Assembly (NCBI RefSeq): GCF_004005845.1 | Contig: NZ_SADE01000001.1 | Span: forward strand, 620,001-684,000 | DNA from: Hwanghaeella grinnelliae | Lineage (GTDB): Bacteria > Pseudomonadota > Alphaproteobacteria > UBA8366 > Aestuariispiraceae | Reading direction: 5' to 3' | DNA: 64,000 nt | Shown here: positions 1 through 64,000 of the stretch, in pieces | How positions within the stretch are numbered: the stretch's first letter is position 1 | Layout: each line of letters starts with the position of its first letter | Translations under genes and position numbers: made by a program | Notes under the pieces: model-generated | The model's input: the letters and a program-made list of their open reading frames with translations, nothing else | Told to the model about the DNA's origin: nothing | The model's database searches: none

Positions 1-1
1 G

Positions 2-1537
2 GAAATCCTCCCCGCCGAGGCAGGCGGGCCGGTTACCTTGGCATTCAAGATAGCGCCGGGAACGGTTTATCGTTTGGGTGAGGTCGCGATCCTTCGGTCG
101 GACGTGCCCCAAGGGGCCGTGGCAGACGCCAGCCTGCTCGACTATCTGAACCTTGTTCCAGGCGCCCCCGCGACCGCGGATTCCATAATCGACGCGGAAG
201 GCCTGCTGACGCGGCAATACAAGCTGTACAGCTTTCCCTTCGCGGCGGTGACGGACAGGCGCACGGTGATCGACCGGGAAACAAAGTCGATGACTGTCCA
301 CTACACGGTTCGGACCGGTGCGCCCGCCCGGTTCGGCAACATACGTGTCGAGGGTCTTCGCGATGTAAGTGAAGACTTTGTCCTGGCCTATGTGCCGTGG
401 ACTCGCGGCGCGGTCTACAATGTCCAACTGATTGAGGAATATCAGCGCAAACTCGCCAGGACGGGTTTGTTCGACTCGGTCACCGTTGCTCCCGACCGGT
501 CGGATACCGCCATACAAGGCGGCTCGGAAGTCCTATCGGTGCCCATCACCATCACCATTTTGGAAAGGGATCACCGATCCATCGGTTTCGGCGCTACCTA
601 TTCGACGGAAGAGGGGCCTGGTGCACATGCGTTTTGGGAACACCGGAACCTGTTCGGTAACGGCGAGAACCTTCGCATTTCGACGGAAGCCTCTGACATA
701 GAGCGCGCGCTGACTGGTAGTTTCGAGAAACCGTTGTTCCGGCGGACAGATCAGTCGCTGGTCGCCGAAGGTTCGATCAAGGATGTCACGACCGATGCTT
801 TCGACGAAACCCGTGCGTCCAGCTTTGTAGGTGTGGAACGACAACTGACGCAATCCTGGAGTGTTACCGCCGGGCCGACACTGGAATTGATTTCACAGAA
901 CACAGACGAAACGGGCGAAGACGATTTGATTCTGGTCGGGTTTCGAACAGGCTTCAAATTCGACAATACCGATAACTTTCTCGATCCAACACGCGGAAGC
1001 CGGATTCAGGTCGATGTATCCCCTTTCCACGATTTCGGCGGATTCAACGAAAGCTTCCTAAGCTCCAGCTTGCATACCTCCCACTACCTGTCGGTAGATG
1101 ATGACGGGGATTACGTGATAGCTGGGCGCACGCGGGTCGGCACCATCGTCGGCGCCGAGCGGGCAAGGGTTCCCGCCGCCAACCTGTTCTTCGCCGGCGG
1201 CGGCGGTTCGGTCCGCGCATTTGGGTTCCAACGGCTGGGCCCATTGGATGGGGACCTCGATCCAATCGGCGGTCGGTCCGTGGTCGAACTCGGCCTGGAA
1301 TTCCGTGCAAGGATCACGGAAAGCTTCGGCATCGTGCCCTTCTTCGAAGGCGGCAACGTGTATGAAGAAGAACTTCCGGAATTCGGCGAGTTGGACCTGC
1401 AATGGGGCGCGGGGCTGGGCTTCCGCTACTATACGGCCATCGGTCCTGTCCGCTTGGATATCGCGGTGCCGATCGACAAGCGTGAGAATATCGACGACGA
1501 CTATCAGTTCTATGTCAGCCTGGGGCAGGCGTTCTAG
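2..1537 (+). CDS. tamA: TamA-like outer-membrane assembly protein (5' partial)
   Basis: This is the C-terminal part of a BamA/TamA-superfamily (Omp85) outer-membrane protein, the barrel partner of the TamAB module that inserts autotransporters and other outer-membrane proteins. The reading frame is open to the left edge, so the true start lies outside the window; the TTG at 38 is just an internal leucine codon. A POTRA-like segment (around residues 90-175, containing TGAPARFGNIRVEG) is followed by a surface-antigen-type beta barrel with alternating aromatic and polar strands. The barrel ends in a terminal phenylalanine (VSLGQAF), the usual signature of the last outer-membrane strand. It touches tamB directly (stop TAG, then ATG), which makes TamA more likely than BamA. 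Confidence 0.9.
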   Translation, partial: EILPAEAGGPVTLAFKIAPGTVYRLGEVAILRSDVPQGAVADASLLDYLNLVPGAPATADSIIDAEGLLTRQYKLYSFPFAAVTDRRTVIDRETKSMTVHYTVRTGAPARFGNIRVEGLRDVSEDFVLAYVPWTRGAVYNVQLIEEYQRKLARTGLFDSVTVAPDRSDTAIQGGSEVLSVPITITILERDHRSIGFGATYSTEEGPGAHAFWEHRNLFGNGENLRISTEASDIERALTGSFEKPLFRRTDQSLVAEGSIKDVTTDAFDETRASSFVGVERQLTQSWSVTAGPTLELISQNTDETGEDDLILVGFRTGFKFDNTDNFLDPTRGSRIQVDVSPFHDFGGFNESFLSSSLHTSHYLSVDDDGDYVIAGRTRVGTIVGAERARVPAANLFFAGGGGSVRAFGFQRLGPLDGDLDPIGGRSVVELGLEFRARITESFGIVPFFEGGNVYEEELPEFGELDLQWGAGLGFRYYTAIGPVRLDIAVPIDKRENIDDDYQFYVSLGQAF

Positions 1538-4500
1538 ATGAGCGATACCCCGCAATCGACGCCTGGGTTGTCACCGAGACGGCGCCGCGCCTGGAAGCGA
1601 TGGGTCTTGCCGCCGCTTGCCGTGGTGCTTGTCCTAACGGCGGCGGTCTTTTTCCTGACCGCAACCGGACCCGGTTTGCGTTTGGTCCTGCAAATTGCCG
1701 AAGGACCGGTCTCCGAAATCATCGACGGCGAATTTTCGATCGAGGATTTGTCGGGATCGTTGTGGTCCGAGGTTCGGATCGGGCGGCTCTCGATGTCGAT
1801 GCCGGATGGATTTGCGCTGGACAGCCGGAACATACGCTTCGCTTGGCGGCCGAGTGCTTTGTTTGGCGGCCGATTGGATGTGGAGGCTGTCGGGGCCGAG
1901 CAGCTGTCGGTTTCTCTGCCGGATACAGTGGCCCCGGTTGAGCCGGATGAAGAGGATACGGGCACCTTTGCCATCCCGCGCCTTCCGATACGGGTCATCG
2001 TGCGGCAATTGGACTTTCCGTCGGTCGCGATCGCCATGCCGGATGGGGCCCAATACCAGGCGTCGATCTTAGGCAATGTGGCCACAAGTGAGAGCGACGA
2101 GATCCAAGCGAAAATGGACGTAGCGGCGAACCGTGACGGAAAACCGGTAGACCGTGTCACACTTCAGGCGGCGGTGACGCCGGGTGACGCGCCGGTTCTG
2201 TCCTTGGTGCTGTCGGCTGAGATACCGACAGACGGCGTTCTCTACGCCGTCCTAGACCTACCTGTGGATTTGCGGCGCCCGCTCTCCGCTTCCGTGTCTG
2301 GCAACGGCTTGCTGACCGATTGGGCCGGTGAGGTGAAGACGGCGGCGCAGGGGCTCATCGCTCTCAATGGCAAGATCGGGCTGGGCCTCACTGATGCGGG
2401 TGTTCATGTTTCCTTCGATGGCGCGGTTGATTTCGAAGCGCCTGATCTATTTGGGCTGCCGCTCGGTCTGGCGGGGCGTTACGCAATTGCGGTGCCCGAC
2501 CTGTCTATCCTGGACGATGTCCTGGCCGTTTCCGACGTTCAAGTCACCAAGGAAGGTCTGGCTTCCGTCTCAGCCACCGCGCGGATGAAGTTGGATGCGA
2601 CCGATTTGTCGGCCGACGGGAGAATTTCCCTCGATCCGGCGGCTGCGGCGTTGGCCGGTCTGCCCATCGCCTTTGAAACGGCACAAATCGACTTCCAGGC
2701 TTCCGCCGCGCTTCCTAAAATTCAAGCCGATGTACAAATCGCAGCGAAACAAATCGATGCGTTCGGCAATGTTGTGCGGGCGCTGGACAGCACGCTGTCC
2801 GCCAGCGGCGCGCTCGATCAAGAAATCATCCTCAATGCCGGGGTGACGGCGGACCAGGTTGCGTGGAGTGACGATGCCTTGCGATCGCTGCTCGGCGAAA
2901 CGGTTTCGGTCACCGCACGGGCCGGGATTGATCCTTCCTTCCAGGCCGCCGACGGGATTGAGGTGACGGTCGATCCCCTCGGTGCAACGCTTCGGACGGC
3001 CCTGAAGGTCGATGGGGCAACTTTGATCGCCGATACCGTTCAAGCGGATCTAGTCGACTTGGCGCGGCTGAAGCCGATTTTGGGCATGCCCATTGCCGGG
3101 TCGGCCTCGGTGCTGCTGTCTGGGTTGACCGTGTCGGAAGACGGTACGATTTCCACGGTCTTCGAGGTTGGTGCTAAAGGCTTGTCGATCATCGACGATC
3201 AGGTCACGGGTCTTGTCGGGGCTTCCCCGAGTGCAAAGGGCGACATGTTATTGTCCGATGCTGACGGCCTGGTCCTTACGCTGCACGACGTTCGCGCCCG
3301 CGCGGGCGCGGTGACCGGTGTTGTCATCCTTACTCCCGATTTCGGGGAATTGTCCGGGTCGGTAAACGCCAAGGCGATCGCATCGGCGCTTCCCGCCGAC
3401 ATTGGGTTGAGCGTGCAAGGGGATGTAATCGAACTGGCGGCGCGCTTTGCCGGCCCGACCACCCAGCCCGATTTGGACGCGGTGGTTACGCCGTTCGCGG
3501 CGGCTGTCTCGGGTAAGGAAATGCAGATGCAGGCCTTGGAGGCGCAGTTGCGGTGGCGGGACGACGCACCGTTCGTGACCTTCCAAGGCGCCGGGGCGGC
3601 CATGGGGCTCAATGCCTCAGTCGAAGGTGGCGCGGCTATCCGGCCGGACGGCCTGAATGTGCCGGGTGTCTCTGTTACGGGCGAGGGCTGGAGTGCTTGG
3701 GCTGCGGTAAACCTGCCGAACTTTGCATTGCCCGCGGACGGATCGGCCCGGGTCGTTGTTTCTGATGCCGCGCCTTTCACGGCGCTCGCCGGGCTAAATG
3801 CCCTGGCGGGCAGGGCAAACTTGGATGTGGAATTCGCGGCAGCAGAGCAGGGAAGCGGTCAGGCGGTTACGGCTAAGATTACGGCCGACCAAATCGCCGT
3901 GACGACGGATGCCGCGACATCGCCTATAAAAGTGGGAAGCGTGGATGTAACGGCGGATATCGGCGATGCCTTGGCCCTGCGCGACATAGACGCTTCCGTC
4001 GCGATCGAGAATGTTGTCGGTGATGGCTTCCATTTAACGGAAATCGTTGCAGTGCTGCAGGGCACGGGTGAGGCGGTCGATGGCGATGTGACCGTTGCCG
4101 GCGTCAACCCGACGCCGGTGGACCTCGCCACGCACGTATCGGGGCGAATACAGCAAGACGGCCAGGGTGAAATTCATCTGACGGGGTTCCGGCTCAGCTA
4201 CGACGGTTTGGAACAATTGGCGTCCGGTAAGGCCGATGCTTCCTTCGGACCCGACGGTGCGCTTTCCGCCGCTGTGGATTTGGCAATATTGTCCGGTGCA
4301 CTGACGGCCGGTTACGAGCGTTCCGAGGGCGCTGCATCAATGTCATTGAATGCCGCGAATATCCCGGTTGGACCGCTGGCGGAACTTCAAGGCCAAATGG
4401 GTGTTGAGGGCTTTTTCAATGCCAAGGCTGATCTGCGGCAGGAAAACGGTCCCGCCAATGGTGGTTTCTCCATTTCCGCCACAGGACTCCGGACCAAGGA

Positions 4501-5938
4501 TTTGGATAAGGATGTCAGTGTCGGGGTGATGCTCAGCGGTGATGTTGGGGATGAACGCGTTCTTGTGCAGGCGAAGACGGCCGGGACGGGCCTGGACAAG
4601 ATCGATATTCGCGGAGAATTACCAGTGACTGTTTCCCTCGTGGAACCTGGTGCAGCTGTGAATTCGGATGGTCCGCTGGATGGGATCGTAAAGGCTGAAG
4701 TTCCATTGCGGGAGATATGGCCGTATCTGCCTTTGCCGGAACATCGGGTCGCCGGACTGCTTGTTGTGGATGCGCGGCTGGGCGGAACACTGACCAATCC
4801 CGCGGTCGAAGGCGACGCGGCATTACGGGATGTGGACTATGAGCACCTGGTGTACGGGACGTTTATCAGGAACATCCAGGGGCGTGTGCGCTTCGCCGGT
4901 GAAAACTTCGCGCTCGAAAGTCTGAGCGGTCAGGACGACTACGGCGGCAGCTTCAACATCAGCGGCCAAGGTAGTCTCGCCGGCGGCACACCCAGCTTTG
5001 ATATCGCAACGAAATTAAACACGCTTCGCGTGGTAAACAGTGACGCCGTGAAGGCCGACGTCGATGCGGACATCAACACGCGGCAACAAGCGGATGGCAT
5101 GCTTGTCGAAGGCAAGGCGGTAATCCGCCGGGCGGAAGTGGACTTGGGCGTCGCGCTGCCGCCCAGCATTTCAACATTGGATGTAGAGGACGGAAGCGAG
5201 GCTACAGCCGAGTCCAAAGAGGAAGCCGAGCCATCCAAAATTGCTTTGGATATCATCGTCGACGCGCCGGGTCAGATCTTCGTCCGTGGCCGTGGTCTTG
5301 AGTCCGAGTGGGAAGGCAATGTGAAGGTTACGGGTACGGCCAAGCAGCCGATCGTCTCCGGCGGGCTCGCCGCACGTCGCGGCCGGATCGACGTCATCGG
5401 CAAAGGCTTTACCCTCGACGATTCCAAAATCCAATTCTTCGGCGGGGAGACGATCGATCCCATGCTGGATATTCGCGGCGTTCATGAAGGTGACGAGATC
5501 ACCGTCATTGCCTTGTTGGAAGGGCCTGCGAGCAAGCCGGAAATCACACTACAATCGCAACCTCCATTGCCGGAGGACGAGGTGCTGAGCCGGTTACTGT
5601 TCGGCAAGACGGCATCCAGCCTGGGCCCACTTGAAGCCGCGCAACTCGCCGCCTCGGCTTCGGAATTGGCGGGCGGGGGATCTGGCGTCGATGTGCTGGG
5701 AACGATACGCAACTTTGTGGGCGTGGACGTTCTGGAAGTGGATACATCGGGCGATACTGCCGCGGTGAAGGCGGGAACCTATGTGGCCGATGGCGTCTTT
5801 GTCGGCGCCAAACAAGGGGCTGCGCCAGGATCCAGCAGCGTGACCGTTGAAGTCGAGGTGACGCCGAATATCTCTGTGACGACCGAATCCGGCCAGACCA
5901 GTTCGAACGCCGGCGTAAACTTCAAATGGGACTATTAA
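1538..5938 (+). CDS. tamB: Translocation/assembly module protein TamB
   Basis: This 1466-residue protein is the inner-membrane partner of TamA. TamB family members span the periplasm as a long hydrophobic beta-groove thought to conduct lipids or help outer-membrane protein insertion. The N-terminus has a basic stretch (RRRRAWKRW) followed by one hydrophobic anchor (about residues 24-44). The middle is a long repetitive beta-rich region. The C-terminal ~350 residues look like the TamB (DUF490) domain, including a GLAARRGRIDVIGKGF segment and a terminal NAGVNFKWDY barrel-like strand. The ATG immediately follows the tamA stop codon, so the two genes are co-transcribed. Length and order match the family. 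Confidence 0.93.
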   Translation: MSDTPQSTPGLSPRRRRAWKRWVLPPLAVVLVLTAAVFFLTATGPGLRLVLQIAEGPVSEIIDGEFSIEDLSGSLWSEVRIGRLSMSMPDGFALDSRNIRFAWRPSALFGGRLDVEAVGAEQLSVSLPDTVAPVEPDEEDTGTFAIPRLPIRVIVRQLDFPSVAIAMPDGAQYQASILGNVATSESDEIQAKMDVAANRDGKPVDRVTLQAAVTPGDAPVLSLVLSAEIPTDGVLYAVLDLPVDLRRPLSASVSGNGLLTDWAGEVKTAAQGLIALNGKIGLGLTDAGVHVSFDGAVDFEAPDLFGLPLGLAGRYAIAVPDLSILDDVLAVSDVQVTKEGLASVSATARMKLDATDLSADGRISLDPAAAALAGLPIAFETAQIDFQASAALPKIQADVQIAAKQIDAFGNVVRALDSTLSASGALDQEIILNAGVTADQVAWSDDALRSLLGETVSVTARAGIDPSFQAADGIEVTVDPLGATLRTALKVDGATLIADTVQADLVDLARLKPILGMPIAGSASVLLSGLTVSEDGTISTVFEVGAKGLSIIDDQVTGLVGASPSAKGDMLLSDADGLVLTLHDVRARAGAVTGVVILTPDFGELSGSVNAKAIASALPADIGLSVQGDVIELAARFAGPTTQPDLDAVVTPFAAAVSGKEMQMQALEAQLRWRDDAPFVTFQGAGAAMGLNASVEGGAAIRPDGLNVPGVSVTGEGWSAWAAVNLPNFALPADGSARVVVSDAAPFTALAGLNALAGRANLDVEFAAAEQGSGQAVTAKITADQIAVTTDAATSPIKVGSVDVTADIGDALALRDIDASVAIENVVGDGFHLTEIVAVLQGTGEAVDGDVTVAGVNPTPVDLATHVSGRIQQDGQGEIHLTGFRLSYDGLEQLASGKADASFGPDGALSAAVDLAILSGALTAGYERSEGAASMSLNAANIPVGPLAELQGQMGVEGFFNAKADLRQENGPANGGFSISATGLRTKDLDKDVSVGVMLSGDVGDERVLVQAKTAGTGLDKIDIRGELPVTVSLVEPGAAVNSDGPLDGIVKAEVPLREIWPYLPLPEHRVAGLLVVDARLGGTLTNPAVEGDAALRDVDYEHLVYGTFIRNIQGRVRFAGENFALESLSGQDDYGGSFNISGQGSLAGGTPSFDIATKLNTLRVVNSDAVKADVDADINTRQQADGMLVEGKAVIRRAEVDLGVALPPSISTLDVEDGSEATAESKEEAEPSKIALDIIVDAPGQIFVRGRGLESEWEGNVKVTGTAKQPIVSGGLAARRGRIDVIGKGFTLDDSKIQFFGGETIDPMLDIRGVHEGDEITVIALLEGPASKPEITLQSQPPLPEDEVLSRLLFGKTASSLGPLEAAQLAASASELAGGGSGVDVLGTIRNFVGVDVLEVDTSGDTAAVKAGTYVADGVFVGAKQGAAPGSSSVTVEVEVTPNISVTTESGQTSSNAGVNFKWDY

Positions 5939-6080
5939 CCGCTGTTCGAACGCGGCCGGAAATATGCGTGCGACAAAGGACGCGCGATTGCGGTTTGAAC
6001 CGCGGTTGGGCTTTCGGGTATCGTGCGCCTTACAACACACTCCAATCGGCATTTACACCTTTACGAAAGGGAACGGCTTA

Positions 6081-6368
6081 ATGGCTAGCGACTCACTTCA
6101 CGCCCCCCGGGAACGCCTGTCCAAGGATACCATTCATCTGCATCATGCGATCGTCTCGTTGATGGAAGAGTTGGAGGCCGTGGATTGGTATCGCCAGCGC
6201 TCGGACGATTGTGACGATCCGGCGCTAAAGGAAATTCTGCTGCACAACATGCGCGAAGAAATGGAACATGCGGCGATGGTTCTGGAATGGATCCGCCGTA
6301 ACAACTCGGATTTCGAGGGTTTCCTGAAAGAGTTTCTGTTCACTGACGGCGATATTGGCCACCACTAG
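6081..6368 (+). CDS. EncFtn-like ferritin without an encapsulation tail
   Basis: This 95-residue, all-helical protein closely resembles the encapsulated ferritin (EncFtn) of Rhodospirillum rubrum, a ferroxidase that normally works inside an encapsulin shell. The hallmark segment MEELEAVDWY (28-37) and EEMEHAAM (59-66) carry the residues that in R. rubrum form the ferroxidase centre and metal entry site: here Glu29, Glu30, Glu32, Trp36, Tyr37, Glu60 and His63. The start is the ATG at 6081, preceded by GAAAGGGA; an open frame extends upstream to 5964 but reads unlike the family. The protein stops at FTDGDIGHH, and I see no encapsulin cargo-loading peptide. No encapsulin gene is present in the window. 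The family call is strong; how it stores or oxidises iron without a shell is unknown. Confidence 0.88.
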   Translation: MASDSLHAPRERLSKDTIHLHHAIVSLMEELEAVDWYRQRSDDCDDPALKEILLHNMREEMEHAAMVLEWIRRNNSDFEGFLKEFLFTDGDIGHH

Positions 6369-6383
6369 GCCCGTCTAAGTATT

Positions 6384-6427
6384 GTGCGGGCGCCGCGAAC
6401 GCGATTTAGGGCGCCCGCACCTTTATT
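6384..6427. terminator. Bidirectional intrinsic terminator
   Basis: A GC-rich inverted repeat (GTGCGGGCGCC at 6384-6394 against GGCGCCCGCAC at 6410-6420) is followed by CTTTATTT on the plus strand. It lies exactly between the convergent EncFtn-like gene and the symporter-kinase gene, and its right flank overlaps the kinase stop codon. The stem could stop transcription from either side. Confidence 0.75.
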
Positions 6428-9089
6428 TGACGCGCGCTAGCGTCAGTCGGAAAAAACTCGTTCCGTCGCGGGCGAATTCGATCGTCAGATCCCCGTTCAT
6501 GGCGCGCATGATCGCTCGACTGATCGGCAGGCCCAAGCCGGCGCCTTGGTCCCGGTCGGCCCTGGACCCGCGGGCGAACTTCTCGAAAATCATTGAGGAT
6601 TCAGCGCGCGTAACGCCGCCGCCATTGTCGATGATATCGATCCAGATCTTGTCGTTCTTGACGGTTGAGACGATGCGGATCGTCGGGGTCGTCGCGCTGT
6701 TGTACTTGACGGCGTTGGACAGAAGATTAATCAGCACCTGACGCAGTCGGTCGTCATTGGCGCGGATCAGTGTCCCTTGCGGAACCGGTGCGACCCTGAC
6801 CCCAACACCGTTGTTCCGGGTCATGCCGGAGACCGCATCGATCGCGCCGCCGACTGCCGCGTTCACCTCGATCTTTTCCAAATCCAGGCTGACCGTCCCG
6901 GCTTCCAGACGGCTCATATCCAACAACTCATCCAGTAGCCTGGTCAGGCGCAGGCTTTCGGTCTGAATGATCGTAACGAATCTGTCGCGGTCTTCCTGCG
7001 AGACGTCTTCGTTGCTGACAAGGATGTCCGAGAAAGACCGTATGGACGTCATCGGCGTCCGCAATTCGTGGCTGACCTGACTGAGGAATTCGTCCTTCTG
7101 CGCATCCAGCGCCTTCAGTCTTTCGTTGGCGTTTCGCAGTTGTTGGGCCGCATGTTCCAGTTCCGCCGATTTTTCGGCCAACTGACGGGACGTTTCGATC
7201 AATTCCTGGGTTTCGTCGGCGATGTCGATCAACTCGGTGATGCCGACAGATTCCTGCCCCGCAATTCGCGTCACCATGGCATGAGCGGAAGCGGCCCCGA
7301 TAGAGCCGGCCAATTCCCGTTCCAACCGGGCGATCACCTCGTCGGTGGCGTGCGGCAGTCCTGCATCCGTCCCTTGTCCGGCCGCCATCTCGTCGAACAG
7401 GCGGCGGGCGGGTTCAGTGCCCAGGATGCGTTGAGCAAGGACGAAAAGGTCCTCGGAATCTGCGGTTCCAACTGTGGTGCGGGATGGGCCGCCACCGGAA
7501 GACCGGTAGACGTCGACGAAGAGGGCGCTTTGCAGCCGCTCCAATGCATTCGGGCGCGTCACGCTGGAAACCAACACGAAACTGAGTGCGTTCATCCCGA
7601 CACTCCAAAAGACCGCATGAACCAGCGGATCCATGCCCGCCAGACCGAACAAGGCTTGGGGACGGAGCAGTTCAATTCCGAACGGGCCGGTTTTGATCGT
7701 CGCTTCGGATAGCAGCAAATCGCCACCAAAACTCGGCAGGAAGAAGGTGTAGGCCCATAAGGCAAAACCGATCATCAGGCCGACAAGCGCTCCTTTCCGC
7801 GTCGCGCCGCGCCAGAAGATGCCGCCGATCAAACTGGGCATGAACTGGGCCACGCCGACGAAGGCGATAAGGCCGATGGCAGCGAGCGCGTCGGAACCGC
7901 CGCTGCCCCGGAAATAGAGGAATCCAAGCCCAAGGATCGCGGCGATACTGAACCGGCGGGACACCAGCAACAGATTCCGGACATCGCCGCTGACCGCGTG
8001 ATCTCCCGGCAGCAGCCGCAAGGCGACCGGCATGACGATATGGTTGGAGACCATGGTGGAAACCGCGATGGCCGCGACGATGACCATGGAGGTCGCAGAG
8101 GAAAACCCGCCGAGGAATGCGAACAATGCTAGTTCATGCCGATGTTCCGCCAGCGGGATGGTCAGGACGTAGAGGTCCGGGTTCGCTCCCACGGGCATGA
8201 CCTTCGCACCGACGATCGCGATCGGCATGATGAAGAGGGTCATCCCGAACAGGTATAGCGGAAACAGCCATGACGCCGTCGTCAGATGACTTTCCTTGAT
8301 ATTTTCCACCACGGTAACTTGGAACTGACGCGGCAGGCAGATGACGGCGGTGGCAGACAGAAATGTAATCGCAACCCAACGCGTTCCGAACACGCCGTCC
8401 TGTCCCAGTATGGCTTCCGGCGGCACATCGGCGAAGATGTCGCCGAAACCGTCGGATACGCCATAGACCGCGAAGATGCCAACAGCGATCAGCGCCAACA
8501 ATTTCACGATCGCTTCCAATGCAATGGCCGAAACGACGCCGTGATGCCGCTCGTTGGCGTCCAGGTTGCGGGTTCCGAACAGAATGGTGAACAACGCCAT
8601 GCCGGCGGCGACCCAGAAAGCGGTGGTAATCTCATCCACCTCGCCCGCGATGACCTGATAACTTCGCGTCACGGACTGAAGTTGCAGCGCGATATAGGGG
8701 GTGGTCGCGATCACGGCGATAACGGTCACCAAGACAGCCAGGCTGGGGCTTTTTCCATAACGCGATGAAATCAAATCGGCGATGGAGGTAACACGGTGCG
8801 CGCGTCCGATGCGCACAAGCTTCCTCAGCAGCCACCACCATCCAACGAAAACCAGGGTGGGACCCAGATAGATCGTGATGAACTCCAACCCGTTTCGCGC
8901 CGCCGATCCGACCGCGCCATAGAACGTCCACGACGTGCAATAGACCGAAATCGACAAGGTGTAGACCACGGGTGACTGAAGCCACCGCATCGGGTTGGTT
9001 CGGGTTCGGCGGTCGACAATGAAGGCGACGGCAAAAAGAAGGGCGACATAACCCAGGCAGGCGAAGAGTAGGATGTCGGTGGAAAGCAT
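6423..9089 (-). CDS. Sodium/solute symporter-fused sensor histidine kinase (CbrA-like)
   Basis: This 888-residue membrane protein joins an SSS/SLC5-type transporter domain of about 13 helices (residues 1 to ~500) to a cytoplasmic kinase. A coiled coil leads into a HisKA domain (QVSHELRTPM, phospho-His near residue 670) and an HATPase domain with N box NLLSNAVKYN, G1 DNGGGV and G2 GAGLGLPIS. Related proteins (CbrA, CrbS/MxtR) sense or couple transport of carbon sources such as amino acids or acetate to transcription. I chose ATG 9089 because the codon overlaps the stop of the upstream small membrane gene (TGATG) and is preceded by AGGACGG; an open frame continues to 9188. The response regulator upstream is the likely partner. 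The transported or sensed compound cannot be read from sequence. Confidence 0.9.
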   Translation of the reverse strand: MLSTDILLFACLGYVALLFAVAFIVDRRTRTNPMRWLQSPVVYTLSISVYCTSWTFYGAVGSAARNGLEFITIYLGPTLVFVGWWWLLRKLVRIGRAHRVTSIADLISSRYGKSPSLAVLVTVIAVIATTPYIALQLQSVTRSYQVIAGEVDEITTAFWVAAGMALFTILFGTRNLDANERHHGVVSAIALEAIVKLLALIAVGIFAVYGVSDGFGDIFADVPPEAILGQDGVFGTRWVAITFLSATAVICLPRQFQVTVVENIKESHLTTASWLFPLYLFGMTLFIMPIAIVGAKVMPVGANPDLYVLTIPLAEHRHELALFAFLGGFSSATSMVIVAAIAVSTMVSNHIVMPVALRLLPGDHAVSGDVRNLLLVSRRFSIAAILGLGFLYFRGSGGSDALAAIGLIAFVGVAQFMPSLIGGIFWRGATRKGALVGLMIGFALWAYTFFLPSFGGDLLLSEATIKTGPFGIELLRPQALFGLAGMDPLVHAVFWSVGMNALSFVLVSSVTRPNALERLQSALFVDVYRSSGGGPSRTTVGTADSEDLFVLAQRILGTEPARRLFDEMAAGQGTDAGLPHATDEVIARLERELAGSIGAASAHAMVTRIAGQESVGITELIDIADETQELIETSRQLAEKSAELEHAAQQLRNANERLKALDAQKDEFLSQVSHELRTPMTSIRSFSDILVSNEDVSQEDRDRFVTIIQTESLRLTRLLDELLDMSRLEAGTVSLDLEKIEVNAAVGGAIDAVSGMTRNNGVGVRVAPVPQGTLIRANDDRLRQVLINLLSNAVKYNSATTPTIRIVSTVKNDKIWIDIIDNGGGVTRAESSMIFEKFARGSRADRDQGAGLGLPISRAIMRAMNGDLTIEFARDGTSFFRLTLARVK

Positions 9090-9355
9090 CAGCCGTCCTG
9101 GTCCGACGACGTGTCGGATTGCGAGCGGTAGTCCATCCGACCCAGCGGCTTCGCCAAAATGGCCGCGCCTATGATCAGCGCAAACCACACCGAAAAAATA
9201 TAAAAGATCAGGATGGGTATCCCGAAGACGGTACTATCCAGTAGGAAGATGCTTGCTACTGGTGGCATTAACAGCACCGCGCCGACAATCAGCAGGACCA
9301 GAGACCGGTCCCGTGTTTCTCGCCGTGAAAGCTGAAGGTCGGCCCTATCTCTCAC
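9089..9355 (-). CDS. Small two-helix membrane protein coupled to symporter-kinase
   Basis: An 88-residue protein with a basic N-terminus and two hydrophobic segments (about residues 19-38 and 45-68), then a charged tail. I recognise no catalytic motif. Its stop codon shares a base with the start codon of the symporter-kinase (TGATG), implying translational coupling and near-equal expression. A similar small open reading frame (cbrX) sits in front of cbrA in Pseudomonas, so this may be a subunit or expression regulator of the transporter-kinase. The gene is small but supported by tight spacing on both sides: 15 bases from the response regulator and a one-base overlap downstream. Confidence 0.8.
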   Translation of the reverse strand: MRDRADLQLSRRETRDRSLVLLIVGAVLLMPPVASIFLLDSTVFGIPILIFYIFSVWFALIIGAAILAKPLGRMDYRSQSDTSSDQDG

Positions 9356-9370
9356 AGCATTCCGTTCCCG

Positions 9371-9748
9371 TCAGGCGGATCCCTGTGCGGCAAGCCGTTC
9401 TACGGCGGCAACCAGTTCGGCATTGGCAAAGGGTTTGGTGATGAAAAGGTCCGCGCCGCATTCCAGGGCCGTTTCACGGTCCTCCCGCTGACCTTTCGCG
9501 GTCAGCATCAGCACAGGCAGGGATTCTGCACGTTGGTCGGCGCGAAGACGCCTAAGTATCTCGTAGCCGTCCAGTTCCGGGAGCATGACATCGAGAATGA
9601 GGACATCGGGCACATTCGCCAGAACGGATTCCAGCGCTTGCCGTCCATCCGATTCGACCCCCACTTCGAACCCGGCTCTTTCCAGAAGAAATGTCAGCGA
9701 TTCGACGATGTTGGGTTCGTCCTCCGCCAACAGGACCCGCTTTGTCAT
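9371..9748 (-). CDS. Single-domain response regulator (CheY-like receiver)
   Basis: This 125-residue protein is a receiver domain and nothing else. The acidic pocket (Glu9/Asp10), phosphoacceptor Asp53 in LILDVMLPELDG, Thr83 in LMLTAKG and Lys105 in ITKPF are all in place. It is the first gene of a minus-strand set: receiver, small membrane protein, symporter-kinase. The obvious phosphodonor is that kinase. Without a DNA-binding or enzymatic output it must act through protein contact, for example on another regulator or a phosphorelay. The neighbouring ScfR-type regulator is a candidate, but that is inference. Confidence 0.92.
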   Translation of the reverse strand: MTKRVLLAEDEPNIVESLTFLLERAGFEVGVESDGRQALESVLANVPDVLILDVMLPELDGYEILRRLRADQRAESLPVLMLTAKGQREDRETALECGADLFITKPFANAELVAAVERLAAQGSA

Positions 9749-9824
9749 TCCCGAATATCCTCCCGAACTTCGGCCTTATTTTGTTTTTTTGGCCTTCCCT
9801 AATTATCGGCACTTTTGGCCGCGC

Positions 9825-9843
9825 TGCAATCCACGATATTTAC
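9825..9843 (+). promoter_or_regulatory. Third copy of TGCA-N9-ATTTAC motif
   Basis: The sequence TGCA, nine bases, then ATTTAC matches the spacing and ends of the two direct repeats upstream of the ABC importer at 11303 and 11335. It lies in the 122-bp gap between the ScfR-type regulator and the receiver/symporter-kinase operon, so it could serve as an operator for that operon. The match was found after defining the motif from the other two copies. Confidence 0.35.
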
Positions 9844-9870
9844 GGGTCGATCCACGGACGTCTTTTACGT

Positions 9871-11265
9871 CTAAGCCGCCAAGGGGTCTTCCACGCGATG
9901 AAGGCAGTTCCGGCGCGGGCACAAGCGGCAACTGGGGCCGACTTCCTCTACCGGGGCGTTCGTCTCCGCGGCATAGACCGTGCGTTGGGCATCCGCCTCG
10001 CTGGTGGCGAGCATGTCGGTCACATAATGGCGCGGTTTCCCGAATCCTGTCGGGCCGGTATTTCGGGCACGGGCAACAAATACGAACCGCGCGCCGGACG
10101 GAAATAAGGCGCGCTGGCGGATGACCGTTTCCGGCGATTGCTGTGCGCGATATAGCACCCATAGCGGACAGGCGGCGGCGTAGCGCGGAATAGCAAGGCC
10201 TGGCAGACCGAGCATTTCGATGATCGTGCCGGCTGCGTTGGCGCGGAAATACCCGAAGCGCGGCACATTTTCGGTGCGCGGCAATGCGGTCAACCGGTGG
10301 CATACCGCGTTGATTCCGGTCGAAAACACCTCCGACAGCGCTTCGATGTCGTACCGCAACTCGTCGGAATATTCCTGGAATGCCTTCATCGGCATGAGGA
10401 TGGCGCCGACCGCGTAATCCATAAGGGCCTGTGTTGCCCGGGTCCGGGCGGCGGCGGTTTCTACTTCGCGGTGGCTGCCGATCAAGTCCTTGATCAGGCC
10501 GCTCAAATGCTCGCGGGTCAATTCCAATGCCTTGGCGTGCCGGGACACGGGGTGGGGGCTGGTCAAATGCGGCGCGAGTTTTTCGGCAAACTCCTCAAGC
10601 TCCGCGAAGTGGTTTTCGCGCGCCGTGAACAAGGCTTCCACCTCGTCGATCGGCGTCAGGATTCGGTTCTCCTCCTCCGCCTTGTCCAGGTAGACAGCCA
10701 AGGCTTCCCCGATATCCGACAGGACCCGACTTTCCTCGGAGATAATGTGATGAAACCGTTCTTTCCGTTCTTCGGGGGCGTCCGGGTAGTCGGTCAAGAT
10801 TTCCGCGGCGGACCGGATGGACGCAATCCGGGTCAGCATCCGGTGGACAGCTTCGTTCAGGAATGGATCGTTGGACAGACGTTCAGAGAGCGTTTGGGCG
10901 CGGGCCGACGCTTCGTGTTCCGATCGGGCCAGGGCCGCCATCGACCTGGCCCAGCCGGGGAAGCGCCCGATCAATTCGCTTGTCCGGTGGCTTTCGATAT
11001 TCATGCCCTGCAGTGACGGCAGGTGGGCGATTTCCACCAAGGTCTCGTGCAACCGGTGTTCGGACGCGCCGTCCAAATCCTCGATAGCGAGGTTCAAGCG
11101 TTCCGCGATATTGCGCAGCAGCGTCCCTGCGATGGGGCGTTTGTTCCACTCGATCAGGTTCAGATAGGAGGCGGAAATGCCGATGCGGCGCGCCAATTCT
11201 GCCTGCGTGATCCCGATTTCACGTCGACGCTGCCGAATTCGTGTGCCGACGATGGTATCGACCAT
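9871..11265 (-). CDS. XRE-family regulator with DUF2083 domain (ScfR/RamB type)
   Basis: This 464-residue transcription factor has an N-terminal XRE helix-turn-helix (residues ~7-62, GITQAELARRIGISASYLNLIE) and a long central region. Its C-terminal DUF2083-type domain ends in a cysteine cluster (CRLCPRRNC). Members of this short-chain fatty acyl regulator family respond to acyl-CoA-like signals and control carbon pathways such as the glyoxylate, methylcitrate or acetate routes. The gene is transcribed away from the ABC importer at 11.5-16.7 kb and towards the receiver/symporter-kinase operon. Repeats in both flanking gaps suggest it may control itself and both neighbours. The ligand is unknown. 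Confidence 0.88.
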   Translation of the reverse strand: MVDTIVGTRIRQRRREIGITQAELARRIGISASYLNLIEWNKRPIAGTLLRNIAERLNLAIEDLDGASEHRLHETLVEIAHLPSLQGMNIESHRTSELIGRFPGWARSMAALARSEHEASARAQTLSERLSNDPFLNEAVHRMLTRIASIRSAAEILTDYPDAPEERKERFHHIISEESRVLSDIGEALAVYLDKAEEENRILTPIDEVEALFTARENHFAELEEFAEKLAPHLTSPHPVSRHAKALELTREHLSGLIKDLIGSHREVETAAARTRATQALMDYAVGAILMPMKAFQEYSDELRYDIEALSEVFSTGINAVCHRLTALPRTENVPRFGYFRANAAGTIIEMLGLPGLAIPRYAAACPLWVLYRAQQSPETVIRQRALFPSGARFVFVARARNTGPTGFGKPRHYVTDMLATSEADAQRTVYAAETNAPVEEVGPSCRLCPRRNCLHRVEDPLAA

Positions 11266-11302
11266 CTTCAGGTTTTCCTTATTTGATATGGGTTTATCCG
11301 AA

Positions 11303-11386
11303 TTGCACAGTCAATGATTTACAGATTTGTGCGGTTGCACAATAAATAATTTACAAAAAAATCGTTATAGGTCAACTATTTATTGT
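11303..11386. promoter_or_regulatory. Candidate ScfR operators in divergent control region
   Basis: Two direct repeats begin at 11303 and 11335 (32 bp, about three helical turns apart). They share TTGCACA, then T, and later ATTTACA, with 18 of 22 bases identical; the minimal shared pattern is TGCA-N9-ATTTAC. A third element is inverted: ACAATAAATA at 11339-11348 recurs as TATTTATTGT at 11377-11386. The block is AT-rich against a GC-rich background and separates the divergent ScfR-type regulator and ABC importer operon, as expected for a shared operator-promoter region. Binding by the adjacent regulator is inferred. Confidence 0.55.
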
Positions 11387-11512
11387 AAATTTTACATAGC
11401 GGGCGCAGTGTGCGGGCGGGTGGTTGAGCACCCGAGCCGGATGCGGACCGCTAAGAACGGATCCCGTCTTCGGCAAGAAGTACGGGGAAACGCACAAAGG
11501 GAGATCCTTTAG

Positions 11513-12853
11513 ATGAGCAAATTTGAAATTAACCGCCGTGGGCTGCTGAAAAGTACGGCAGCCGCTGGCGCAGGGTTGGCTCTGCCGACCATGTTCACCA
11601 GCAGTGCTTGGTCAGCCGGATATTTGAATGAGCCGAAAGGCAGCACCGTCACGTTCGGTTTCAACGTTCCGCAGACCGGCGCCTATGCCGATGAAGGCGC
11701 GGACGAATTACGCGCTTACGAATTGGCCGTTGAACACATCAACGGTGAAGGCGATGGCGGCATGCTGAACACGTTCTCGTCGAAGGCGCTGCAAGGAAAC
11801 GGCGTCAATGGCAAGAAGGTCGTGTTCGTTACCGGTGATACGCAGACCAAATCCGACGCCGCCCGCGCCAGCGCGAAGCGGATGATTGAAAAGGACGGCG
11901 CCATCATGATCACCGGCGGTTCGTCCTCCGGTGTTGCGATCGCTGTCCAGGGCCTGTGCCAGGACGCCGGCGTCATCTTCATGGCCGGTCTGACCCACTC
12001 CAACGACACGACCGGTAAAGACAAGCGCGCCAACGGTTTCCGTCACTTCTTCAACACCGAAATGTCGGGTGCTGCACTCGCGCCGGTGCTGAAGAACAAC
12101 TACGGTTCTGATCGCGTGGCCTATCACCTGACCGCCGATTACACCTGGGGTTGGTCGCAGGAAGGTTCGATCAAGAAGTATACCGAAGCTCTTGGCTGGA
12201 AGACCGCTGCCGCGGTTCGCACGCCGCTTGGCGCCGGTGACTTCTCGCAGTACATCACGCCGGTTCTTAACTCCGGCGCCGACGTGCTGGTCTTGAACCA
12301 TTACGGCCGTGACATGGTCAACTCGTTGACTCAGGCCGTTCAGTTCGGTCTGCGCGACAAGCAGGTCAATGGGAAAGACTTCGCGATCGTCGTTCCGCTC
12401 TATAGCCGCCTGATGGCTCAGGGTGCGGGCGAAAACGTCAAAGGCATCTTCGGGTCCACCAACTGGCACTGGTCGCTGCAGGATGAGGGCTCCAAAGCCT
12501 TCGTGAAGTCCTTCGGTCAGAAATACGGCTTCCCGCCCAGCCAGGCTGCGCACACCTGCTATAGCCAGGCGATCCTGTATGCCGATGCGTGCCAGCGTGC
12601 GGGCACCTTTATGCCGTCCGGCGTGGGTGCGGCCCTGGAAGGCTTCGAATTCGACGGCCTGGGCAACGGTCCGACCGAATATCGTGCGGCCGACCACCAG
12701 TGCTTCAAGGATGTCTTGGTCGTGAAGGGTAAAGAAAACCCGAGCTCCAAGTTCGACGTTCTCGAAGTCGTCGAAGTTACGCCGCGTGCTCAGGTCGAGT
12801 ATCCGGCCGACATGCTGGGTGGTGAATTGGGCCCGTATAACAACGGCGCCTAA
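11513..12853 (+). CDS. HAAT-type ABC transporter substrate-binding protein
   Basis: This 446-residue periplasmic type I binding protein belongs to the branched-chain amino acid/urea/amide (HAAT, LivK/UrtA-like) group. The N-terminus has a twin-arginine-like export signal (NRRGLLKST) and a hydrophobic stretch ending in SAWSA near residue 35. The body contains the family elements NVPQTGAYADEGADELRAYELA and ITGGSSSGVAIAVQGLCQ. It heads a complete importer operon with two permeases and two ATPases. GGGAGATCCTTT precedes the ATG. A hairpin after the gene probably lets it be expressed above the downstream genes. The substrate is not evident; amides, urea-like compounds and amino acids are all possible. 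Confidence 0.88.
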   Translation: MSKFEINRRGLLKSTAAAGAGLALPTMFTSSAWSAGYLNEPKGSTVTFGFNVPQTGAYADEGADELRAYELAVEHINGEGDGGMLNTFSSKALQGNGVNGKKVVFVTGDTQTKSDAARASAKRMIEKDGAIMITGGSSSGVAIAVQGLCQDAGVIFMAGLTHSNDTTGKDKRANGFRHFFNTEMSGAALAPVLKNNYGSDRVAYHLTADYTWGWSQEGSIKKYTEALGWKTAAAVRTPLGAGDFSQYITPVLNSGADVLVLNHYGRDMVNSLTQAVQFGLRDKQVNGKDFAIVVPLYSRLMAQGAGENVKGIFGSTNWHWSLQDEGSKAFVKSFGQKYGFPPSQAAHTCYSQAILYADACQRAGTFMPSGVGAALEGFEFDGLGNGPTEYRAADHQCFKDVLVVKGKENPSSKFDVLEVVEVTPRAQVEYPADMLGGELGPYNNGA

Positions 12854-12871
12854 ACTTTCCGCCTTGTTGAC

Positions 12872-12905
12872 GATGGTCGTCCCCACTGCCTTGGGGGCGG
12901 CCATC
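12872..12905 (+). terminator. Intercistronic hairpin (attenuator)
   Basis: An inverted repeat (GATGGTCGTCCCC against GGGGGCGGCCATC, two G-T pairs) lies in the 75-bp gap between the binding-protein gene and the first permease gene and is followed by CTTTCC. It would act as a partial terminator or 3'-end stabiliser that raises binding-protein mRNA over permease mRNA. Confidence 0.6.
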
Positions 12906-12928
12906 CTTTCCTGGGGAGGTCTTAACCC

Positions 12929-13957
12929 ATGGACGCGATCCTGCTGCAAATTTTGAACGGCCTGGACAAAGGCGGCGCCTACGCCCTCATTGCCCTGGGT
13001 CTTACGATCATCTTCGGCACGCTCGGCGTGGTGAACTTCGCGCATGGCGCCTTGTTCATGCTGGGTGCTTTTTGTGCCGTTTCGGTGAAAGCCGTCCTGA
13101 GTCTCGAAAGGGTCGTGGAAGACCCGAACCAACTCACCGCCTGGGGCACGCCGATGGAAATTCGGACCCCATTCGTGGAAGTCTGGTTCGGCGATTTCGG
13201 GGCTACGATTTTGGACTATTCCGTTCCGGTCTCCATCCTGATCGCCATACCGGTAATGCTTTTGATCGGCATCGCGATGGAACGTGGCCTGGTGCGCTTT
13301 TTCTATAAGCGGGCGCACGCGGATCAGATCCTGGTGACCTTCGGGCTGGCGATCGTATTGCAGGAAATCGTCAAGGCACAGTTCGGGGCCAACCCTATTC
13401 CGCAGCCGGCGCCGGAAGCCGCCAGCGGGATGATTGATTTCGGTATCATGGTGGGGATCGATGCAGGCAACGTTGTCTATCCGGCGTGGCGGCTGATCTA
13501 TTTCGTGTTCTCCGCCGTCGTCATTGGCGCCGTCTTCGCATTCCTACAGTTCACGACCTTCGGCATGGTCGTCAGGGCCGGCATGGCCGACCGCGAGACG
13601 GTCGGGTTGCTCGGTATCGATATTGACCGGCGATTTACCATCGTTTTCGGAATTGCCGCGATCGTCGCCGGACTTGCCGGCGCCATGTATACGCCGATCC
13701 TAAGCCCTGACTATCACATGGGCATGGACTTCCTGGTGCTCAGTTTCGTGGTTGTCGTTGTCGGCGGCATGGGCTCGCTGACCGGCGCGGTCTCCGCAGG
13801 CTTCCTGCTCGGGATTCTGCAAAGCTTCGCGTCCATGAACGAAGTGAAGGACATCCTTCCGGGCATCGACCAGATCATTATCTATCTCATCGCCGTCGTC
13901 ATCCTGTTGGTGCGTCCGCGCGGTTTGATGGGTCGAAAAGGCGTGATGGAGCACTAA
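12929..13957 (+). CDS. HAAT ABC transporter permease, LivH type
   Basis: This 342-residue inner-membrane protein is the first permease of the importer. It shows the LivH-family opening (LNGLDKGGAYALIALGLTIIFGTLGVVNFAHG) and about eight hydrophobic segments. A late cytoplasmic loop (ATIVAG-like AAIVAGLAGAMYTP, then VVVVGGMGSLTGAV) corresponds to the region that contacts the ATPase. It starts at an ATG preceded by GGGGAGG. It is followed after 3 bases by the second permease, with which it should form the heterodimeric channel. Confidence 0.92.
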   Translation: MDAILLQILNGLDKGGAYALIALGLTIIFGTLGVVNFAHGALFMLGAFCAVSVKAVLSLERVVEDPNQLTAWGTPMEIRTPFVEVWFGDFGATILDYSVPVSILIAIPVMLLIGIAMERGLVRFFYKRAHADQILVTFGLAIVLQEIVKAQFGANPIPQPAPEAASGMIDFGIMVGIDAGNVVYPAWRLIYFVFSAVVIGAVFAFLQFTTFGMVVRAGMADRETVGLLGIDIDRRFTIVFGIAAIVAGLAGAMYTPILSPDYHMGMDFLVLSFVVVVVGGMGSLTGAVSAGFLLGILQSFASMNEVKDILPGIDQIIIYLIAVVILLVRPRGLMGRKGVMEH

Positions 13958-13960
13958 GTC

Positions 13961-15109
13961 ATGAAAATGTTCTCAATGGACAAGAAGGACATCCTTCTTT
14001 TTCTCTGCTTCTCCGTCGCCGTGCTTACGGGGCCGATTATTCTGGAGCCGTTCGGCGCCGGATATCCCGACTTGCTGCAAAAGTTCGCGATATTCGGAAT
14101 CTTCGCATTGGGATTCAACATCCTGTTCGGCTTGACGGGTTATCTGTCCTTCGGTCATGCGGCGTTCCTGGGCATGGGATCCTATACCGCGGTCTGGACG
14201 TTTAAACTGCTCAGCATGAACCCGATCCCCGCGATTGTCTTCGCGACCGTCATGGGCGGACTGTTCGCAGCGTTGATCGGTTTCATTTCGCTACGGCGGT
14301 CGGGGATCTACTTCTCGATCCTGACGCTGGCCTTCGCGCAGATGAGCTATAATCTGGCTTATTCGGTGCTGACGCCGATCACGAACGGTGAAACGGGGCT
14401 GCAATTGAACCAAGCCGACCCGCGCGTCCTCGACGTCATGTTCGGGCGCGATTACGGCGCGGTGCTGCCGTCATCCGACTTCTTCGGATTGGATATGACG
14501 GGGTATCCGGGGTTCTACTTCTGCGGCATTGTCCTGATCATCTGCTTCTTCATTGCCATGCGGATATTCCGGTCCCCGTTCGGCATGATGCTGCGCGCGA
14601 TCAAGTCGAACCAGAACCGGATGAACTATACCGGCTTCAATACGCGACCCTACACGCTGGCGGCTTTCGTTATCTCCGGCATGTATGCCGGTCTGGCCGG
14701 CGGCCTCATGGCCGTCACCGACCCGCTTGCCGGGGCAGAGCGCATGCAGTGGACCGCATCCGGTGAAGTGGTTCTGATGACCATCTTGGGCGGGGCTGGG
14801 ACCCTGTTGGGGCCGGTTATCGGGGCAGGTGCCATCAAGTATTTCGAGAATATCTTCTCGGCCTTCAACGAAGGCATCCTGATGGGCATCTATGACTTCC
14901 TGCCGGAAACGTTGCAGCACATCATGGTGAGTGTTTCCGGTCTGTTTGTCGGTGAAGGGTGGCATCTGACGCTGGGGGCGTTGTTCATGCTCATCGTCAT
15001 CTTCCTGCCTGGCGGGCTGATGGAAGGCTTCAACCGGATCAAGACCTTGGTGACGAACCGCACAGGTGGCGGAAGCGACGGGGCGGCTACGCCCGCGGCC
15101 GCGGAATAG
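13961..15109 (+). CDS. HAAT ABC transporter permease, LivM type
   Basis: This 382-residue inner-membrane protein is the second permease. It has the LivM-family motif [20 protein letters not shown] near residues 50-68 and about ten hydrophobic segments. Its EAA-like loop reads [19 protein letters not shown], followed by [17 protein letters not shown]. The C-terminus is a short polar, alanine-rich tail. It lies between the LivH-type gene (3 bp upstream) and the LivG-type ATPase (12 bp downstream), so the unit is plainly one operon. Confidence 0.92.
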
Positions 15110-15121
15110 GGGGAGGGCGTT

Positions 15122-15877
15122 ATGGCTATTCTATCGGTCGAAAACGTAAACAAGCGCTTTGGCGGTCTCAAAGCGTTGGACAACGTCAACCTTCAAATCG
15201 ACGCGGGAACGGTTCACGCCATCATCGGACCGAACGGCGCCGGGAAGTCGACCTTGCTCAACTGCTTCGTCGGCCGACTGGAACCGGACACCGGATCCGT
15301 GATGTTCGACGGCAGTTCTCTGCTGGGTATTCAACCGCATCAGATCAATCAGCTTGGCGTCAGCCGGGTTTTCCAGACGCCGGAAATTTTCGGCAATCTT
15401 TCCCTGCTTGAGAATGTCATGATCCCGGCATTCGCCAAGCGGGATGGGTCATTCACGATGAATGCCTGGATGTCGGTGTCGAGTGAATCCGACTTGCGGG
15501 ACATGGCAATGGATATGCTGGCCGATGTGGGCCTGGAGGCCAAATCGGCGGACATTGCAGGGCAGTTGTCGCGTGGCGACAAACGGCGCCTGGAACTTGC
15601 CATGTGCCTGGTCCAACAACCGAAGCTGCTCCTGTTGGATGAACCGACGGCTGGTATGGCGCGGGCCGATACAAACAATACCATCGATCTGATGAAACGG
15701 ATTGCGGAACGCGGCGTTACCATGGTGGTTATCGAGCACGACATGCATGTCGTGTTCTCGCTGGCCGACAAAATCAGCGTCCTGGCGCAGGGCACCGTCA
15801 TCGTTGAAGACTTGCCGGAAAACATCAAAGGCGATCCCAGGGTGCAGGAAGCATATCTGGGCGGCGCTCATCTTTAA
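15122..15877 (+). CDS. HAAT ABC transporter ATPase, LivG type
   Basis: A 251-residue nucleotide-binding subunit. It has a Walker A motif (GPNGAGKST, residues ~37-45), a Q-loop in SRVFQTPEIFGNLS, an ABC signature in the divergent form QLSRGDKRRLELAM, and a Walker B motif LLLLDEPTAGM followed by the H-loop IEHDMHVV. The LSRGDKRRLELA signature is the kind seen in LivG/UrtD proteins rather than a sign of inactivity. GGGGGAGGGCG precedes the start. It pairs with the LivF-type ATPase 26 bases downstream. Confidence 0.92.
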   Translation: MAILSVENVNKRFGGLKALDNVNLQIDAGTVHAIIGPNGAGKSTLLNCFVGRLEPDTGSVMFDGSSLLGIQPHQINQLGVSRVFQTPEIFGNLSLLENVMIPAFAKRDGSFTMNAWMSVSSESDLRDMAMDMLADVGLEAKSADIAGQLSRGDKRRLELAMCLVQQPKLLLLDEPTAGMARADTNNTIDLMKRIAERGVTMVVIEHDMHVVFSLADKISVLAQGTVIVEDLPENIKGDPRVQEAYLGGAHL

Positions 15878-15903
15878 GCGCGCTTAGATAGGTGGAGACG
15901 AAA

Positions 15904-16704
15904 ATGGAAACAGAATCGAAACCCCGCAGCCTCATCAATGAAGAGGCGTATACGGGACGCGCGCCCAGCAAGAAGCCGGTTTATTCTCAAGGTGGGCAGG
16001 CGGCCTATTTTTCCTGCTGGGACATTCACGCCTATTATGGTGAGAGCTATATTGTCCAAGGGGTCAGCTTCGATATCCGCGAAGGTGAAATTGTGGCGCT
16101 TTTGGGCCGGAACGGGGCGGGGAAGACTTCTACGCTTCGGGCCATTGCCCGGGTCGACGACCCTGCCTTGAAGCATGGTGAAATCTGGCTGGACCATAAA
16201 CCACTGCATGAAATGCGCGCGCATCAAGCGGCGCAGATCGGCATCGGCCTGGTGCCGGAAGATCGCCGAATCATTCAGGGGCTTACCGTCGAGGAAAACC
16301 TGAAGCTGGCGCAGATCGCACCGCCGATCGGTTGGTCGATCGAACGGATCTACGAGCTGTTCCCGCGTTTGGGCGAACGACGCATGCAGGAGGGCACGAC
16401 CCTGTCTGGTGGGGAGCAGCAGATGCTCGCCATCGGCCGCACCTTGGCCCGTGACGTCAAACTGCTTCTGCTGGATGAACCCTATGAAGGGTTGGCCCCT
16501 GTCATTGTCCAGGAAATCGAACGGACTTTGGAGCAGATCAAGAATCTCGGCATGACCACAATCATTGTGGAACAGAATGCGATCGCGGCGCTGCATCTCG
16601 CAGACCGAGCCATCATTCTGGACATGGGGCAGGTCGTGTTCGACGGTAAGGCGCAGGAGGTCCTGGATAACGCCGACCTTCGGCAGCAATATTTGGCGAT
16701 CTGA
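15904..16704 (+). CDS. HAAT ABC transporter ATPase, LivF type
   Basis: This 266-residue nucleotide-binding subunit has Walker A GRNGAGKTS, Q-loop region VPEDRRIIQGLTVEENL, ABC signature TLSGGEQQMLAIGR and Walker B LLLLDEPYEGLAP with H-loop IVEQN. It carries about 35 more N-terminal residues than a minimal LivF before the first strand (YFSCWDIHAYYGES); these are polar and basic and have no recognised function. I chose ATG 15904, with GGTGGAG six bases upstream; a GTG at 15892 in the same frame lies inside that ribosome-binding site. It is the last transporter gene of the operon. Confidence 0.9.
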   Translation: METESKPRSLINEEAYTGRAPSKKPVYSQGGQAAYFSCWDIHAYYGESYIVQGVSFDIREGEIVALLGRNGAGKTSTLRAIARVDDPALKHGEIWLDHKPLHEMRAHQAAQIGIGLVPEDRRIIQGLTVEENLKLAQIAPPIGWSIERIYELFPRLGERRMQEGTTLSGGEQQMLAIGRTLARDVKLLLLDEPYEGLAPVIVQEIERTLEQIKNLGMTTIIVEQNAIAALHLADRAIILDMGQVVFDGKAQEVLDNADLRQQYLAI

Positions 16705-16723
16705 CCTGGTCATGATCTAGCCA

Positions 16724-16736
16724 GGCACGGAGTGCC
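16724..16736 (+). promoter_or_regulatory. Ribosome-binding site in a hairpin loop
   Basis: GGCAC (16724-16728) and GTGCC (16732-16736) form a 5-bp stem whose loop exposes most of the GGAG Shine-Dalgarno sequence nine bases before the ATG at 16742. A weaker CCTGG/CCAGG pair surrounds it. This may tune translation of the HisKA-like/STAS-like gene. Confidence 0.35.
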
Positions 16737-16741
16737 CGCGG

Positions 16742-17374
16742 ATGAATGATAAACAGCCGCCGCGCCGCGAAACAATCGCGCTCAACACGAAGCTTGAAGA
16801 AGACTTCGTTGCGCCGTTGACCGCGATGCGCGGCGCGCTGGAGATCCTTCGGGATTATCCGGAACTGGCAGAGGAAGAGAGGGTCCGTTTCGCTGAAAAA
16901 GCCTTGCGCGGATGCGCCCGGCTCGAGGCGAGCGTTCGCCATCTGGGCGATGTGCTTTACGCTGACAAGGACGCGGCAACCAGGGCCAAGCCGACACCGT
17001 CCGAACATGCCAAGCGCGTGAAGTTGAATTACGACGACAGATTGATCGATCTGGACCTGAGCGGCATTCAATTTTCCAGCCCTGAGATGGTCAACGAGTT
17101 CTTCGATACGGTCGACCAGATCATCGAGGATACGGGGACCGATTGGTTCTTCGTCGTGAACTACGCCTGTCGCATCTGGCCGGAAGCCTGGATCGCTTTC
17201 GCCCATCGCGCGAAGAAGATCAATGTCTCATTCTCGCTGGGAACCGTCCGCTATGTCGACGTGTCCGACAACGATCCTTGGGCGCGGGCTGCGGCCGACG
17301 ATCCAACGATCCATTCGTCGCGCGACGACGCCTTGGCCGAAATCTCGGCGATGCGTTCGGGTCGATCCCGCTAG
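16742..17374 (+). CDS. Histidine-less HisKA-like plus STAS-like domain protein
   Basis: A 210-residue soluble protein that I cannot assign to a named family. Residues ~14-72 read like the dimerisation/phosphotransfer helices of a histidine kinase (VAPLTAMRGALEILRDYPEL, then a second helix EEERVRFAEKALRGCARLEA). The usual SHELRTPL box is EEDFVAPL, so the phosphoacceptor histidine is replaced by Glu20. There is no ATPase domain. Residues ~95-178 (DLDLSGIQFSSPEMVNEFFD onward, with WPEAWIAFAHRAKKINVSFS) look like a STAS or SpoIIAA-like fold. It follows the importer operon by 37 bp on the same strand, and its ribosome-binding site lies in a small hairpin loop. It could be an anti-sigma-antagonist-like or signalling adaptor for the importer; that is inference. 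Confidence 0.6.
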   Translation: MNDKQPPRRETIALNTKLEEDFVAPLTAMRGALEILRDYPELAEEERVRFAEKALRGCARLEASVRHLGDVLYADKDAATRAKPTPSEHAKRVKLNYDDRLIDLDLSGIQFSSPEMVNEFFDTVDQIIEDTGTDWFFVVNYACRIWPEAWIAFAHRAKKINVSFSLGTVRYVDVSDNDPWARAAADDPTIHSSRDDALAEISAMRSGRSR

Positions 17375-17501
17375 CTTCCTACCCGGCAGTCCCCTGATTT
17401 TTGGGTGTCCTTCCCAACCTTTCGTGTGAAAATGCGCTTGGCCGGTCCGTCACCGACCGCCTTCAAAAATAAGTGTCGCACATAAAGCCGGGGAGGATCG
17501 G

Positions 17502-19745
17502 ATGCCGCATTCAACATATATGCCCGAACGGATGGGAAGCGCTACCGTAACCCCCGCCGGGCGGTTCGAAGCGGGATCGTTCCAGGAATTCACGGTCACC
17601 TATACGGCAGGCTATTTCGGGATTGACGATACTGGGTCGATCAAGGTCGTCCACCGGTTCGCATCCGATATGGGGCGTCCGCAATTCGATGACCCTGCCG
17701 CCCCCAATTACACGACGGTGGAAGCGACGAACGGGGCGATCCTGCATGTCGAATACGACATGAAGCGGAACATCCGGCCCTGGGACAAGACGCTCTATAT
17801 CAAAGTGGTGCGGGGGTTTCTGCGCGAAGGCGACCAAATCATCATCCGCTTCGGCGACCGCCGCCAGGGCAGTCCCGGTATCCGGCTTCAGACCTTCTGC
17901 GAAGAAACCTTCGAATTCCGGGTGCTGGTAGATGCCATCGCGACCTACAATTATGTGGAATTGCCCGAACAGCCGATCATTGAGATCGTTCCGGGCCCGC
18001 CGTCGCGCTATAAGGCGATCCTGCCGACATTGCGGCGTACGAACGACCCCTTCCGGCTGTGCCTGAAGGGCGAAGACCGTTGGGGCAATCCATCCGATCT
18101 GTGCGAAGGGAACTTCCGCCTGTGCGCCAATATGCCGGTCGACGGTTTGCCGGCGGAGGTGACGTTCGAGTTGGGTAAGTTCGGCCACATCCTCGAAGGG
18201 CTGCGGGTTTCGGAAAGCGGCGATTTGACGGTGGAGCTGCTGGATACGGAGGGGGCTGTCCACGCCACCAGCAATCCCTGCCGGTTCACCGGCGACGCGG
18301 GTTTGTTGCCCTATTGGGGGGACCTTCACGGCCAGTCGGAAGAGACCATCGGTACGAATTCGGCGCGCGACTTCTATGAATTCGCCCGCGACAAGGCTTT
18401 CCTGGATATCTGCGTCCATCAAGGCAATGATTTCCAGATCACGGAACCCTTTTGGCAATGGCTGAACGAGTTGTCCAAGGAGTTTACCGAGGATGATCGG
18501 TTCATCGTTTTCCCAGGCTGGGAATGGTCTGGGAATACGGGGCTGGGCGGCGACCGCAACGTCCTGCATATGCAGGAAGGCCGGCAGATTCACCGGTCGT
18601 CCCATGCGCTTGTTGATGACCTGTCGGATGTGGAGACGGACGCTACTTCCGCCGCCGACCTGTTCGATGCATTGAAGGGGGAAGATTGCACCGTCTTCGC
18701 CCATATCGGCGGACGATACGCGGATATCAAAATTGCCCATGACGAGCGGTTCGAACGGTCGGTGGAGGTCCATTCCGCCTGGGGTACTTTCGAATGGCTG
18801 ATGGACGATGCGCTGGAGCAAGGCTATCGCGTTGGGATCATGTCCAACTCAGACGGCCATAAGGGGCGACCGGGTGCGTCCCATCCGGGGGCGACGAAAT
18901 TCGGCGCCTATGGCGGTTTGACCTGTGTTCTGGCGCCCAGCTTCACGCGGGCCGGGATCATGGATGGCCTGAAACGACGGCACCACTACGGCACCACCGG
19001 AAGCCGGGTAATTCTGGATACGCGGGTCGATTTCGAATCCGAAGCGACCCTTTATGAAGACAATCCGGATTTGGGCGATACGCCGCAGCATTCGGTAACC
19101 AGCGCCATGATGGGCGACATACTGCGATCATCGGACCGGGAGGTTACTTTCCGCATCGATGTGCATGGCGCGTCACCGATCGAGCGGATCGACATTCGAA
19201 ACGGTTTGGAAACGGTAGAGATTTTCCGGCCCTATGCCGAGGCTGACCTGGGGCGGCGCATCCGGGTCCTTTGGGAAGGGTCCGAATACCGGGGGCGTGG
19301 GCGGGAGACGATCTGGGACGGCTTCGCGGAGCTGACTGGGAATACTTTCGATGCCCTCTCGCCGATCAACCGTTACAATCTCGACAAGCGTTTCGACCAA
19401 ACCGGCCCGGGTCGGTTGGAATGGACGGCGCTCACGACCGGCGGCTTCGGCGGTTTCGATGCGGTATTGACCGATCCCACATCCGGTATGCTCAAGATCG
19501 ATACGGACCTCGTGAAGCAGGAAATCGCTGTCGCGGATATCGGGCGGGACGAAATGATTTTCGCCAATGGCGGGATCGACCGCCGTATCCGTATCTTCCG
19601 GATGCCTGACGAAAACCCGCATTGTTCAGCCGTGATCGAACGCCGTATCGAGCTGAAAGACGACCGGGACAACGCACTCTATGTACGCGTCACGCACGAA
19701 GACGGACATTTCACGTGGTCGAGCCCGGTCTACATTTTCCGGTAA
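17502..19745 (+). CDS. DUF3604 family protein (PHP-like metal-dependent fold)
   Basis: A 747-residue protein without a signal peptide. The first ~280 residues are beta-rich. The central part has the DUF3604 pattern, starting with YWGDLHGQSEETIGTNSARD (about residues 271-290). It continues with DICVHQGNDF, FPGWEWSGNTGLGGDRNVLH, VFAHIGG and IMSNSDGHKGRPGASHPG. These spaced Asp/His residues resemble the metal ligands of PHP-type phosphoesterases. The C-terminal ~180 residues form another beta domain. A strong GGGGAGG precedes the ATG. It follows the importer cluster after 127 bp and could act on the imported compound, but no substrate is known for this family as far as I can tell. Confidence 0.75.
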   Translation: MPHSTYMPERMGSATVTPAGRFEAGSFQEFTVTYTAGYFGIDDTGSIKVVHRFASDMGRPQFDDPAAPNYTTVEATNGAILHVEYDMKRNIRPWDKTLYIKVVRGFLREGDQIIIRFGDRRQGSPGIRLQTFCEETFEFRVLVDAIATYNYVELPEQPIIEIVPGPPSRYKAILPTLRRTNDPFRLCLKGEDRWGNPSDLCEGNFRLCANMPVDGLPAEVTFELGKFGHILEGLRVSESGDLTVELLDTEGAVHATSNPCRFTGDAGLLPYWGDLHGQSEETIGTNSARDFYEFARDKAFLDICVHQGNDFQITEPFWQWLNELSKEFTEDDRFIVFPGWEWSGNTGLGGDRNVLHMQEGRQIHRSSHALVDDLSDVETDATSAADLFDALKGEDCTVFAHIGGRYADIKIAHDERFERSVEVHSAWGTFEWLMDDALEQGYRVGIMSNSDGHKGRPGASHPGATKFGAYGGLTCVLAPSFTRAGIMDGLKRRHHYGTTGSRVILDTRVDFESEATLYEDNPDLGDTPQHSVTSAMMGDILRSSDREVTFRIDVHGASPIERIDIRNGLETVEIFRPYAEADLGRRIRVLWEGSEYRGRGRETIWDGFAELTGNTFDALSPINRYNLDKRFDQTGPGRLEWTALTTGGFGGFDAVLTDPTSGMLKIDTDLVKQEIAVADIGRDEMIFANGGIDRRIRIFRMPDENPHCSAVIERRIELKDDRDNALYVRVTHEDGHFTWSSPVYIFR

Positions 19746-19858
19746 GAACCGTCCCGGAAAAGAGTTGGGTCGACGCGGCGCTGGAGGACAGCTTCGACGA
19801 CGCGCTCGCGATGGAAATCGACGACTTGCCTGCCCGCGTGGTCATCCCTGACCGTGAA

Positions 19859-19886
19859 CGAAAAGTTCCGCCGGAGGAGCTTTTCG
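19859..19886. terminator. Hairpin between convergent genes
   Basis: An 11-bp stem with a single G-T pair (CGAAAAGTTCC against GGAGCTTTTCG, six-base loop) lies between the convergent DUF3604 and symporter genes. There is no long external U-tract, but the outer stem is A/T-rich, so it could act as a bidirectional terminator. Confidence 0.5.
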
Positions 19887-19907
19887 TGAAGGCAGGTTAC
19901 CAAGGGC

Positions 19908-21344
19908 TCAGCCGGGTCTTGATGGATTGGAGGGGTCGGGGGGCGCTGTCGTGCCGGATGATTCCGGCGCGTGCATGGCCGGTGTCGCTACCTTGCCCAG
20001 ATGCGGTTCTTCCACGCCAGCCGATTTCAGCAACAGATGGTCGATGGTGACACAGGCGGTCATGTCGCCGGTGACGTTCACCACGGTCCGGCACATGTCC
20101 AGCAGCCGGTCGACACCGAGGATAATGGCGATGCCCGATGGCGGAATGCCGACACTGGTCAGGATGGTCGCCAGGACCACGATGCCGACACCCGGCGTGC
20201 CGGGTGACCCGATCGCCGCGCCGGTCGCCATGGCGGTGACGAGCAGGATGCCGGATACACCCAGTTCGATCCCGAAGACCTGGGCCAGGAACAGGGTGGC
20301 TACCCCCTGATACAAGGCGGTGCCCCCCATATTGATCGTTGTCCCCAGCGGTATGACAAACCGGGCAACAGCGGGGCGCACGCCTAACTTTTCTTCAGTG
20401 GTCGACAAGGACAGCGGCATGACCGACGCGGAACTGGATGTCGAGAAGGCGAGCAGCATTACATCCTTTGTCGCGCCGAGAAAACGGCGTGGCGTTCGTC
20501 CTGCTAAGAACCAAGCGATCGCCAGATAGGATAGCAGCAGCAGTAACAAGCCGATAAGCACGGTCGCGACATAGACGCTTGTACCGATCAATGCGGATAG
20601 GCCGACACGGGAGGTGATATGGGCAAGCAACCCGAACACCGCCAACGGCGCGAACCGCATGACCCAGCCGACGATCACCATGCAGGCCGCCTGAACAGAC
20701 GCCAAAAGGTCAAGCAGGGGTTTGCGTTGGTCGCCCGGTGTCATGGTCAAGGCGACGCCGATGATCGCGGCCGCGATGACAATCTGTAACATGTTGCCGC
20801 TGACGAAAGTGCTCAAAGGATCCTTTGGGAACAGGCCGACGATGATATCCGGTATCTCGTTTACCTTCGGCGCATCGACGGGGGCGGCCCCGGCGAGGGC
20901 CGCAGCCTCAGCGGCGTCGGTCTGCATAGCGTTCTGCATGGCGACACCGTCCAGATACTTGCCAGGCTGGATCACGGTCGCGACGAGTATTCCGATTCCA
21001 ACGGCCAAGACCGTGGTCGTCAGGAAGAAGATCACGGTCCGGGAGCCGAGCACGCCCAGGCCTTCACCGCCTTCACCAGCCGCGATGCCGCGGATCACTG
21101 ACGCGACGACCAAGGGAACGACCACGAATTGGATGGAGATCAGGAAAAGGCGGCCGGGCAGCGAAATCCAATTCCCCGCCAGCCCTGAGATTTCCGCACT
21201 CACATAACCGCTTGTCGGGCCGATCAGAATGCCGACAGCGACGCCCAGGAACATTCCGACCAGGACCTGCAACCAAAGGCGTTGCCGGATTAAGGTCCCC
21301 AGATGTGCCGTCAATTGGGGGAGGGAGCGGCAGGTTTCGGCCAT
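19908..21344 (-). CDS. Dicarboxylate/amino acid:cation symporter (DAACS)
   Basis: A 478-residue inner-membrane secondary transporter of the GltP/DctA (glutamate/aspartate/C4-dicarboxylate) family. The N-terminal half carries several helices. The C-terminal half has the re-entrant serine-rich motif (AFSTSSSASVMPLS), the transport-core sequence VIPLGTTINMGGTALYQG, and GSPGTPGVGIVVLATIL, then GVDRLLDMCRTVVNVTGD with the substrate-binding Asp, Arg and Asn. It starts at ATG with AGGAAGA upstream. It is encoded upstream of and convergent with the DUF3604 gene, and 66 bp after the Na/Pi transporter gene. The exact substrate (glutamate, aspartate, succinate or similar) is not determined. Confidence 0.92.
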   Translation of the reverse strand: MAETCRSLPQLTAHLGTLIRQRLWLQVLVGMFLGVAVGILIGPTSGYVSAEISGLAGNWISLPGRLFLISIQFVVVPLVVASVIRGIAAGEGGEGLGVLGSRTVIFFLTTTVLAVGIGILVATVIQPGKYLDGVAMQNAMQTDAAEAAALAGAAPVDAPKVNEIPDIIVGLFPKDPLSTFVSGNMLQIVIAAAIIGVALTMTPGDQRKPLLDLLASVQAACMVIVGWVMRFAPLAVFGLLAHITSRVGLSALIGTSVYVATVLIGLLLLLLSYLAIAWFLAGRTPRRFLGATKDVMLLAFSTSSSASVMPLSLSTTEEKLGVRPAVARFVIPLGTTINMGGTALYQGVATLFLAQVFGIELGVSGILLVTAMATGAAIGSPGTPGVGIVVLATILTSVGIPPSGIAIILGVDRLLDMCRTVVNVTGDMTACVTIDHLLLKSAGVEEPHLGKVATPAMHAPESSGTTAPPDPSNPSRPG

Positions 21345-21410
21345 TGTTACTCTGTCTTCCTGGTTGAGGTTTCAATAGTTGAGATCCGGGCGAATTTCGT
21401 CCGGATAAAA

Positions 21411-23168
21411 TCACATCGGGTCGTCTTTTTTCAACCGACCATCCCCCGGTGAAGGGGGGGCGCCGACGACGGAGGAGATTGGTGCGGGTACGGCGGAAGG
21501 AATACCATCTTCCGGCTCCGCTTCCCTGTTCGCGCCTTCTTCCAACGCAAGGCCTTCGACCGTGCCGGTCTGCAGCATCTTTTCCGCCTTGCCGATCTGG
21601 TCGATGATCCGGCGCGTATGGCTCAAGGCATCAAGGATCGGATCGATCGACATGATGTCGGCTTTGCGCGCGGCGGCTGTTTCCAACAACGTTGCCTTCG
21701 CGTCTTCATATGCGGCCAGGAAGTCCAGTTGTTGCTGCTGTTCCAAACCCTCTCCCGGCAAAGGTGTATCGATATTCCTACGTTCTTTTGTCGTCTCAAG
21801 AAACCTGAGTGCATTATACATCGCATGCTCGACCGCCGACCGGGCTTCCACGCCGTGAATGCGCCAAAGCCGCATGCGAAGATTAGCGACATGGGGGGCC
21901 AAGCTAGCGGCTTCCTCCAAGTAGCGCGCAACCCGAAGGGCATGTGGAAGCCCCTCCGCAACGGACCTGGGGAGTACTTCCATCTGTATGGATGTCGCGA
22001 ATGCCGCGATCTTTTCACAAAGGGCCAATATGGCCGTGGATTCCGCTTCGACTTTACGTTCTTGCGGATTATTGCCAAGGGCGTGGCGGCACAGGGTGGA
22101 TGTCAGTTCCAGCAGCCTGGTCAATTCGCGGTGCAATGCCGCCACAGCAAAGACAGGCGTCGACAGGACATAGTCGTCCAAATGCTGGGGCCGGCTCATA
22201 TCCTCTTCGGACGACCTGAACCTTTTGTCCAACAGGTCGGCCAAGCGCCCGGTCAGCGGGATCATCAACAGGACGCCCAGGATATTGAAAAAGCTATGAA
22301 ACAAGGCCAGCAGCACGGCCGGTTGATTGCCGAGCCCCGCCCAGTCACCGGCTGCCTCCAACCCGATGAGAAGAAGTGGCAATATCGCGATCGCGACCAG
22401 CGCCGTCACGAGGTTGAATACCACATGACCGACGGCGACACGTTTCGCCGATGGCGCGGCGCCAATCACGGCGATCAGCGCAGTTGCGGTGGTGCCGATA
22501 TTCGCGCCAATGACCGCAGCGGCGGCGATGTCCAAACCGACCATCGATTGCGAAGCTGCCGTTATGATAACAGCGATCGCCGCGCTTGAGGACTGGGTCA
22601 ATACGGTGATGGCGGTTCCAACAACCATTGCGATGGCAAGGCCTGTAAACCCTTCCGGCGTCGTGAACATGCCGGTGCCGAAATCCGTTGTCATGCCGGA
22701 AAGCGCATCTTTCAGAATGCCGAGGCCCAGAAAGAAAAGGGCGAATCCGGCAAGCGCGTCGCCCAGTCCCTTGCCGCGTTTGCCTGGGCTGAGCAGTCGG
22801 GTGGCGACACCGACCGCAAGGATCGGCAGGGCAAGCGGCTCAATCTTGAAGCCGATACCGACAAGGCTGACGATCCAGCCTGTCATCGTGGTGCCGACAT
22901 TCGCGCCATAGATCACGCCCAATGCGTGACGCATGGTCAATGCACCGGCATTCACGAAACCGATGGTGGCCAAGGTGACGGCACTGGAAGACTGAACGAT
23001 TGCCGTTAACAAGGCACCGCTCAAAACGCCGCGAATGATGGAGGATGTCCAACCATGCAGCAGGCGTTTCAGGCTTTCCCCGCCGAACACCTTCAAGCCA
23101 TCGGTCATCATGCCCATTGCCAAAAGGAAAAGGGCCAATCCACCGGCAGCGCTCAGGACGACTTCCAT
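21411..23168 (-). CDS. Na/Pi cotransporter family protein with PhoU-like tail
   Basis: A 585-residue inner-membrane protein. The membrane domain contains two inverted Na/Pi-cotransport repeats: GALLTAIVQSSSAVTLATIG near residue 60 and VGTAITVLTQSSSAAIAVII near residue 190, each with the QSSSA signature. Residues ~340-550 form a soluble helical region like the PhoU-related domain of bacterial YjbB-type proteins. The likely role is sodium-coupled phosphate movement or intracellular phosphate control. The start has GAGGAG just upstream. The PII gene lies 228 bp upstream on the same strand, so a separate promoter is likely. Confidence 0.9.
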   Translation of the reverse strand: MEVVLSAAGGLALFLLAMGMMTDGLKVFGGESLKRLLHGWTSSIIRGVLSGALLTAIVQSSSAVTLATIGFVNAGALTMRHALGVIYGANVGTTMTGWIVSLVGIGFKIEPLALPILAVGVATRLLSPGKRGKGLGDALAGFALFFLGLGILKDALSGMTTDFGTGMFTTPEGFTGLAIAMVVGTAITVLTQSSSAAIAVIITAASQSMVGLDIAAAAVIGANIGTTATALIAVIGAAPSAKRVAVGHVVFNLVTALVAIAILPLLLIGLEAAGDWAGLGNQPAVLLALFHSFFNILGVLLMIPLTGRLADLLDKRFRSSEEDMSRPQHLDDYVLSTPVFAVAALHRELTRLLELTSTLCRHALGNNPQERKVEAESTAILALCEKIAAFATSIQMEVLPRSVAEGLPHALRVARYLEEAASLAPHVANLRMRLWRIHGVEARSAVEHAMYNALRFLETTKERRNIDTPLPGEGLEQQQQLDFLAAYEDAKATLLETAAARKADIMSIDPILDALSHTRRIIDQIGKAEKMLQTGTVEGLALEEGANREAEPEDGIPSAVPAPISSVVGAPPSPGDGRLKKDDPM

Positions 23169-23396
23169 TTGCTCCTCGAAGAAGGACTGCGAAGTGACAG
23201 CAAACTAGCACAATCGTCAGCGAGCGATTTGATCTTGGACAAAGGGGAGGGCGCGGATTGGCCCGTGGAGGATGGGTCACTGACCGGCTCTATTGGTCGG
23301 CGCGTATATCGGCCAGGACAAATCTATACGTCAGGCGATCCGTATTGTTGGGCCCTACAATCTAGGCCGGGACCGCGACGAATTTTGAGCGGTCGC

Positions 23397-23735
23397 TTAA
23401 AGGGCGTCCTCTCCCTGCTCGCCGGTCCTGATCCGAACGGTGTTTGCGAGTTCCATGACGAAAATCTTTCCATCGCCAATCTTACCGGTTTCCGCGGTTG
23501 TCTGAATTGCTTCCACCGTCGCGTCCAGTTGGGCGTCGGATACGGCAACCTCGATCTTGGCCTTGGGCACGAAATGGACTTGATATTCAGTACCGCGATA
23601 GATCTCAGCCTGGCCACGTTGCCGCCCATATCCCTTCACTTCTGATACGGTCATCCCGTTCACACCGATATTCGAAAGAGCGTCCCGAACCGCGTCGAGT
23701 TTGTGCGGTTTCAGCACTGCGACAATGTATTTCAT
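23397..23735 (-). CDS. PII nitrogen regulatory protein (GlnB/GlnK family)
   Basis: A 112-residue trimeric PII signal protein that reports nitrogen and 2-oxoglutarate status by binding ATP/ADP and target proteins. The start (MKYIVAVLKPHKLD), the T-loop with Tyr51 (the uridylylation site, in EIYRGTEYQVHFVPKAKIE) and the ligand-binding GKIGDGKIFV segment are intact. No glnA or amtB lies next to it. The downstream gene on the same strand is the Na/Pi cotransporter, so this is an orphan PII copy, and GlnB versus GlnK cannot be decided. Confidence 0.95.
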   Translation of the reverse strand: MKYIVAVLKPHKLDAVRDALSNIGVNGMTVSEVKGYGRQRGQAEIYRGTEYQVHFVPKAKIEVAVSDAQLDATVEAIQTTAETGKIGDGKIFVMELANTVRIRTGEQGEDAL

Positions 23736-24132
23736 GGGAACCTTCCTTCAATTCTTTATCCGTCGGGGTGAAATGCACATTCACCTTGGACGGCCAAGAC
23801 GTCCAGCCCGCAAACCCGCGTGTCATGCTCCCAAACCTGTCTAGGGTACCGCTTTTTTGCAAAGGAAGTAAGCGAGAAGGCCAATTATTGCCAATTGGAA
23901 CAGAGACTTATTTCCGTGATCCCGGGTCGGTTTCGCGGCGGCACGGTTCTACGAGTCCTACTCAGACTAGATCGCTTGACAGCGGGGGTGCCAAAAGGCA
24001 ATTACCTTCATGCAAGTGCGACTGATTTGCAGTTGCGTAAATTGCTAAGCCAGCTTCCCCTCCTCGGGCGGTAGCCAGCCAAGCGCGGGTCCGGAATTCC
24101 GGAACATCGTCATGAATTGGCTGGAGCGAGAA
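23736..24132. other. Intergenic region before heme operon and PII gene
   Basis: A 397-bp non-coding gap between the divergent PII gene and the heme-receptor gene; no credible gene is seen. It contains the palindrome CCAATT-N6-AATTGG at 23881-23898. Near the receptor start there is a TGC-rich stretch at 24011-24037 (TGCAAGTGCG then TTTGCAGTTGCG), vaguely like alphaproteobacterial Fur-family sites. Iron control of the operon is expected, but the site is only a guess. Confidence 0.4.
23881..23898. repeat. Palindrome CCAATT-N6-AATTGG
   Basis: A perfect 6-bp inverted repeat with a six-base spacer, centred 154 bp upstream of the PII start and about 240 bp upstream of the heme-receptor start. It is AT-rich in a GC-rich context and may be an operator for either gene. 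Confidence 0.35.
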
Positions 24133-26148
24133 ATGAGAGTCTTTGGGGGTAAAAGTTGGACGTGCCGTGGCGTGGCGGCAGCAACGTTTTTGGGGGCATC
24201 GAATTTGGCGGTCGCCGGTGCAACGGCGCAAGGTGTCGAAATCGTGCAGGCGACGACATTGGATTCTATAACGGTAACAGGAACGCGCACCGAAAAGGCC
24301 GCGATCGAAGTGCCGGCAGCGATCACAGTCGTCGACCGAGAATCCATCGAAGCAAGCCAAGCCAAAAGCCTGGATGATATCCTTGAGACGGTTCCCGGCC
24401 TGGAAATGGGTGGTGGTCCTCGCGACTCCGCCGAACAGCCGAATATTCGGGGGTTTTCGGGTGAACGGGTTGTCATGCGTGTCGACGGCGTTCGGAAGAA
24501 CTTCGAAGCGGGTCACCGTGGCCGCGTCTTCATGGAGCCCAGCCTGTTGAAGCAGGTGGATGTTCTCCGTGGACCAAGTTCCACCTTGTATGGCAGTGGT
24601 GCCATCGGCGGCGTGGTGTCAATCGAAACGGTCGATGCGGCCGACCTTCTCAAGCCTGGTCAGACCATCGGCGCCATGGTGAGGACTGGTTTCCACACCA
24701 GTAATTCACAACGGTTTGTCACGACGACAGGTTATGGCGCGCCTACGGAAAACACCGATGTGTTGGTTAGCGTGACCCGGTCGTCGGCAGGTAACTACAC
24801 CGACGGCAGTGGCGATGATGTTCCGGGGTCGGGTGATAGCATTCTTTCCGGCCTTGCAAAGGGCAGTGTCGTTGTCGGTGGCCACGGTCTGGAGGCGACC
24901 CTTAACAGCTTCAAGGACGATCACATCATCCCGACCGCGGCGAATACGGATTCTGAGGCATTTGCAGATCGCGTGACAAACGAGAAGTCGGCGGCACTGA
25001 CATATACGTATGAAGGAACGGGAAACTGGCTGGATGCGCGTGCTACCACCTATTACTCCCGGACGGATATTCGCGAGATCAGGCTATCCGATGGACGTCA
25101 CCAGACGACCGAATTGGACACCGTCGGTGTGGACGCGGCCAATACCAGTCGTTTCACCTTGTCCGATTGGGCGAACCTCAATTTCACGGCCGGTTTGGAG
25201 GCTTTCCAGGACCGCCAGGTAGGTACAACCGACGGCACCGTGCGGCAGGAATTCCCGACAGCGGAACGCAATACACAGGGGTACTTTTTCCAGGCTGAAT
25301 TTGTGCTTTACGACGACCTCACCATCACGCCGGCGGCCCGCTACGACTACTATAACCTCACGACAATCGGCCAACCGGAAAACGAAGAAGGCGAGTTCTC
25401 GAAACAGATCGCCGTATCGTACCGTGTAACGCCATGGCTGACTGCATTCGGATCCTACGCGGAGGCCTTTCGTGCGCCGTCGCTGACTGAGCTGTTCGTT
25501 GGGGGAACGCATTTCGCCTTCAACAATTTCGTCGCAAATCCCGACCTTCGACCAGAGTTTGCGCGGAATAAGGAAATAGGTCTTGCAACGTCATTTGACG
25601 ACGTTTTGTCGGAAGGCGATGCGTTGCGCATGAAGGGTTCAATCTTCCGAAACGATGTGGATGACCTGATCGAGCTTCAGGTCGTCGGCGGCGCATTCGG
25701 GACCAGTACGAATGTGAACGTTACCGAAGCGCGTATCGAGGGCATAGAGCTGGAGGCCGGATACGAGTCCGACACGTTTTTCGGGGCGGGGAGTTATGCC
25801 CGTTTGCGGGGCGACGACCTCGCCCAAGGCGATCCAATCAGTGACATTCCTGAAGACAAAGCCACGGCAACGATCGGCTACAAATGGCCCCAACTTGGTG
25901 TGAGGGCGGGGTGGCGGACCATCTACTACGCCGGCCAGGAACGTGTTCCCGCGGCGACGGAAGCGGTGAGTGGCGAGAAATTTATCCACGATGTTTTCGT
26001 CTCTTGGATCCCTAAGGACAAGGACCTGGAAGGTCTTCGGGTCGATTTCGCGGTCGATAACATAATGGACAAGGACTATCAGCGGTTCCTATCCGAGCTG
26101 CGGGAAGCAGGCCGCAACGCAAAGCTATCAATTAGCTACAAGTTCTGA
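24133..26148 (+). CDS. TonB-dependent heme/hemoglobin receptor
   Basis: A 671-residue outer-membrane receptor that imports heme using TonB energy. A signal peptide (to about VAGATA-QG) is followed by a TonB box-like segment (LDSITVTGTRTEK). The plug domain has PGLEMGGGPRDSAEQPNIRG and VDVLRGPSSTLYGSGAIGGV. The 22-strand barrel carries the heme-receptor hallmark YGSYAEAFRAPSLTELF-like motif (seen as FGSYAEAFRAPSLTELFVGG) near residue 445. It ends in the aromatic NAKLSISYKF. I chose ATG 24133, preceded by TGGAGCGAG, over ATG 24112. It heads the hem/hmu operon. No tonB or exbBD genes are in the window. Confidence 0.9.
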   Translation: MRVFGGKSWTCRGVAAATFLGASNLAVAGATAQGVEIVQATTLDSITVTGTRTEKAAIEVPAAITVVDRESIEASQAKSLDDILETVPGLEMGGGPRDSAEQPNIRGFSGERVVMRVDGVRKNFEAGHRGRVFMEPSLLKQVDVLRGPSSTLYGSGAIGGVVSIETVDAADLLKPGQTIGAMVRTGFHTSNSQRFVTTTGYGAPTENTDVLVSVTRSSAGNYTDGSGDDVPGSGDSILSGLAKGSVVVGGHGLEATLNSFKDDHIIPTAANTDSEAFADRVTNEKSAALTYTYEGTGNWLDARATTYYSRTDIREIRLSDGRHQTTELDTVGVDAANTSRFTLSDWANLNFTAGLEAFQDRQVGTTDGTVRQEFPTAERNTQGYFFQAEFVLYDDLTITPAARYDYYNLTTIGQPENEEGEFSKQIAVSYRVTPWLTAFGSYAEAFRAPSLTELFVGGTHFAFNNFVANPDLRPEFARNKEIGLATSFDDVLSEGDALRMKGSIFRNDVDDLIELQVVGGAFGTSTNVNVTEARIEGIELEAGYESDTFFGAGSYARLRGDDLAQGDPISDIPEDKATATIGYKWPQLGVRAGWRTIYYAGQERVPAATEAVSGEKFIHDVFVSWIPKDKDLEGLRVDFAVDNIMDKDYQRFLSELREAGRNAKLSISYKF

Positions 26149-26162
26149 GGATAGACGATTTT

Positions 26163-26348
26163 ATGGGCGAGTTTGCCAACAAATGTGGAGATGTGGAGCC
26201 GACCCCTCGGAAGGAGTCCGAGAGGTCGGTCACGGTCATCTCAAGTGCGGACCTGCTGGGCGGCCGCCCGGAGGTGATGATTGAACACAACGGTGATTTG
26301 TATCGGCTGCGTCACACGCGGCAGGGCAAGTTGATCCTGACGAAATAG
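26163..26348 (+). CDS. hemP: Hemin uptake protein HemP/HmuP
   Basis: A 61-residue protein with the conserved HemP core SSADLLGGRPEVMIEHNGDL and the terminal RLRHTRQGKLILTK. In related bacteria HemP/HmuP is a small activator needed for heme-receptor expression. It lies 14 bp after the receptor gene with GAGGATAG as ribosome-binding site. Its N-terminal ~24 residues are polar and variable. Confidence 0.92.
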   Translation: MGEFANKCGDVEPTPRKESERSVTVISSADLLGGRPEVMIEHNGDLYRLRHTRQGKLILTK

Positions 26349-26394
26349 AAGGGTTGGCCGTACGAAGGCCGCTGATCCTGGGAAGGCAAGAAAA

Positions 26395-27480
26395 ATGACG
26401 GTAGAGACGAACGAGGTAGAGATGATCGACAAAGGTGCGGCCGATTTGGCGCAACGCGTTGAAGACCTGAAAGCGCTAAACCCGGGGCTGCGCGCCAGGG
26501 ATGTGGCGGCAGAACTGGGGGTCAGTGAATGCGCCTTGCTGTCAATTCGGTGCGGCGACGGCGTGGTGCGTTTGGATGGTGACTTCAAAGCTTTGATCAA
26601 GGGAATGCCCGCGGTGGGACGCGTGATGGTATTGACGCGCAACGAGCACGTTGTCCATGAACGGCATGGTGAATTTGGAAAAATCGGATTCAATAGTCAT
26701 GTCGGGATTGTCTTGAACGAGACGGTCGACCTTCGCATTTTCATCAATCACTGGGCTTTCGGATTCTGTGTGAATGAGGTGGCGCGAAGCGGCACACGTA
26801 CAAGCCTGCAGTTTTTCGACCGTGCCGGTGTTGCCGTTCACAAAATCTACCTTGTCGATGCAAGCAACCGGTCTGCCTTTGATGATCTGGTTGCTTTGTT
26901 CGTGAGCGAGGATCAATTGCCTAGGGTGCCGGATGTTACCCCATACCCGGAAAAAAAGGCGGATACGGCAGATGAAAAGATTGACCGCGGCGCCATGCTG
27001 GAAGAATGGAGCGAACTGAAGGATCCGCATGACTTCCGGAAAGTGTTGTCGAACCACGGGGTCGGGCGGCACCAAGCGATGCGGCTCGCGGAAGGACGTT
27101 TTACGGAGCGTGCCCCGCTATCGGCCATGTCTGACGTTCTTCTTCTCGCCGCAAGCCGGAAAATTCCCATCATGGTCTTCGTCGCCAATCGGGGGTGCAT
27201 CCAGATCCATACCGGCCTGGTCGAAAACATCAAAAAGATGGGCGATTGGCTGAATGTGCTGGACCCCGACTTCAATCTTCATTTGCGGGAAGACCGAATT
27301 GTCGATGCCTTTATCGTCCGGAAACCGTCGGACGACGGAACGATCACTTCCCTGGAGGTCTATGACGCGGACAATGAATTGATCGTGACGGTGTTCGGCT
27401 TGCGTAAGCCGGGCAATCAAGAGCTCGAGGCATGGCGGACCCTTACCGCTGAAGTCGCCGGCACGATGTCGGCAGCCTGA
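26395..27480 (+). CDS. hmuS: Cytoplasmic hemin-binding/degrading factor HmuS
   Basis: A 361-residue HemS/HmuS/PhuS-family protein that receives heme in the cytoplasm and passes it on or degrades it. It consists of two related halves (about residues 30-185 and 205-355) that each begin with a helical region and a beta sheet. Characteristic stretches include LTRNEHVVHERHGEFGKI and IMVFVANRGCIQIHTGLVENI. The start has GGGAAGGCAAG upstream. It sits between hemP and the heme ABC importer genes, the common order in Alphaproteobacteria. Confidence 0.93.
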   Translation: MTVETNEVEMIDKGAADLAQRVEDLKALNPGLRARDVAAELGVSECALLSIRCGDGVVRLDGDFKALIKGMPAVGRVMVLTRNEHVVHERHGEFGKIGFNSHVGIVLNETVDLRIFINHWAFGFCVNEVARSGTRTSLQFFDRAGVAVHKIYLVDASNRSAFDDLVALFVSEDQLPRVPDVTPYPEKKADTADEKIDRGAMLEEWSELKDPHDFRKVLSNHGVGRHQAMRLAEGRFTERAPLSAMSDVLLLAASRKIPIMVFVANRGCIQIHTGLVENIKKMGDWLNVLDPDFNLHLREDRIVDAFIVRKPSDDGTITSLEVYDADNELIVTVFGLRKPGNQELEAWRTLTAEVAGTMSAA

Positions 27481-27513
27481 TTTCCACCGGTTACCATTTG
27501 AAGGGAGCGTACA

Positions 27514-28416
27514 ATGTTGACCACTCGCTTTCAGCGTCGTCAGGTCCTCGCCGGAATGGCCGCGACAGCGTTCATGATGCCCGGCGTGGCGACCGGTTCT
27601 CAGCAACACAGGATCGTTTCCGTCGGCGGTTCGGTTACGGAAACGATCTACTTCCTGGACCGAGGCCTTCTTCTTGTCGGCTCGGACACGACATCGAGTT
27701 ATCCGGAGGCTGCAAAGAACCTGCCGAAGGTCGGCTATATGCGCAATTTGTCGGTGGAGGGGGTGCTGTCCCTGGAACCGACAATGGTGCTGCTGGAGGA
27801 AGGCGCCGGTCCGCCGGTCGCGCTGGACAGTCTATCATCGATCGGTGTGCGCATTGAAAAAGTCGACGAGGCCCGGTCCATTGCGGATGTCGTCACCAAG
27901 ATCCGGCGAATTGCCGGTCTGGTCGACGCGGAAGGTGAGGGGGATGAATTGGCGCGGACCGTTGCCGCCCGGGCCAAGGCCATCGGCGAGGCGGTTGCGG
28001 TGGTCGACACCCGCCCAACCGTGTTGTTTCTTCTGGACGTGAAAGACGGCGCCTTGATGACCGCCGGTAAAAACACTTCGGTCGAGTCCATTGTCGACCT
28101 TGCCGGGGGACGACTGGTCTTCGATGAATTCGAGGGTTTCAAACCCGTGACTGCCGAGGCGGTTCAGCAGGCCGATCCGGACGTTATCCTCCTAATGCAG
28201 CATGTCGGCCATCGCCTGGGTGGGGAAGAGGCTGTCGCCCGACTGCCGGTGATGGCGCATCTTCGGGCCGCCCAGGAAGGCAGGGTCATTGCCATGGACG
28301 GGCTTTTGCTTTTGGGGTTCGGGCCACGGACCCCGGACGCCGTCCAAACCCTGGCGCGCCTCATCCATGGTGCGGCCGCAGTGCCGAACATCCTCGAGCC
28401 CCTACGGGCAGGATGA
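27514..28416 (+). CDS. hmuT: Heme ABC transporter substrate-binding protein HmuT
   Basis: A 300-residue periplasmic cluster A-III binding protein that takes heme from the receptor to HmuUV. An export signal with a twin-arginine-like start (QRRQVLAGMAATAFM) precedes the mature domain (RIVSVGGSVTETIYFLDRG). The tyrosine in SSYPEAAKNLPKVGYMRNLS lies where HmuT/PhuT proteins place their heme ligand. The stop codon overlaps the hmuU start (ATGA). The preceding gene is hmuS, 33 bp upstream. Confidence 0.93.
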   Translation: MLTTRFQRRQVLAGMAATAFMMPGVATGSQQHRIVSVGGSVTETIYFLDRGLLLVGSDTTSSYPEAAKNLPKVGYMRNLSVEGVLSLEPTMVLLEEGAGPPVALDSLSSIGVRIEKVDEARSIADVVTKIRRIAGLVDAEGEGDELARTVAARAKAIGEAVAVVDTRPTVLFLLDVKDGALMTAGKNTSVESIVDLAGGRLVFDEFEGFKPVTAEAVQQADPDVILLMQHVGHRLGGEEAVARLPVMAHLRAAQEGRVIAMDGLLLLGFGPRTPDAVQTLARLIHGAAAVPNILEPLRAG

Positions 28417-29465
28417 GTATTGCTGAAACATTGCCGGTTCGGATTGGGTTAACCAAGCGGACGTTGGTCCTTGGCGCATTGTTTACTGGGACGATTCTGG
28501 CAGGCTTGGTTGCGCTTTCCTTCGGCGCTTATCCGGTCAACGTTGTTGCGGCCCTGCAATCGCTTTTGACGGATGATGTGGACCGGGCGGGGCTTGTCAT
28601 AGCGCAAGTTCGTTTGCCACGCGTCGTCTTCGGCTTGCTGGTCGGCGCGGCGCTTGGCGGAAGCGGTGCTGCCTTGCAGGTCATGTTCCGCAACCCATTG
28701 GCCGACCCGGGATTGATCGGCATCTCCTCCGGTGCCGCCTTTGGCGCGGTTTCGGCGATTGTGGTCGGGGGAACCCTGGCGCCCAGTTTCATGGTGTGGG
28801 CCAGCTATTACGCGGTTCCGGCAATGGCATTCGTCGGTGCGGCAGGCGCCACGTTGTTGATCGTATCGATCGGGCAGACGAACGGCAGGGTCGACGTCGC
28901 CCTGATGCTGCTTGCCGGTATTGCGATAAACGCAATCGCACAATCGGGTGTCGGGGCCATGATGTTCCTCGCGGATGATCAGCAATTGCGAACGCTTACC
29001 TTTTGGACGTTGGGAAGTCTCGCCATCGCCGGCTGGGATGCGTTGCCGGCCATCGCGGTGGCGGTTCTGGTGCCTGTAGGTCTGCTCGCCGTGAACGGCG
29101 TGTCACTCAACCGGTTGCTGTTGGGGGATGTCGAAGCGGCGCATTTGGGCGTTGACGTCCGCAAGCTGAAAAGACTCGTCGTTCTATCGGTCGCCCTCTC
29201 GGTGGGGACGGCGGTTTCCTTTGCCGGTGCGATCGGTTTCGTCGGTCTTGTCGTGCCGCATTTGGTGAGATTGTTGGCCGGGCCGGACAATCGGATTGTC
29301 TTGCCGGGGTCTATAATGGGCGGCGCCATCGTCATGGTCATGGCGGACTTGGTTGCGAGAACTGTGGCGATTCCGGAAGACGTTCCAATCGGCCTGGTCC
29401 TGGGGGCTGTCGGCGGCCCCTTCTTTCTATGGCTTCTGGTTGCCAGGAAATGGCGGGTCCTATGA
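28413..29465 (+). CDS. hmuU: Heme ABC transporter permease HmuU
   Basis: A 350-residue FecCD/BtuC-family permease with about ten membrane helices. Recognisable elements are QVRLPRVVFGLLVGAALGGSG, NPLADPGLIGISSGAAFGAV, the coupling-helix region TAVSFAGAIGFVGLVVPHLVR near residue 270 and the terminal GAVGGPFFLWLLV. It overlaps hmuT by four bases at its start and hmuV by four bases at its end, so the three genes are translationally coupled. Confidence 0.94.
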   Translation: MSIAETLPVRIGLTKRTLVLGALFTGTILAGLVALSFGAYPVNVVAALQSLLTDDVDRAGLVIAQVRLPRVVFGLLVGAALGGSGAALQVMFRNPLADPGLIGISSGAAFGAVSAIVVGGTLAPSFMVWASYYAVPAMAFVGAAGATLLIVSIGQTNGRVDVALMLLAGIAINAIAQSGVGAMMFLADDQQLRTLTFWTLGSLAIAGWDALPAIAVAVLVPVGLLAVNGVSLNRLLLGDVEAAHLGVDVRKLKRLVVLSVALSVGTAVSFAGAIGFVGLVVPHLVRLLAGPDNRIVLPGSIMGGAIVMVMADLVARTVAIPEDVPIGLVLGAVGGPFFLWLLVARKWRVL

Positions 29466-30262
29466 CGATCACGCTTAAGCAGGTATGCGTCAGCCTTGCT
29501 GGTCGACAGGTTCTGCACGGTATCGATCTTATGATCCATCCGGGGCAGGTGACGGCCCTTGTCGGCCCAAACGGAGCTGGAAAGTCGACCCTGCTTGGCG
29601 TGCTGGCCGGCGATGTTTCGCCGGACAAGGGGCAGGTCACGTTTCATGGCCGCGAAATACGCACGATCGCCCCGAAGGAACGCGCTATGATGCGGACCGT
29701 CATGCGACAATCCTTCGACATGTCCTTCGCTTTTCTTGTCCGCGACATCGTCGAAATGGGGGTACTGGACCGTATCGCCGAGCGGGACAAACCGGCCTTG
29801 GTCGACCGTGCACTCCGGGAAACGGGCATGACGGCATTCCGGGATCGGCAGGTGACGAGATTGTCGGGAGGCGAACGGCAGCGCGTTTCCTTTGCCCGGG
29901 CTGTCGCGCAAATCCGCTCCTCGGATCATCTGGACTGTGCGCGCTATCTATTCCTGGACGAACCGACCGCCAGCTTGGATATGGCCCACCAGGCCTTGAT
30001 CCTGAATCAAGCGCGGTCCTTTGCGGAACAGGGGCTTGGTGTTGTCGTCGTTCTTCATGACCTCAATCTCGCTTCGGCCGTCGCGGACCGGATCTTGTTG
30101 CTGGGCGACGGTCATTTGGCGATGGATGGCCGGCCGGCGGAAGTCGTCCGTGAAGACGTTCTGACAAGAACCTTCGCAGCCCCGGTTTCGGTGTTCGAGA
30201 ACGGCTCGGCGCGCCATGTAGCCGTTCGGCTTGGTCACGAAGGCGGTAAAGCCCTCTCCTGA
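29462..30262 (+). CDS. hmuV: Heme ABC transporter ATP-binding protein HmuV
   Basis: A 266-residue FecE/HmuV-type ATPase. It has Walker A GPNGAGKST (residues ~34-42), signature LSGGERQRVSFARAVAQ, Walker B YLFLDEPTASLD and H-loop VVLHDLNLAS. The inserted IRSSDHLDCAR before Walker B is typical of HmuV. I chose ATG 29462, which overlaps the hmuU stop (ATGA); an upstream TTG in the same frame lies inside hmuU. It ends the heme operon, convergent with the kinase gene at 30294. Confidence 0.94.
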   Translation: MTITLKQVCVSLAGRQVLHGIDLMIHPGQVTALVGPNGAGKSTLLGVLAGDVSPDKGQVTFHGREIRTIAPKERAMMRTVMRQSFDMSFAFLVRDIVEMGVLDRIAERDKPALVDRALRETGMTAFRDRQVTRLSGGERQRVSFARAVAQIRSSDHLDCARYLFLDEPTASLDMAHQALILNQARSFAEQGLGVVVVLHDLNLASAVADRILLLGDGHLAMDGRPAEVVREDVLTRTFAAPVSVFENGSARHVAVRLGHEGGKALS

Positions 30263-30293
30263 TCCATATGCTTGGCGTCGAGAGGCGGGAAAA

Positions 30294-31643
30294 TCAGGCG
30301 GCTTCCGGAAAACAAAGCGTGACGGTCGTTCCCTTACCAAGAACGCTGTCGATCTTTAGGTCACCGTGATGTAGCTCCATGAGCTTCTTCGAAAGAGAAA
30401 GACCCAGACCGGTACCTTTTTGGGCGGTCTCCAGGTTGTTTTGACCCTGACCGAAAGGCTGCATGACTTTTGCGAGTTCGTTGGGCGCTATGCCGGGGCC
30501 GCTGTCGCGGACCACGATAAAGGTTTCCCCGGCTTCGTCCTTTCGCGCGGTGACCACAACTTTCCCGCCGTTGTTCGAATATTTGACCGCGTTGTGGATC
30601 AGGTTGACCATGATCTGCCGAAATGCCTGAAGGTCCGCATGCAGTTGCGCGCAGTTGCCGGGGATTTCGATCGAGATGATTTCGTCGTTTGTTGCGTGCT
30701 CGGGACCCGCCATGCGTGAACATTCCTGAATCACATCGGCAAGCGGAAAGAGTGTCGGGTTCAGTTCGTATTTCCCGGCCTCGACTTTGGAAATGTCCAG
30801 AACATCGTTCACAATTTCAAGCAAGTGATCGCCAGCCTGTTTAATCAACCCTGCATATTCGAGATATCGGTTATCGACGTTCCCGCCGAAAACACGCAAT
30901 TTGATGATCTCTGAATAGCCCAGGATTGCGTTTAACGGGGTGCGGAACTCATGGCTCATATGCGCCAGGAATTGTGATTTGGAATCACTGGCTTGTATCA
31001 ACCGGTCTCTGCTTTCTTCAATTGCCAGCTTTTGCACGTGAAGGCGCAGGCGGCTTCGCCAAAGCAGATAGGCGAAGATCGCCCCGGTTATGGCGAGGCC
31101 ACCGGTTGATGCGATAAGAAGCCTTGTTGATTGTATCACCTCCAGCCGCCGTTTTTCCCGGTACTGCTGGGCCAACTGGACAATGCGCCCGACAAGGTAG
31201 TTCATGTCCTTGACGAATCCTTGAAGACGGCTGTGGATACCCATTGGCAAGGGGGTGTTTTTCATTGCCGCTACGTCGAACAAATCCGCTTCGGATTGTA
31301 CCTGGCGGGAAATCGTCGCAAGCAGGGAGAGTTCTTCCTCAGTCAGAATCTCGGTGTAGGGCGGGCGTTTTGGCAGGCTCTGGAGGCGCTGATAGACGAT
31401 ATCGTATTGCAGCATCGCGTCCCGAGCGGCGCCGGGCACTGTTCCTTCTTCATGGGCGCGAAGTTCTGCCAACAGAAGATTGAAGTGCATGCGCAGTTGG
31501 ATCGCCGCCAAGCCGCTGGAATCGTAATTCTTTATTGAGACCTGCTTTAACGTGGTCAGCGAATACACGATCGATGCCGCGCTTAAAGTCAGAAAGAGCG
31601 CGGTCAGGATGCTGAAAATCAGTGACAGGTGTCTGTTTATCAC
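30294..31643 (-). CDS. Membrane sensor histidine kinase
   Basis: A 449-residue inner-membrane kinase. Two transmembrane segments (about residues 7-30 and 173-195) bracket a mostly helical periplasmic sensor of ~140 residues. A HisKA domain (HMSHEFRTPLNAILG, phospho-His231) and an ATPase domain with HNAVKYSN, DSGPGI and GTGLGLSLS follow. The start is GTG. The gene lies 40 bp downstream of the periplasmic molybdopterin-fold protein gene on the same strand, so that protein is likely a sensory partner or shares its role. No response regulator is adjacent. Confidence 0.9.
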   Translation of the reverse strand: MINRHLSLIFSILTALFLTLSAASIVYSLTTLKQVSIKNYDSSGLAAIQLRMHFNLLLAELRAHEEGTVPGAARDAMLQYDIVYQRLQSLPKRPPYTEILTEEELSLLATISRQVQSEADLFDVAAMKNTPLPMGIHSRLQGFVKDMNYLVGRIVQLAQQYREKRRLEVIQSTRLLIASTGGLAITGAIFAYLLWRSRLRLHVQKLAIEESRDRLIQASDSKSQFLAHMSHEFRTPLNAILGYSEIIKLRVFGGNVDNRYLEYAGLIKQAGDHLLEIVNDVLDISKVEAGKYELNPTLFPLADVIQECSRMAGPEHATNDEIISIEIPGNCAQLHADLQAFRQIMVNLIHNAVKYSNNGGKVVVTARKDEAGETFIVVRDSGPGIAPNELAKVMQPFGQGQNNLETAQKGTGLGLSLSKKLMELHHGDLKIDSVLGKGTTVTLCFPEAA

Positions 31644-31683
31644 AATGCCGTCGCTTCGCGCAGTCGTGGGTATAAGGATGCGT

Positions 31684-32220
31684 TTACTGTATATTGAGGC
31701 TACTTAGTTGCCAGACGCTTCTTGTGCTGAATTTTTCTTCGACCAATTCTGGATATTGATCCAGCGGATATATGATCCAAGTGGGCCCTTTGTTCCTGAT
31801 GCCCATTTCTTTCCCATTCCACACCATCGCCAAAAGTACCGGGTAGTCCAGCATGTCCCGCGTCGGTATTTCCACTGTGTAACCGTCCAGGGCGGTTGCG
31901 ACAATCACTTGACCTTGAGCGCCGACGGCTTTCAGCAAGGCTGCCAATCGGGGCCCCTGAAAGTCTTGCGGAGTTTCTTCGAAGGGCGTCGTCGTTGTAA
32001 GTGTTTCCATGCCGAGGGCTGTCAGCATCTGCCGGTCGAAATGCGCTTCGTCACCGACATTCGTCTCGCTGATATTGCCGCCTACCACGAGGATCACCTC
32101 GCCGGTCGGAGCCTCCATTTCGGCATGCGCATCGCACGGCAAACCAGACAGTGCCGTCAACCAAAAAGCAGAAAGCGCAACCGCGAATATAAGCGGTCTT
32201 GTATTTGAAAATAATGACAT
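31684..32220 (-). CDS. Periplasmic molybdopterin-fold (SUOX-like) protein, cysteine-free
   Basis: A 178-residue exported protein: signal peptide to about CDAHA (residues ~1-32), then a compact domain. The domain has the order LVVGGNISETN, a middle PFEETPQDFQGPRLAALLKAVGA, then VIVATALDGYTVEIP and the end GPTWIIYPLDQYPEL...RSVWQLSSLNI. This order resembles the sulfite-oxidase/YedY molybdopterin-binding fold. The only cysteine is in the signal peptide, so the usual Cys ligand to molybdenum is absent and catalysis is unlikely. I chose ATG 32220 (GGAAAC upstream) over an ATG at 32253. It precedes the sensor kinase by 40 bp and may bind a ligand for it. Confidence 0.7.
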   Translation of the reverse strand: MSLFSNTRPLIFAVALSAFWLTALSGLPCDAHAEMEAPTGEVILVVGGNISETNVGDEAHFDRQMLTALGMETLTTTTPFEETPQDFQGPRLAALLKAVGAQGQVIVATALDGYTVEIPTRDMLDYPVLLAMVWNGKEMGIRNKGPTWIIYPLDQYPELVEEKFSTRSVWQLSSLNIQ

Positions 32221-32442
32221 TTTTGTTTCCAATACTGAATATAACACCGGCATGTATGCCAGATTCGTACCGTACCTTATTCAACCCGATGCCGGTTAAG
32301 GAATTGATAACGTCGGGCCGTTTTCGGAGGCTCGGTGAAAAGTGCTGTTTCCACAGCAGGTGTTTCCAATCCCGGCCGCGTTCGCCTAGGATCGACACAG
32401 AAACACACCCGCCATATCGGCATTTCCCGCGAGTATTTGAAA

Positions 32443-34578
32443 ATGACCCATCAGTTTCCCCGTATACCGGTTATCGGTTATTGCGATCCCCTGTCCGTCC
32501 GCGCCGGCGGGACCGTCTCTTTTAAGGTTTCCGCTTCCGGTGAAGGGGATTTTTCAGCCCGTTTGATGCGGTCGATTTGCGCGGATCCGAACCCGGCTGG
32601 GCCCGGCATCGTCGAGGAGGAGGTCGAGGCCTCGATCAACGCTGATTATCCGGCCCGCCGGCAGGGCTTTAACCCGGGTTCGTACGGGATTGTCCAAACG
32701 GGTCCCGCGATTCCCGATGATGTGACGTTTACGGCGAAAATCTGGCCGACGCTTCCCGGCGCCGGAGAACAAGTGATCATGAGCCTCAGCGGGGTTGATC
32801 TGTTCCTGGATGAAAAAGGGGCGTTGGCGGGGCGGGCCGGCGACACCGTGGTGACGACCGGGCGCAAGCTGTCGCCCAGGAAATGGTATCTGGCGCGGCT
32901 TTCTTACGACTGTTCGACCGGAAAGCTGAGTGTCGAGGAAACACCGAAGGACCTATGGGGCGAACCCGCCCTGGGTGAAGGCAATGCGAAGGGGTTCGAA
33001 CCACAGTTGGGCGGAGCGATGCTGATCGCCGCTGCCTTGCGCGATGGGCATGCGGATCGGCATTTCGATGGGAAGATCGAAGCGCCCACCGTTTATGCCG
33101 CCGACAGCGCGGATTCCCGCAAATTGGCAGCGCGTTGGGATTTCGCAAAAGCGACCTCATCCCTCCGGATCGAAGATGTTGGGCCGCATGGACTGCATGG
33201 GCGCCTGGTCAATCATCCGGCGCGTGCCATGACCGGTTATGACTGGGACGGGTCGGAAATGAATTGGCGCCATAAGCCGGAACATTACGGCGCCATCCAT
33301 TTCCATCGCGATGACATTTACGATTTCGGCTGGGAAACGGATATCGAATGGACCGTGCCCGACGATTTGCCGTCAGGCATTTATGTCTTGCGGATCACCC
33401 AAGGCGAATACGAAGACGCCATTCCGTTCTTCGTCTGCCCGCCGAAAGGCAAACGAAGCGCGGACCTCTGTGTTCTGGTTTCGACTTTCACCTATACGAT
33501 TTACGGCAACCATTCACGGCCCGACTTCAAGCCGGAATGGAAGGAAAAGTTCAGCCGTTGGAACGGTTATCCTTGGAATCCGGCGGAATACGAGGAATTG
33601 GGCTGCTCCACATACAACTTCCACAAGGATGGGTCGGGCGTTTGCCATTGCTCTCACTTGCGGCCGCTTCTCAATACGCGGCCCGGCTATATCACGATGG
33701 GCTATGGCGATAGTTCCGGCCTGCGTCATTTCCAGGCGGACAGCCATCTGATCTGGTGGCTGCATGAAAAGGGCATCCCCTTTGACATCGTCACTGACCG
33801 GGAATTGCACGACGAAGGCGTCGATGCGGTGAAAGGCTATAAAGCGGTCACGACCGGCAGCCATCCCGAATACCACACACCGAAAACGCTCGACGCCTTG
33901 CTCGATTACCGGAATGGCGGCGGCAAGTTCATGTATCTCGGCGGGAATGGATTTTATTGGCGCGTCGCCGTCCATCCGGAGGAAGAGGGCATCATTGAAA
34001 TCCGCCGCGCGGAAGGTGGCATCCGGGCTTGGGCTGCGGAGCCGGGCGAATATTTCATGGCGTTCGACGGCGGCTATGGCGGCCTTTGGCGCCGCAACGG
34101 TCGTCCGCCCCAGCATTTGGCCGGTGTCGGCTTCACAAGCCAAGGCCAATTCGAGGGGACCTACTACCGTCGAACCGAAGACAGCCGGTCTGCGGACATG
34201 GCCTGGGTCTTCGAAGGAGTTGAGGGCGATATCCTGGGTGATTTCGGATTTTCCGGTGGTGGTGCGGCCGGCTATGAGTTGGACCGTGTTGACGTTCGCT
34301 TGGGATCACCGGAGAATGTTCGAATCCTCGCCATTTCGGAAAACCACCCGGATTCTTTCGTCCTGGTGCCGGAAGAACTGCTGACCCACATAACGACATG
34401 GGCGAACCAACCCATGGAAGAACTGATCCGTGCCGATATGAGCTATTTCGACGTGCCGGGCGGTGGTGCCGTCTTTTCCGTCGGGTCGATCACTTTCTGC
34501 GGTTCTCTGCCCTGGAACGGCGGCGACAATAACATCAGCCGCATCATGGAGAACGTTATCCGACGCTTCACGGCCTGA
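32443..34578 (+). CDS. N,N-dimethylformamidase large-subunit-like protein
   Basis: A 711-residue protein of the DMFase beta/large-subunit family. Residues ~90-230 look like a LamG/concanavalin-like domain (DVTFTAKIWPTLPGAGEQVI...RKWYLARLSYDCSTGKLSVE). The remainder is the catalytic-type domain with LVSTFTYTIYGNHS, SHLRPLL, the GSHPEYHTPKTLDALLDY motif and GGKFMYLGGNGFYWRV. In characterised DMFase the iron site uses two tyrosines and a glutamate; the tyrosine in the HPEY motif is a candidate here, but no alignment was done. I chose ATG 32443 because the 36 upstream codons (from 32335) do not resemble the family. No small-subunit gene is adjacent. The substrate is unknown and may be another amide. 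Confidence 0.78.
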   Translation: MTHQFPRIPVIGYCDPLSVRAGGTVSFKVSASGEGDFSARLMRSICADPNPAGPGIVEEEVEASINADYPARRQGFNPGSYGIVQTGPAIPDDVTFTAKIWPTLPGAGEQVIMSLSGVDLFLDEKGALAGRAGDTVVTTGRKLSPRKWYLARLSYDCSTGKLSVEETPKDLWGEPALGEGNAKGFEPQLGGAMLIAAALRDGHADRHFDGKIEAPTVYAADSADSRKLAARWDFAKATSSLRIEDVGPHGLHGRLVNHPARAMTGYDWDGSEMNWRHKPEHYGAIHFHRDDIYDFGWETDIEWTVPDDLPSGIYVLRITQGEYEDAIPFFVCPPKGKRSADLCVLVSTFTYTIYGNHSRPDFKPEWKEKFSRWNGYPWNPAEYEELGCSTYNFHKDGSGVCHCSHLRPLLNTRPGYITMGYGDSSGLRHFQADSHLIWWLHEKGIPFDIVTDRELHDEGVDAVKGYKAVTTGSHPEYHTPKTLDALLDYRNGGGKFMYLGGNGFYWRVAVHPEEEGIIEIRRAEGGIRAWAAEPGEYFMAFDGGYGGLWRRNGRPPQHLAGVGFTSQGQFEGTYYRRTEDSRSADMAWVFEGVEGDILGDFGFSGGGAAGYELDRVDVRLGSPENVRILAISENHPDSFVLVPEELLTHITTWANQPMEELIRADMSYFDVPGGGAVFSVGSITFCGSLPWNGGDNNISRIMENVIRRFTA

Positions 34579-34622
34579 AGCCTATCGGCTTTACGGCATG
34601 GCAGCGAACGGGCTTGGATCGT

Positions 34623-35000
34623 CTAGCGTACTTTGCGCCAGACGATCCAGGCAAAGAGGGCCATGTTGGCGATGAGAATCACTGAAGCGATCGCGGCAAT
34701 GGGATCGCCGATCTCGATATTGCCATCGTAGATGAGATACAAACCAGCGACCAAGACGACCAGTGCGGCATGGGCGGCGAGCATGTGCAGCTTTGGCAAA
34801 AGACCGGCTGTTGCATCCGGCCACAGTTTGTAAACCGCCGCATAGATCGTCATGCCCACCCAACCGAACAGCATCAGATGCGCATGTGTCGGCAATTGGC
34901 TGTGGTCATGGCTTGCAGCCATGTGAATACCAAGCGCCATGCCTGCCAAGGCATACAAAACGGATGCGCGAAGGAAGTGGACGGATAGGCCTCTGTTCAC
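34623..35000 (-). CDS. Mini heme-copper-oxidase-like membrane protein
   Basis: A 125-residue protein with four hydrophobic helices. Residues ~20-60 carry histidines in a pattern (GIHMAASHDHSQLPTHAHLMLFGWVGMTIYA) reminiscent of the heme-binding helix of cytochrome oxidase or NorB subunit I. It is far too short to be an oxidase. Similar small proteins are found near respiration and nitrogen-oxide genes. It starts at GTG with a strong GGGGAG. A 7-bp inverted repeat sits 12 bp upstream, suggesting repression or activation by a dedicated regulator. Confidence 0.65.
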   Translation of the reverse strand: MNRGLSVHFLRASVLYALAGMALGIHMAASHDHSQLPTHAHLMLFGWVGMTIYAAVYKLWPDATAGLLPKLHMLAAHAALVVLVAGLYLIYDGNIEIGDPIAAIASVILIANMALFAWIVWRKVR

Positions 35001-35012
35001 GACGGTGCTCCC

Positions 35013-35039
35013 CTCTAATACGACATTGTTTTATTAGAG
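35013..35039. promoter_or_regulatory. Inverted repeat CTCTAAT-N13-ATTAGAG
   Basis: A perfect 7-bp inverted repeat lies immediately upstream of the GTG start and ribosome-binding site of the small membrane protein. It is AT-rich and well placed for an operator. No regulator can be assigned. Confidence 0.45.
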
Positions 35040-35117
35040 AAACGTTATGGGAGTCTTTCTGCGGCGCAAACAGATTTTTGATGCCGCAACAGTTTCGGGA
35101 CGGGCCGGTCCCTCCGG

Positions 35118-35630
35118 TCAGTCCGCGAAGTCGATTCTGTCCTGAACCGCCTCAATCCCGGCATTGGCGCAGTTGGCGTCGATATCCCCGCCAGGCGCGC
35201 CAGACACGCCGACCGCCCCGACCAGGGATCCAGCAGCGCGGATGGGGATGCCGCCTTCCATAACGATGATGCCGTCCATATGGTTCAACTCCGCGCGGAT
35301 ATCCTCACGGCTATCGCGCATCTCCACCGATGCCACACCGGACATGATCGAAAGCCCCGCCTTGCGGGCGGCTATTTCCAGTGTGTGGCGGCGGGCGAAG
35401 GTGTCCCTCTGCGAGGCCATCGTATCGCCCGCCCGGTCCAATACGACCGCGGCGACCTGATACCCCATCTCACGACAGCTTTGCACGGCGCCGCGCGCGA
35501 TATCGGCGGCGAGGTCAGACCCCATCAAACGGACCTTGATGATGTCCTCGGCGGCGACACTGCTGCCGAGGGCGACTGTCCCGGCCAAGCAAGCGGCCCA
35601 TGTTGTTTTCTTGATGTTCGACGTTTTCAT
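35118..35630 (-). CDS. GlcG/HbpS family secreted protein
   Basis: A 170-residue protein with a signal peptide (MKTSNIKKTTWAACLAGTVA, cleavage near SVAAE) and a GlcG/HbpS domain. The domain has VAAVVLDRAGDTMASQRDTF, the middle ARKAGLSIMSG and the characteristic GIIVMEGGIPIRAAGSLVGA followed by VGVSGAPGGDIDANCA. Members bind heme or act as accessory sensors; some sit beside glycolate or sulfur genes. ATG 35630 has AGGAGG upstream; a longer open frame to 35903 overlaps the transporter gene and is spurious. It is 61 bp downstream of the YeeE/YedE-type gene and probably co-transcribed. Confidence 0.88.
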   Translation of the reverse strand: MKTSNIKKTTWAACLAGTVALGSSVAAEDIIKVRLMGSDLAADIARGAVQSCREMGYQVAAVVLDRAGDTMASQRDTFARRHTLEIAARKAGLSIMSGVASVEMRDSREDIRAELNHMDGIIVMEGGIPIRAAGSLVGAVGVSGAPGGDIDANCANAGIEAVQDRIDFAD

Positions 35631-35691
35631 TGTGATGTTCCTCCTCTCGATTGTTTTTGATTTGTTGGCTTCCTGGTTTTTGCCTTGTGTC

Positions 35692-36753
35692 TCATGCCAT
35701 TGCCTTGGCGGGCTGTTTCCGGGATTCCAGGGCGATGGCCAGGCCCGCCCCGATCCACATGCAGAAAAGCGCGACCCAGGCGGTGAGCGACATAACCGAC
35801 CCGCCGGTGACCCCGGCGCCGACGGCGCACCCGCCGGCCAGCATGCCACCGAAACCCATAAGAACCGCGCCGGCCAGATAGCGCAGCATGCCGGTTTGGG
35901 CATCGAAGGCCTGCAGTGCGAATTCGCGTCGGGCCAAAGCGGAAAGAAAAGCCCCTGCGAACACCCCTGGGACCAGTCCCAGGCTGAACTCGAGGGTCAT
36001 GGCGGGGGATGTGATCAATGCCATCAGCGTATCCGCGGAAGGGCCAGTGAAACTGACGCTGTTGACCGGAACGGGTGTGAAGGAAATGCGGGAAAGGCTT
36101 GCTGTGAAGCCCCAGCCCAGGGCGACGGTCGCGCCGAGCGCCGCGGCGAGCAACACGGTCCTGACATCCAGCTTTTCCCGGATGGCAAACCAACCGGCCA
36201 GGACCATGGTTAAGATGCCGAGGACGAGACCTGAATGTTCCGGCATGTGCAGCAGCAGGTTCCGAGCGTCCGGACCGATGCTCCATAGCCCGGATAACGC
36301 AGTCCGCATCGGTGACAAGACCCCGCTCAAGGCGGCCTGGGCAATGACGGTGACGATCAACCCGGTGACCAGGGCACGCATGTTGCCTGTGCCGGAAAGG
36401 ACAAGCAGTCGGCTGGCGCAACCGCGGGCCATGATCATGCCAAAGCCGAACATCAGGCCGCCGATGATGGCTCCGGAAAGGGTGCCAACGGTACTGAGCT
36501 GCCGTATCTCGGAAGCATCGATCAACCCACCAAGGAAAAGGAGTTGGGCACCCGTCAACGTGGCGCCGAAGACCATCAGCCAAACGACGACCGACCGGCC
36601 AGGCTTCATCTTCCAGAATTCGAGACAGGCGCTGCGCAGGCAGAAACGGCTTGATTGGGCGAATGCTCCGAACGCAAGGCCGATTGCAAGTCCACCCAGG
36701 CACGCCTTGGCCGAGTCCGATATGACTTCACTTGCCAGCCATTCTTCGAGCAT
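35692..36753 (-). CDS. YeeE/YedE family (thiosulfate/sulfur) membrane transporter
   Basis: A 353-residue inner-membrane protein with about ten helices and the family's repeated motif. The first copy is FGAFAQSSRFCLRSACLEF, and a matching MLAGGCAVGAGVTGGSVMS lies in the second half; another GMIMARGCASRLLVLSGTGN is present. The conserved cysteines in these motifs relay thiosulfate or sulfide in characterised YeeE. ATG 36753 has GGAGGAAG upstream. It leads the two-gene unit with the GlcG-type protein. A TetR regulator lies upstream on the same strand. Confidence 0.88.
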   Translation of the reverse strand: MLEEWLASEVISDSAKACLGGLAIGLAFGAFAQSSRFCLRSACLEFWKMKPGRSVVVWLMVFGATLTGAQLLFLGGLIDASEIRQLSTVGTLSGAIIGGLMFGFGMIMARGCASRLLVLSGTGNMRALVTGLIVTVIAQAALSGVLSPMRTALSGLWSIGPDARNLLLHMPEHSGLVLGILTMVLAGWFAIREKLDVRTVLLAAALGATVALGWGFTASLSRISFTPVPVNSVSFTGPSADTLMALITSPAMTLEFSLGLVPGVFAGAFLSALARREFALQAFDAQTGMLRYLAGAVLMGFGGMLAGGCAVGAGVTGGSVMSLTAWVALFCMWIGAGLAIALESRKQPAKAMA

Positions 36754-36791
36754 GGAACGCTTCCTCCACCGCAAGGGTGGCCCAACATAAC

Positions 36792-36825
36792 AACGCATTC
36801 AAACAAATGCATATGAAAATGTGTT
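36792..36825. promoter_or_regulatory. AT-rich inverted repeat upstream of YeeE/YedE gene
   Basis: AACGCATT (36792-36799) pairs with AATGTGTT (36818-36825) with one mismatch, and GCATT/AATGC forms a nested repeat. The block lies between the TetR stop and the transporter start and is the likely promoter or operator of the transporter unit. A run of nine G residues follows at 36826-36834. Confidence 0.35.
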
Positions 36826-36835
36826 GGGGGGGGAG

Positions 36836-37441
36836 TTAGTTCGGGCGTTTGGGGGCAAGTAGGCTTGCGGCCATGCACTCAACAGAAAGCGCAACCTGCG
36901 CCCTGGTCTGACCGGTCTTGCCCAACACCCGCAGTCCTTCCAGAAATGCCAGCATGGCGCGGGCAATCTCTGCCGAGCCGCCGCCGGTGACACCGGATGC
37001 GATATCGGGCGCCTGGGCGATGGCGTTTTCCAACCGCGCCAGCATTGCAGAAAATATCTGGTTTGATTTTGCCGCGATCATCGGGTCGTGCGGTCCCATT
37101 TCCATGGTGGTTTCGACCAAAAGGCAGCCACGTTGGCCTGCCTTGCCGTGGGCGCGCGTGGCATGGTGTTTGATCCAAGAGACGATATTCGCCCGTGCGC
37201 AGCCGGGTGGCATCATCCTGTCCATGGTGGCCAGTGCCTCCGACCCGTAAAGATCGAGCACTTCGCAGAACAGCGCCTGCTTGTCATGGAACAGTTGGTA
37301 AAGACTACCCCGGCGCAGACCGGTGGCCTGTTCTAGAACCGGCAGGGAGGTGCGCTGATAGCCGAGTGACCAGAAGACCTCCAAGGCGCGTGTCAGGGCT
37401 TGCTCGCGCGATACGATATTTGGTCTACCAACGGGTCTCAT
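36836..37441 (-). CDS. TetR/AcrR family regulator
   Basis: A 201-residue repressor-type protein. The N-terminal helix-turn-helix (residues ~10-55, REQALTRALEVFWSLGYQRTSLPVLEQATG, then RRGSLYQLFHDK) fits the TetR class. The C-terminal domain has the GQRGCLLVETTMEMG segment seen in NemR/AcrR-like regulators that sense reactive compounds. It is divergent from the shikimate-dehydrogenase-like/hydrolase operon; the gap holds two TGAC-N6-GTCA sites, its probable operators. It may also affect the YeeE/YedE unit behind it. Confidence 0.92.
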   Translation of the reverse strand: MRPVGRPNIVSREQALTRALEVFWSLGYQRTSLPVLEQATGLRRGSLYQLFHDKQALFCEVLDLYGSEALATMDRMMPPGCARANIVSWIKHHATRAHGKAGQRGCLLVETTMEMGPHDPMIAAKSNQIFSAMLARLENAIAQAPDIASGVTGGGSAEIARAMLAFLEGLRVLGKTGQTRAQVALSVECMAASLLAPKRPN

Positions 37442-37504
37442 TAATGTTGCCTGCTATTTTCCATACAGGAACCCTACCACGAATTTGGCACCCTTAAGAA
37501 AAAT

Positions 37505-37544
37505 TGACAGGTCAGTCAAAAAATAAATAATGACTGAGTAGTCA
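37505..37544. promoter_or_regulatory. Two TGAC-N6-GTCA operator-like sites
   Basis: Site 1 is at 37505-37518 and site 2 at 37531-37544; their centres are 26 bp apart. Each has perfect TGAC/GTCA arms with a six-base spacer. They lie between the divergent TetR gene (start 37441) and the operon starting at 37590, the usual position for a TetR-family repressor that controls both directions. Confidence 0.6.
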
Positions 37545-37589
37545 AAAAATATACTTTGGGTCACATCCGAAATGGGGAGGGAAAACAAG

Positions 37590-38474
37590 ATGAATGGGCT
37601 CGACCTTTCCCAAGCATCGCATAGAGCCATTGCCGACAGGCTGGAAAGCGCTCGGCAAAGCATGAAGGCGACCGGTATCGACAGGCCTTTCTTGGCGCTG
37701 ATGGTCGGGAACCCCATTGCGCAAGTGAAGGCTCCGGCCATGCTGAACCCTCGGTTCGAGGATGAAGGGCTTCCGGTTCGAATGGTCTCGGTTGAATTGC
37801 CGGTCGAAGATTTCGGCGGCGTTTATGGCGGTTTACTCACTTTTCCTGATGTCGTTGCCACGGTGATCACGGTTCCTTTCAAGGTGCCGGTTTTGAAATT
37901 TTGCCAGTCTCTGGACCGAAGTGCGGAACTGGCGGGTGCGGTCAATTTGATGATGCGCACAAAGGATGGTTCCTGGGTTGGGTCGATGAAGGACGGCGAC
38001 GGCTTTCTAACCGCGTTGAAAAAGGCGGGCTTCGATCCGATTGGGCGCCGTGCCTATATGGCCGGTGCCGGTGGCGCAGGAAGCGGCATCGCTGTGGCTT
38101 TGATCCTTGCCGGTCTGGCCGGGATCGATTTCCACGACCCGAACCAAGAAAAGGCGACGCGTTTGGCTGAGGCGCTGGGTATAACGCGCCTGGCCGAACC
38201 GCCGAGCAATCTCAATGGGTACGACTTGCTGATCAATGCGACACCGTTGGGGTTGAAAGAGAACGACCCATTGCCCTTCGATCCCTCGACGGCGCGCCAG
38301 TCCGCCTTCCTAGGTGATGTGATCGCGGAGCCGGAACGGACGCGGTTACGTGGCGCGGCGGTGCAACGGGGGCTCAAGAACATTGGCGGCATGGAGATGC
38401 TGAAAGGACAGATCGATGCCTTGTATAGAGGCGTGGTCAAGGCAGTGGAAGATAATATGGCGGGAGGTCGATGA
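37590..38474 (+). CDS. Shikimate dehydrogenase-like oxidoreductase (atypical)
   Basis: A 294-residue protein with the two-domain shikimate/quinate dehydrogenase architecture. An N-terminal substrate domain (MVGNPIAQVKAPAMLNPRFE, VATVITVPFKVP with the catalytic-type Lys) is followed by GAVNLMMRTKDGSWVGSMKDGDGF. The NADP-binding domain has the glycine loop AGAGGAGSGIA and NATPLGLKE. The usual GxPIxHSxSP box is GNPIAQVKAP, and the NTDG element reads MKDG, so shikimate binding is doubtful. ATG 37590 has GGGGAGGG nine bases upstream; an ATG at 37572 overlaps that site. It is translationally coupled to the downstream hydrolase (ATGA). Confidence 0.8.
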   Translation: MNGLDLSQASHRAIADRLESARQSMKATGIDRPFLALMVGNPIAQVKAPAMLNPRFEDEGLPVRMVSVELPVEDFGGVYGGLLTFPDVVATVITVPFKVPVLKFCQSLDRSAELAGAVNLMMRTKDGSWVGSMKDGDGFLTALKKAGFDPIGRRAYMAGAGGAGSGIAVALILAGLAGIDFHDPNQEKATRLAEALGITRLAEPPSNLNGYDLLINATPLGLKENDPLPFDPSTARQSAFLGDVIAEPERTRLRGAAVQRGLKNIGGMEMLKGQIDALYRGVVKAVEDNMAGGR

Positions 38475-39322
38475 TGACGTTGGACGGGTTCGAACATTGT
38501 ATGGTGAAAGCCGGAGAGGTGAACATTCACGCGGTTGTCGGCGGGGAGGGCGCCCCTCTCGTTCTGCTGCACGGCTTCCCGCAAACTTGGTGGGAATGGC
38601 GCAAGATGATGCCGATCCTTGCGCAGCATCACAGGGTGGTAGCGATCGATATGCGTGGGGCGGGGCAATCCGACTGCCCGCAAGGGGGATACGACAAGGC
38701 GCAGCTTGCCGCCGACACGCATGCGGTCATGGAGGCATTGGGATATCCGACATATGCCGTTTGCGGCCATGACATCGGCGGGATGGTCGGCCTGGCCCAG
38801 GCGGCCCTGTTCCGCAATGCGGTCACACATTTCGCCATTCTCGATGTCCCGGTTCCGGGGTGGAGCCGATGGGAAGCGATTTTCTCGGACCCGCGGGTTT
38901 GGCATTTCGCTTTCCATATGAAGGCCAATCTGCCGGAACGCCTGCTCTACAACCGCGAGTACGACTACGTCTCTACCTTCATCTTCGACAGGGCCTATGA
39001 TCATGGGGCGCATGACCCCGCGGATGTGAAAGTGTTCGCCGATGCTTTCGCGCAACCGGGCCGCACACGCGGTGGGCTGGAATGGTACCGTGCCTTCCCG
39101 AAGGATCACGCGGATGCGCTGGAATGGAAGAAGAACCCGTTGCAGATGCCGGTTCTGGCGCTTGGCGGGGATTTGCGGTGGGGGCCGGAAATCGTCGCTA
39201 TGATGCAGGAATTCGCTACTAATGTGACCGGTGGCGGTATCGCGAAATGCAATCACTGGCTACCGGAAGAGCGTCCGGTGGAGACCAGCCAAGCTCTGCT
39301 TGAATTCCTCTCGGCTGCGTAG
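38471..39322 (+). CDS. Alpha/beta hydrolase (epoxide hydrolase/haloacetate dehalogenase type)
   Basis: A 283-residue alpha/beta-hydrolase. The oxyanion motif HGFPQTWWEWR and nucleophile elbow CGHDIGGMVG, with Asp rather than Ser, resemble fluoroacetate dehalogenases and soluble epoxide hydrolases. The catalytic His is in KCNHWLPEERP near the C-terminus. Its start overlaps the stop of the dehydrogenase-like gene. The two enzymes probably act in one small pathway under the TetR regulator; the substrate is unknown. Confidence 0.87.
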   Translation: MMTLDGFEHCMVKAGEVNIHAVVGGEGAPLVLLHGFPQTWWEWRKMMPILAQHHRVVAIDMRGAGQSDCPQGGYDKAQLAADTHAVMEALGYPTYAVCGHDIGGMVGLAQAALFRNAVTHFAILDVPVPGWSRWEAIFSDPRVWHFAFHMKANLPERLLYNREYDYVSTFIFDRAYDHGAHDPADVKVFADAFAQPGRTRGGLEWYRAFPKDHADALEWKKNPLQMPVLALGGDLRWGPEIVAMMQEFATNVTGGGIAKCNHWLPEERPVETSQALLEFLSAA

Positions 39323-39474
39323 ATGCCATAGACAAATAGACTGAATTGTGGGGCATTTTCTGGTACATGCGCCGGAATTGCCCCCAGATGGGGATTTGTT
39401 CACGGACCTAATTGGGCGAAAACCGTGCCGCGGCATTCAGGCCGAACGGTTTCGTTAGCAATATTGGGGATCAG

Positions 39475-41208
39475 ATGAACGTCCCGATCAAGGCAGGTGC
39501 AGGTATTCTCGATCCAATCGAGTTGCTGATCACCTTGCCGGCATTCGTTTGTATTTGTTTCAAGGGCGATGTCGTCGCCGTGAACAAGCATGCCCGAAAA
39601 GCATTTGGGAACCTGCCCCAGGACCAAATCGTCGGGCAGCCCTTCGTCTCATTCCTGTCCAACGATTATCAGGCCTTTGGCGCTGAAATCCTGGACATGG
39701 TGAGTGAGGAGACGAATGGATTGCAGGTTAAGCTTGCGCCCGAGTTGAGCGATGTGAGCGATCTGGAGCTTTTTTGCGTGATGGCCGACCGAGTTCCTGA
39801 GGGCATGTACGTCCTATACGGTAACGACATCACCGCCAAGATCAGGAACAGCAAGGACCTGCAGCAAGGCGAGGCGCGTTATCGGACAATTCTGTCGGGC
39901 AATACGGGAATGACCTGCGAGATCCGGGACGGAATGATCGTGGACATCAACCCTGCCGGTCAAGCTTTGCTCAGGGTGGTTGATTGGCAGGTTTATGAGG
40001 GCAAAGGCTTCAGCACGCTTTTCCATGGTGAATACCAGGATCTTATCGCGTCGGAATTGGAAAGTCTTTGCGATGAAACGACTCCGCTGCCGGTACGCAT
40101 GCTGCGGTCGGACGGAACCGTGTGCGATGTTGAGATGACCGTTGCGTCCCTTGATGGAAAACAGCGCAAACACCTTATGGCGCAGATGCACGACATATCC
40201 ATCCAGAACACCGCATTGCGTGATTTGCGTTCGGTCAACGATGAATTGACGCAACAATTGGCCCGCGTTCAGGAACAACAAGAAATGCTGCAGGAAGCCA
40301 ATGTGAAACTGGCGCGCGTCTCGAAATTGGAGGCCGTCGGAACATTTGCTTTCGGAATCGCTCACGAGATGAACAGCCCAATTCAGACACTCTCCTCAAA
40401 TCTGGATTTTCTCCAGTCCTGCGTTTCCGATATGGGCAATATTGTCGAGCGATACGGCCAAATCGTGCAGGGCGAAACAGATAGTGGCGCGGTGTTGCAA
40501 GAATTGCGGTCCGTACAAGAAAACGCGAAGAAACTGAATATAGACTACCTTCTGGACGATGCGCCGAAGGCAATAGAGGAATCCAAACAGGGCGTTTCAC
40601 ATATCTCGTTGGTCGTTAAAGCGATGCGTGACTTCACACGGCGCAATGAAGGCGAAACAACCTTGTTCGACCTCAATACATTCATTGCGGAAGAGGTGGC
40701 GACGCTTCGCCGGAACTGTGCGGCTGGTATCGAACTGGGATGCCAGGTTGAGGCCGCCCCCATTCACTTGATGGGGGAAAAAGCGGAATTGGGTCGGGCT
40801 TTGAGATACATTATCGACAATGCCGTTTGGGCTATCCGGGATGCCGAGAAGGAGAACGGCTCAATTACCATCTCGGCATGGGCGGATTCCGGCTCGGCGA
40901 AAATTGAGATTTCGGATGATGGCGTGGGTATGGAACAGGAGACATTGAATCAAGCATTCGATCCCTTTTTCACGACGCGCGAAGTTGGCCGGGGGATCGG
41001 GCAAGGTCTTACCATCGCGCATCACATTGTTAAGGAACGCAATGGCGGTGATATAGAGGTATCCTCCTCAAAAGGCGTTGGGACCGTTGTCTCGATTTCC
41101 CTGCCGCTGGCGGATACCGCCGAGTCCGATGACGCGTCAGTCGCGGATGTCGACGTGCCCGATGATTCTTTCGGAGTGGATTCGAAAACCATTCTGGGAT
41201 TGGCCTAA
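39475..41208 (+). CDS. Soluble PAS sensor histidine kinase
   Basis: A 577-residue kinase without membrane segments. It has two PAS-like domains (about residues 20-120 and 130-245) and a glutamine-rich coiled coil (245-285). The HisKA-type domain (FAFGIAHEMNSPIQTLSSNL, His297) has an inserted helical stretch. The ATPase domain has YIIDNAVWAI, DDGVGM and GRGIGQGLTIAHHIV, the NtrB/DctB-like style. The long acidic C-terminal tail (~35 residues) is unusual. I chose ATG 39475, with GGGGA just upstream, over an open extension to 39412. No regulator gene is adjacent. Confidence 0.9.
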   Translation: MNVPIKAGAGILDPIELLITLPAFVCICFKGDVVAVNKHARKAFGNLPQDQIVGQPFVSFLSNDYQAFGAEILDMVSEETNGLQVKLAPELSDVSDLELFCVMADRVPEGMYVLYGNDITAKIRNSKDLQQGEARYRTILSGNTGMTCEIRDGMIVDINPAGQALLRVVDWQVYEGKGFSTLFHGEYQDLIASELESLCDETTPLPVRMLRSDGTVCDVEMTVASLDGKQRKHLMAQMHDISIQNTALRDLRSVNDELTQQLARVQEQQEMLQEANVKLARVSKLEAVGTFAFGIAHEMNSPIQTLSSNLDFLQSCVSDMGNIVERYGQIVQGETDSGAVLQELRSVQENAKKLNIDYLLDDAPKAIEESKQGVSHISLVVKAMRDFTRRNEGETTLFDLNTFIAEEVATLRRNCAAGIELGCQVEAAPIHLMGEKAELGRALRYIIDNAVWAIRDAEKENGSITISAWADSGSAKIEISDDGVGMEQETLNQAFDPFFTTREVGRGIGQGLTIAHHIVKERNGGDIEVSSSKGVGTVVSISLPLADTAESDDASVADVDVPDDSFGVDSKTILGLA

Positions 41209-41277
41209 AGCCTCATAGGGGCAAAATATGCAAAGTTGTCGGGCGTTGGCTGTCAATGGCGAAAACCGAACCTTCTG

Positions 41278-42198
41278 TCAGCCGTTTTGACCTTGCCCGC
41301 CGGCTGCGGCCTTGGCCACGCGTTGTTCGCGATGGAAAATGTAAACGCCGCTCGCCGTGATAATGGCTGCGCCGATGACGGTGTAGCCATCGGGCAGGTT
41401 GGAAAAGACGAAATATCCGAACAGGGTTGCCCAAACCAAGCCGGAATAGGCAAACGGCATCAGGGCGGAAGGCGGCGCTGATTGGAACGCTCGGATCAAT
41501 GTGAAATGACCCAGTGCCCCAAAGGTGCCCATCGCCGCCATGAACCCCCATTCCGTCAAAGACGGTGCGACCCAGACTGCTGGGGCGGCAACGCTGGAGA
41601 CGACGGCGCCGACAAGCCCGGTATAGAATAGTGTCGTATAGGCGTCGTCCCATTGCCGCAGCACCCGTGTCGTCAACTGGTACAGTGCATTGGTGCAGGC
41701 GGCCGCGATGAAATAGAAAGCCGCGATGGGAACCTCGCCCAATCCGGGGCGGACGATGATCAGAGCGCCGACCAGTCCGGCTAGAACCCCTAGAACGCGA
41801 CGCAGGCCAATGCGCTCTCCCAGAATCGGGACGGACAGGACGGTGATCAGGATAGGGCTCAGAAACATAATGGAGCTCGCCATGGCGAGGTCGATCTTCT
41901 GAACGCCGGTAAAGAACAGATAGGTGGTTGTCATCAGCATGGTCGAGCGGAACAACTGAAGACCCGGGCGATTGGTGCGCGCATAGTTGAATACGCGCCC
42001 CCGAAGCAGAATTAGAACCACGACCAAGTGAAAAATGAACCGCGCCCAAACCACCTCCATCACCGGAAGGGATTGCGAGAGATGTTTGGCCGACGTGTCG
42101 ATCAGGACGAAAAACAGCGTCGTCGTCAGCATCAGGAAGATGCCACGTGGTATGTTGTCGTCCTCCGGCAATGCCGGGCGGGAAATTGGAAACGCCAT
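41278..42198 (-). CDS. EamA/DMT-family transporter
   Basis: A 306-residue inner-membrane protein with ten predicted helices in two EamA repeats. The first repeat opens with RGIFLMLTTTLFFVLIDTSAK and the second includes YSGLVWATLFGYFVFSNLPD. Such proteins export amino acids, metabolites or drugs. It lies downstream of DUF1028 and RidA genes on the same strand after a 209-bp gap. It could belong to that catabolic module but may have its own promoter. Confidence 0.9.
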   Translation of the reverse strand: MAFPISRPALPEDDNIPRGIFLMLTTTLFFVLIDTSAKHLSQSLPVMEVVWARFIFHLVVVLILLRGRVFNYARTNRPGLQLFRSTMLMTTTYLFFTGVQKIDLAMASSIMFLSPILITVLSVPILGERIGLRRVLGVLAGLVGALIIVRPGLGEVPIAAFYFIAAACTNALYQLTTRVLRQWDDAYTTLFYTGLVGAVVSSVAAPAVWVAPSLTEWGFMAAMGTFGALGHFTLIRAFQSAPPSALMPFAYSGLVWATLFGYFVFSNLPDGYTVIGAAIITASGVYIFHREQRVAKAAAGGQGQNG

Positions 42199-42407
42199 TT
42201 AACTGCCACCATTACAGACGATGATGGCCGGACATCCGGTGCATCGTGGGTTGTCGGAAAACCGATTGGGCTGCTTGGAAGACGAAGCGCGTCGAAAATC
42301 TGTAGCGCCGTTGGCAATCAAAGTAAATTGGCGTCGGCATGTCCGCCAGGGGACCGCGCGTGCGCTAGCCGCCGGGCCATTGCCGTAATGACAGCGCGGA
42401 TGCGATG

Positions 42408-43082
42408 TCACTCGTCGCCGGGCACACCGTAGGAAGGGGCCTCTCGCGGATCGAGGGCGCGTTGGACATAGGCCTCCAACTGCGGCTTGTAGACCTCCCA
42501 GGCCATGGCGACAGCCTCGATCGGGCAGTCTTCAGTCCAGTCGCAGCGCAGATCGGCAACCGGCCAACTGACCTTATCGACAAGCTTCATCCCGGCGGAG
42601 TGGACGGGGCCTGCCTCGCCACCGGCTGCCAGCCCGGCGCGCATCGCCGTGAGCAACCGGTCGCCCAGATGGCCCGACGATGCCAGGAAGGTGTCGACGA
42701 TGGCCTGCGGCACGTCGTCATTGGCCAACATATTGCCGCCTGACGCGACATTCTCCGCATTGGCCTGGGTCCAGATTCCAAGCGAGTTGGGACCGGAATG
42801 GATCGCCGTTCGGCCCATCATGTCGACGGCAAGAACCTGGCGGTATTCGATGAACTTGCCGCGCTGCTGGATTTCAGAGATCGCCTGTTGCGCGGATTTT
42901 CCCGCTTCCATCGAATCCAGGGCCATGGGCCCAAGGGTCGGATCGGTGACGTTTTGGGATGCGACGGCGCCGACACCGGCTCGGGCGTAGGAACACCGTG
43001 CAGCGACGGCAGGGGAGGAGGAAGAAATCGCGACACCGAACATGCCGGTTTCCACGCAACGGGCGACGAGGGAGAAGGTCAT
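42408..43082 (-). CDS. DUF1028 family protein
   Basis: A 224-residue soluble protein with the DUF1028 opening MTFSLVARCVETGMFGVAIS and the following SSPAVAARCSYARAGVGAVA and QNVTDPTLGPMALD. The pattern LASGGNMLAND-like (here ENVASGGNMLANDDV) also fits. The fold resembles Ntn hydrolases, but I know of no firmly assigned reaction. It lies 13 bp after the RidA gene in the same operon. The C-terminal extension often seen in the family is absent. Confidence 0.88.
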   Translation of the reverse strand: MTFSLVARCVETGMFGVAISSSSPAVAARCSYARAGVGAVASQNVTDPTLGPMALDSMEAGKSAQQAISEIQQRGKFIEYRQVLAVDMMGRTAIHSGPNSLGIWTQANAENVASGGNMLANDDVPQAIVDTFLASSGHLGDRLLTAMRAGLAAGGEAGPVHSAGMKLVDKVSWPVADLRCDWTEDCPIEAVAMAWEVYKPQLEAYVQRALDPREAPSYGVPGDE

Positions 43083-43095
43083 TGTGTTCTAGATC

Positions 43096-43512
43096 CTAGT
43101 CCGGGATGACGGCGGTGGCGTCGATTTCGACCAGCCATTCGGGGCGGGCCAACGCCTGGACTACCAATCCCGTCGAAACGGGATGAACGCCTTTGATGTA
43201 TTCGCCCATGGTCCGATACACGGCTTCACGATGGCGGACATCGGTGATGTAAACCACGACCTTTACCAAGTGTTCCATGCGGCCGCCCGCCTCCTCGATC
43301 AACTGCCGAATATTCTGCATGACCTTATGGGTCTGCTCGACCGGGTCATGGCTTTCGATATTCACCGCATCGTCCAGGTTTTGAGGGCATTGCCCGCGCA
43401 TCCAAACGGTCTTGCCGCCGGACGTGACGACGGCCTGGCACAGGTCGTTGTCTAGGTTCTGCTCCGGATAGGTGTCCTGGGTGTTGAAGGTGCGAATGCG
43501 GGTATGGACCAT
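43096..43512 (-). CDS. RidA family enamine/imine deaminase
   Basis: A 138-residue RidA/YjgF/YER057c-type protein, which hydrolyses reactive enamine or imine intermediates and forms trimers. It has the RGQCPQN, VMQNIRQLIEEAGGRMEHLV and VVYITD motifs and the C-terminal ARPEWLVEIDATAV segment with the active-site Arg and Glu. I chose ATG 43512, preceded by CGGAG; the open extension to 43632 reads unlike the family. It leads the minus-strand ridA-DUF1028 unit, divergent from the flavin monooxygenase. Confidence 0.92.
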   Translation of the reverse strand: MVHTRIRTFNTQDTYPEQNLDNDLCQAVVTSGGKTVWMRGQCPQNLDDAVNIESHDPVEQTHKVMQNIRQLIEEAGGRMEHLVKVVVYITDVRHREAVYRTMGEYIKGVHPVSTGLVVQALARPEWLVEIDATAVIPD

Positions 43513-43611
43513 CTTGGTCTCCGTCTGGTCGGATTTGAAATCATGCTCACGTGGCGGGGATACTATTCCACATCTGGGTGCTGGAGCTAAAGAACGGAGT
43601 TGTTCATCATG

Positions 43612-43630
43612 GATTAGGAAAAAACTAATC
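43612..43630. promoter_or_regulatory. LysR-type operator-like repeat GATTAG-N7-CTAATC
   Basis: A perfect 6-bp inverted repeat with a seven-base A-rich spacer, including the LysR-style T-N11-A geometry. It lies in the 215-bp gap between the divergent RidA and monooxygenase genes. A LysR gene follows the monooxygenase, so this is the likely activator site for both directions. Confidence 0.5.
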
Positions 43631-43727
43631 AATGAGTATCGAGTTCGTATTTTTCTTCTTTTGCTCTATGCTCTAGGTTATCCGTCATTCCCGCTGTTGA
43701 TCTTTGATTGCGAGAGAGGGCTCCGAG

Positions 43728-45002
43728 ATGCCGATCGAAAAAGTGGACACCGTGGTTGTGGGCGGTGGTCAGGCCGGCTTGGCCATGAGCGAGCATTTGA
43801 GCGCTTGCGGCATTTCCCATGTCGTCCTGGAGCGGCATCGCATCGCCGAACGATGGCGGTCGGAGCGATGGGATTCGCTGGTCGCCAACGGTCCCGCCTG
43901 GCACGATCGGTTCCCCGGAATGGAGTTCGCCGATATCGACCCGGACGCCTTCGCACCGAAAGAAATGGTCGCGGATTACCTTGCCGCCTATGCGGAAAAG
44001 ATCAACGCCCCGATCCGGACGGGCGTTGCTGTGACAAGCGTGGAACGCATCCAAGGCAGCGTCCAATTCCGCGTCGAAACCTCGGACGGGGTGATCGAAG
44101 CCAACAACGTCGTGGCCGCGACGGGACCCTTTCAGAAGCCCGTTATTCCGCCGATCGTCCCTGAAACCGCGGGTGTGTCGCAGATCCATTCAAGCGCCTA
44201 CCGCAATCCGGACCAGTTGCCGGACGGTGGGGTGCTGGTGGTTGGTGCCGGGTCGTCCGGCGTGCAGATCGCCGATGAACTCAACCGCGCCGGTAGGACG
44301 GTCTATCTATCGGCCGGACCGCATGACCGCCCGCCGCGCAGTTATCGCGGCCGCGACTATGTCTGGTGGCTTGGTGTGCTGGGGCTGTGGGACCTGGAAG
44401 TGCCGAAAGCCGGCAGTGAACATGTCACCATCGCCGTCAGCGGCGCGCGCGGCGGCCACACGGTCGATTTCCGGAACCTTGTTGATCAGGGGATCAATCT
44501 GGTCGGCATGACGGAAGCATACAACGATGGTGTTCTGACTTTCGCAAACGACCTCGCGGGGAATATCGCCTATGGCGACCGCAACTACCTCTCGGTCCTG
44601 GACGAGGCGGATGCTTATGTTGAGCGCTACGGCCTCGACCTGCCGGAGGAACCGGACGCGCGAGTGATCGGCCCCGACCCTGATTGTTTCACCAATCCCA
44701 TCCTGGAATTGAAATTGGCGGAGGCCGGCATCACGACAATTCTGTGGGCGACCGGTTTTGCGCTCGATTTCGGTTGGCTGAAGGCGGATGTCTTTGACGA
44801 GAAGGGAAAGCCGAAGCATCAGCGCGGGGTGTCGGTGGATCCGGGTATCTACTTCCTGGGCCTGCCCTGGCTGCAGAAACGGGGATCGTCCTTCATCTAC
44901 GGGGTTTGGCACGACGCCAAATACTTGGCGGACCACATCTTCAAACAGGGTAGCTATACCGTCTACGATGACTATGCGCGGCATAAGTCCGGCGGTGCGT
45001 AG
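43728..45002 (+). CDS. Flavin-dependent monooxygenase (FMO/CzcO-like)
   Basis: A 424-residue FAD/NADPH-dependent oxygenase. The FAD Rossmann motif is VVVGGGQAGLAMSEHL near residue 8 and the NADPH motif VLVVGAGSSGVQIADEL near residue 166. SQIHSSAY sits where the FMO-type fingerprint occurs, and the late ATG-type motif is LWATGFALDFGWL. The ATG at 43728 has GAGAGGG upstream. It is followed 35 bp later by a LysR regulator. With RidA, DUF1028 and an M20 deacylase around it, oxidation of a nitrogen-containing compound is plausible. Confidence 0.86.
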   Translation: MPIEKVDTVVVGGGQAGLAMSEHLSACGISHVVLERHRIAERWRSERWDSLVANGPAWHDRFPGMEFADIDPDAFAPKEMVADYLAAYAEKINAPIRTGVAVTSVERIQGSVQFRVETSDGVIEANNVVAATGPFQKPVIPPIVPETAGVSQIHSSAYRNPDQLPDGGVLVVGAGSSGVQIADELNRAGRTVYLSAGPHDRPPRSYRGRDYVWWLGVLGLWDLEVPKAGSEHVTIAVSGARGGHTVDFRNLVDQGINLVGMTEAYNDGVLTFANDLAGNIAYGDRNYLSVLDEADAYVERYGLDLPEEPDARVIGPDPDCFTNPILELKLAEAGITTILWATGFALDFGWLKADVFDEKGKPKHQRGVSVDPGIYFLGLPWLQKRGSSFIYGVWHDAKYLADHIFKQGSYTVYDDYARHKSGGA

Positions 45003-45037
45003 GATAACTGATAGCTTGTAGGGAGCCGCCGATAACC

Positions 45038-45967
45038 ATGGCGCTCAAGTTCACGCTTCGCCAACTGGAGTATTTCGTGGCGGTCGGAGAAGTCGGCAGC
45101 ATCGCCGCGGCGGCTGAGCGCGTGAACGTATCCTCCCCATCCCTGTCGACGGCAATCTCCCAGCTTGAGGCCGCCTTCGGTGTTCAGCTCTTCGTGCGCC
45201 AGCATGCTCAAGGCTTGTCTCTCACACCGGGTGGGCGGCGTTTCTTCATGGCGGCGAAGGCCGTTCTGGAAAGCGGGGCGGCGCTTCACGACATCGCCAG
45301 CGAAATCTCGGAGCAGGTGCGCGGACCGATCCATGTGGGATGCCTCGTCACTGTTGCGCCTTTCGTCCTCCCGGAAATCCGGAAAGGGTTCGCGGATGCA
45401 AACCCGGAAGTGGAATTCCGCCAGCAGGAGGCGCACCAGGGCGACTTGATCCATATGTTGCGTCGCGCCGACATCGACGTTGCGCTGACTTACGATTTGG
45501 AAATCCCCCAGGACGTGGCGTTCGAGCCGCTGTTGACCCTGGCGCCGCACGCCCTGGTCCATCCGGACCATCCGGTCGCCGGGAAGAAATCCGTCAGTCT
45601 GAAAGCCTTGGCACCCTTGCCCTTCATCCTGCTCGACCTGCCGTTCAGCAGCGACTACTTCATGTCGCTGTTTCAGGCCGAAGGGCTGCGGCCGGACATC
45701 CGGGAACGCACGGGCCATGTTTCGATGTTGCGTTCGATGGTGGCGAACGGATTCGGCTACGGCTTGTTGAACGTGCCCAGTATGAATGCCGACGCACCTG
45801 ACGGGAAACCGCTTTGCTATGTACCGATACGGGGGAATGTCAGATCCGTGAAGCTCGGCCTTGCAACGATGGCGTCCGATAGGACGTCGCGGGTCCTTAA
45901 AGCCTTTGCGGAGCATTGCCGCGCCCAAATTTCGGTAAAATCCGCCCCGGGCATGGCGCTGCTTTGA
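45038..45967 (+). CDS. LysR family transcriptional regulator
   Basis: A 309-residue LysR-type regulator. The N-terminal winged helix (FTLRQLEYFVAVGEVGSIAA, then SSPSLSTAISQLEAAFGVQLF) is followed by a periplasmic-binding-like effector domain (GPIHVGCLVTVAPFVLPEIR). It lies 35 bp after the monooxygenase gene and is probably co-transcribed. The palindrome at 43612 is its likely target. It is convergent with the ArgE-type gene. Confidence 0.92.
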   Translation: MALKFTLRQLEYFVAVGEVGSIAAAAERVNVSSPSLSTAISQLEAAFGVQLFVRQHAQGLSLTPGGRRFFMAAKAVLESGAALHDIASEISEQVRGPIHVGCLVTVAPFVLPEIRKGFADANPEVEFRQQEAHQGDLIHMLRRADIDVALTYDLEIPQDVAFEPLLTLAPHALVHPDHPVAGKKSVSLKALAPLPFILLDLPFSSDYFMSLFQAEGLRPDIRERTGHVSMLRSMVANGFGYGLLNVPSMNADAPDGKPLCYVPIRGNVRSVKLGLATMASDRTSRVLKAFAEHCRAQISVKSAPGMALL

Positions 45968-45971
45968 GGTT

Positions 45972-47114
45972 CTAGGCGGACAGCCGGTCCACCAGCGCGC
46001 CCAGCATGGTGTCGCATTTCATCATCTGTTCGATGGTGATGAATTCATCGGGCTTGTGGCCCTGGGCCATGGAACCGGGACCGCAGACCACTGTGGGGAT
46101 ACCGACCTGCGTGCTGAACAAACCGCCTTCCGTCCCGAAGGCAAGTTTGGTCGTGCTGTTCGCCCCGGTCAGCGATTGGACGAAACGGACGACCTCTGCC
46201 TCCAAGGGGGTGTCCAAGCCGGGATAACTGTTGACGATGTCGATCCCGATGCCGGCATCCTCGCCAAAAGGCCTGGCGATTTCGACGGCTGTTGCTTCGA
46301 TCCGTTCGAAGATGGCGTTTGGATCATCGGATTGGATATTGCGGACTTCGAAATCGACCGTGCATTCGTTGGGCACGATGTTCAGGGCCGTGCCGCCCGC
46401 GATGATGCCGGGATGGATAGTGGTATAGGGGATGTCATAGGCATCGTCGCGCGTGGCCGACGTTGCGATTTCAGCCTGCATTTCCTGCAACATTCCGATA
46501 AAAGCCGCGGCCACCTGGATTGCGTTGACGCCGGTTGGGGCCAGGGCGGAATGGACCGATTTTCCGGTGCAGATCGCGCGCGCGGCCGTCTTCCCCTTGT
46601 GTCCGTTTGCGACGACCAGTTCGGTGGGCTCGCCAACAATGCACATCGCGGGCTTGATCGGCGCGGCTTCAAGCATGTCGAGCAGGCGTCGAACGCCGAC
46701 ACATCCGATTTCCTCGTCGTAGGAAAAGGCGAGATGCAACGGTTTGGATAACGGCCGTTTTGACGCGGCGATGGCGGCGTGGATGGCGCAGGCCACGAAG
46801 CCCTTCATATCGGTCGTGCCGCGTCCATAAAGGCGGCTGTCGCGTTCCGTCATCGCGAAAGGGTCGACGGTCCAGGCCTGACCGGTGACCGGTACCACAT
46901 CCGTATGGCCGGATAACATGACGCCGCCCTTATCATCGGGGCCGACGGTGGCATAGAGGTTCGCACAATGGCCGGCCGGATCTTCGACCAGCGTGCTTTC
47001 AATGCCGGCCTCGTCCAGCAAGCCCCGGATATAGTCGATCAGTGCCCTGTTCGGCGTCCGGCTCACCGTGTCGAAGGCGATCAGCTTGTCCAAAATCTCG
47101 ATACTGCTCGGCAT
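45972..47114 (-). CDS. argE: Acetylornithine deacetylase-type M20 amidohydrolase
   Basis: A 380-residue metal-dependent M20 peptidase-family enzyme. It has the metal-ligand motifs LSGHTDVVPV, YGRGTTDMKGF and SYDEEIGCVG (general-base Glu-Glu), then VGEPTEL and the final HKPDEFI. Overall it matches ArgE. Its place next to LysR, RidA and a monooxygenase suggests it may hydrolyse an N-acyl or carbamoyl product instead of serving arginine synthesis, so the gene symbol is by similarity only. Start ATG with AAAGGA. Confidence 0.82.
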   Translation of the reverse strand: MPSSIEILDKLIAFDTVSRTPNRALIDYIRGLLDEAGIESTLVEDPAGHCANLYATVGPDDKGGVMLSGHTDVVPVTGQAWTVDPFAMTERDSRLYGRGTTDMKGFVACAIHAAIAASKRPLSKPLHLAFSYDEEIGCVGVRRLLDMLEAAPIKPAMCIVGEPTELVVANGHKGKTAARAICTGKSVHSALAPTGVNAIQVAAAFIGMLQEMQAEIATSATRDDAYDIPYTTIHPGIIAGGTALNIVPNECTVDFEVRNIQSDDPNAIFERIEATAVEIARPFGEDAGIGIDIVNSYPGLDTPLEAEVVRFVQSLTGANSTTKLAFGTEGGLFSTQVGIPTVVCGPGSMAQGHKPDEFITIEQMMKCDTMLGALVDRLSA

Positions 47115-47218
47115 GACGGGTCCTTTGCGGTTACAGTCCCATCCCTATCCCATCCGCGCGCCGCCTCCAATTCGCTTTTCTTGATCCCAGGGAACGGGTT
47201 TGTTTAGCCCTAGACCGT

Positions 47219-47247
47219 TTGTCACAAAATGAATCGTCGTTCATTAT
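47219..47247 (+). promoter_or_regulatory. Promoter with TetR-like palindrome AATGAA-N6-TTCATT
   Basis: TTGTCA (47219-47224) and CATTAT (47242-47247) are 17 bp apart, like -35 and -10 boxes. The palindrome AATGAA-TCGTCG-TTCATT at 47228-47245 fills the spacer. It lies 35 bp before the monooxygenase start. A repressor bound here would block RNA polymerase. The TetR gene at 49777 is a plausible partner. Confidence 0.5.
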
Positions 47248-47279
47248 TCTGCCTGTCTATTAGCTGAGAAGGGGCGATT

Positions 47280-48965
47280 ATGAGCAGCGCATCGATTTCC
47301 AAGGGAGCCGCCGGCACCGCCCCGACTTCAAACATGCATTTTGACGCGATCGTTATCGGTGCCGGTTTCACCGGCCTCTATCAGCTTCACTTGCTGCGCG
47401 GCAGACTGGGCTTGAAGGTCAAGGTTCTGGAACGCGGCGACGGCGTTGGGGGGACGTGGTACTGGAACCGTTATCCCGGCGCGCGCTGTGATTCCGAAAG
47501 CCATTCCTATTGTTACTATTTCGATGATGAGATCCTGCAGGAATGGGAGTGGTCCGAGCGCTATCCGCAACAGCCGGAAATCGTCCGGTATCTGAATTTC
47601 GTCGCCGACAAGCTGGAGCTGAAGCGGGATATTGAATTCGGCGCGAACGTGACCGCGGCGCGTTATGACGAAGCGGCCAACCTTTGGCATGTGGAAACGG
47701 AAGCGGGCGAAGTCTTCACCGCGAAATATTTCATTACTGGTGTCGGCTGTCTTTCCTCGGCGAACGTGCCGAACATTCCGGGCCGCGATAGCTTCAAGGG
47801 TGACTGGTACCATACCGGTCAATGGCCGCATGAGGGTGTCGATTTTACCGGCAAGCGGGTCGGTCAGATCGGCACGGGATCGACGGGTATTCAGGCTGTG
47901 CCGGTGATCGCGGAAACGGCGGAACATCTGACCGTCTTCCAGCGCACCGCGAACTATAGCATCCCCGCCCAGAACGGCCCCCTTTCCGACGAATTCAAGA
48001 AATGGGCGAAGCAGAACACTGATGAGATCCGCCGCAAGATGCACGCCTCCACAAACGGCCATCCGTTCCTGTTCGAGGACCGCGATGCCGCCGATGTGAC
48101 CGATGCTGAACGGCAGGCGATCTATGAGAAGGCTTGGGAGGTTGGCGGACTTCGCTTCCGTGCTGTGTTCCGGGACCTGCTGATCGACAAGGCGGCGAAC
48201 GATACGGCAGCAGAATTTCTGAAGGGCAAAATCCGTGAGATCGTGAAGGATCCGCAAAAGGCAGAGATCTTGGCCACCATCGATCATCCCTTCGCGACCA
48301 AACGGCCGCCCATCGATACCGGCTATTTCGAGGCCTATAACCGCGACAATGTGAGTATCGTCGATTTGCGGAAGACGCCGATTGTTGAGATCACCGAAAA
48401 GGGCGTCCGGACGGCGGATCAGGAATACGAACTGGACATCATCGTCTTCGCGACCGGTTTCGACGCGATGACGGGATCGCTGCTGAAACTCGGGATCGTC
48501 GGTCGGGGTGGTGTGCCGCTCTCTAAGGCATGGGAAGCCGGGCCACGGACATATCTGGGGCTGCAGGTCGCGGGCTTCCCGAACATGTTCACCATCACCG
48601 GGCCCGGTAGTCCTTCCGTCCTGTCCAACATGCCGGTTGCGATTGAGCAGCATGTTGAATGGGTCGCCGACTGCATCGAGCATATGGAAAAGAACGGTAT
48701 CGACCGGATCGAACCGACCGAGGAGGCTGTGGCGGGCTGGGTCGACCATGTGAACGACGCGGCCAACGCCACCCTGCTGCCGCAAGCGGGCCATTCCTGG
48801 TATCTCGGCGCGAACGTGCCGGGTAAGCCGCGTGTCTTCATGCCCTATGCGGGCGGTATGGCGCGGTTCCGGAAGATTTGTGACGAGGTCGCGGCGGATG
48901 GCTATCGCGGCTTCGCGTTCTCAAACGACGGTGTGCCACAAAGCGGCCTGCACGCCGCGCAATAA
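47280..48965 (+). CDS. Baeyer-Villiger-type flavin monooxygenase
   Basis: A 561-residue class B flavoprotein monooxygenase of the cyclohexanone monooxygenase group, which inserts oxygen next to a ketone using FAD and NADPH. It has FAD motif IVIGAGFTGLYQLHLL near residue 23 and GVGGTWYWNRYPGARCDSES. The diagnostic fingerprint FKGDWYHTGQWP (FxGxxxHxxxWP) is intact and followed by NADPH motif GQIGTGSTGIQ. The substrate is not known. It forms a unit with the SDR gene 20 bp downstream, which could supply or remove the ketone. Confidence 0.92.
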   Translation: MSSASISKGAAGTAPTSNMHFDAIVIGAGFTGLYQLHLLRGRLGLKVKVLERGDGVGGTWYWNRYPGARCDSESHSYCYYFDDEILQEWEWSERYPQQPEIVRYLNFVADKLELKRDIEFGANVTAARYDEAANLWHVETEAGEVFTAKYFITGVGCLSSANVPNIPGRDSFKGDWYHTGQWPHEGVDFTGKRVGQIGTGSTGIQAVPVIAETAEHLTVFQRTANYSIPAQNGPLSDEFKKWAKQNTDEIRRKMHASTNGHPFLFEDRDAADVTDAERQAIYEKAWEVGGLRFRAVFRDLLIDKAANDTAAEFLKGKIREIVKDPQKAEILATIDHPFATKRPPIDTGYFEAYNRDNVSIVDLRKTPIVEITEKGVRTADQEYELDIIVFATGFDAMTGSLLKLGIVGRGGVPLSKAWEAGPRTYLGLQVAGFPNMFTITGPGSPSVLSNMPVAIEQHVEWVADCIEHMEKNGIDRIEPTEEAVAGWVDHVNDAANATLLPQAGHSWYLGANVPGKPRVFMPYAGGMARFRKICDEVAADGYRGFAFSNDGVPQSGLHAAQ

Positions 48966-48985
48966 TCAAGAAAAAGCGAAAAGAT

Positions 48986-49771
48986 ATGACAGGGATTGGA
49001 CGTTTGGACGGCCGTGTGGCTGTCGTCACGGGGGGCGCCAGCGGAATCGGCGCGGCATGCGCGCGTCTTTTGGCGGCGCGGGGTGCGCATGTCGTTGTGG
49101 CGGATATGAACGAACCGGGCGCCATGGCAATTGCCACGGAACTTGGCGGGACCGGTTATGCCATCGATGTTCGCGATGCGGCGGCGGTGGACGCCCTGGC
49201 TGAGAAGAGCGAGCGGGAGGTCGGCCCAACCGATATTCTGGTTACTTCAGCCGGTGTTGTGCAGGCGCCCTTGGCGCCGGAAGATCTGCCGCTGGATGTC
49301 TATGACAACATTATCGCGGTGAACCTGCGCGGAACCTATCTGACCGCAAAGGCCTTTGGCGCTTTTATGGTGAACCGTCGGCGCGGGTCTATCGTGACGA
49401 TCAGCTCTGTCACCGCCGAACGTTCGGTTCCCCTGCATGCCTATGCGCCAACCAAGGCGGCCGTGACGAATCTGACCGCCGGCCTCGCCGCCGAGTGGGG
49501 CCGTGCCGGCATTCGGGTGAACACGGTAGAGCCCGGATACACAAGAACGCCAGCCCTGCAGGATCAGATCGATAGGGGCAACCGCGACCCGTCGCTGTTG
49601 GAAGCAAATTCGACCCTGGGCCGGATGGTGGAGCCGGAAGAAATTGCCAAGGCGGTTGCTTTCCTGGCTTCCGACGAAGCCTCCGCCATCACGGGAATTG
49701 CGTTGCCGGTGGATGCGGGGTTTTTCTGTGCTGGGTCATGGCATCCCTATGGCGGCGTGCGGCCCCGGTAA
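48986..49771 (+). CDS. Short-chain dehydrogenase/reductase
   Basis: A 261-residue classical SDR. It has the cofactor motif VTGGASGIGAACARLL, Asp in VVADMN suggesting NAD preference, the Ser-Tyr-Lys catalytic set (TISSVTAE, YAPTKAA) and PGYTRTPAL. It lies 20 bp after the Baeyer-Villiger monooxygenase and probably oxidises an alcohol to that enzyme's ketone substrate. It is convergent with a TetR gene. Confidence 0.9.
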   Translation: MTGIGRLDGRVAVVTGGASGIGAACARLLAARGAHVVVADMNEPGAMAIATELGGTGYAIDVRDAAAVDALAEKSEREVGPTDILVTSAGVVQAPLAPEDLPLDVYDNIIAVNLRGTYLTAKAFGAFMVNRRRGSIVTISSVTAERSVPLHAYAPTKAAVTNLTAGLAAEWGRAGIRVNTVEPGYTRTPALQDQIDRGNRDPSLLEANSTLGRMVEPEEIAKAVAFLASDEASAITGIALPVDAGFFCAGSWHPYGGVRPR

Positions 49772-49776
49772 GGCGG

Positions 49777-50412
49777 TCAGGCAAAAAGCCCCTTCGTGAG
49801 AACCTTCATATAGGCTTTGATGACATGGCCGGGGACCGGTCCGGCATGGCCGTTTTCATCCCGTGCGTAGCGCATCGCGATGTAGGACCGGGCCGCCAAC
49901 AGCATATAGATCACCGTTTCCAGCTCATCCGCGTCGAAGCCTTCTATCTCGCCGCGCACAACCGCGCGGTTAAGAGCGTTTCGGTATCCTTCGACCAGGA
50001 CACGGAAATGTTCCGCATGCGCTTTGGGGGCGAAGACTTCCGCTTCGTATAAAATTCGGTAGAAGCCCGGATGTTGGTCGAGATAAGCGAAGAACGCTTC
50101 CAGCCGCGCTTCCTCCCGCGCCGGACCGACGAGGTCACGCGGCAGGGATACCGCGATATGGTCCAGCATTCCGCGGCCCATATAAGGCAGCAGTTTGTCG
50201 AGGATGTCCTGCCGTGAGTCGAAATAATTGTAGAACGTTCCCTGCGCGACACCGGCCAGCTGGGTGATTTTCGCGATCGAGGCTTCGGCATACCCGTCCC
50301 GTCCCACGACCTCGGCCGCTGCTTCGAGAAGAAGCGTATATGTCTGCTTCGCCTTTTCCTCGCGGGACATCCGTTTGGGGGGAAGGGGAATAACGGCTTC
50401 GGGTCTGCTCAT
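49777..50412 (-). CDS. TetR/AcrR family regulator
   Basis: A 211-residue regulator with an N-terminal TetR helix-turn-helix (residues ~25-70, AEVVGRDGYAEASIAKITQL, then GVAQGTFYNYFDSRQ) and an all-helical ligand domain. It is convergent with the monooxygenase/SDR pair, whose promoter holds a TetR-like palindrome. No clear full copy of that palindrome precedes its own start, so self-regulation is not evident. Confidence 0.9.
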   Translation of the reverse strand: MSRPEAVIPLPPKRMSREEKAKQTYTLLLEAAAEVVGRDGYAEASIAKITQLAGVAQGTFYNYFDSRQDILDKLLPYMGRGMLDHIAVSLPRDLVGPAREEARLEAFFAYLDQHPGFYRILYEAEVFAPKAHAEHFRVLVEGYRNALNRAVVRGEIEGFDADELETVIYMLLAARSYIAMRYARDENGHAGPVPGHVIKAYMKVLTKGLFA

Positions 50413-50598
50413 GACGCAAAGTCGTAAATGACGGTCGGCGGCCTGGGGCCGTTTTCTTGGCGGATATCGCCGACAGTTTGGTTGGGATCCGTCCGGTGTT
50501 TTTTCCCTCTAAAGGCCATGAAGCCGCCCCGTCGCGTTATTCATTGTTCTTCGGCCCAGTTTGTTGTTGAGCAGCGCCGAAGGCAAGTGTGATGCCCG

Positions 50599-50637
50599 GC
50601 GCTTTTGCCATGCGCTTTTGCCATGCGCTTTTGCTCC
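50599..50637. repeat. 13-bp tandem repeat, three copies
   Basis: GCGCTTTTGCCAT occurs twice in perfect tandem at 50599 and 50612, and a third copy at 50625 differs only in its last bases. It may vary in copy number between strains. No function is evident. Confidence 0.7.
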
Positions 50638-50708
50638 GCGCCTATGCTCGGGCGCAAACCTCTCCGACAGGTATGCTTGGGAATCCTTGACTGCTGCTTC
50701 TCTTTTTG

Positions 50709-50738
50709 ATATTGAATTCAGAATTCAGAATGCAATAT
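50709..50738. promoter_or_regulatory. 30-bp palindrome upstream of GntR gene
   Basis: ATATTGAATTC and GAATGCAATAT flank a central GAATTC; 13 of 15 base pairs match. It ends 17 bp before the start of the GntR gene and is a good candidate for an autoregulatory operator. Confidence 0.5.
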
Positions 50739-50755
50739 TCCCGTGAGAAAGCCAT

Positions 50756-51430
50756 ATGAGCATCATTCGTTCCGTGCCGAATTTGACGGATCAGGTTTAT
50801 CAATTGGTTGTCGATGAGATTTGCGACGGCATTTTGCCTGCGGGTTCCCATTTGGTGCAGGAGCGGCTCGCGGAACGGTTCGGTGTTTCCCGTCAGCCGG
50901 TTCAGCAGGCCATCGCCTTGCTAAAAGCGGACGGTTTGATTGAAGAGATCGGAAAGCGCGGAATGCAAGTTGCCGCCCTCGACCTCGCCATGATGCGCGC
51001 ACATTACCAGCTCCGCGGGACGTTGGATGCCTTGGCCGCGCAACTGGCGGCAAAGCGCGCAGCGGCCGATCCGAACTTGGCGGCGGAAATCGATGTACGG
51101 GGGCGAGAAATAATCCGCCGCGGATTCAAGGCCGTCCATAGCGGCAGCGTTCCAAACCAGATTCAGGAAGAAGCGGCCTTTCATTTCTTTGTTTATGAGA
51201 TCTCCGGCAATCCGCTTATGACGAAAAGCGCGGAGCCGCATTGGCGCTATCTGCGCAGGGCGATCGGCGACAGGTTGCGTGAAACACCGCAGCCCGAATC
51301 CATATGGAAGCAGCATGAAGAGATTCTTGATGCCGTGATTTCCGGACAGCCCGGCTTGGCTGAGAAGCGCGCGTTGGAACATGTGCGTTTGGCGACGGAG
51401 ATGCTGGTGGAGACATTTTCGCCGGCCTGA
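50756..51430 (+). CDS. GntR family regulator (FCD type)
   Basis: A 224-residue regulator with an N-terminal GntR winged helix (residues ~5-70, LVQERLAERFGVSRQPVQQA) and an all-helical FCD effector domain. The FCD histidines that often bind metal are not all obvious (FHFFVYEISGNPL is present). It lies 89 bp before the class II aldolase gene and probably controls it together with its own promoter. Confidence 0.92.
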   Translation: MSIIRSVPNLTDQVYQLVVDEICDGILPAGSHLVQERLAERFGVSRQPVQQAIALLKADGLIEEIGKRGMQVAALDLAMMRAHYQLRGTLDALAAQLAAKRAAADPNLAAEIDVRGREIIRRGFKAVHSGSVPNQIQEEAAFHFFVYEISGNPLMTKSAEPHWRYLRRAIGDRLRETPQPESIWKQHEEILDAVISGQPGLAEKRALEHVRLATEMLVETFSPA

Positions 51431-51519
51431 GATTTCGACCTTTGTTGACGATGCCGGGTCGAATCCCATCGCCGGCAACCGAATAAGTGAAACCAAGAAA
51501 ACCCGAAGGGGAGACCGCC

Positions 51520-52332
51520 ATGCTTGACCTTGGAAACCGGATTTCCGTCTATCAGCCCGAACAGGAAGGACTGAAGTTCCCGGAAGAACCCAAACTGAAC
51601 TCGAACGAGGAAATCCGGCTTGACCGTAAGAAACGCCTCGTTGCCGCGTGCCGGGCCTTCGCCCAGCAGAAATTCGACTATGGCTTCGCCGGTCATTTGA
51701 CCATCCGCGATCCGGAACATCCGGAACTGTATTGGACAAACCCGATGGCCGTGCATTTCGATCAGGTCAAGTTGTCGAACCTGATCCTGGTAGATCACAA
51801 GGGCAAGGTCATCGAAGGTGATTATGCGGTGAACCAGGCGGGCTTCGTTCTGCACGGCGCCGTGCATGAAGAGCATCCGGAGATTCTGGCGATGTGCCAT
51901 GCGCATACCTTGTATGGCACGGCCTTTGCCTCGCTTGGCCGACCGCTGGATCCGATTAGCCAGGACGCCTGCGCCTTTTATGAAGACCATGTGGTGATCG
52001 AAGAAAAGGCGGGCGCGGTCGCCGTGGAAACCGATGCCGGGCCGCAGGTCGCCAAGGCCTTTAAGGGCGTCAAGGCGGCCATCCATCAGAACCATGGTCT
52101 GTTGACCGCAAGCCGGCACAGCATCGACTCTGCGGCCTTCTGGTTCATGGCGTTGGAACGTTGTTGCCAACAGCAGCTGATGATCGAACAGACAGGTATC
52201 AAGCCGACCTTCGTGCCGGAAGAATCGGCCCGCTACAGCCGCGAGCATGTCGGCAGTGACTACATCGGCTGGCTTCATTTTCAACCGATCTACGATCAAT
52301 TGTCCGAAACCCAACCCGACATGTTTCATTGA
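51520..52332 (+). CDS. Class II aldolase/adducin family protein
   Basis: A 270-residue protein of the class II aldolase (AraD/FucA) family. The zinc-site motif CHAHTLYGTAFASLG and the later IHQNHGLLTA contain the expected histidines. The N-terminal ~25 residues are an extension. Such proteins act as aldolases, epimerases or decarboxylases on sugar-like substrates. ATG 51520 has GGGGAG upstream; a GTG extension to 51487 is unlikely. The GntR gene upstream suggests catabolic control. Confidence 0.9.
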   Translation: MLDLGNRISVYQPEQEGLKFPEEPKLNSNEEIRLDRKKRLVAACRAFAQQKFDYGFAGHLTIRDPEHPELYWTNPMAVHFDQVKLSNLILVDHKGKVIEGDYAVNQAGFVLHGAVHEEHPEILAMCHAHTLYGTAFASLGRPLDPISQDACAFYEDHVVIEEKAGAVAVETDAGPQVAKAFKGVKAAIHQNHGLLTASRHSIDSAAFWFMALERCCQQQLMIEQTGIKPTFVPEESARYSREHVGSDYIGWLHFQPIYDQLSETQPDMFH

Positions 52333-52451
52333 GTGACGAAGGGGTAGGCCCACCGTTCAGTAGAATGGAAACTCAGCGGTCGACCTTTATGTTGTTAATA
52401 AGTAATATCTAAAGGAGACGTTTGAAGATAGGAAGCTGAAGTCGGTAAGCC

Positions 52452-52997
52452 ATGACGGATACGCAACCGAACGAGTCTGGTATGCGTGTTTGGAAGTCTG
52501 TCGGAGAATGGACCTACACGCATTGCGACCCTGACATGAATCCAAAAGGCCTGGAAAATTTCTCCGGGCTTATTTCGTTGTGGCAGGAAAAACGCCAAGG
52601 CCGACGGGTTCCGGCATGGCGGGACTTCGACTTCTACGACTTCAAGGGGTGGCATGGTTACATCTCGGTCTACGATGTCAGCTATGATCCATTCGACTGG
52701 GTGCTGCGTCTGTCTGGAACGAAGGTCGACGAACTGTTTGAAAGGCATCTGACGGGCATGACACGACAAGAACGGAATGAGGTAGCAATCGATTACGATA
52801 GCGTGGCCGAGTTCTGCGAAATTTCGTGCACGGAGCTGATGCTTGCCCATACGAGGGGGCCATTGAACGTCAAGGACAAGGAATTCAAATGGGTTGAATT
52901 GCTTGAACTGCCATGTTCGGACGGCGGTCCCAGGGCGACCCATACGATCGAGGCTGTGGTGCGACTGGCCAGGGACGAGCAAACGCATTGGCTGTAG
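52452..52997 (+). CDS. PAS_5-like domain protein
   Basis: A 181-residue soluble protein with a single PAS-related domain. It has the pattern LWQEKRQGRRVPAWRDFDFY and YISVYDVSYDPFDWVLRLSG, then HLTGM. This is the layout of the alphaproteobacterial PAS_5 family, proteins with no output domain and largely unknown roles. It resembles the two proteins at 58704 and 59375 in layout but is clearly more divergent. It stands alone between the aldolase and decarboxylase genes. AAAGGAGACG lies well upstream of the start. Confidence 0.7.
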   Translation: MTDTQPNESGMRVWKSVGEWTYTHCDPDMNPKGLENFSGLISLWQEKRQGRRVPAWRDFDFYDFKGWHGYISVYDVSYDPFDWVLRLSGTKVDELFERHLTGMTRQERNEVAIDYDSVAEFCEISCTELMLAHTRGPLNVKDKEFKWVELLELPCSDGGPRATHTIEAVVRLARDEQTHWL

Positions 52998-53303
52998 GGC
53001 AATGAAACCTCGTTCATCTGCGTTTGGACCGTCGAATGATAATACATGAATGAATATAGCGCGGCTGTATGGTGCCTGGTCGGAGGCGTCGTTCGGAAAA
53101 TGATCGATTTCTTCTTTTCTCGTATTATAACCAGCGGCAAATAGGCATTGTTCGGCTGAAATGGTGCGCAGCCAAGGTGCAAGTGATCCGAACCGCAGGC
53201 CGGAACAAAAAGCTTTTCAGAATGGGCGCGGATACGACGGCAACGGCCAAACCGCCGCAGTTGGTGCCTCTCCCATCACTCTTCCTTCCGTTAGGACAGA
53301 TCC
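52998..53303. other. Intergenic region before decarboxylase gene
   Basis: A 306-bp gap upstream of the decarboxylase gene. I see no convincing gene or repeat; it likely holds the decarboxylase promoter. Confidence 0.5.
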
Positions 53304-55595
53304 ATGAAGTTTCGCTTTCCCATCGTCATTATCGATGAAGACTTCCGCTCCGAAAATTCTTCGGGATTGGGCATTCGCGCCGTCGCACAGGCCATCGAGA
53401 ATGAAGATTTCGAAGTGCTCGGGGTAACAAGTTACGGCGATCTATCGCAATTCGCCCAACAGCAGTCCCGGGCGAGCGCCTTCGTTCTGTCCATTGATGA
53501 CGAAGAATTCACCCCCGGCCCGGACCTCGACCCGGCGGTGCTCAACCTGCGCAATTTCATTGAGGAAGTGCGATGGAAGAATGCCGATGTGCCCATCTAT
53601 ATTTATGGTGAGACCAAGACCAGCCGTCATATTCCCAATGACATCCTGCGCGAATTGCACGGCTTCATTCATATGTTCGAAGACACCCCCGAATTCGTGG
53701 CGCGCCATCTTGTCCGCGAGGCCAAAAGCTATCTTGAGGGCATCCAGCCGCCGTTCTTCAAGGCGCTGCTGGACTATGCCGAGGACGGTTCCTATTCCTG
53801 GCATTGCCCTGGACACTCGGGCGGTGTGGCGTTTTTGAAAAGTCCGATTGGCCAGATGTATCACCAGTTCTACGGTGAGAACATGCTGCGGGCCGATGTC
53901 TGCAACGCGGTGGAGGAACTGGGTCAACTGCTGGACCATAACGGGGCCATCGGCGCATCGGAACGCAATGCCGCGCGCATCTTCAATGCCGACCATTGCT
54001 ATTTCGTGACCAATGGCACGTCGACCTCGAACAAGATGGTCTGGCATCATACGGTGGCGCCCGGCGATGTGGTCGTCGTGGACCGCAATTGCCACAAATC
54101 GATCCTGCATTCGATCATCATGACCGGCGCGATTCCGGTCTTCCTGAAACCGACGCGGAACCACCACGGCATCATCGGCCCGATCCCGCAGTCCGAGTTC
54201 GATGTCGACGCGATCAAGGCCAAGATCCGGGCCAATCCGCTGCTTGACGGTGTGGACGCGGACGCGGTCAAACCGCGGATCATGACGCTGACGCAATCCA
54301 CCTACGACGGTGTTCTTTACAATACGGAAACCATCAAAGGCATGCTCGACGGCTATGTCGACAATCTGCATTTCGACGAAGCCTGGCTGCCGCATGCCGC
54401 CTTCCATCCGTTCTACGGCACCTACCATTCGATGGGTCGCAAGCGGGAACGGACCAAGCATTCGGTCACATATGCCACGCAATCCGTTCACAAGCTGTTG
54501 GCAGGGATCAGTCAGGCGAGCCACGTGCTGGTCCAGGACTCGCAAGGGACCAAGTTGGATCGACATCTCTTCAACGAAGCCTATCTGATGCATACCAGCA
54601 CCAGCCCGCAATACAGCATCATCGCCAGTTGCGATGTCGCCGCCGCCATGATGGAGCCGCCGGGCGGCACCGCGCTGGTGGAAGAGAGCATTGCCGAGGC
54701 GCTCAATTTCCGCCGCGCGATGCGCAAGGTCGATGAGGAGTTCGGCGCGGACGACTGGTGGTTCCAGGTCTGGGGGCCTGATGACCTCGGCGAAGAAGGC
54801 ATCGGTCGTACCGCCGATTGGGTGCTGAAGAAAACAGACGCCGATGGCGTTCAGGCGTCTGACGGCGAAGATGCGTGGCATGGTTTCGGCGATATGGCGC
54901 CGGGCTTCAACATGCTGGACCCGATCAAGGCGACGATCGTCACGCCTGGCCTGAACCTCGATGGGCGGTTCGACGATTGGGGCATTCCCGCCTCCATCGT
55001 CACCAAGTATTTGGCCGAGCATGGCGTCGTGGTGGAGAAAACAGGGCTTTATAGTTTTTTCATCATGTTCACGATCGGCATCACCAAGGGCCGATGGAAT
55101 ACCTTGCTGACTGCGCTGCAACAGTTCAAGGACGACTACGCCAAGAACCAGCCGATGTGGCGCAGCATGCCCGAATTCTGCGCCAAGCAGCCGCGTTACG
55201 AAGGGATGGGGTTGCGCGACTTATGCCAACATGTCCACGCGCTTTATTCCAAATATGGCGTGGCGGTTTTGTCCACCGATATGTATTTGAGCGACCTGAC
55301 CCCCGCCATGACACCCAGCGAGGCCTTTTCCCAGATCGCGCGGCGGACGACGCAGCGCGTCCCGATCGATGCGCTCGAGGGGCGCATCACAACCAGCCTC
55401 GTCACACCCTATCCGCCAGGAATTCCGCTGTTGATTCCGGGAGAGGTGTTCAATCGAAAAATTGTGGAATACCTGAAATTTAACCGCGAATTCGCCCGCG
55501 AATGTCCAGGGTTCGAAACCGATATCCATGGTCTTGTGCAGGAAGTCGGCGAAGACGGGAAGATGCACTATTTCGCCGACTGCGTGGCGGAATGA
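53304..55595 (+). CDS. Orn/Lys/Arg decarboxylase, PLP-dependent (fold III-like large form)
   Basis: A 763-residue PLP enzyme of the large bacterial ornithine/lysine/arginine decarboxylase family. It has an N-terminal receiver-like wing domain (residues ~1-130), a core with CPGHSGG, NGTSTSNKMVWHHTV and DRNCHKS, and the PLP-binding lysine in TQSVHKLLAGISQASHV. The C-terminal domain has TPYPPGIPLLIPGE. Length is close to AdiA-like enzymes but does not fix the substrate. The product would be putrescine, cadaverine or agmatine. The neighbouring PuuA/PuuB-type genes point to putrescine metabolism. Confidence 0.9.
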   Translation: MKFRFPIVIIDEDFRSENSSGLGIRAVAQAIENEDFEVLGVTSYGDLSQFAQQQSRASAFVLSIDDEEFTPGPDLDPAVLNLRNFIEEVRWKNADVPIYIYGETKTSRHIPNDILRELHGFIHMFEDTPEFVARHLVREAKSYLEGIQPPFFKALLDYAEDGSYSWHCPGHSGGVAFLKSPIGQMYHQFYGENMLRADVCNAVEELGQLLDHNGAIGASERNAARIFNADHCYFVTNGTSTSNKMVWHHTVAPGDVVVVDRNCHKSILHSIIMTGAIPVFLKPTRNHHGIIGPIPQSEFDVDAIKAKIRANPLLDGVDADAVKPRIMTLTQSTYDGVLYNTETIKGMLDGYVDNLHFDEAWLPHAAFHPFYGTYHSMGRKRERTKHSVTYATQSVHKLLAGISQASHVLVQDSQGTKLDRHLFNEAYLMHTSTSPQYSIIASCDVAAAMMEPPGGTALVEESIAEALNFRRAMRKVDEEFGADDWWFQVWGPDDLGEEGIGRTADWVLKKTDADGVQASDGEDAWHGFGDMAPGFNMLDPIKATIVTPGLNLDGRFDDWGIPASIVTKYLAEHGVVVEKTGLYSFFIMFTIGITKGRWNTLLTALQQFKDDYAKNQPMWRSMPEFCAKQPRYEGMGLRDLCQHVHALYSKYGVAVLSTDMYLSDLTPAMTPSEAFSQIARRTTQRVPIDALEGRITTSLVTPYPPGIPLLIPGEVFNRKIVEYLKFNREFARECPGFETDIHGLVQEVGEDGKMHYFADCVAE

Positions 55596-55603
55596 CTCGA
55601 CGG

Positions 55604-56917
55604 CTAGATGCCCAGCTTGTCGCGTAGGGCATACCACCAGGAACCCATCACGGAATAGGGGACGCGGAACATCCGTCCGCCCGGGAAAGGGAACCACGGC
55701 ACCTTCTCGAAGACGTCGAACCGTGACCGGTCGCCGTCGATCGCTTCCGATAATATCCGACCGAATGTGTGGGAGCCGGTGACGCCGTGGCCGCTATAGC
55801 CATGCGCGAAATAGGTGTTGGCGCTGATTCTGCCCATCTGTGGGACGCGACTGAAGGACAGCGCGAAGTTTCCACTCCAGGCGTACTCGACCTTGGTGTT
55901 TTTCAGTTGCGGAAACACCTTGCCCATATTGGGCAGTAATTTGGCTTTGATATCGCTGGGGTCGGTGCCGCCATAGACCAACCCACCGCCGAACAGCATC
56001 CGTTTGTCGGCCGATAGGCGGTAGTAATCGAGAATGTAGCGCACATCCTCGATACAGATATCCGTGGGCAACAGGGCATGTGCCAAGTCCGCACCCAGCG
56101 GTTCGGTTGCGATTATTTGCGTGGAAACCGGCATGACCCGGGACGCTAGCGTCGGCACCACATGACCCAAATAAGCATTGCCGCAAAGCACAAGCGTGTT
56201 GCAGGTGATCGACCCGCCGGCGGTGGTGACGATAGGTTTTGCTGCCGCCGCGTCGACATTGACCGCGGCCGTTTGTTCGTAGATCACGCCGCCCAGTCGC
56301 TCGAACGCTGCGGCCTCTCCTAGTGCAAGGTTCAGCGGATGCATGTGACCGCCGGAATGGTCTATGACGCCGCCGATATAGGCATCCGAATTGACATGCG
56401 CGCGCAGCTGCCCCTTATCGAGCAGTTCCTGGTTGGTGATCCCATAGCCCGCCCACAGGTTCAGCCGGTCTTCCAACTCGCGCATATGCGCAGCTGTATA
56501 GGCGGCGAAGATGTTTCCATTCTTCAGGTCGCATTGAATGTCATAGGTCTTGATACGCTCACGAATGATTTCGCCGCCTTCTTGCACCAATCCAGCGACG
56601 AAATTGGCGGTATCCGCGCCATAGCGCTTCTTGATTGTCTGCAGGCTGGCATTCAGGCCATTGACGATCTGGCCGCCATTGCGGCCCGACGCGCCCCAGC
56701 CGACACGGGCCGCTTCAATGATTGTTACTTTGTATCCCTTCTCAACCAGATGAAGGCCTGTCGAAAGACCGCTATACCCTGCGCCGACGATCAGGATATC
56801 CGTCGTGATATCGCCTTCCAATGGGGGGCGATCCGGTGAAGGGTTGGCGCTTGCGGCGTAGTAACTGTCGGTATGGACGGCAACACCGGCAGCGGTGTTC
56901 ACCTGGGTGCTCATCAC
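55604..56917 (-). CDS. puuB: FAD-dependent amine oxidoreductase, PuuB-like
   Basis: A 437-residue DAO-family flavoprotein. It has FAD motif ILIVGAGYSGLSTGLHLVEK near residue 42, GWGASGRNGGQI, and the C-terminal GYSGHGVTGSHTFGRILSEA. It matches gamma-glutamylputrescine oxidoreductases (PuuB/OrdL). It would oxidise the gamma-glutamyl amine made by the upstream ligase, releasing an aldehyde and peroxide. The start overlaps the stop of the glutamine-synthetase-like gene by four bases. It is convergent with the decarboxylase gene. Confidence 0.85.
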   Translation of the reverse strand: MMSTQVNTAAGVAVHTDSYYAASANPSPDRPPLEGDITTDILIVGAGYSGLSTGLHLVEKGYKVTIIEAARVGWGASGRNGGQIVNGLNASLQTIKKRYGADTANFVAGLVQEGGEIIRERIKTYDIQCDLKNGNIFAAYTAAHMRELEDRLNLWAGYGITNQELLDKGQLRAHVNSDAYIGGVIDHSGGHMHPLNLALGEAAAFERLGGVIYEQTAAVNVDAAAAKPIVTTAGGSITCNTLVLCGNAYLGHVVPTLASRVMPVSTQIIATEPLGADLAHALLPTDICIEDVRYILDYYRLSADKRMLFGGGLVYGGTDPSDIKAKLLPNMGKVFPQLKNTKVEYAWSGNFALSFSRVPQMGRISANTYFAHGYSGHGVTGSHTFGRILSEAIDGDRSRFDVFEKVPWFPFPGGRMFRVPYSVMGSWWYALRDKLGI

Positions 56918-58263
56918 ACGACCTCTAGATAGGTGTCGTATTCGAAATCGGTCACTTGGCGCGCGAAGCGTTTCAGTTCCTGCATTTTGCTTTCGACAAG
57001 CATCGTTTGAAGGCGTTTCGAATAGACCCGTTGCACGTAGCCGCCGCGCCGGAAGGCTTCGATGGCGGTCGCCCAGTCGAGCGGCAGGTGATCCAGCTTC
57101 ATATTGTAAGCGTCGCCGCTGATCGGTCGGGTCGGTTCCATTCCATCCTCGATGCCGACCAGGGCCCCACCGAGAATGCTGGCCACGACCAGATAGGGGT
57201 TCGCATCCGCGCCGGCGACGCGGTGCTCGATGCGGCGCGCTTTCGGGTTTCCGCCGGGTATTCGAATGGCGGCGGTGCGGTTTTCATATCCCCAGGCAAT
57301 GCTCGTTGGCGCATGGGCGCCGGGCAAAAGCCGGCGGTATGAGTTTTCATGCGGTGCAAAGGTCAGCGTGTTTTCTTGCATCGTTGCCAACAGACCGGCG
57401 ACCGCATTAAGCATGATGGGTGAGCCTTCTTCGCCTCCATTGTCGAAGAGGTTGCGGCCGCGCTCATCCTCAAGTGAGAAATGGACGTGGAAACCGCTGC
57501 CGGACCGTTCGCCATAGGGTTTGGCCATGAAGGTCGCGGCAAGGCCGTGCTTGCGGGCAATGCCTCTGACCAGCCGTTTGAACAAGACAGCGTCGTCGGC
57601 GGCTTTTAGCGCATCGGCGACATGCACCATGTTTATTTCGAATTGTCCGGCGCCGTTCTCTGAAATGGCGGCATCGGCCGGGATGTCCTGTTCGGCGCAG
57701 GCATCGTAGACATCGTCCAGAAATTCGTCGAAATGCTGTAATTCGTCGAGCGACAATGCGCCGTCGGACCCAAGCCGTTTGTCGGTGATCGGCGAGCAGG
57801 GCGGCTGCGGTTGCGTGCCGCTGGGATCATAAAGATAGAATTCCAGTTCGGTGGCGACCACAGGGGTGAGGCCGCGTTCCTTGTACTTGTCCACGACATT
57901 GGAAAGCGCCCGGCGCGGGTCGCCGGCGAAAGGCGTTCCATTCTCTTCCAGCATCCAAAGCATGGCCAGGGCGGACGGCCGGTTTGTCCAGTTGATCAGC
58001 ACGATCGGCCGGCCGGTGAAATCGCAAATCCCGTCAGAGTCCCCGGTTTCGAAAACCAACTCGCTGCCCTCGACATCCTCACCCCAGATATCGACGCTCA
58101 AGATCGACAGCGGCATGCGCAGGCCGCCACCAAGAATTTTCGCCGCTTGCTCGACCGGCAGGCGCTTGCCGCGCATCGTGCCGTTCAGATCGCAGACACA
58201 GGCGAAAACCGTTTCAATTTCAGGGCGTTCCAGCAGCCAACTGTTTAGATTATCTAGGGACAC
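56914..58263 (-). CDS. puuA: Glutamine synthetase family, PuuA-like gamma-glutamyl-amine ligase
   Basis: A 449-residue glutamine-synthetase fold ligase. The N-terminal beta-grasp part is followed by the catalytic domain with ATELEFYLYD, GAGQFEINMVHVADALKAAD, FMAKPYGERSGSGFHVHFSL and ENRTAAIRIPGG, then RIEHRVAGADANPYL. This is the PuuA-type subgroup that couples glutamate to amines such as putrescine, not a housekeeping GlnA. It is co-transcribed with the PuuB-like gene (ATGA overlap). A cupin gene lies 99 bp upstream on the same strand. Confidence 0.87.
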   Translation of the reverse strand: MSLDNLNSWLLERPEIETVFACVCDLNGTMRGKRLPVEQAAKILGGGLRMPLSILSVDIWGEDVEGSELVFETGDSDGICDFTGRPIVLINWTNRPSALAMLWMLEENGTPFAGDPRRALSNVVDKYKERGLTPVVATELEFYLYDPSGTQPQPPCSPITDKRLGSDGALSLDELQHFDEFLDDVYDACAEQDIPADAAISENGAGQFEINMVHVADALKAADDAVLFKRLVRGIARKHGLAATFMAKPYGERSGSGFHVHFSLEDERGRNLFDNGGEEGSPIMLNAVAGLLATMQENTLTFAPHENSYRRLLPGAHAPTSIAWGYENRTAAIRIPGGNPKARRIEHRVAGADANPYLVVASILGGALVGIEDGMEPTRPISGDAYNMKLDHLPLDWATAIEAFRRGGYVQRVYSKRLQTMLVESKMQELKRFARQVTDFEYDTYLEVV

Positions 58264-58362
58264 TTTTTCACCTCAGAAAGGGCACTTGAAATCCCAAGCG
58301 CATCGACGGACTACGGCTTCAATTCCACCTTATGTCAATCGCAATTGAGGGCAGGGAAGGGG

Positions 58363-58644
58363 CTAGGGCTTGGACCGGCGACCGGCCAGGAAGGTAACGC
58401 CTGACGGGCCGGCGCATTCACTGTGAACGCACCCCGCCGCCAGTTTGAATTCGTCACCTGCGCCATAAATTGTCGTCTCGCCGTCGACCGTGACGTGGAA
58501 TTCCCCGGATGTGACAAGGCCCCAGGCATCGAAGTCATGCGTGTGATCGTCGAGCCCTTCGGAAGGACCGAGTTTCCGGGCGACGGTCACATATCCTTGC
58601 GATGTAACACGGTCTTCAAAGGCAGCGGTATCGATGTTCGTCAT
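58363..58644 (-). CDS. Small cupin-domain protein
   Basis: A 93-residue single-cupin protein. The two cupin motifs are DDHTHDFDAWGLVTSGEF and AGDEFKLAAGCVHSECAG with the metal-binding His/Glu pattern only partly kept. ATG 58644 has AAGGGAGA upstream; an open frame extends further but overlaps the PAS-like gene. In other bacteria a cupin is fused to the HTH of the putrescine repressor PuuR. Here it stands alone before puuA-like, so it may be a metabolite-binding accessory. Confidence 0.82.
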   Translation of the reverse strand: MTNIDTAAFEDRVTSQGYVTVARKLGPSEGLDDHTHDFDAWGLVTSGEFHVTVDGETTIYGAGDEFKLAAGCVHSECAGPSGVTFLAGRRSKP

Positions 58645-58703
58645 ATTGATGTCTCCCTTGATGTGGATGTCCAACACATCGGACCGATGGTTTCTATGCT
58701 GCC

Positions 58704-59180
58704 CTAATCTTCGATCACCGTTGGCAGAATTGGATCGATCACTCCGCCGTCGTGCGGTGACAGCATCGCCAGGATATGCGTGATTTTGTCTCTCGACCCC
58801 AGAGGCAGGCAAATCCTGGAATAGACGACCCAATCATTTTTGTGCCGTTCCGGAAGCACGCTGTAGATGGGGCGGGCATGCTCCATCACAGCACCGTAGA
58901 GCCGCATCGCGAATCCGGCGCGCTCATCATCCCAATTGCTGACGCATCTCTTGTGTAAGTCTCTATCCTTGCCCAGCAAAGTCCGAGTCGTGAAAACCAC
59001 ATATCGGAAGTCGCGGCCGCCGCCGATGGGCTCTAGAAGGTGTAGATACCCAATCCAAGGGAACAGTTCTTCCGGGACAAGATCTTTTCGTTCCGGCATG
59101 GTGCGATCGGCCTTGAGTGTTTTCCAGAACTGAAGAAGAGCACGCTCATTCTCCGTGAGTTTTTCCTTCACGACCGCCAT
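58704..59180 (-). CDS. PAS_5-like domain protein, tandem paralog 1
   Basis: A 158-residue soluble protein of the PAS_5-like group. Conserved blocks are RTMPERKDLVPEELFPWIGY, GGRDFRYVVFTTRTLLGKDR and DWVVYSRICLPLGS. It aligns without gaps to the protein at 59375 (about 62 percent identical by eye), so the pair arose by duplication. I chose ATG 59180 because it matches the paralog's start exactly. The element ACTCCGGC lies 32 bases upstream of it. It lies 59 bp before the cupin gene. Confidence 0.78.
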   Translation of the reverse strand: MAVVKEKLTENERALLQFWKTLKADRTMPERKDLVPEELFPWIGYLHLLEPIGGGRDFRYVVFTTRTLLGKDRDLHKRCVSNWDDERAGFAMRLYGAVMEHARPIYSVLPERHKNDWVVYSRICLPLGSRDKITHILAMLSPHDGGVIDPILPTVIED

Positions 59181-59212
59181 CACATGTTCCACCAAATCTT
59201 AAAATATTATCA

Positions 59213-59220
59213 GCCGGAGT
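59213..59220 (-). promoter_or_regulatory. ACTCCGGC element upstream of PAS paralog 1
   Basis: The octamer ACTCCGGC (minus strand) ends 32 bases before the start of the first PAS paralog. The same octamer is found in two copies before the second paralog at nearly the same distance. It may be a shared promoter or regulator site. Confidence 0.4.
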
Positions 59221-59374
59221 CTGAAGGTATATTCGAAAAACCTTAACATAAGATGCCCCTCACTGACAGCCGTCAGGTTTTGTGATTTTGCATTAATCGG
59301 TTCCGGCCGCGTCTTGTCGCCTGACCGAAATAGATCTCGTTTTCGAGCGCCTTAGTGGGTGAAACCCGTGCGTC

Positions 59375-59851
59375 TCAGGGGTCGACTACTGTGGGGTGAA
59401 TCGGATCTCTATAGTCGCCTTTCACGGGCGTCAGCATCGATATGATATGTGTAACTGTGTCCTCCGTACCCAGGGGCAGGCAAAGTCTGGAATGGACAAC
59501 CCAGTCATCTTCGTGCCGCTCAGGCGTGGAGTTGTAGACGGGGCGCGCATGATCGACGACGGCCCGGTAGAGGCGCATTGCATGGACGACACGTTCGTCG
59601 CCCCAATCGCTGACGAATTTTCCGGTCATATCTCTGTCTCTGCCGACCAGTGTCCGCGTCGTAAAGATCACGTATCGGAAATCGCGACCGCCGTCGATCG
59701 GCGCCAGCAGGTGAAGATATCCCAACCAAGGGAATAGATCCTCTGGTGTGATGTCGGATCGTTCCGGCATGGTTCGACCGGCGCGGCGCTTGTCCCAGAG
59801 TTGGAGGAGGGTAAGTTCACTTTCCGTGAGCCATTCCTTTGCGCTAGGCAT
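59375..59851 (-). CDS. PAS_5-like domain protein, tandem paralog 2
   Basis: A 158-residue PAS_5-like protein, the gap-free paralog of the protein at 58704. It shares RTMPER, LFPWLGYLHLL, GGRDFRYVIFTTRTL and DDWVVHSRLCLPLG. The ATG at 59851 follows TTCAGG; the TTG twelve bases upstream is less likely. No output domain is present, so it may bind a ligand and act by contact with another protein. Confidence 0.78.
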   Translation of the reverse strand: MPSAKEWLTESELTLLQLWDKRRAGRTMPERSDITPEDLFPWLGYLHLLAPIDGGRDFRYVIFTTRTLVGRDRDMTGKFVSDWGDERVVHAMRLYRAVVDHARPVYNSTPERHEDDWVVHSRLCLPLGTEDTVTHIISMLTPVKGDYRDPIHPTVVDP

Positions 59852-60283
59852 CCTGAATCCCAAAAAAATCTCACCACATTGGCCGGAGTGTATGAGCCGG
59901 AGTGTTAACGTCTCATTATATTAGACTATCACGGCTTTTTGCGGTTCGGCTATTCCATCTGAGCAGAGCGTGAACGCGTGTTTGCAATGCGTGAAATACG
60001 GCTTTTCGAACAAAGGTATCCCAAGGGGCAACAATTCAGTGAAGCCAGCGGCAACAGCCCTGAGCTTTGATTTGAACGGCACAGGGTTCCAGCACTGCCT
60101 GTGGCAGGACGGGTTTGACACGCATGGCGCGCGTGATCGCGCAGCTCGTGCCCTTGGCTTAATCGACCTTCAATTCAGAGACCTGAGCCAGTGATGCGTA
60201 CTGGGAAAGCCTATCAAGGCCCGATCACCGTGGCGATTTCTATCCTGTGGTGGCAGGCGGTGTGGGACGAAGATCGTTCGGCG
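59852..60283. other. Intergenic region upstream of PAS paralog 2 and after TRAP operon
   Basis: A 432-bp stretch with no gene that I can support. Small open frames on either strand (for example 59970-60194 plus and 59921-60121 minus) lack a ribosome-binding site and family resemblance. It holds the ACTCCGGC copies at one end and a short CTGCC/GGCAG hairpin near 60095. Confidence 0.45.
59882..59903 (-). promoter_or_regulatory. Two ACTCCGGC elements upstream of PAS paralog 2
   Basis: ACTCCGGC occurs at 59882-59889 and 59896-59903 on the minus strand, repeated with a 14-bp period. The nearer copy ends 30 bases before the start codon, as for paralog 1. Confidence 0.4.
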
Positions 60284-61867
60284 TTAGCGGAATATTTGAG
60301 CGGGAAGCCAGGTCGCGATTGCAGGGAACGCGCCCAGCAACGCCAGTGCAATCAACTGAATTGCGACGAAGGGAACAATACCGCGATAGATTTCCATGGT
60401 CTTCACGGATGCCGGGGCGACGCCGCGCAGATAGAACAGCGCAAAGCCAAACGGCGGCGTTAGGAAGCTCGTTTGCAGGTTCATCGCGATCAAGACCCCA
60501 AGCCAGACCGGGTCGAGTCCCATAGACAGCAATACCGGCGCGACCAACGGGACGACGATGAGTGTGATCTCGACAAATTCGAGGAAAAATCCCAACACGA
60601 ACATGACGAGCATGACAATCAGCACTGCGCCGACAACACCGCCCGGCAGGTCCGCCAAGACCGCGTGGACCATATCGTCGCCGTGCAGGCCCACGAAGAC
60701 CAGCGAGAACAGCTGCGCGCCGATGACGATGGCGAAGACAACAGACGAGATCTCCATCGTACTGCGGACGACCGAACCGAGCACGCCAACGGCATTGGCG
60801 CGCCGCAGCCCGACCACGATGCCCCAAATCAGGACCAACGTCAGGAGGCACGCAAGGCCGATGGCAATGAGATTCTGAGCCTCAATGTCATCGCGCGCGA
60901 CCCGCAGGTCGAATTTCTGCGTCAGCAGGAGAAGAAAAAAGAGGCTTACGGTCGCTGCGTAAATCGGCCATGGGCTCTGCTTGGAAAGCCGCAGTCCGGC
61001 GAGCATGGTGGCGCCGATGGCGCCCACTGCTGCGCTTTCGGTGGGGGTCGCGACCCCGGCCAGGATAGATCCAAGCACGGCCACGATCAGCAGAACAGGC
61101 GGCACCAACGCACTTAGAAGCGTTTGCCAGACGGGCGGTGCCCCATCAGCCTTCAATTCCTCCATCGGCACCGGCGGGGACGCCTTAGGATATAGGATCG
61201 CGATCGCGACTTGATAGGTGATGTAAAGCCCAACCAGCATGAGACCCGGCAGCAGGGCGCCCGCGAAAAGCTCGCCCACCGAGACCGTATCGGGGGCGAA
61301 GATACCTCGGTCCAACTGCGATTTGGCATAGGCCGAGGCCATGACATCGCCGAGCAGTACGAGGACAATCGACGGCGGAATGATCTGACCGAGCGTGCCG
61401 GCCGCACAGATCGCACCGGTTGCGAGCTTGGGGTCGTAGCCCCGACGCAACATTGTCGGCAGAGACAGAAGTCCCATCGTGACCACGGTGGCGCCGACGA
61501 TACCGGTAGACGCGGCCAGTAGCGCACCAACCACAGTTACCGAGATGCCGAGCCCGCCCCGAAGCGAGCCAAACAAGCGGCCCATGCTCTCCAACAGAGA
61601 CTCCGCCACCTTCGAGCGCTCCAACATCACGCCCATAAAGACGAAGAGCGGCACAGCGAGCAGGATCTCGTTGGTCATCGTGCCGTAGATGCGCTGGGGG
61701 ATCCCGGTGAGATAAGAGATATCGAACGCGCCCAGCAATGTCGCCAGCAGAGCGAAACCCAAGCCGGTGCCGCCGATCGCGAAGGCAACCGGATAGCCGC
61801 AAAGCAACACCCCTACGAGCGTCACAAACATCAACAGTGCGAGAATTTCCGTCGTCAAGGTTACCAC
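60284..61867 (-). CDS. TRAP transporter large permease (DctM type)
   Basis: A 527-residue inner-membrane protein, the large permease of a TRAP importer. It has the DctM family features PVAFAIGGTGLGFALLA, VPLFVFMGVMLERS, GATVVTMGLLSLPTMLRRGYD and GTLGQIIPPSIVLVLLGD. It is longer than a usual DctM (~430), with an additional hydrophobic insert around residues 290-370. It starts at a GTG with GGAGG upstream, 3 bp after the small permease gene. The substrate is probably an organic acid, as judged from the binding protein. Confidence 0.93.
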   Translation of the reverse strand: MVTLTTEILALLMFVTLVGVLLCGYPVAFAIGGTGLGFALLATLLGAFDISYLTGIPQRIYGTMTNEILLAVPLFVFMGVMLERSKVAESLLESMGRLFGSLRGGLGISVTVVGALLAASTGIVGATVVTMGLLSLPTMLRRGYDPKLATGAICAAGTLGQIIPPSIVLVLLGDVMASAYAKSQLDRGIFAPDTVSVGELFAGALLPGLMLVGLYITYQVAIAILYPKASPPVPMEELKADGAPPVWQTLLSALVPPVLLIVAVLGSILAGVATPTESAAVGAIGATMLAGLRLSKQSPWPIYAATVSLFFLLLLTQKFDLRVARDDIEAQNLIAIGLACLLTLVLIWGIVVGLRRANAVGVLGSVVRSTMEISSVVFAIVIGAQLFSLVFVGLHGDDMVHAVLADLPGGVVGAVLIVMLVMFVLGFFLEFVEITLIVVPLVAPVLLSMGLDPVWLGVLIAMNLQTSFLTPPFGFALFYLRGVAPASVKTMEIYRGIVPFVAIQLIALALLGAFPAIATWLPAQIFR

Positions 61868-61870
61868 CGC

Positions 61871-62431
61871 TTAGACCTCCACTCGGTCCGCGGCTTCATC
61901 GTCCCGGTATGGCAGGGGCGGAAGTTCCAGGCCGCGCAGGAACGCCAAAGACCGGATGACGGTCGACAGCCCCTGCAACAACATCATGACTGCGAATACG
62001 AGAATTACTGATTTCAACAGGAACACGCCAGGAATACCGCTGGTTTCCCGGGATCCCTCGAGAACGGCCCATGAGCGAGCCACATAAGGAAAAGACGCCC
62101 ACACGATGAGACTCATCACCGGGAACAGAAGGAACAGCGCGCCGAGTAAATTTACCGTGGCCTTGGTGCGCGGCGATCTGTTCGAATAGAAGATATCGAC
62201 CCGCACATGCCCGTCCTTGAGAAGAGTGTAGCTGGCGCCCAGCATGAAGACGAGCGCATGCTGGTAGATGATGGCTTCCTGCAACCAAATTTCGCCCGTG
62301 CCGAACACATAGCGCATGACCACGACGAGAAATTGCAGCAGCACCATCGTCAGTGCGAGCCAGGAAACGGCGCGACCGATCCGATAGCTTACAAGGTCGA
62401 TCAACCGCGAGAGGGCGAGCAAAATAGTCAA
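61871..62431 (-). CDS. TRAP transporter small permease (DctQ type)
   Basis: A 186-residue inner-membrane protein with four hydrophobic helices and the DctQ signature WLQEAIIYQHALVFMLGASYTLLKDGHVRVDIFYS. It would pair with the large permease 3 bp downstream. The likeliest start is a TTG at 62431, since no ATG or strong GTG is nearby, so the exact start is uncertain. Confidence 0.9.
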   Translation of the reverse strand: MTILLALSRLIDLVSYRIGRAVSWLALTMVLLQFLVVVMRYVFGTGEIWLQEAIIYQHALVFMLGASYTLLKDGHVRVDIFYSNRSPRTKATVNLLGALFLLFPVMSLIVWASFPYVARSWAVLEGSRETSGIPGVFLLKSVILVFAVMMLLQGLSTVIRSLAFLRGLELPPLPYRDDEAADRVEV

Positions 62432-62455
62432 CGTACGAATGTTCCGGATAAAAAG

Positions 62456-62486
62456 CTGCGAGGCCCGATGAAATCGGACCTCGCAG
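62456..62486 (-). terminator. Attenuator hairpin after TRAP binding-protein gene
   Basis: A nearly perfect stem (CTGCGAGG-C-CCGAT with ATCGG-A-CCTCGCAG) begins 5 bp after the binding-protein stop and is followed on the minus strand by CTTTTTATC. It would stop most transcripts and leave the permeases at lower level. Confidence 0.72.
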
Positions 62487-62491
62487 TTGGA

Positions 62492-63562
62492 TTAAAGGGA
62501 GCGGGCGTTGAGGTAGCCCTGAACGGAAATTCCGGTCCAGGCCGCCGCCTGCTCTCGGAAGGCGCTCCAGTGGTCGTAGACCTTCTTCGTCAGCGGATCC
62601 GCAGCGCCTGCGGTCGCAACGACGTCCGCAGCGGCCTCACGCATCAGCGCTGTAACCTCATCCGGCATGCGTTTCAGTTGGACCTTGTGCTGGTTGATGA
62701 GCTGATCAAGCGCGCGGACGTTGTTGACGTCGAACTCGGTCGTGAGCAAGTCGTTCTCGTAGCGCGTTGCCGCCTCGATAATCGACTTTTCCCAATCGGA
62801 CATATCGTTCCAGACGTCGAGATTGATGCCGCAGGAAGCGACGGTCGCCGGCTCGTGGATACCGGGCCAGTAGTAGTATTTCGCGACCTGATAAAACCCG
62901 AGCGTCAGGTCGTTCCAGGGACCGACGAACTCGGTAGCGTCGATCGTGCCCGATTGCAGCGCTTGGAAAATTTCACCGGCCGGCAACGTGACGGCGGTCG
63001 CGCCCAATTGGCTGATGACCTCGCCGCCAAGGCCGGGCATACGCATGGTGAGGCCCTTGAAGTCGTCAGGACCGTTGATTTCCTTGTTGAACCAACCTGC
63101 CATCTGGACACCGGTGTTGGATGCCGCGAATGATTTGACGTTGAATTGAGCGCCAACCTCGTCCCACAATTCTTGCCCACCCGACAGAAGCCAAGCGTTG
63201 GTTTCGGTACCGGTAAGGCCGAAAGGCACGGTCGAGAAGAAGTTCAATGCCTTCGACTTGCCTTGAAAGTAATAATCGGCGGCGTGATACATCTCACATG
63301 CCCCGCCTCCGGCGGCGTCATAGCACTCGAAGGCCGGCACAAGCTCGCCGGCGCCATAGACACGCACGGTGATCTTGCCTTCCGACCATTTCGCGATGTT
63401 CTGGGCCATGCGCTCGGCGCTGGTTCCTTGGCCGGGAAGGTTCTTTGGCCAGGAAGTGGCCATCCGAAGGTGGCGTGTGCCCTGACTGATGGCGGGCGTG
63501 GGTAAGACTGAGGCGGCAGCAGCGGCGACAGCGACGGTTTTTAAAGCCTGACGGCGATCCAT
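62492..63562 (-). CDS. TRAP transporter substrate-binding protein (DctP/TakP-like)
   Basis: A 356-residue periplasmic binding protein with a twin-arginine-like signal (MDRRQALKTVAVAAAAASVL, cleavage near AISQ). It has the TRAP motifs TSWPKNLPGQGTSAERMAQN, YGAGELVPAFECYDA and GTIDATEFVGPWNDL, and the WNDLTLGFYQVAKYYYWPG layout of 2-oxoacid-binding (TakP) proteins. ATG 63562 has AGAGGAA upstream; the frame extends to 63649 without a start signal. It heads the TRAP operon and is likely to bind a keto or carboxylic acid. Confidence 0.92.
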   Translation of the reverse strand: MDRRQALKTVAVAAAAASVLPTPAISQGTRHLRMATSWPKNLPGQGTSAERMAQNIAKWSEGKITVRVYGAGELVPAFECYDAAGGGACEMYHAADYYFQGKSKALNFFSTVPFGLTGTETNAWLLSGGQELWDEVGAQFNVKSFAASNTGVQMAGWFNKEINGPDDFKGLTMRMPGLGGEVISQLGATAVTLPAGEIFQALQSGTIDATEFVGPWNDLTLGFYQVAKYYYWPGIHEPATVASCGINLDVWNDMSDWEKSIIEAATRYENDLLTTEFDVNNVRALDQLINQHKVQLKRMPDEVTALMREAAADVVATAGAADPLTKKVYDHWSAFREQAAAWTGISVQGYLNARSL

Positions 63563-64000
63563 TTTGTTTCCTCTCTGATGTTCCGCGCTTCTGTTGTCGA
63601 GCGCTTTGGCAAAACCATATGGTACCTCGTTCAAACGAACAATTGTCATCAGTTCAGGTCAGTTTTGCTTCGCGCTAGGGGTAAGGCTATATCGCGTTAA
63701 GCAATTTAAGACTGTCGATAGCACTATATGTCAAATTTGCGGTTCTTAAGGTGCCTGTTGTGGACCTGTTTCAATCTGTGACGGCAATATTGGAAAGTCG
63801 ACAGGGCTCGGTTGGCTCCAGGGCGACCGAACGAAATTGAGGAGAGAAAGGCGGCGGATCAGGGATTTGAACCACACGCAAACAGAGAGAAACAGAATGC
63901 GCCATTTTTGAAGCGTCGGGTCCGATGTTAAACCCGGAAATCAGCTTTGATGTTCAGCGGCGAAAACGCTCTAGAAACTGAAGATGTCGCCGATATTTTC
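63563..64000. other. Upstream region of TRAP operon, right edge
   Basis: 438 bp without a recognised gene up to the right edge. It must hold the TRAP promoter. A short GTTC-AAAC-GAAC inverted repeat lies near 63630. At 63851-63878 the minus strand reads like the 3' end of a tRNA-Ser (GGTTCAAATCC followed by TCCGCCGCC), but no full tRNA can be folded. Confidence 0.45.

Follow-up and report, generated by a model that had tools for sequence, protein, structure and literature searches.

Organization of the locus

The window (the whole stretch of DNA that was analysed, 64,000 nucleotides of the Hwanghaeella grinnelliae genome) contains at 16742-17374 (+) a gene encoding a protein of 210 amino acids, in which a HisKA/DHp-like half that lacks the phosphoacceptor His (pseudo-DHp) is joined to a STAS-like half. 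The open reading frame is intact, with an ATG at 16742 and a stop codon at 17372-17374. Homologues with 42-52% identity are present in ~10 further Alphaproteobacteria-like genomes, which excludes a chance open reading frame; reverse-strand open reading frames that overlap the gene (16613-17206, -) were without support and were set aside. No family in Pfam or NCBIfam spans the whole protein, in agreement with an earlier note on this DNA that placed the architecture in no named family, and no description of a DHp domain combined with a STAS domain was found in the literature searched, which was open-access only and is weak evidence of absence. The pseudo-DHp/STAS gene is real, rare, and conserved, and its product is a new architecture made from known domains that belongs to a family without a name.

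The gene lies at the end of an operon encoding a HAAT-type ABC importer. The operon includes genes for a livK-like HAAT substrate-binding protein with a Tat signal (11513-12853, +; domain and profile search), a livH-like permease (12929-13957, +; profile search), a livM-like permease (13961-15109, +; identified from its open reading frame and orthologues), a livG-like ATPase (15122-15877, +; profile search), and a livF-like ATPase (15892-16704, +; profile search). The livF-like gene is immediately upstream of the pseudo-DHp/STAS gene, and this adjacency makes its product the proposed partner of the STAS-like half. Only 37 nt separate the livF stop codon from the start of the gene, so its position behind a HAAT importer operon, as first noted from the sequence, is confirmed.

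Divergent from livKHMGF is a cassette encoding an SLC5-type sensor histidine kinase with an intact SHELRTP box and an ATPase domain (6423-9188, -; Pfam and profile search), a single-domain response regulator that is the proposed partner of the pseudo-DHp half (9371-9748, -; Pfam Response_reg, 1.3e-30), and an XRE/ScfR-family regulator with a DHp-like insert (9871-11265, -; Pfam ScfRs, 2.2e-23, and HisKA, 0.0015). Pfam names only the HisKA and ATPase domains of the kinase; its N-terminal part is presumably SLC5-like, as its sequence resembles that of symporters. Of 30 chosen genomes, 27 have a LivK orthologue, and the cassette of kinase, response regulator, ScfR regulator, and importer is present in most of the neighbourhoods read out, mostly without the pseudo-DHp/STAS gene. 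Since the gene is rare while the cassette is common without it, the gene is an accessory to the cassette. Known examples of SLC5/STAC kinases, CrbS and CbrA among them, act in carbon-source control (PMC9100948, PMC5715377). ScfR-family regulators are associated with short-chain acyl-CoA metabolism, and one Paracoccus ScfR protein clusters with a two-component system (PMC10370305).

The DHp-like insert of the ScfR regulator in the window spans residues 127-194 (10684-10887, -), was identified by HisKA similarity and alignment, and retains His141. Such inserts, found in many ScfR proteins beside kinase/HAAT loci, lengthen the protein by ~60 residues that resemble HisKA. Of 35 distinct insert sequences, from many Alphaproteobacteria, 31 retain the His, allowing for a one-column offset of the ScfR rows in the tree alignment, and Thr, Ser, or Asn is found four residues after it. 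Canonical RamB-like members of the ScfR family are without the insert. Insert-bearing ScfR proteins could be transcription factors that receive phosphate or dock a response regulator.

Just downstream of the pseudo-DHp/STAS gene, 17502-19745 (+) encodes a 747-amino acid protein with weak similarity to CehA/McbA metallohydrolases and to DUF3604. In a different genome (G002), a kinase-like open reading frame and a receiver-containing open reading frame lie directly 3' of a HAAT livF gene (L122:13079-16244, +).

The pseudo-DHp half

The HisKA/DHp-like helical hairpin comprises residues 14-79 (16781-16978, +). Pfam HisKA (PF00512) matches residues 25-66 of the window protein with E = 8.2e-4, which is under the curated cut-off, and the same profile is matched by all ten homologues in alignment A2, the best at 8.4e-7. 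An AF2 model built from eight sequences (mean pLDDT 80.7) predicts that helices 14-38 and 44-79 form a long hairpin that is followed by a linker and then an alpha/beta domain. The pLDDT is ~93-95 for residues 31-50, and the linker at ~residues 78-84 is of low confidence. Structural comparison of the modelled hairpin with the HK853 DHp domain gave a Z of 8.8 over 72 residues with an rmsd of 3.2; middling Z values are common, above all for helical hairpins, which can match by shape alone, and the assignment is therefore based on the independent HisKA profile match. Sequence matches in the PDB to C3HR3 helical proteins were discarded, as they involved a single short stretch of designed-looking repeat proteins.

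Aligning E-E-D-F-V-A-P-L-T with S-H-E-L-R-T-P-L-T, with the PLT box as the anchor, places Glu20 (codon GAA, 16799-16801, +) at the phosphoacceptor His position. Among the 10 intact homologues this position is Glu in eight, Asp in two, and His in none. The preceding residue, Glu19, is invariant in the same set, as is the Pro at H+5. Asp21 provides the acid at H+1 in the window protein, a position that is acidic in 8/10, and H+4, which is Thr or Asn in HisKA domains, is Ala or Ser in 9/10. No ATPase (HATPase_c) domain is present: HisKA is the sole Pfam match, and the remainder of the protein has a STAS fold. The HisKA-like N-terminal half, the substitution of Glu for His, and the missing ATPase had all been proposed in the earlier note, and all three are upheld.

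Going by known HisKA chemistry, a pseudo-DHp with Glu or Asp for His and without the H+4 Thr is expected to carry out neither phosphotransfer nor the usual phosphatase reaction. The acid retained at the His position might act as a mimic of the charged phospho-His.

In a 68-residue tree with weak resolution, the pseudo-DHp sequences form a clade with a support of 0.96 that is separate from the clade of ScfR inserts (0.94). The pseudo-DHp profile is closer to ordinary kinases and to small free-standing DHp proteins than to the ScfR inserts, a relationship that is weakly resolved. The separate clades in this tree give no support to an origin of the pseudo-DHp in either the SLC5 kinase or the ScfR insert. 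Free-standing proteins of ~77-87 amino acids that consist only of HisKA are encoded at L002:1489-1725 (-), L020:1477-1710 (-), and L027:1507-1770 (-). In the first of these, which is from the same genome as the window, Ile replaces the His that L020 and L027 keep.

The STAS-like half and its relatives

Residues 90-208 (17009-17365, +) are assigned to a STAS/SpoIIAA-fold domain from the AF2 model, its structural matches, and homologous domains. The top ten structural matches of this C-terminal half are all STAS, SpoIIAA, or RsbS proteins, with Z values of 9.0-9.9 over 96-110 residues (best 9.9 over 106 residues), and the consistency of this list is the basis for the assignment. No STAS profile match was found in Pfam or NCBIfam, and nine C-terminal halves searched against Pfam at E<=10 gave none. 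The predicted STAS/SpoIIAA fold is therefore visible by structure only; the STAS-like domain described from the sequence alone is borne out in this form.

The motif WPEAW (residues 146-150; 17177-17191, +) is invariant in 9/9 sequences and contains no Ser or Thr. From the alignment ranges, it may correspond to the start of the helix that bears the phospho-Ser/Thr in STAS proteins. Conservation is 86% in the STAS helix with this motif (residues 143-160) and 65% in the STAS core overall; the mean is 85% in the first DHp helix (residues 14-40) and 64% in the second. The protein is most conserved in the first DHp helix and in the WPEAW-bearing STAS helix, which is the pattern expected of two binding surfaces.

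The STAS-like half is also carried by 23 of 149 genomes in another family of the class. In 22 of these it is found in proteins of mostly ~270-400 amino acids with two tandem copies, such as those encoded at L149:8942-9820 (+), L150:8500-9429 (-), and L151:8428-9321 (+), which belong to no Pfam family; the 23rd apparently is the full-length homologue of G423 again (identical locus, L172). For 16 of the 22 tandem genes, the stretch shown includes the livF gene of another HAAT importer; these associations are not independent events, as gene order is to some extent inherited in common within that family. For 11 of the 16, livF is within 150 nt. In the loci read, the product of this livF is 36-39% identical to a window ATPase, and in the pairs read out the two genes are convergent. 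The STAS-like domain thus accompanies different HAAT importers in two distinct arrangements, and the importer is therefore its most likely partner. A plasmid search with a tandem STAS protein as the query found nothing.

Additionally, the profile of the STAS half matches a C-terminal extension of FadX-like CoA-transferases (alignments A4-A5; probability 97.6%, E = 4.5e-12). CoA-transferases with this STAS-like extension of ~120 amino acids, which is covered by no Pfam family, are encoded at L043:1492-3366 (-), L078:1-1860 (+), and L079:1390-3255 (-).

Distribution of the gene

Among 385 genomes sampled from the class, four have the pseudo-DHp/STAS gene, and the copy in one of the four (G122) is broken. 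The gene is at the end of the importer operon in 8 of 11 loci (the window, L010/L006, L008, L009, L011, L012, L014, and G076), and the spacing from livF is 17-123 nt in these eight. An association with HAAT importers, which the earlier note raised as possibly constant, holds for these loci and gives way in two others, as G423 (L013) and G122 have the gene divergent beside a response regulator gene whose product is 65-70% identical to the window response regulator. The G122 copy has a frameshift, and Ala stands in place of the His. No response regulator is found at its normal site between the kinase and ScfR in G122, which suggests that the response regulator and the pseudo-DHp/STAS gene moved or stayed together. 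The G423 assembly is fragmented and may be mixed.

In G236 the gene is alone, away from both the importer and the response regulator, and in G424 it is kept with the kinase and response regulator while the ScfR gene is absent from the locus. In a genome of the same genus as the window (G004), the cassette is complete but the pseudo-DHp/STAS gene is missing from it. That genome also has an open reading frame of 75 amino acids that resembles the C-terminal half and lies away from the importer (L004:1450-1677, +); it is possibly a remnant.

Proposed function and alternative explanations

We tentatively favour the reading that the pseudo-DHp/STAS protein is a non-catalytic adaptor that links the two-component system to the HAAT-type ABC importer, a proposal that we regard as quite possible but short of probable and in which both contacts are inferred. 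The pseudo-DHp would form the usual four-helix dimer, presumably presenting a response-regulator docking face, and with Glu or Asp at the His position it would neither take nor donate phosphate. It would bind the single-domain response regulator encoded with the SLC5-type kinase, and probably only one phosphorylation state of it, in the way that the DHp domain of DivL, with Tyr for His, binds DivK~P and has no kinase or phosphatase activity (PMC4211667). The STAS-like domain would contact the importer, with the LivF ATPase as the most likely site, by analogy with the STAS protein MlaB, which binds the ABC ATPase MlaF and stabilises it (PMC7367683). The state of the response regulator would thereby tune import or importer assembly, in a direction that we leave as conjecture, and the pseudo-DHp may also compete with the DHp-bearing ScfR transcription factor for the response regulator.

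The argument for this adaptor combines both folds, the acid at the His position in 10/10 intact homologues, the two conserved helices, the adjacency to livF and to the response regulator gene, the livF neighbours of the tandem STAS-like relatives, and the DivL and MlaB precedents. Against it, operon position can reflect co-regulation alone, the gene is rare and the cassette common without it, the G236 copy is alone, and the STAS half has no Pfam STAS match. Of the copies adjacent to a response regulator gene, that of G122 is frameshifted and that of G423 comes from an assembly that may be mixed. The anatomy and genomic association behind the adaptor first suggested in the earlier note are thus well supported, and its binding partner is one that we infer. 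The suggested pairing with a kinase can be restated more narrowly as pairing with a response regulator, given the adjacency in two genomes, and a partner switch in the RsbW sense finds no counterpart, as no anti-sigma kinase or phosphatase gene was seen in the neighbourhood examined.

A broader form of the proposal would have the STAS-like family dock HAAT importer ATPases and the fused pseudo-DHp read response regulator phosphorylation, such that a two-component system gates an ABC importer at the protein level; we consider this rather unlikely as a whole. If it were true, protein-level ABC control would be found at a locus whose transcription factor (ScfR) also has a DHp domain. Little is understood of how ABC importers are controlled directly at the protein level, and in 2020 the authors of the MlaFB study could find no second STAS-ABC pair in the PDB (PMC7367683). 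Here a STAS-like family is found beside two different HAAT importers and is fused once to a pseudo-kinase docking domain, and the pseudo-DHp is a further example of a DHp domain put to use outside kinases. One small soluble protein would make the question of a two-component-to-transporter link directly testable.

One alternative is an MlaB-like importer subunit with no two-component link, whose hairpin would serve for dimerisation alone and whose STAS half would regulate the importer ATPase or stabilise it. The position of the gene after livF in the operon, and the fact that the DHp-free STAS-like relatives likewise adjoin livF, are accounted for by such a subunit. It leaves aside the two copies that adjoin a response regulator gene, and the first DHp helix and the former phosphosite surface are conserved beyond what a dimer interface needs; we regard this explanation as unlikely.

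Less likely again is a decoy or anti-regulator, in which the pseudo-DHp would titrate the response regulator away, or act as a competitor of the ScfR insert or the kinase, and so tune transcription, with adjacency to the importer reflecting co-regulation only. The response regulator adjacency in two genomes is in line with this, as is the DHp-like insert with its His in the ScfR regulator of the same locus, but the STAS half and the recurrent livF association of the DHp-free relatives are left unexplained, and G424 has the gene, the kinase, and the response regulator with no ScfR gene at the locus.

It is improbable that the protein is a metabolic sensor, whose STAS half would recognise an acyl-CoA or a carboxylate-metabolism enzyme and report to the two-component system. 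Homology of the STAS half to the FadX-like extension and the binding of CoA-thioesters by the ScfR-family regulator RamB of Paracoccus (PMC10370305) would suit a sensor of this kind, but the locus showed no CoA-transferase gene. A decaying accessory gene with little current function would fit the patchy occurrence, the frameshift in G122, and the C-half-only open reading frame in the same-genus genome, but is very improbable given that 42-52% identity and invariant motifs in ~10 genomes imply selection.

Comparison with known systems

The pseudo-DHp/STAS protein can be set against several other proteins and domains. HisKA/DHp domains (PF00512, including HK853) share with the pseudo-DHp the helical hairpin, the PLTxxR box, and Pfam similarity; the pseudo-DHp differs in having Glu or Asp for His, in the loss of the H+4 Thr, and in the absence of an ATPase domain. 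DivL of Caulobacter is similar in that it is an alphaproteobacterial protein with a His-less DHp and a single-domain response regulator as its partner (PMC4211667), a partnership that is proposed here for the pseudo-DHp. DivL, however, has Tyr at the His position together with PAS domains and an ATPase domain, whereas the pseudo-DHp/STAS protein has Glu or Asp, no ATPase, and a STAS half.

SpoIIAA/RsbS anti-anti-sigma proteins share the fold of the C-terminal half, which differs in having WPEAW, without Ser or Thr, near the presumed position of the usual phosphosite and in having no anti-sigma kinase gene seen nearby. The FadX-like CoA-transferase extensions (L043, L078, and L079) are homologous domains, but they are fused to an enzyme and have only ~17% identity to the STAS half. 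The tandem STAS-like proteins (L149, L150, and L151) likewise contain the homologous domain and are encoded beside a HAAT ATPase gene, but have two STAS copies, no DHp half, and a different HAAT importer as the neighbour. MlaB resembles the pseudo-DHp/STAS protein in its STAS fold and in the position of its gene beside that of an ABC transporter ATPase (PMC7367683, PMC5016091). In contrast, Mla is a phospholipid system and MlaB is a single STAS domain without a DHp half, and the C-terminal half described here showed no sequence-level relation to STAS profiles.
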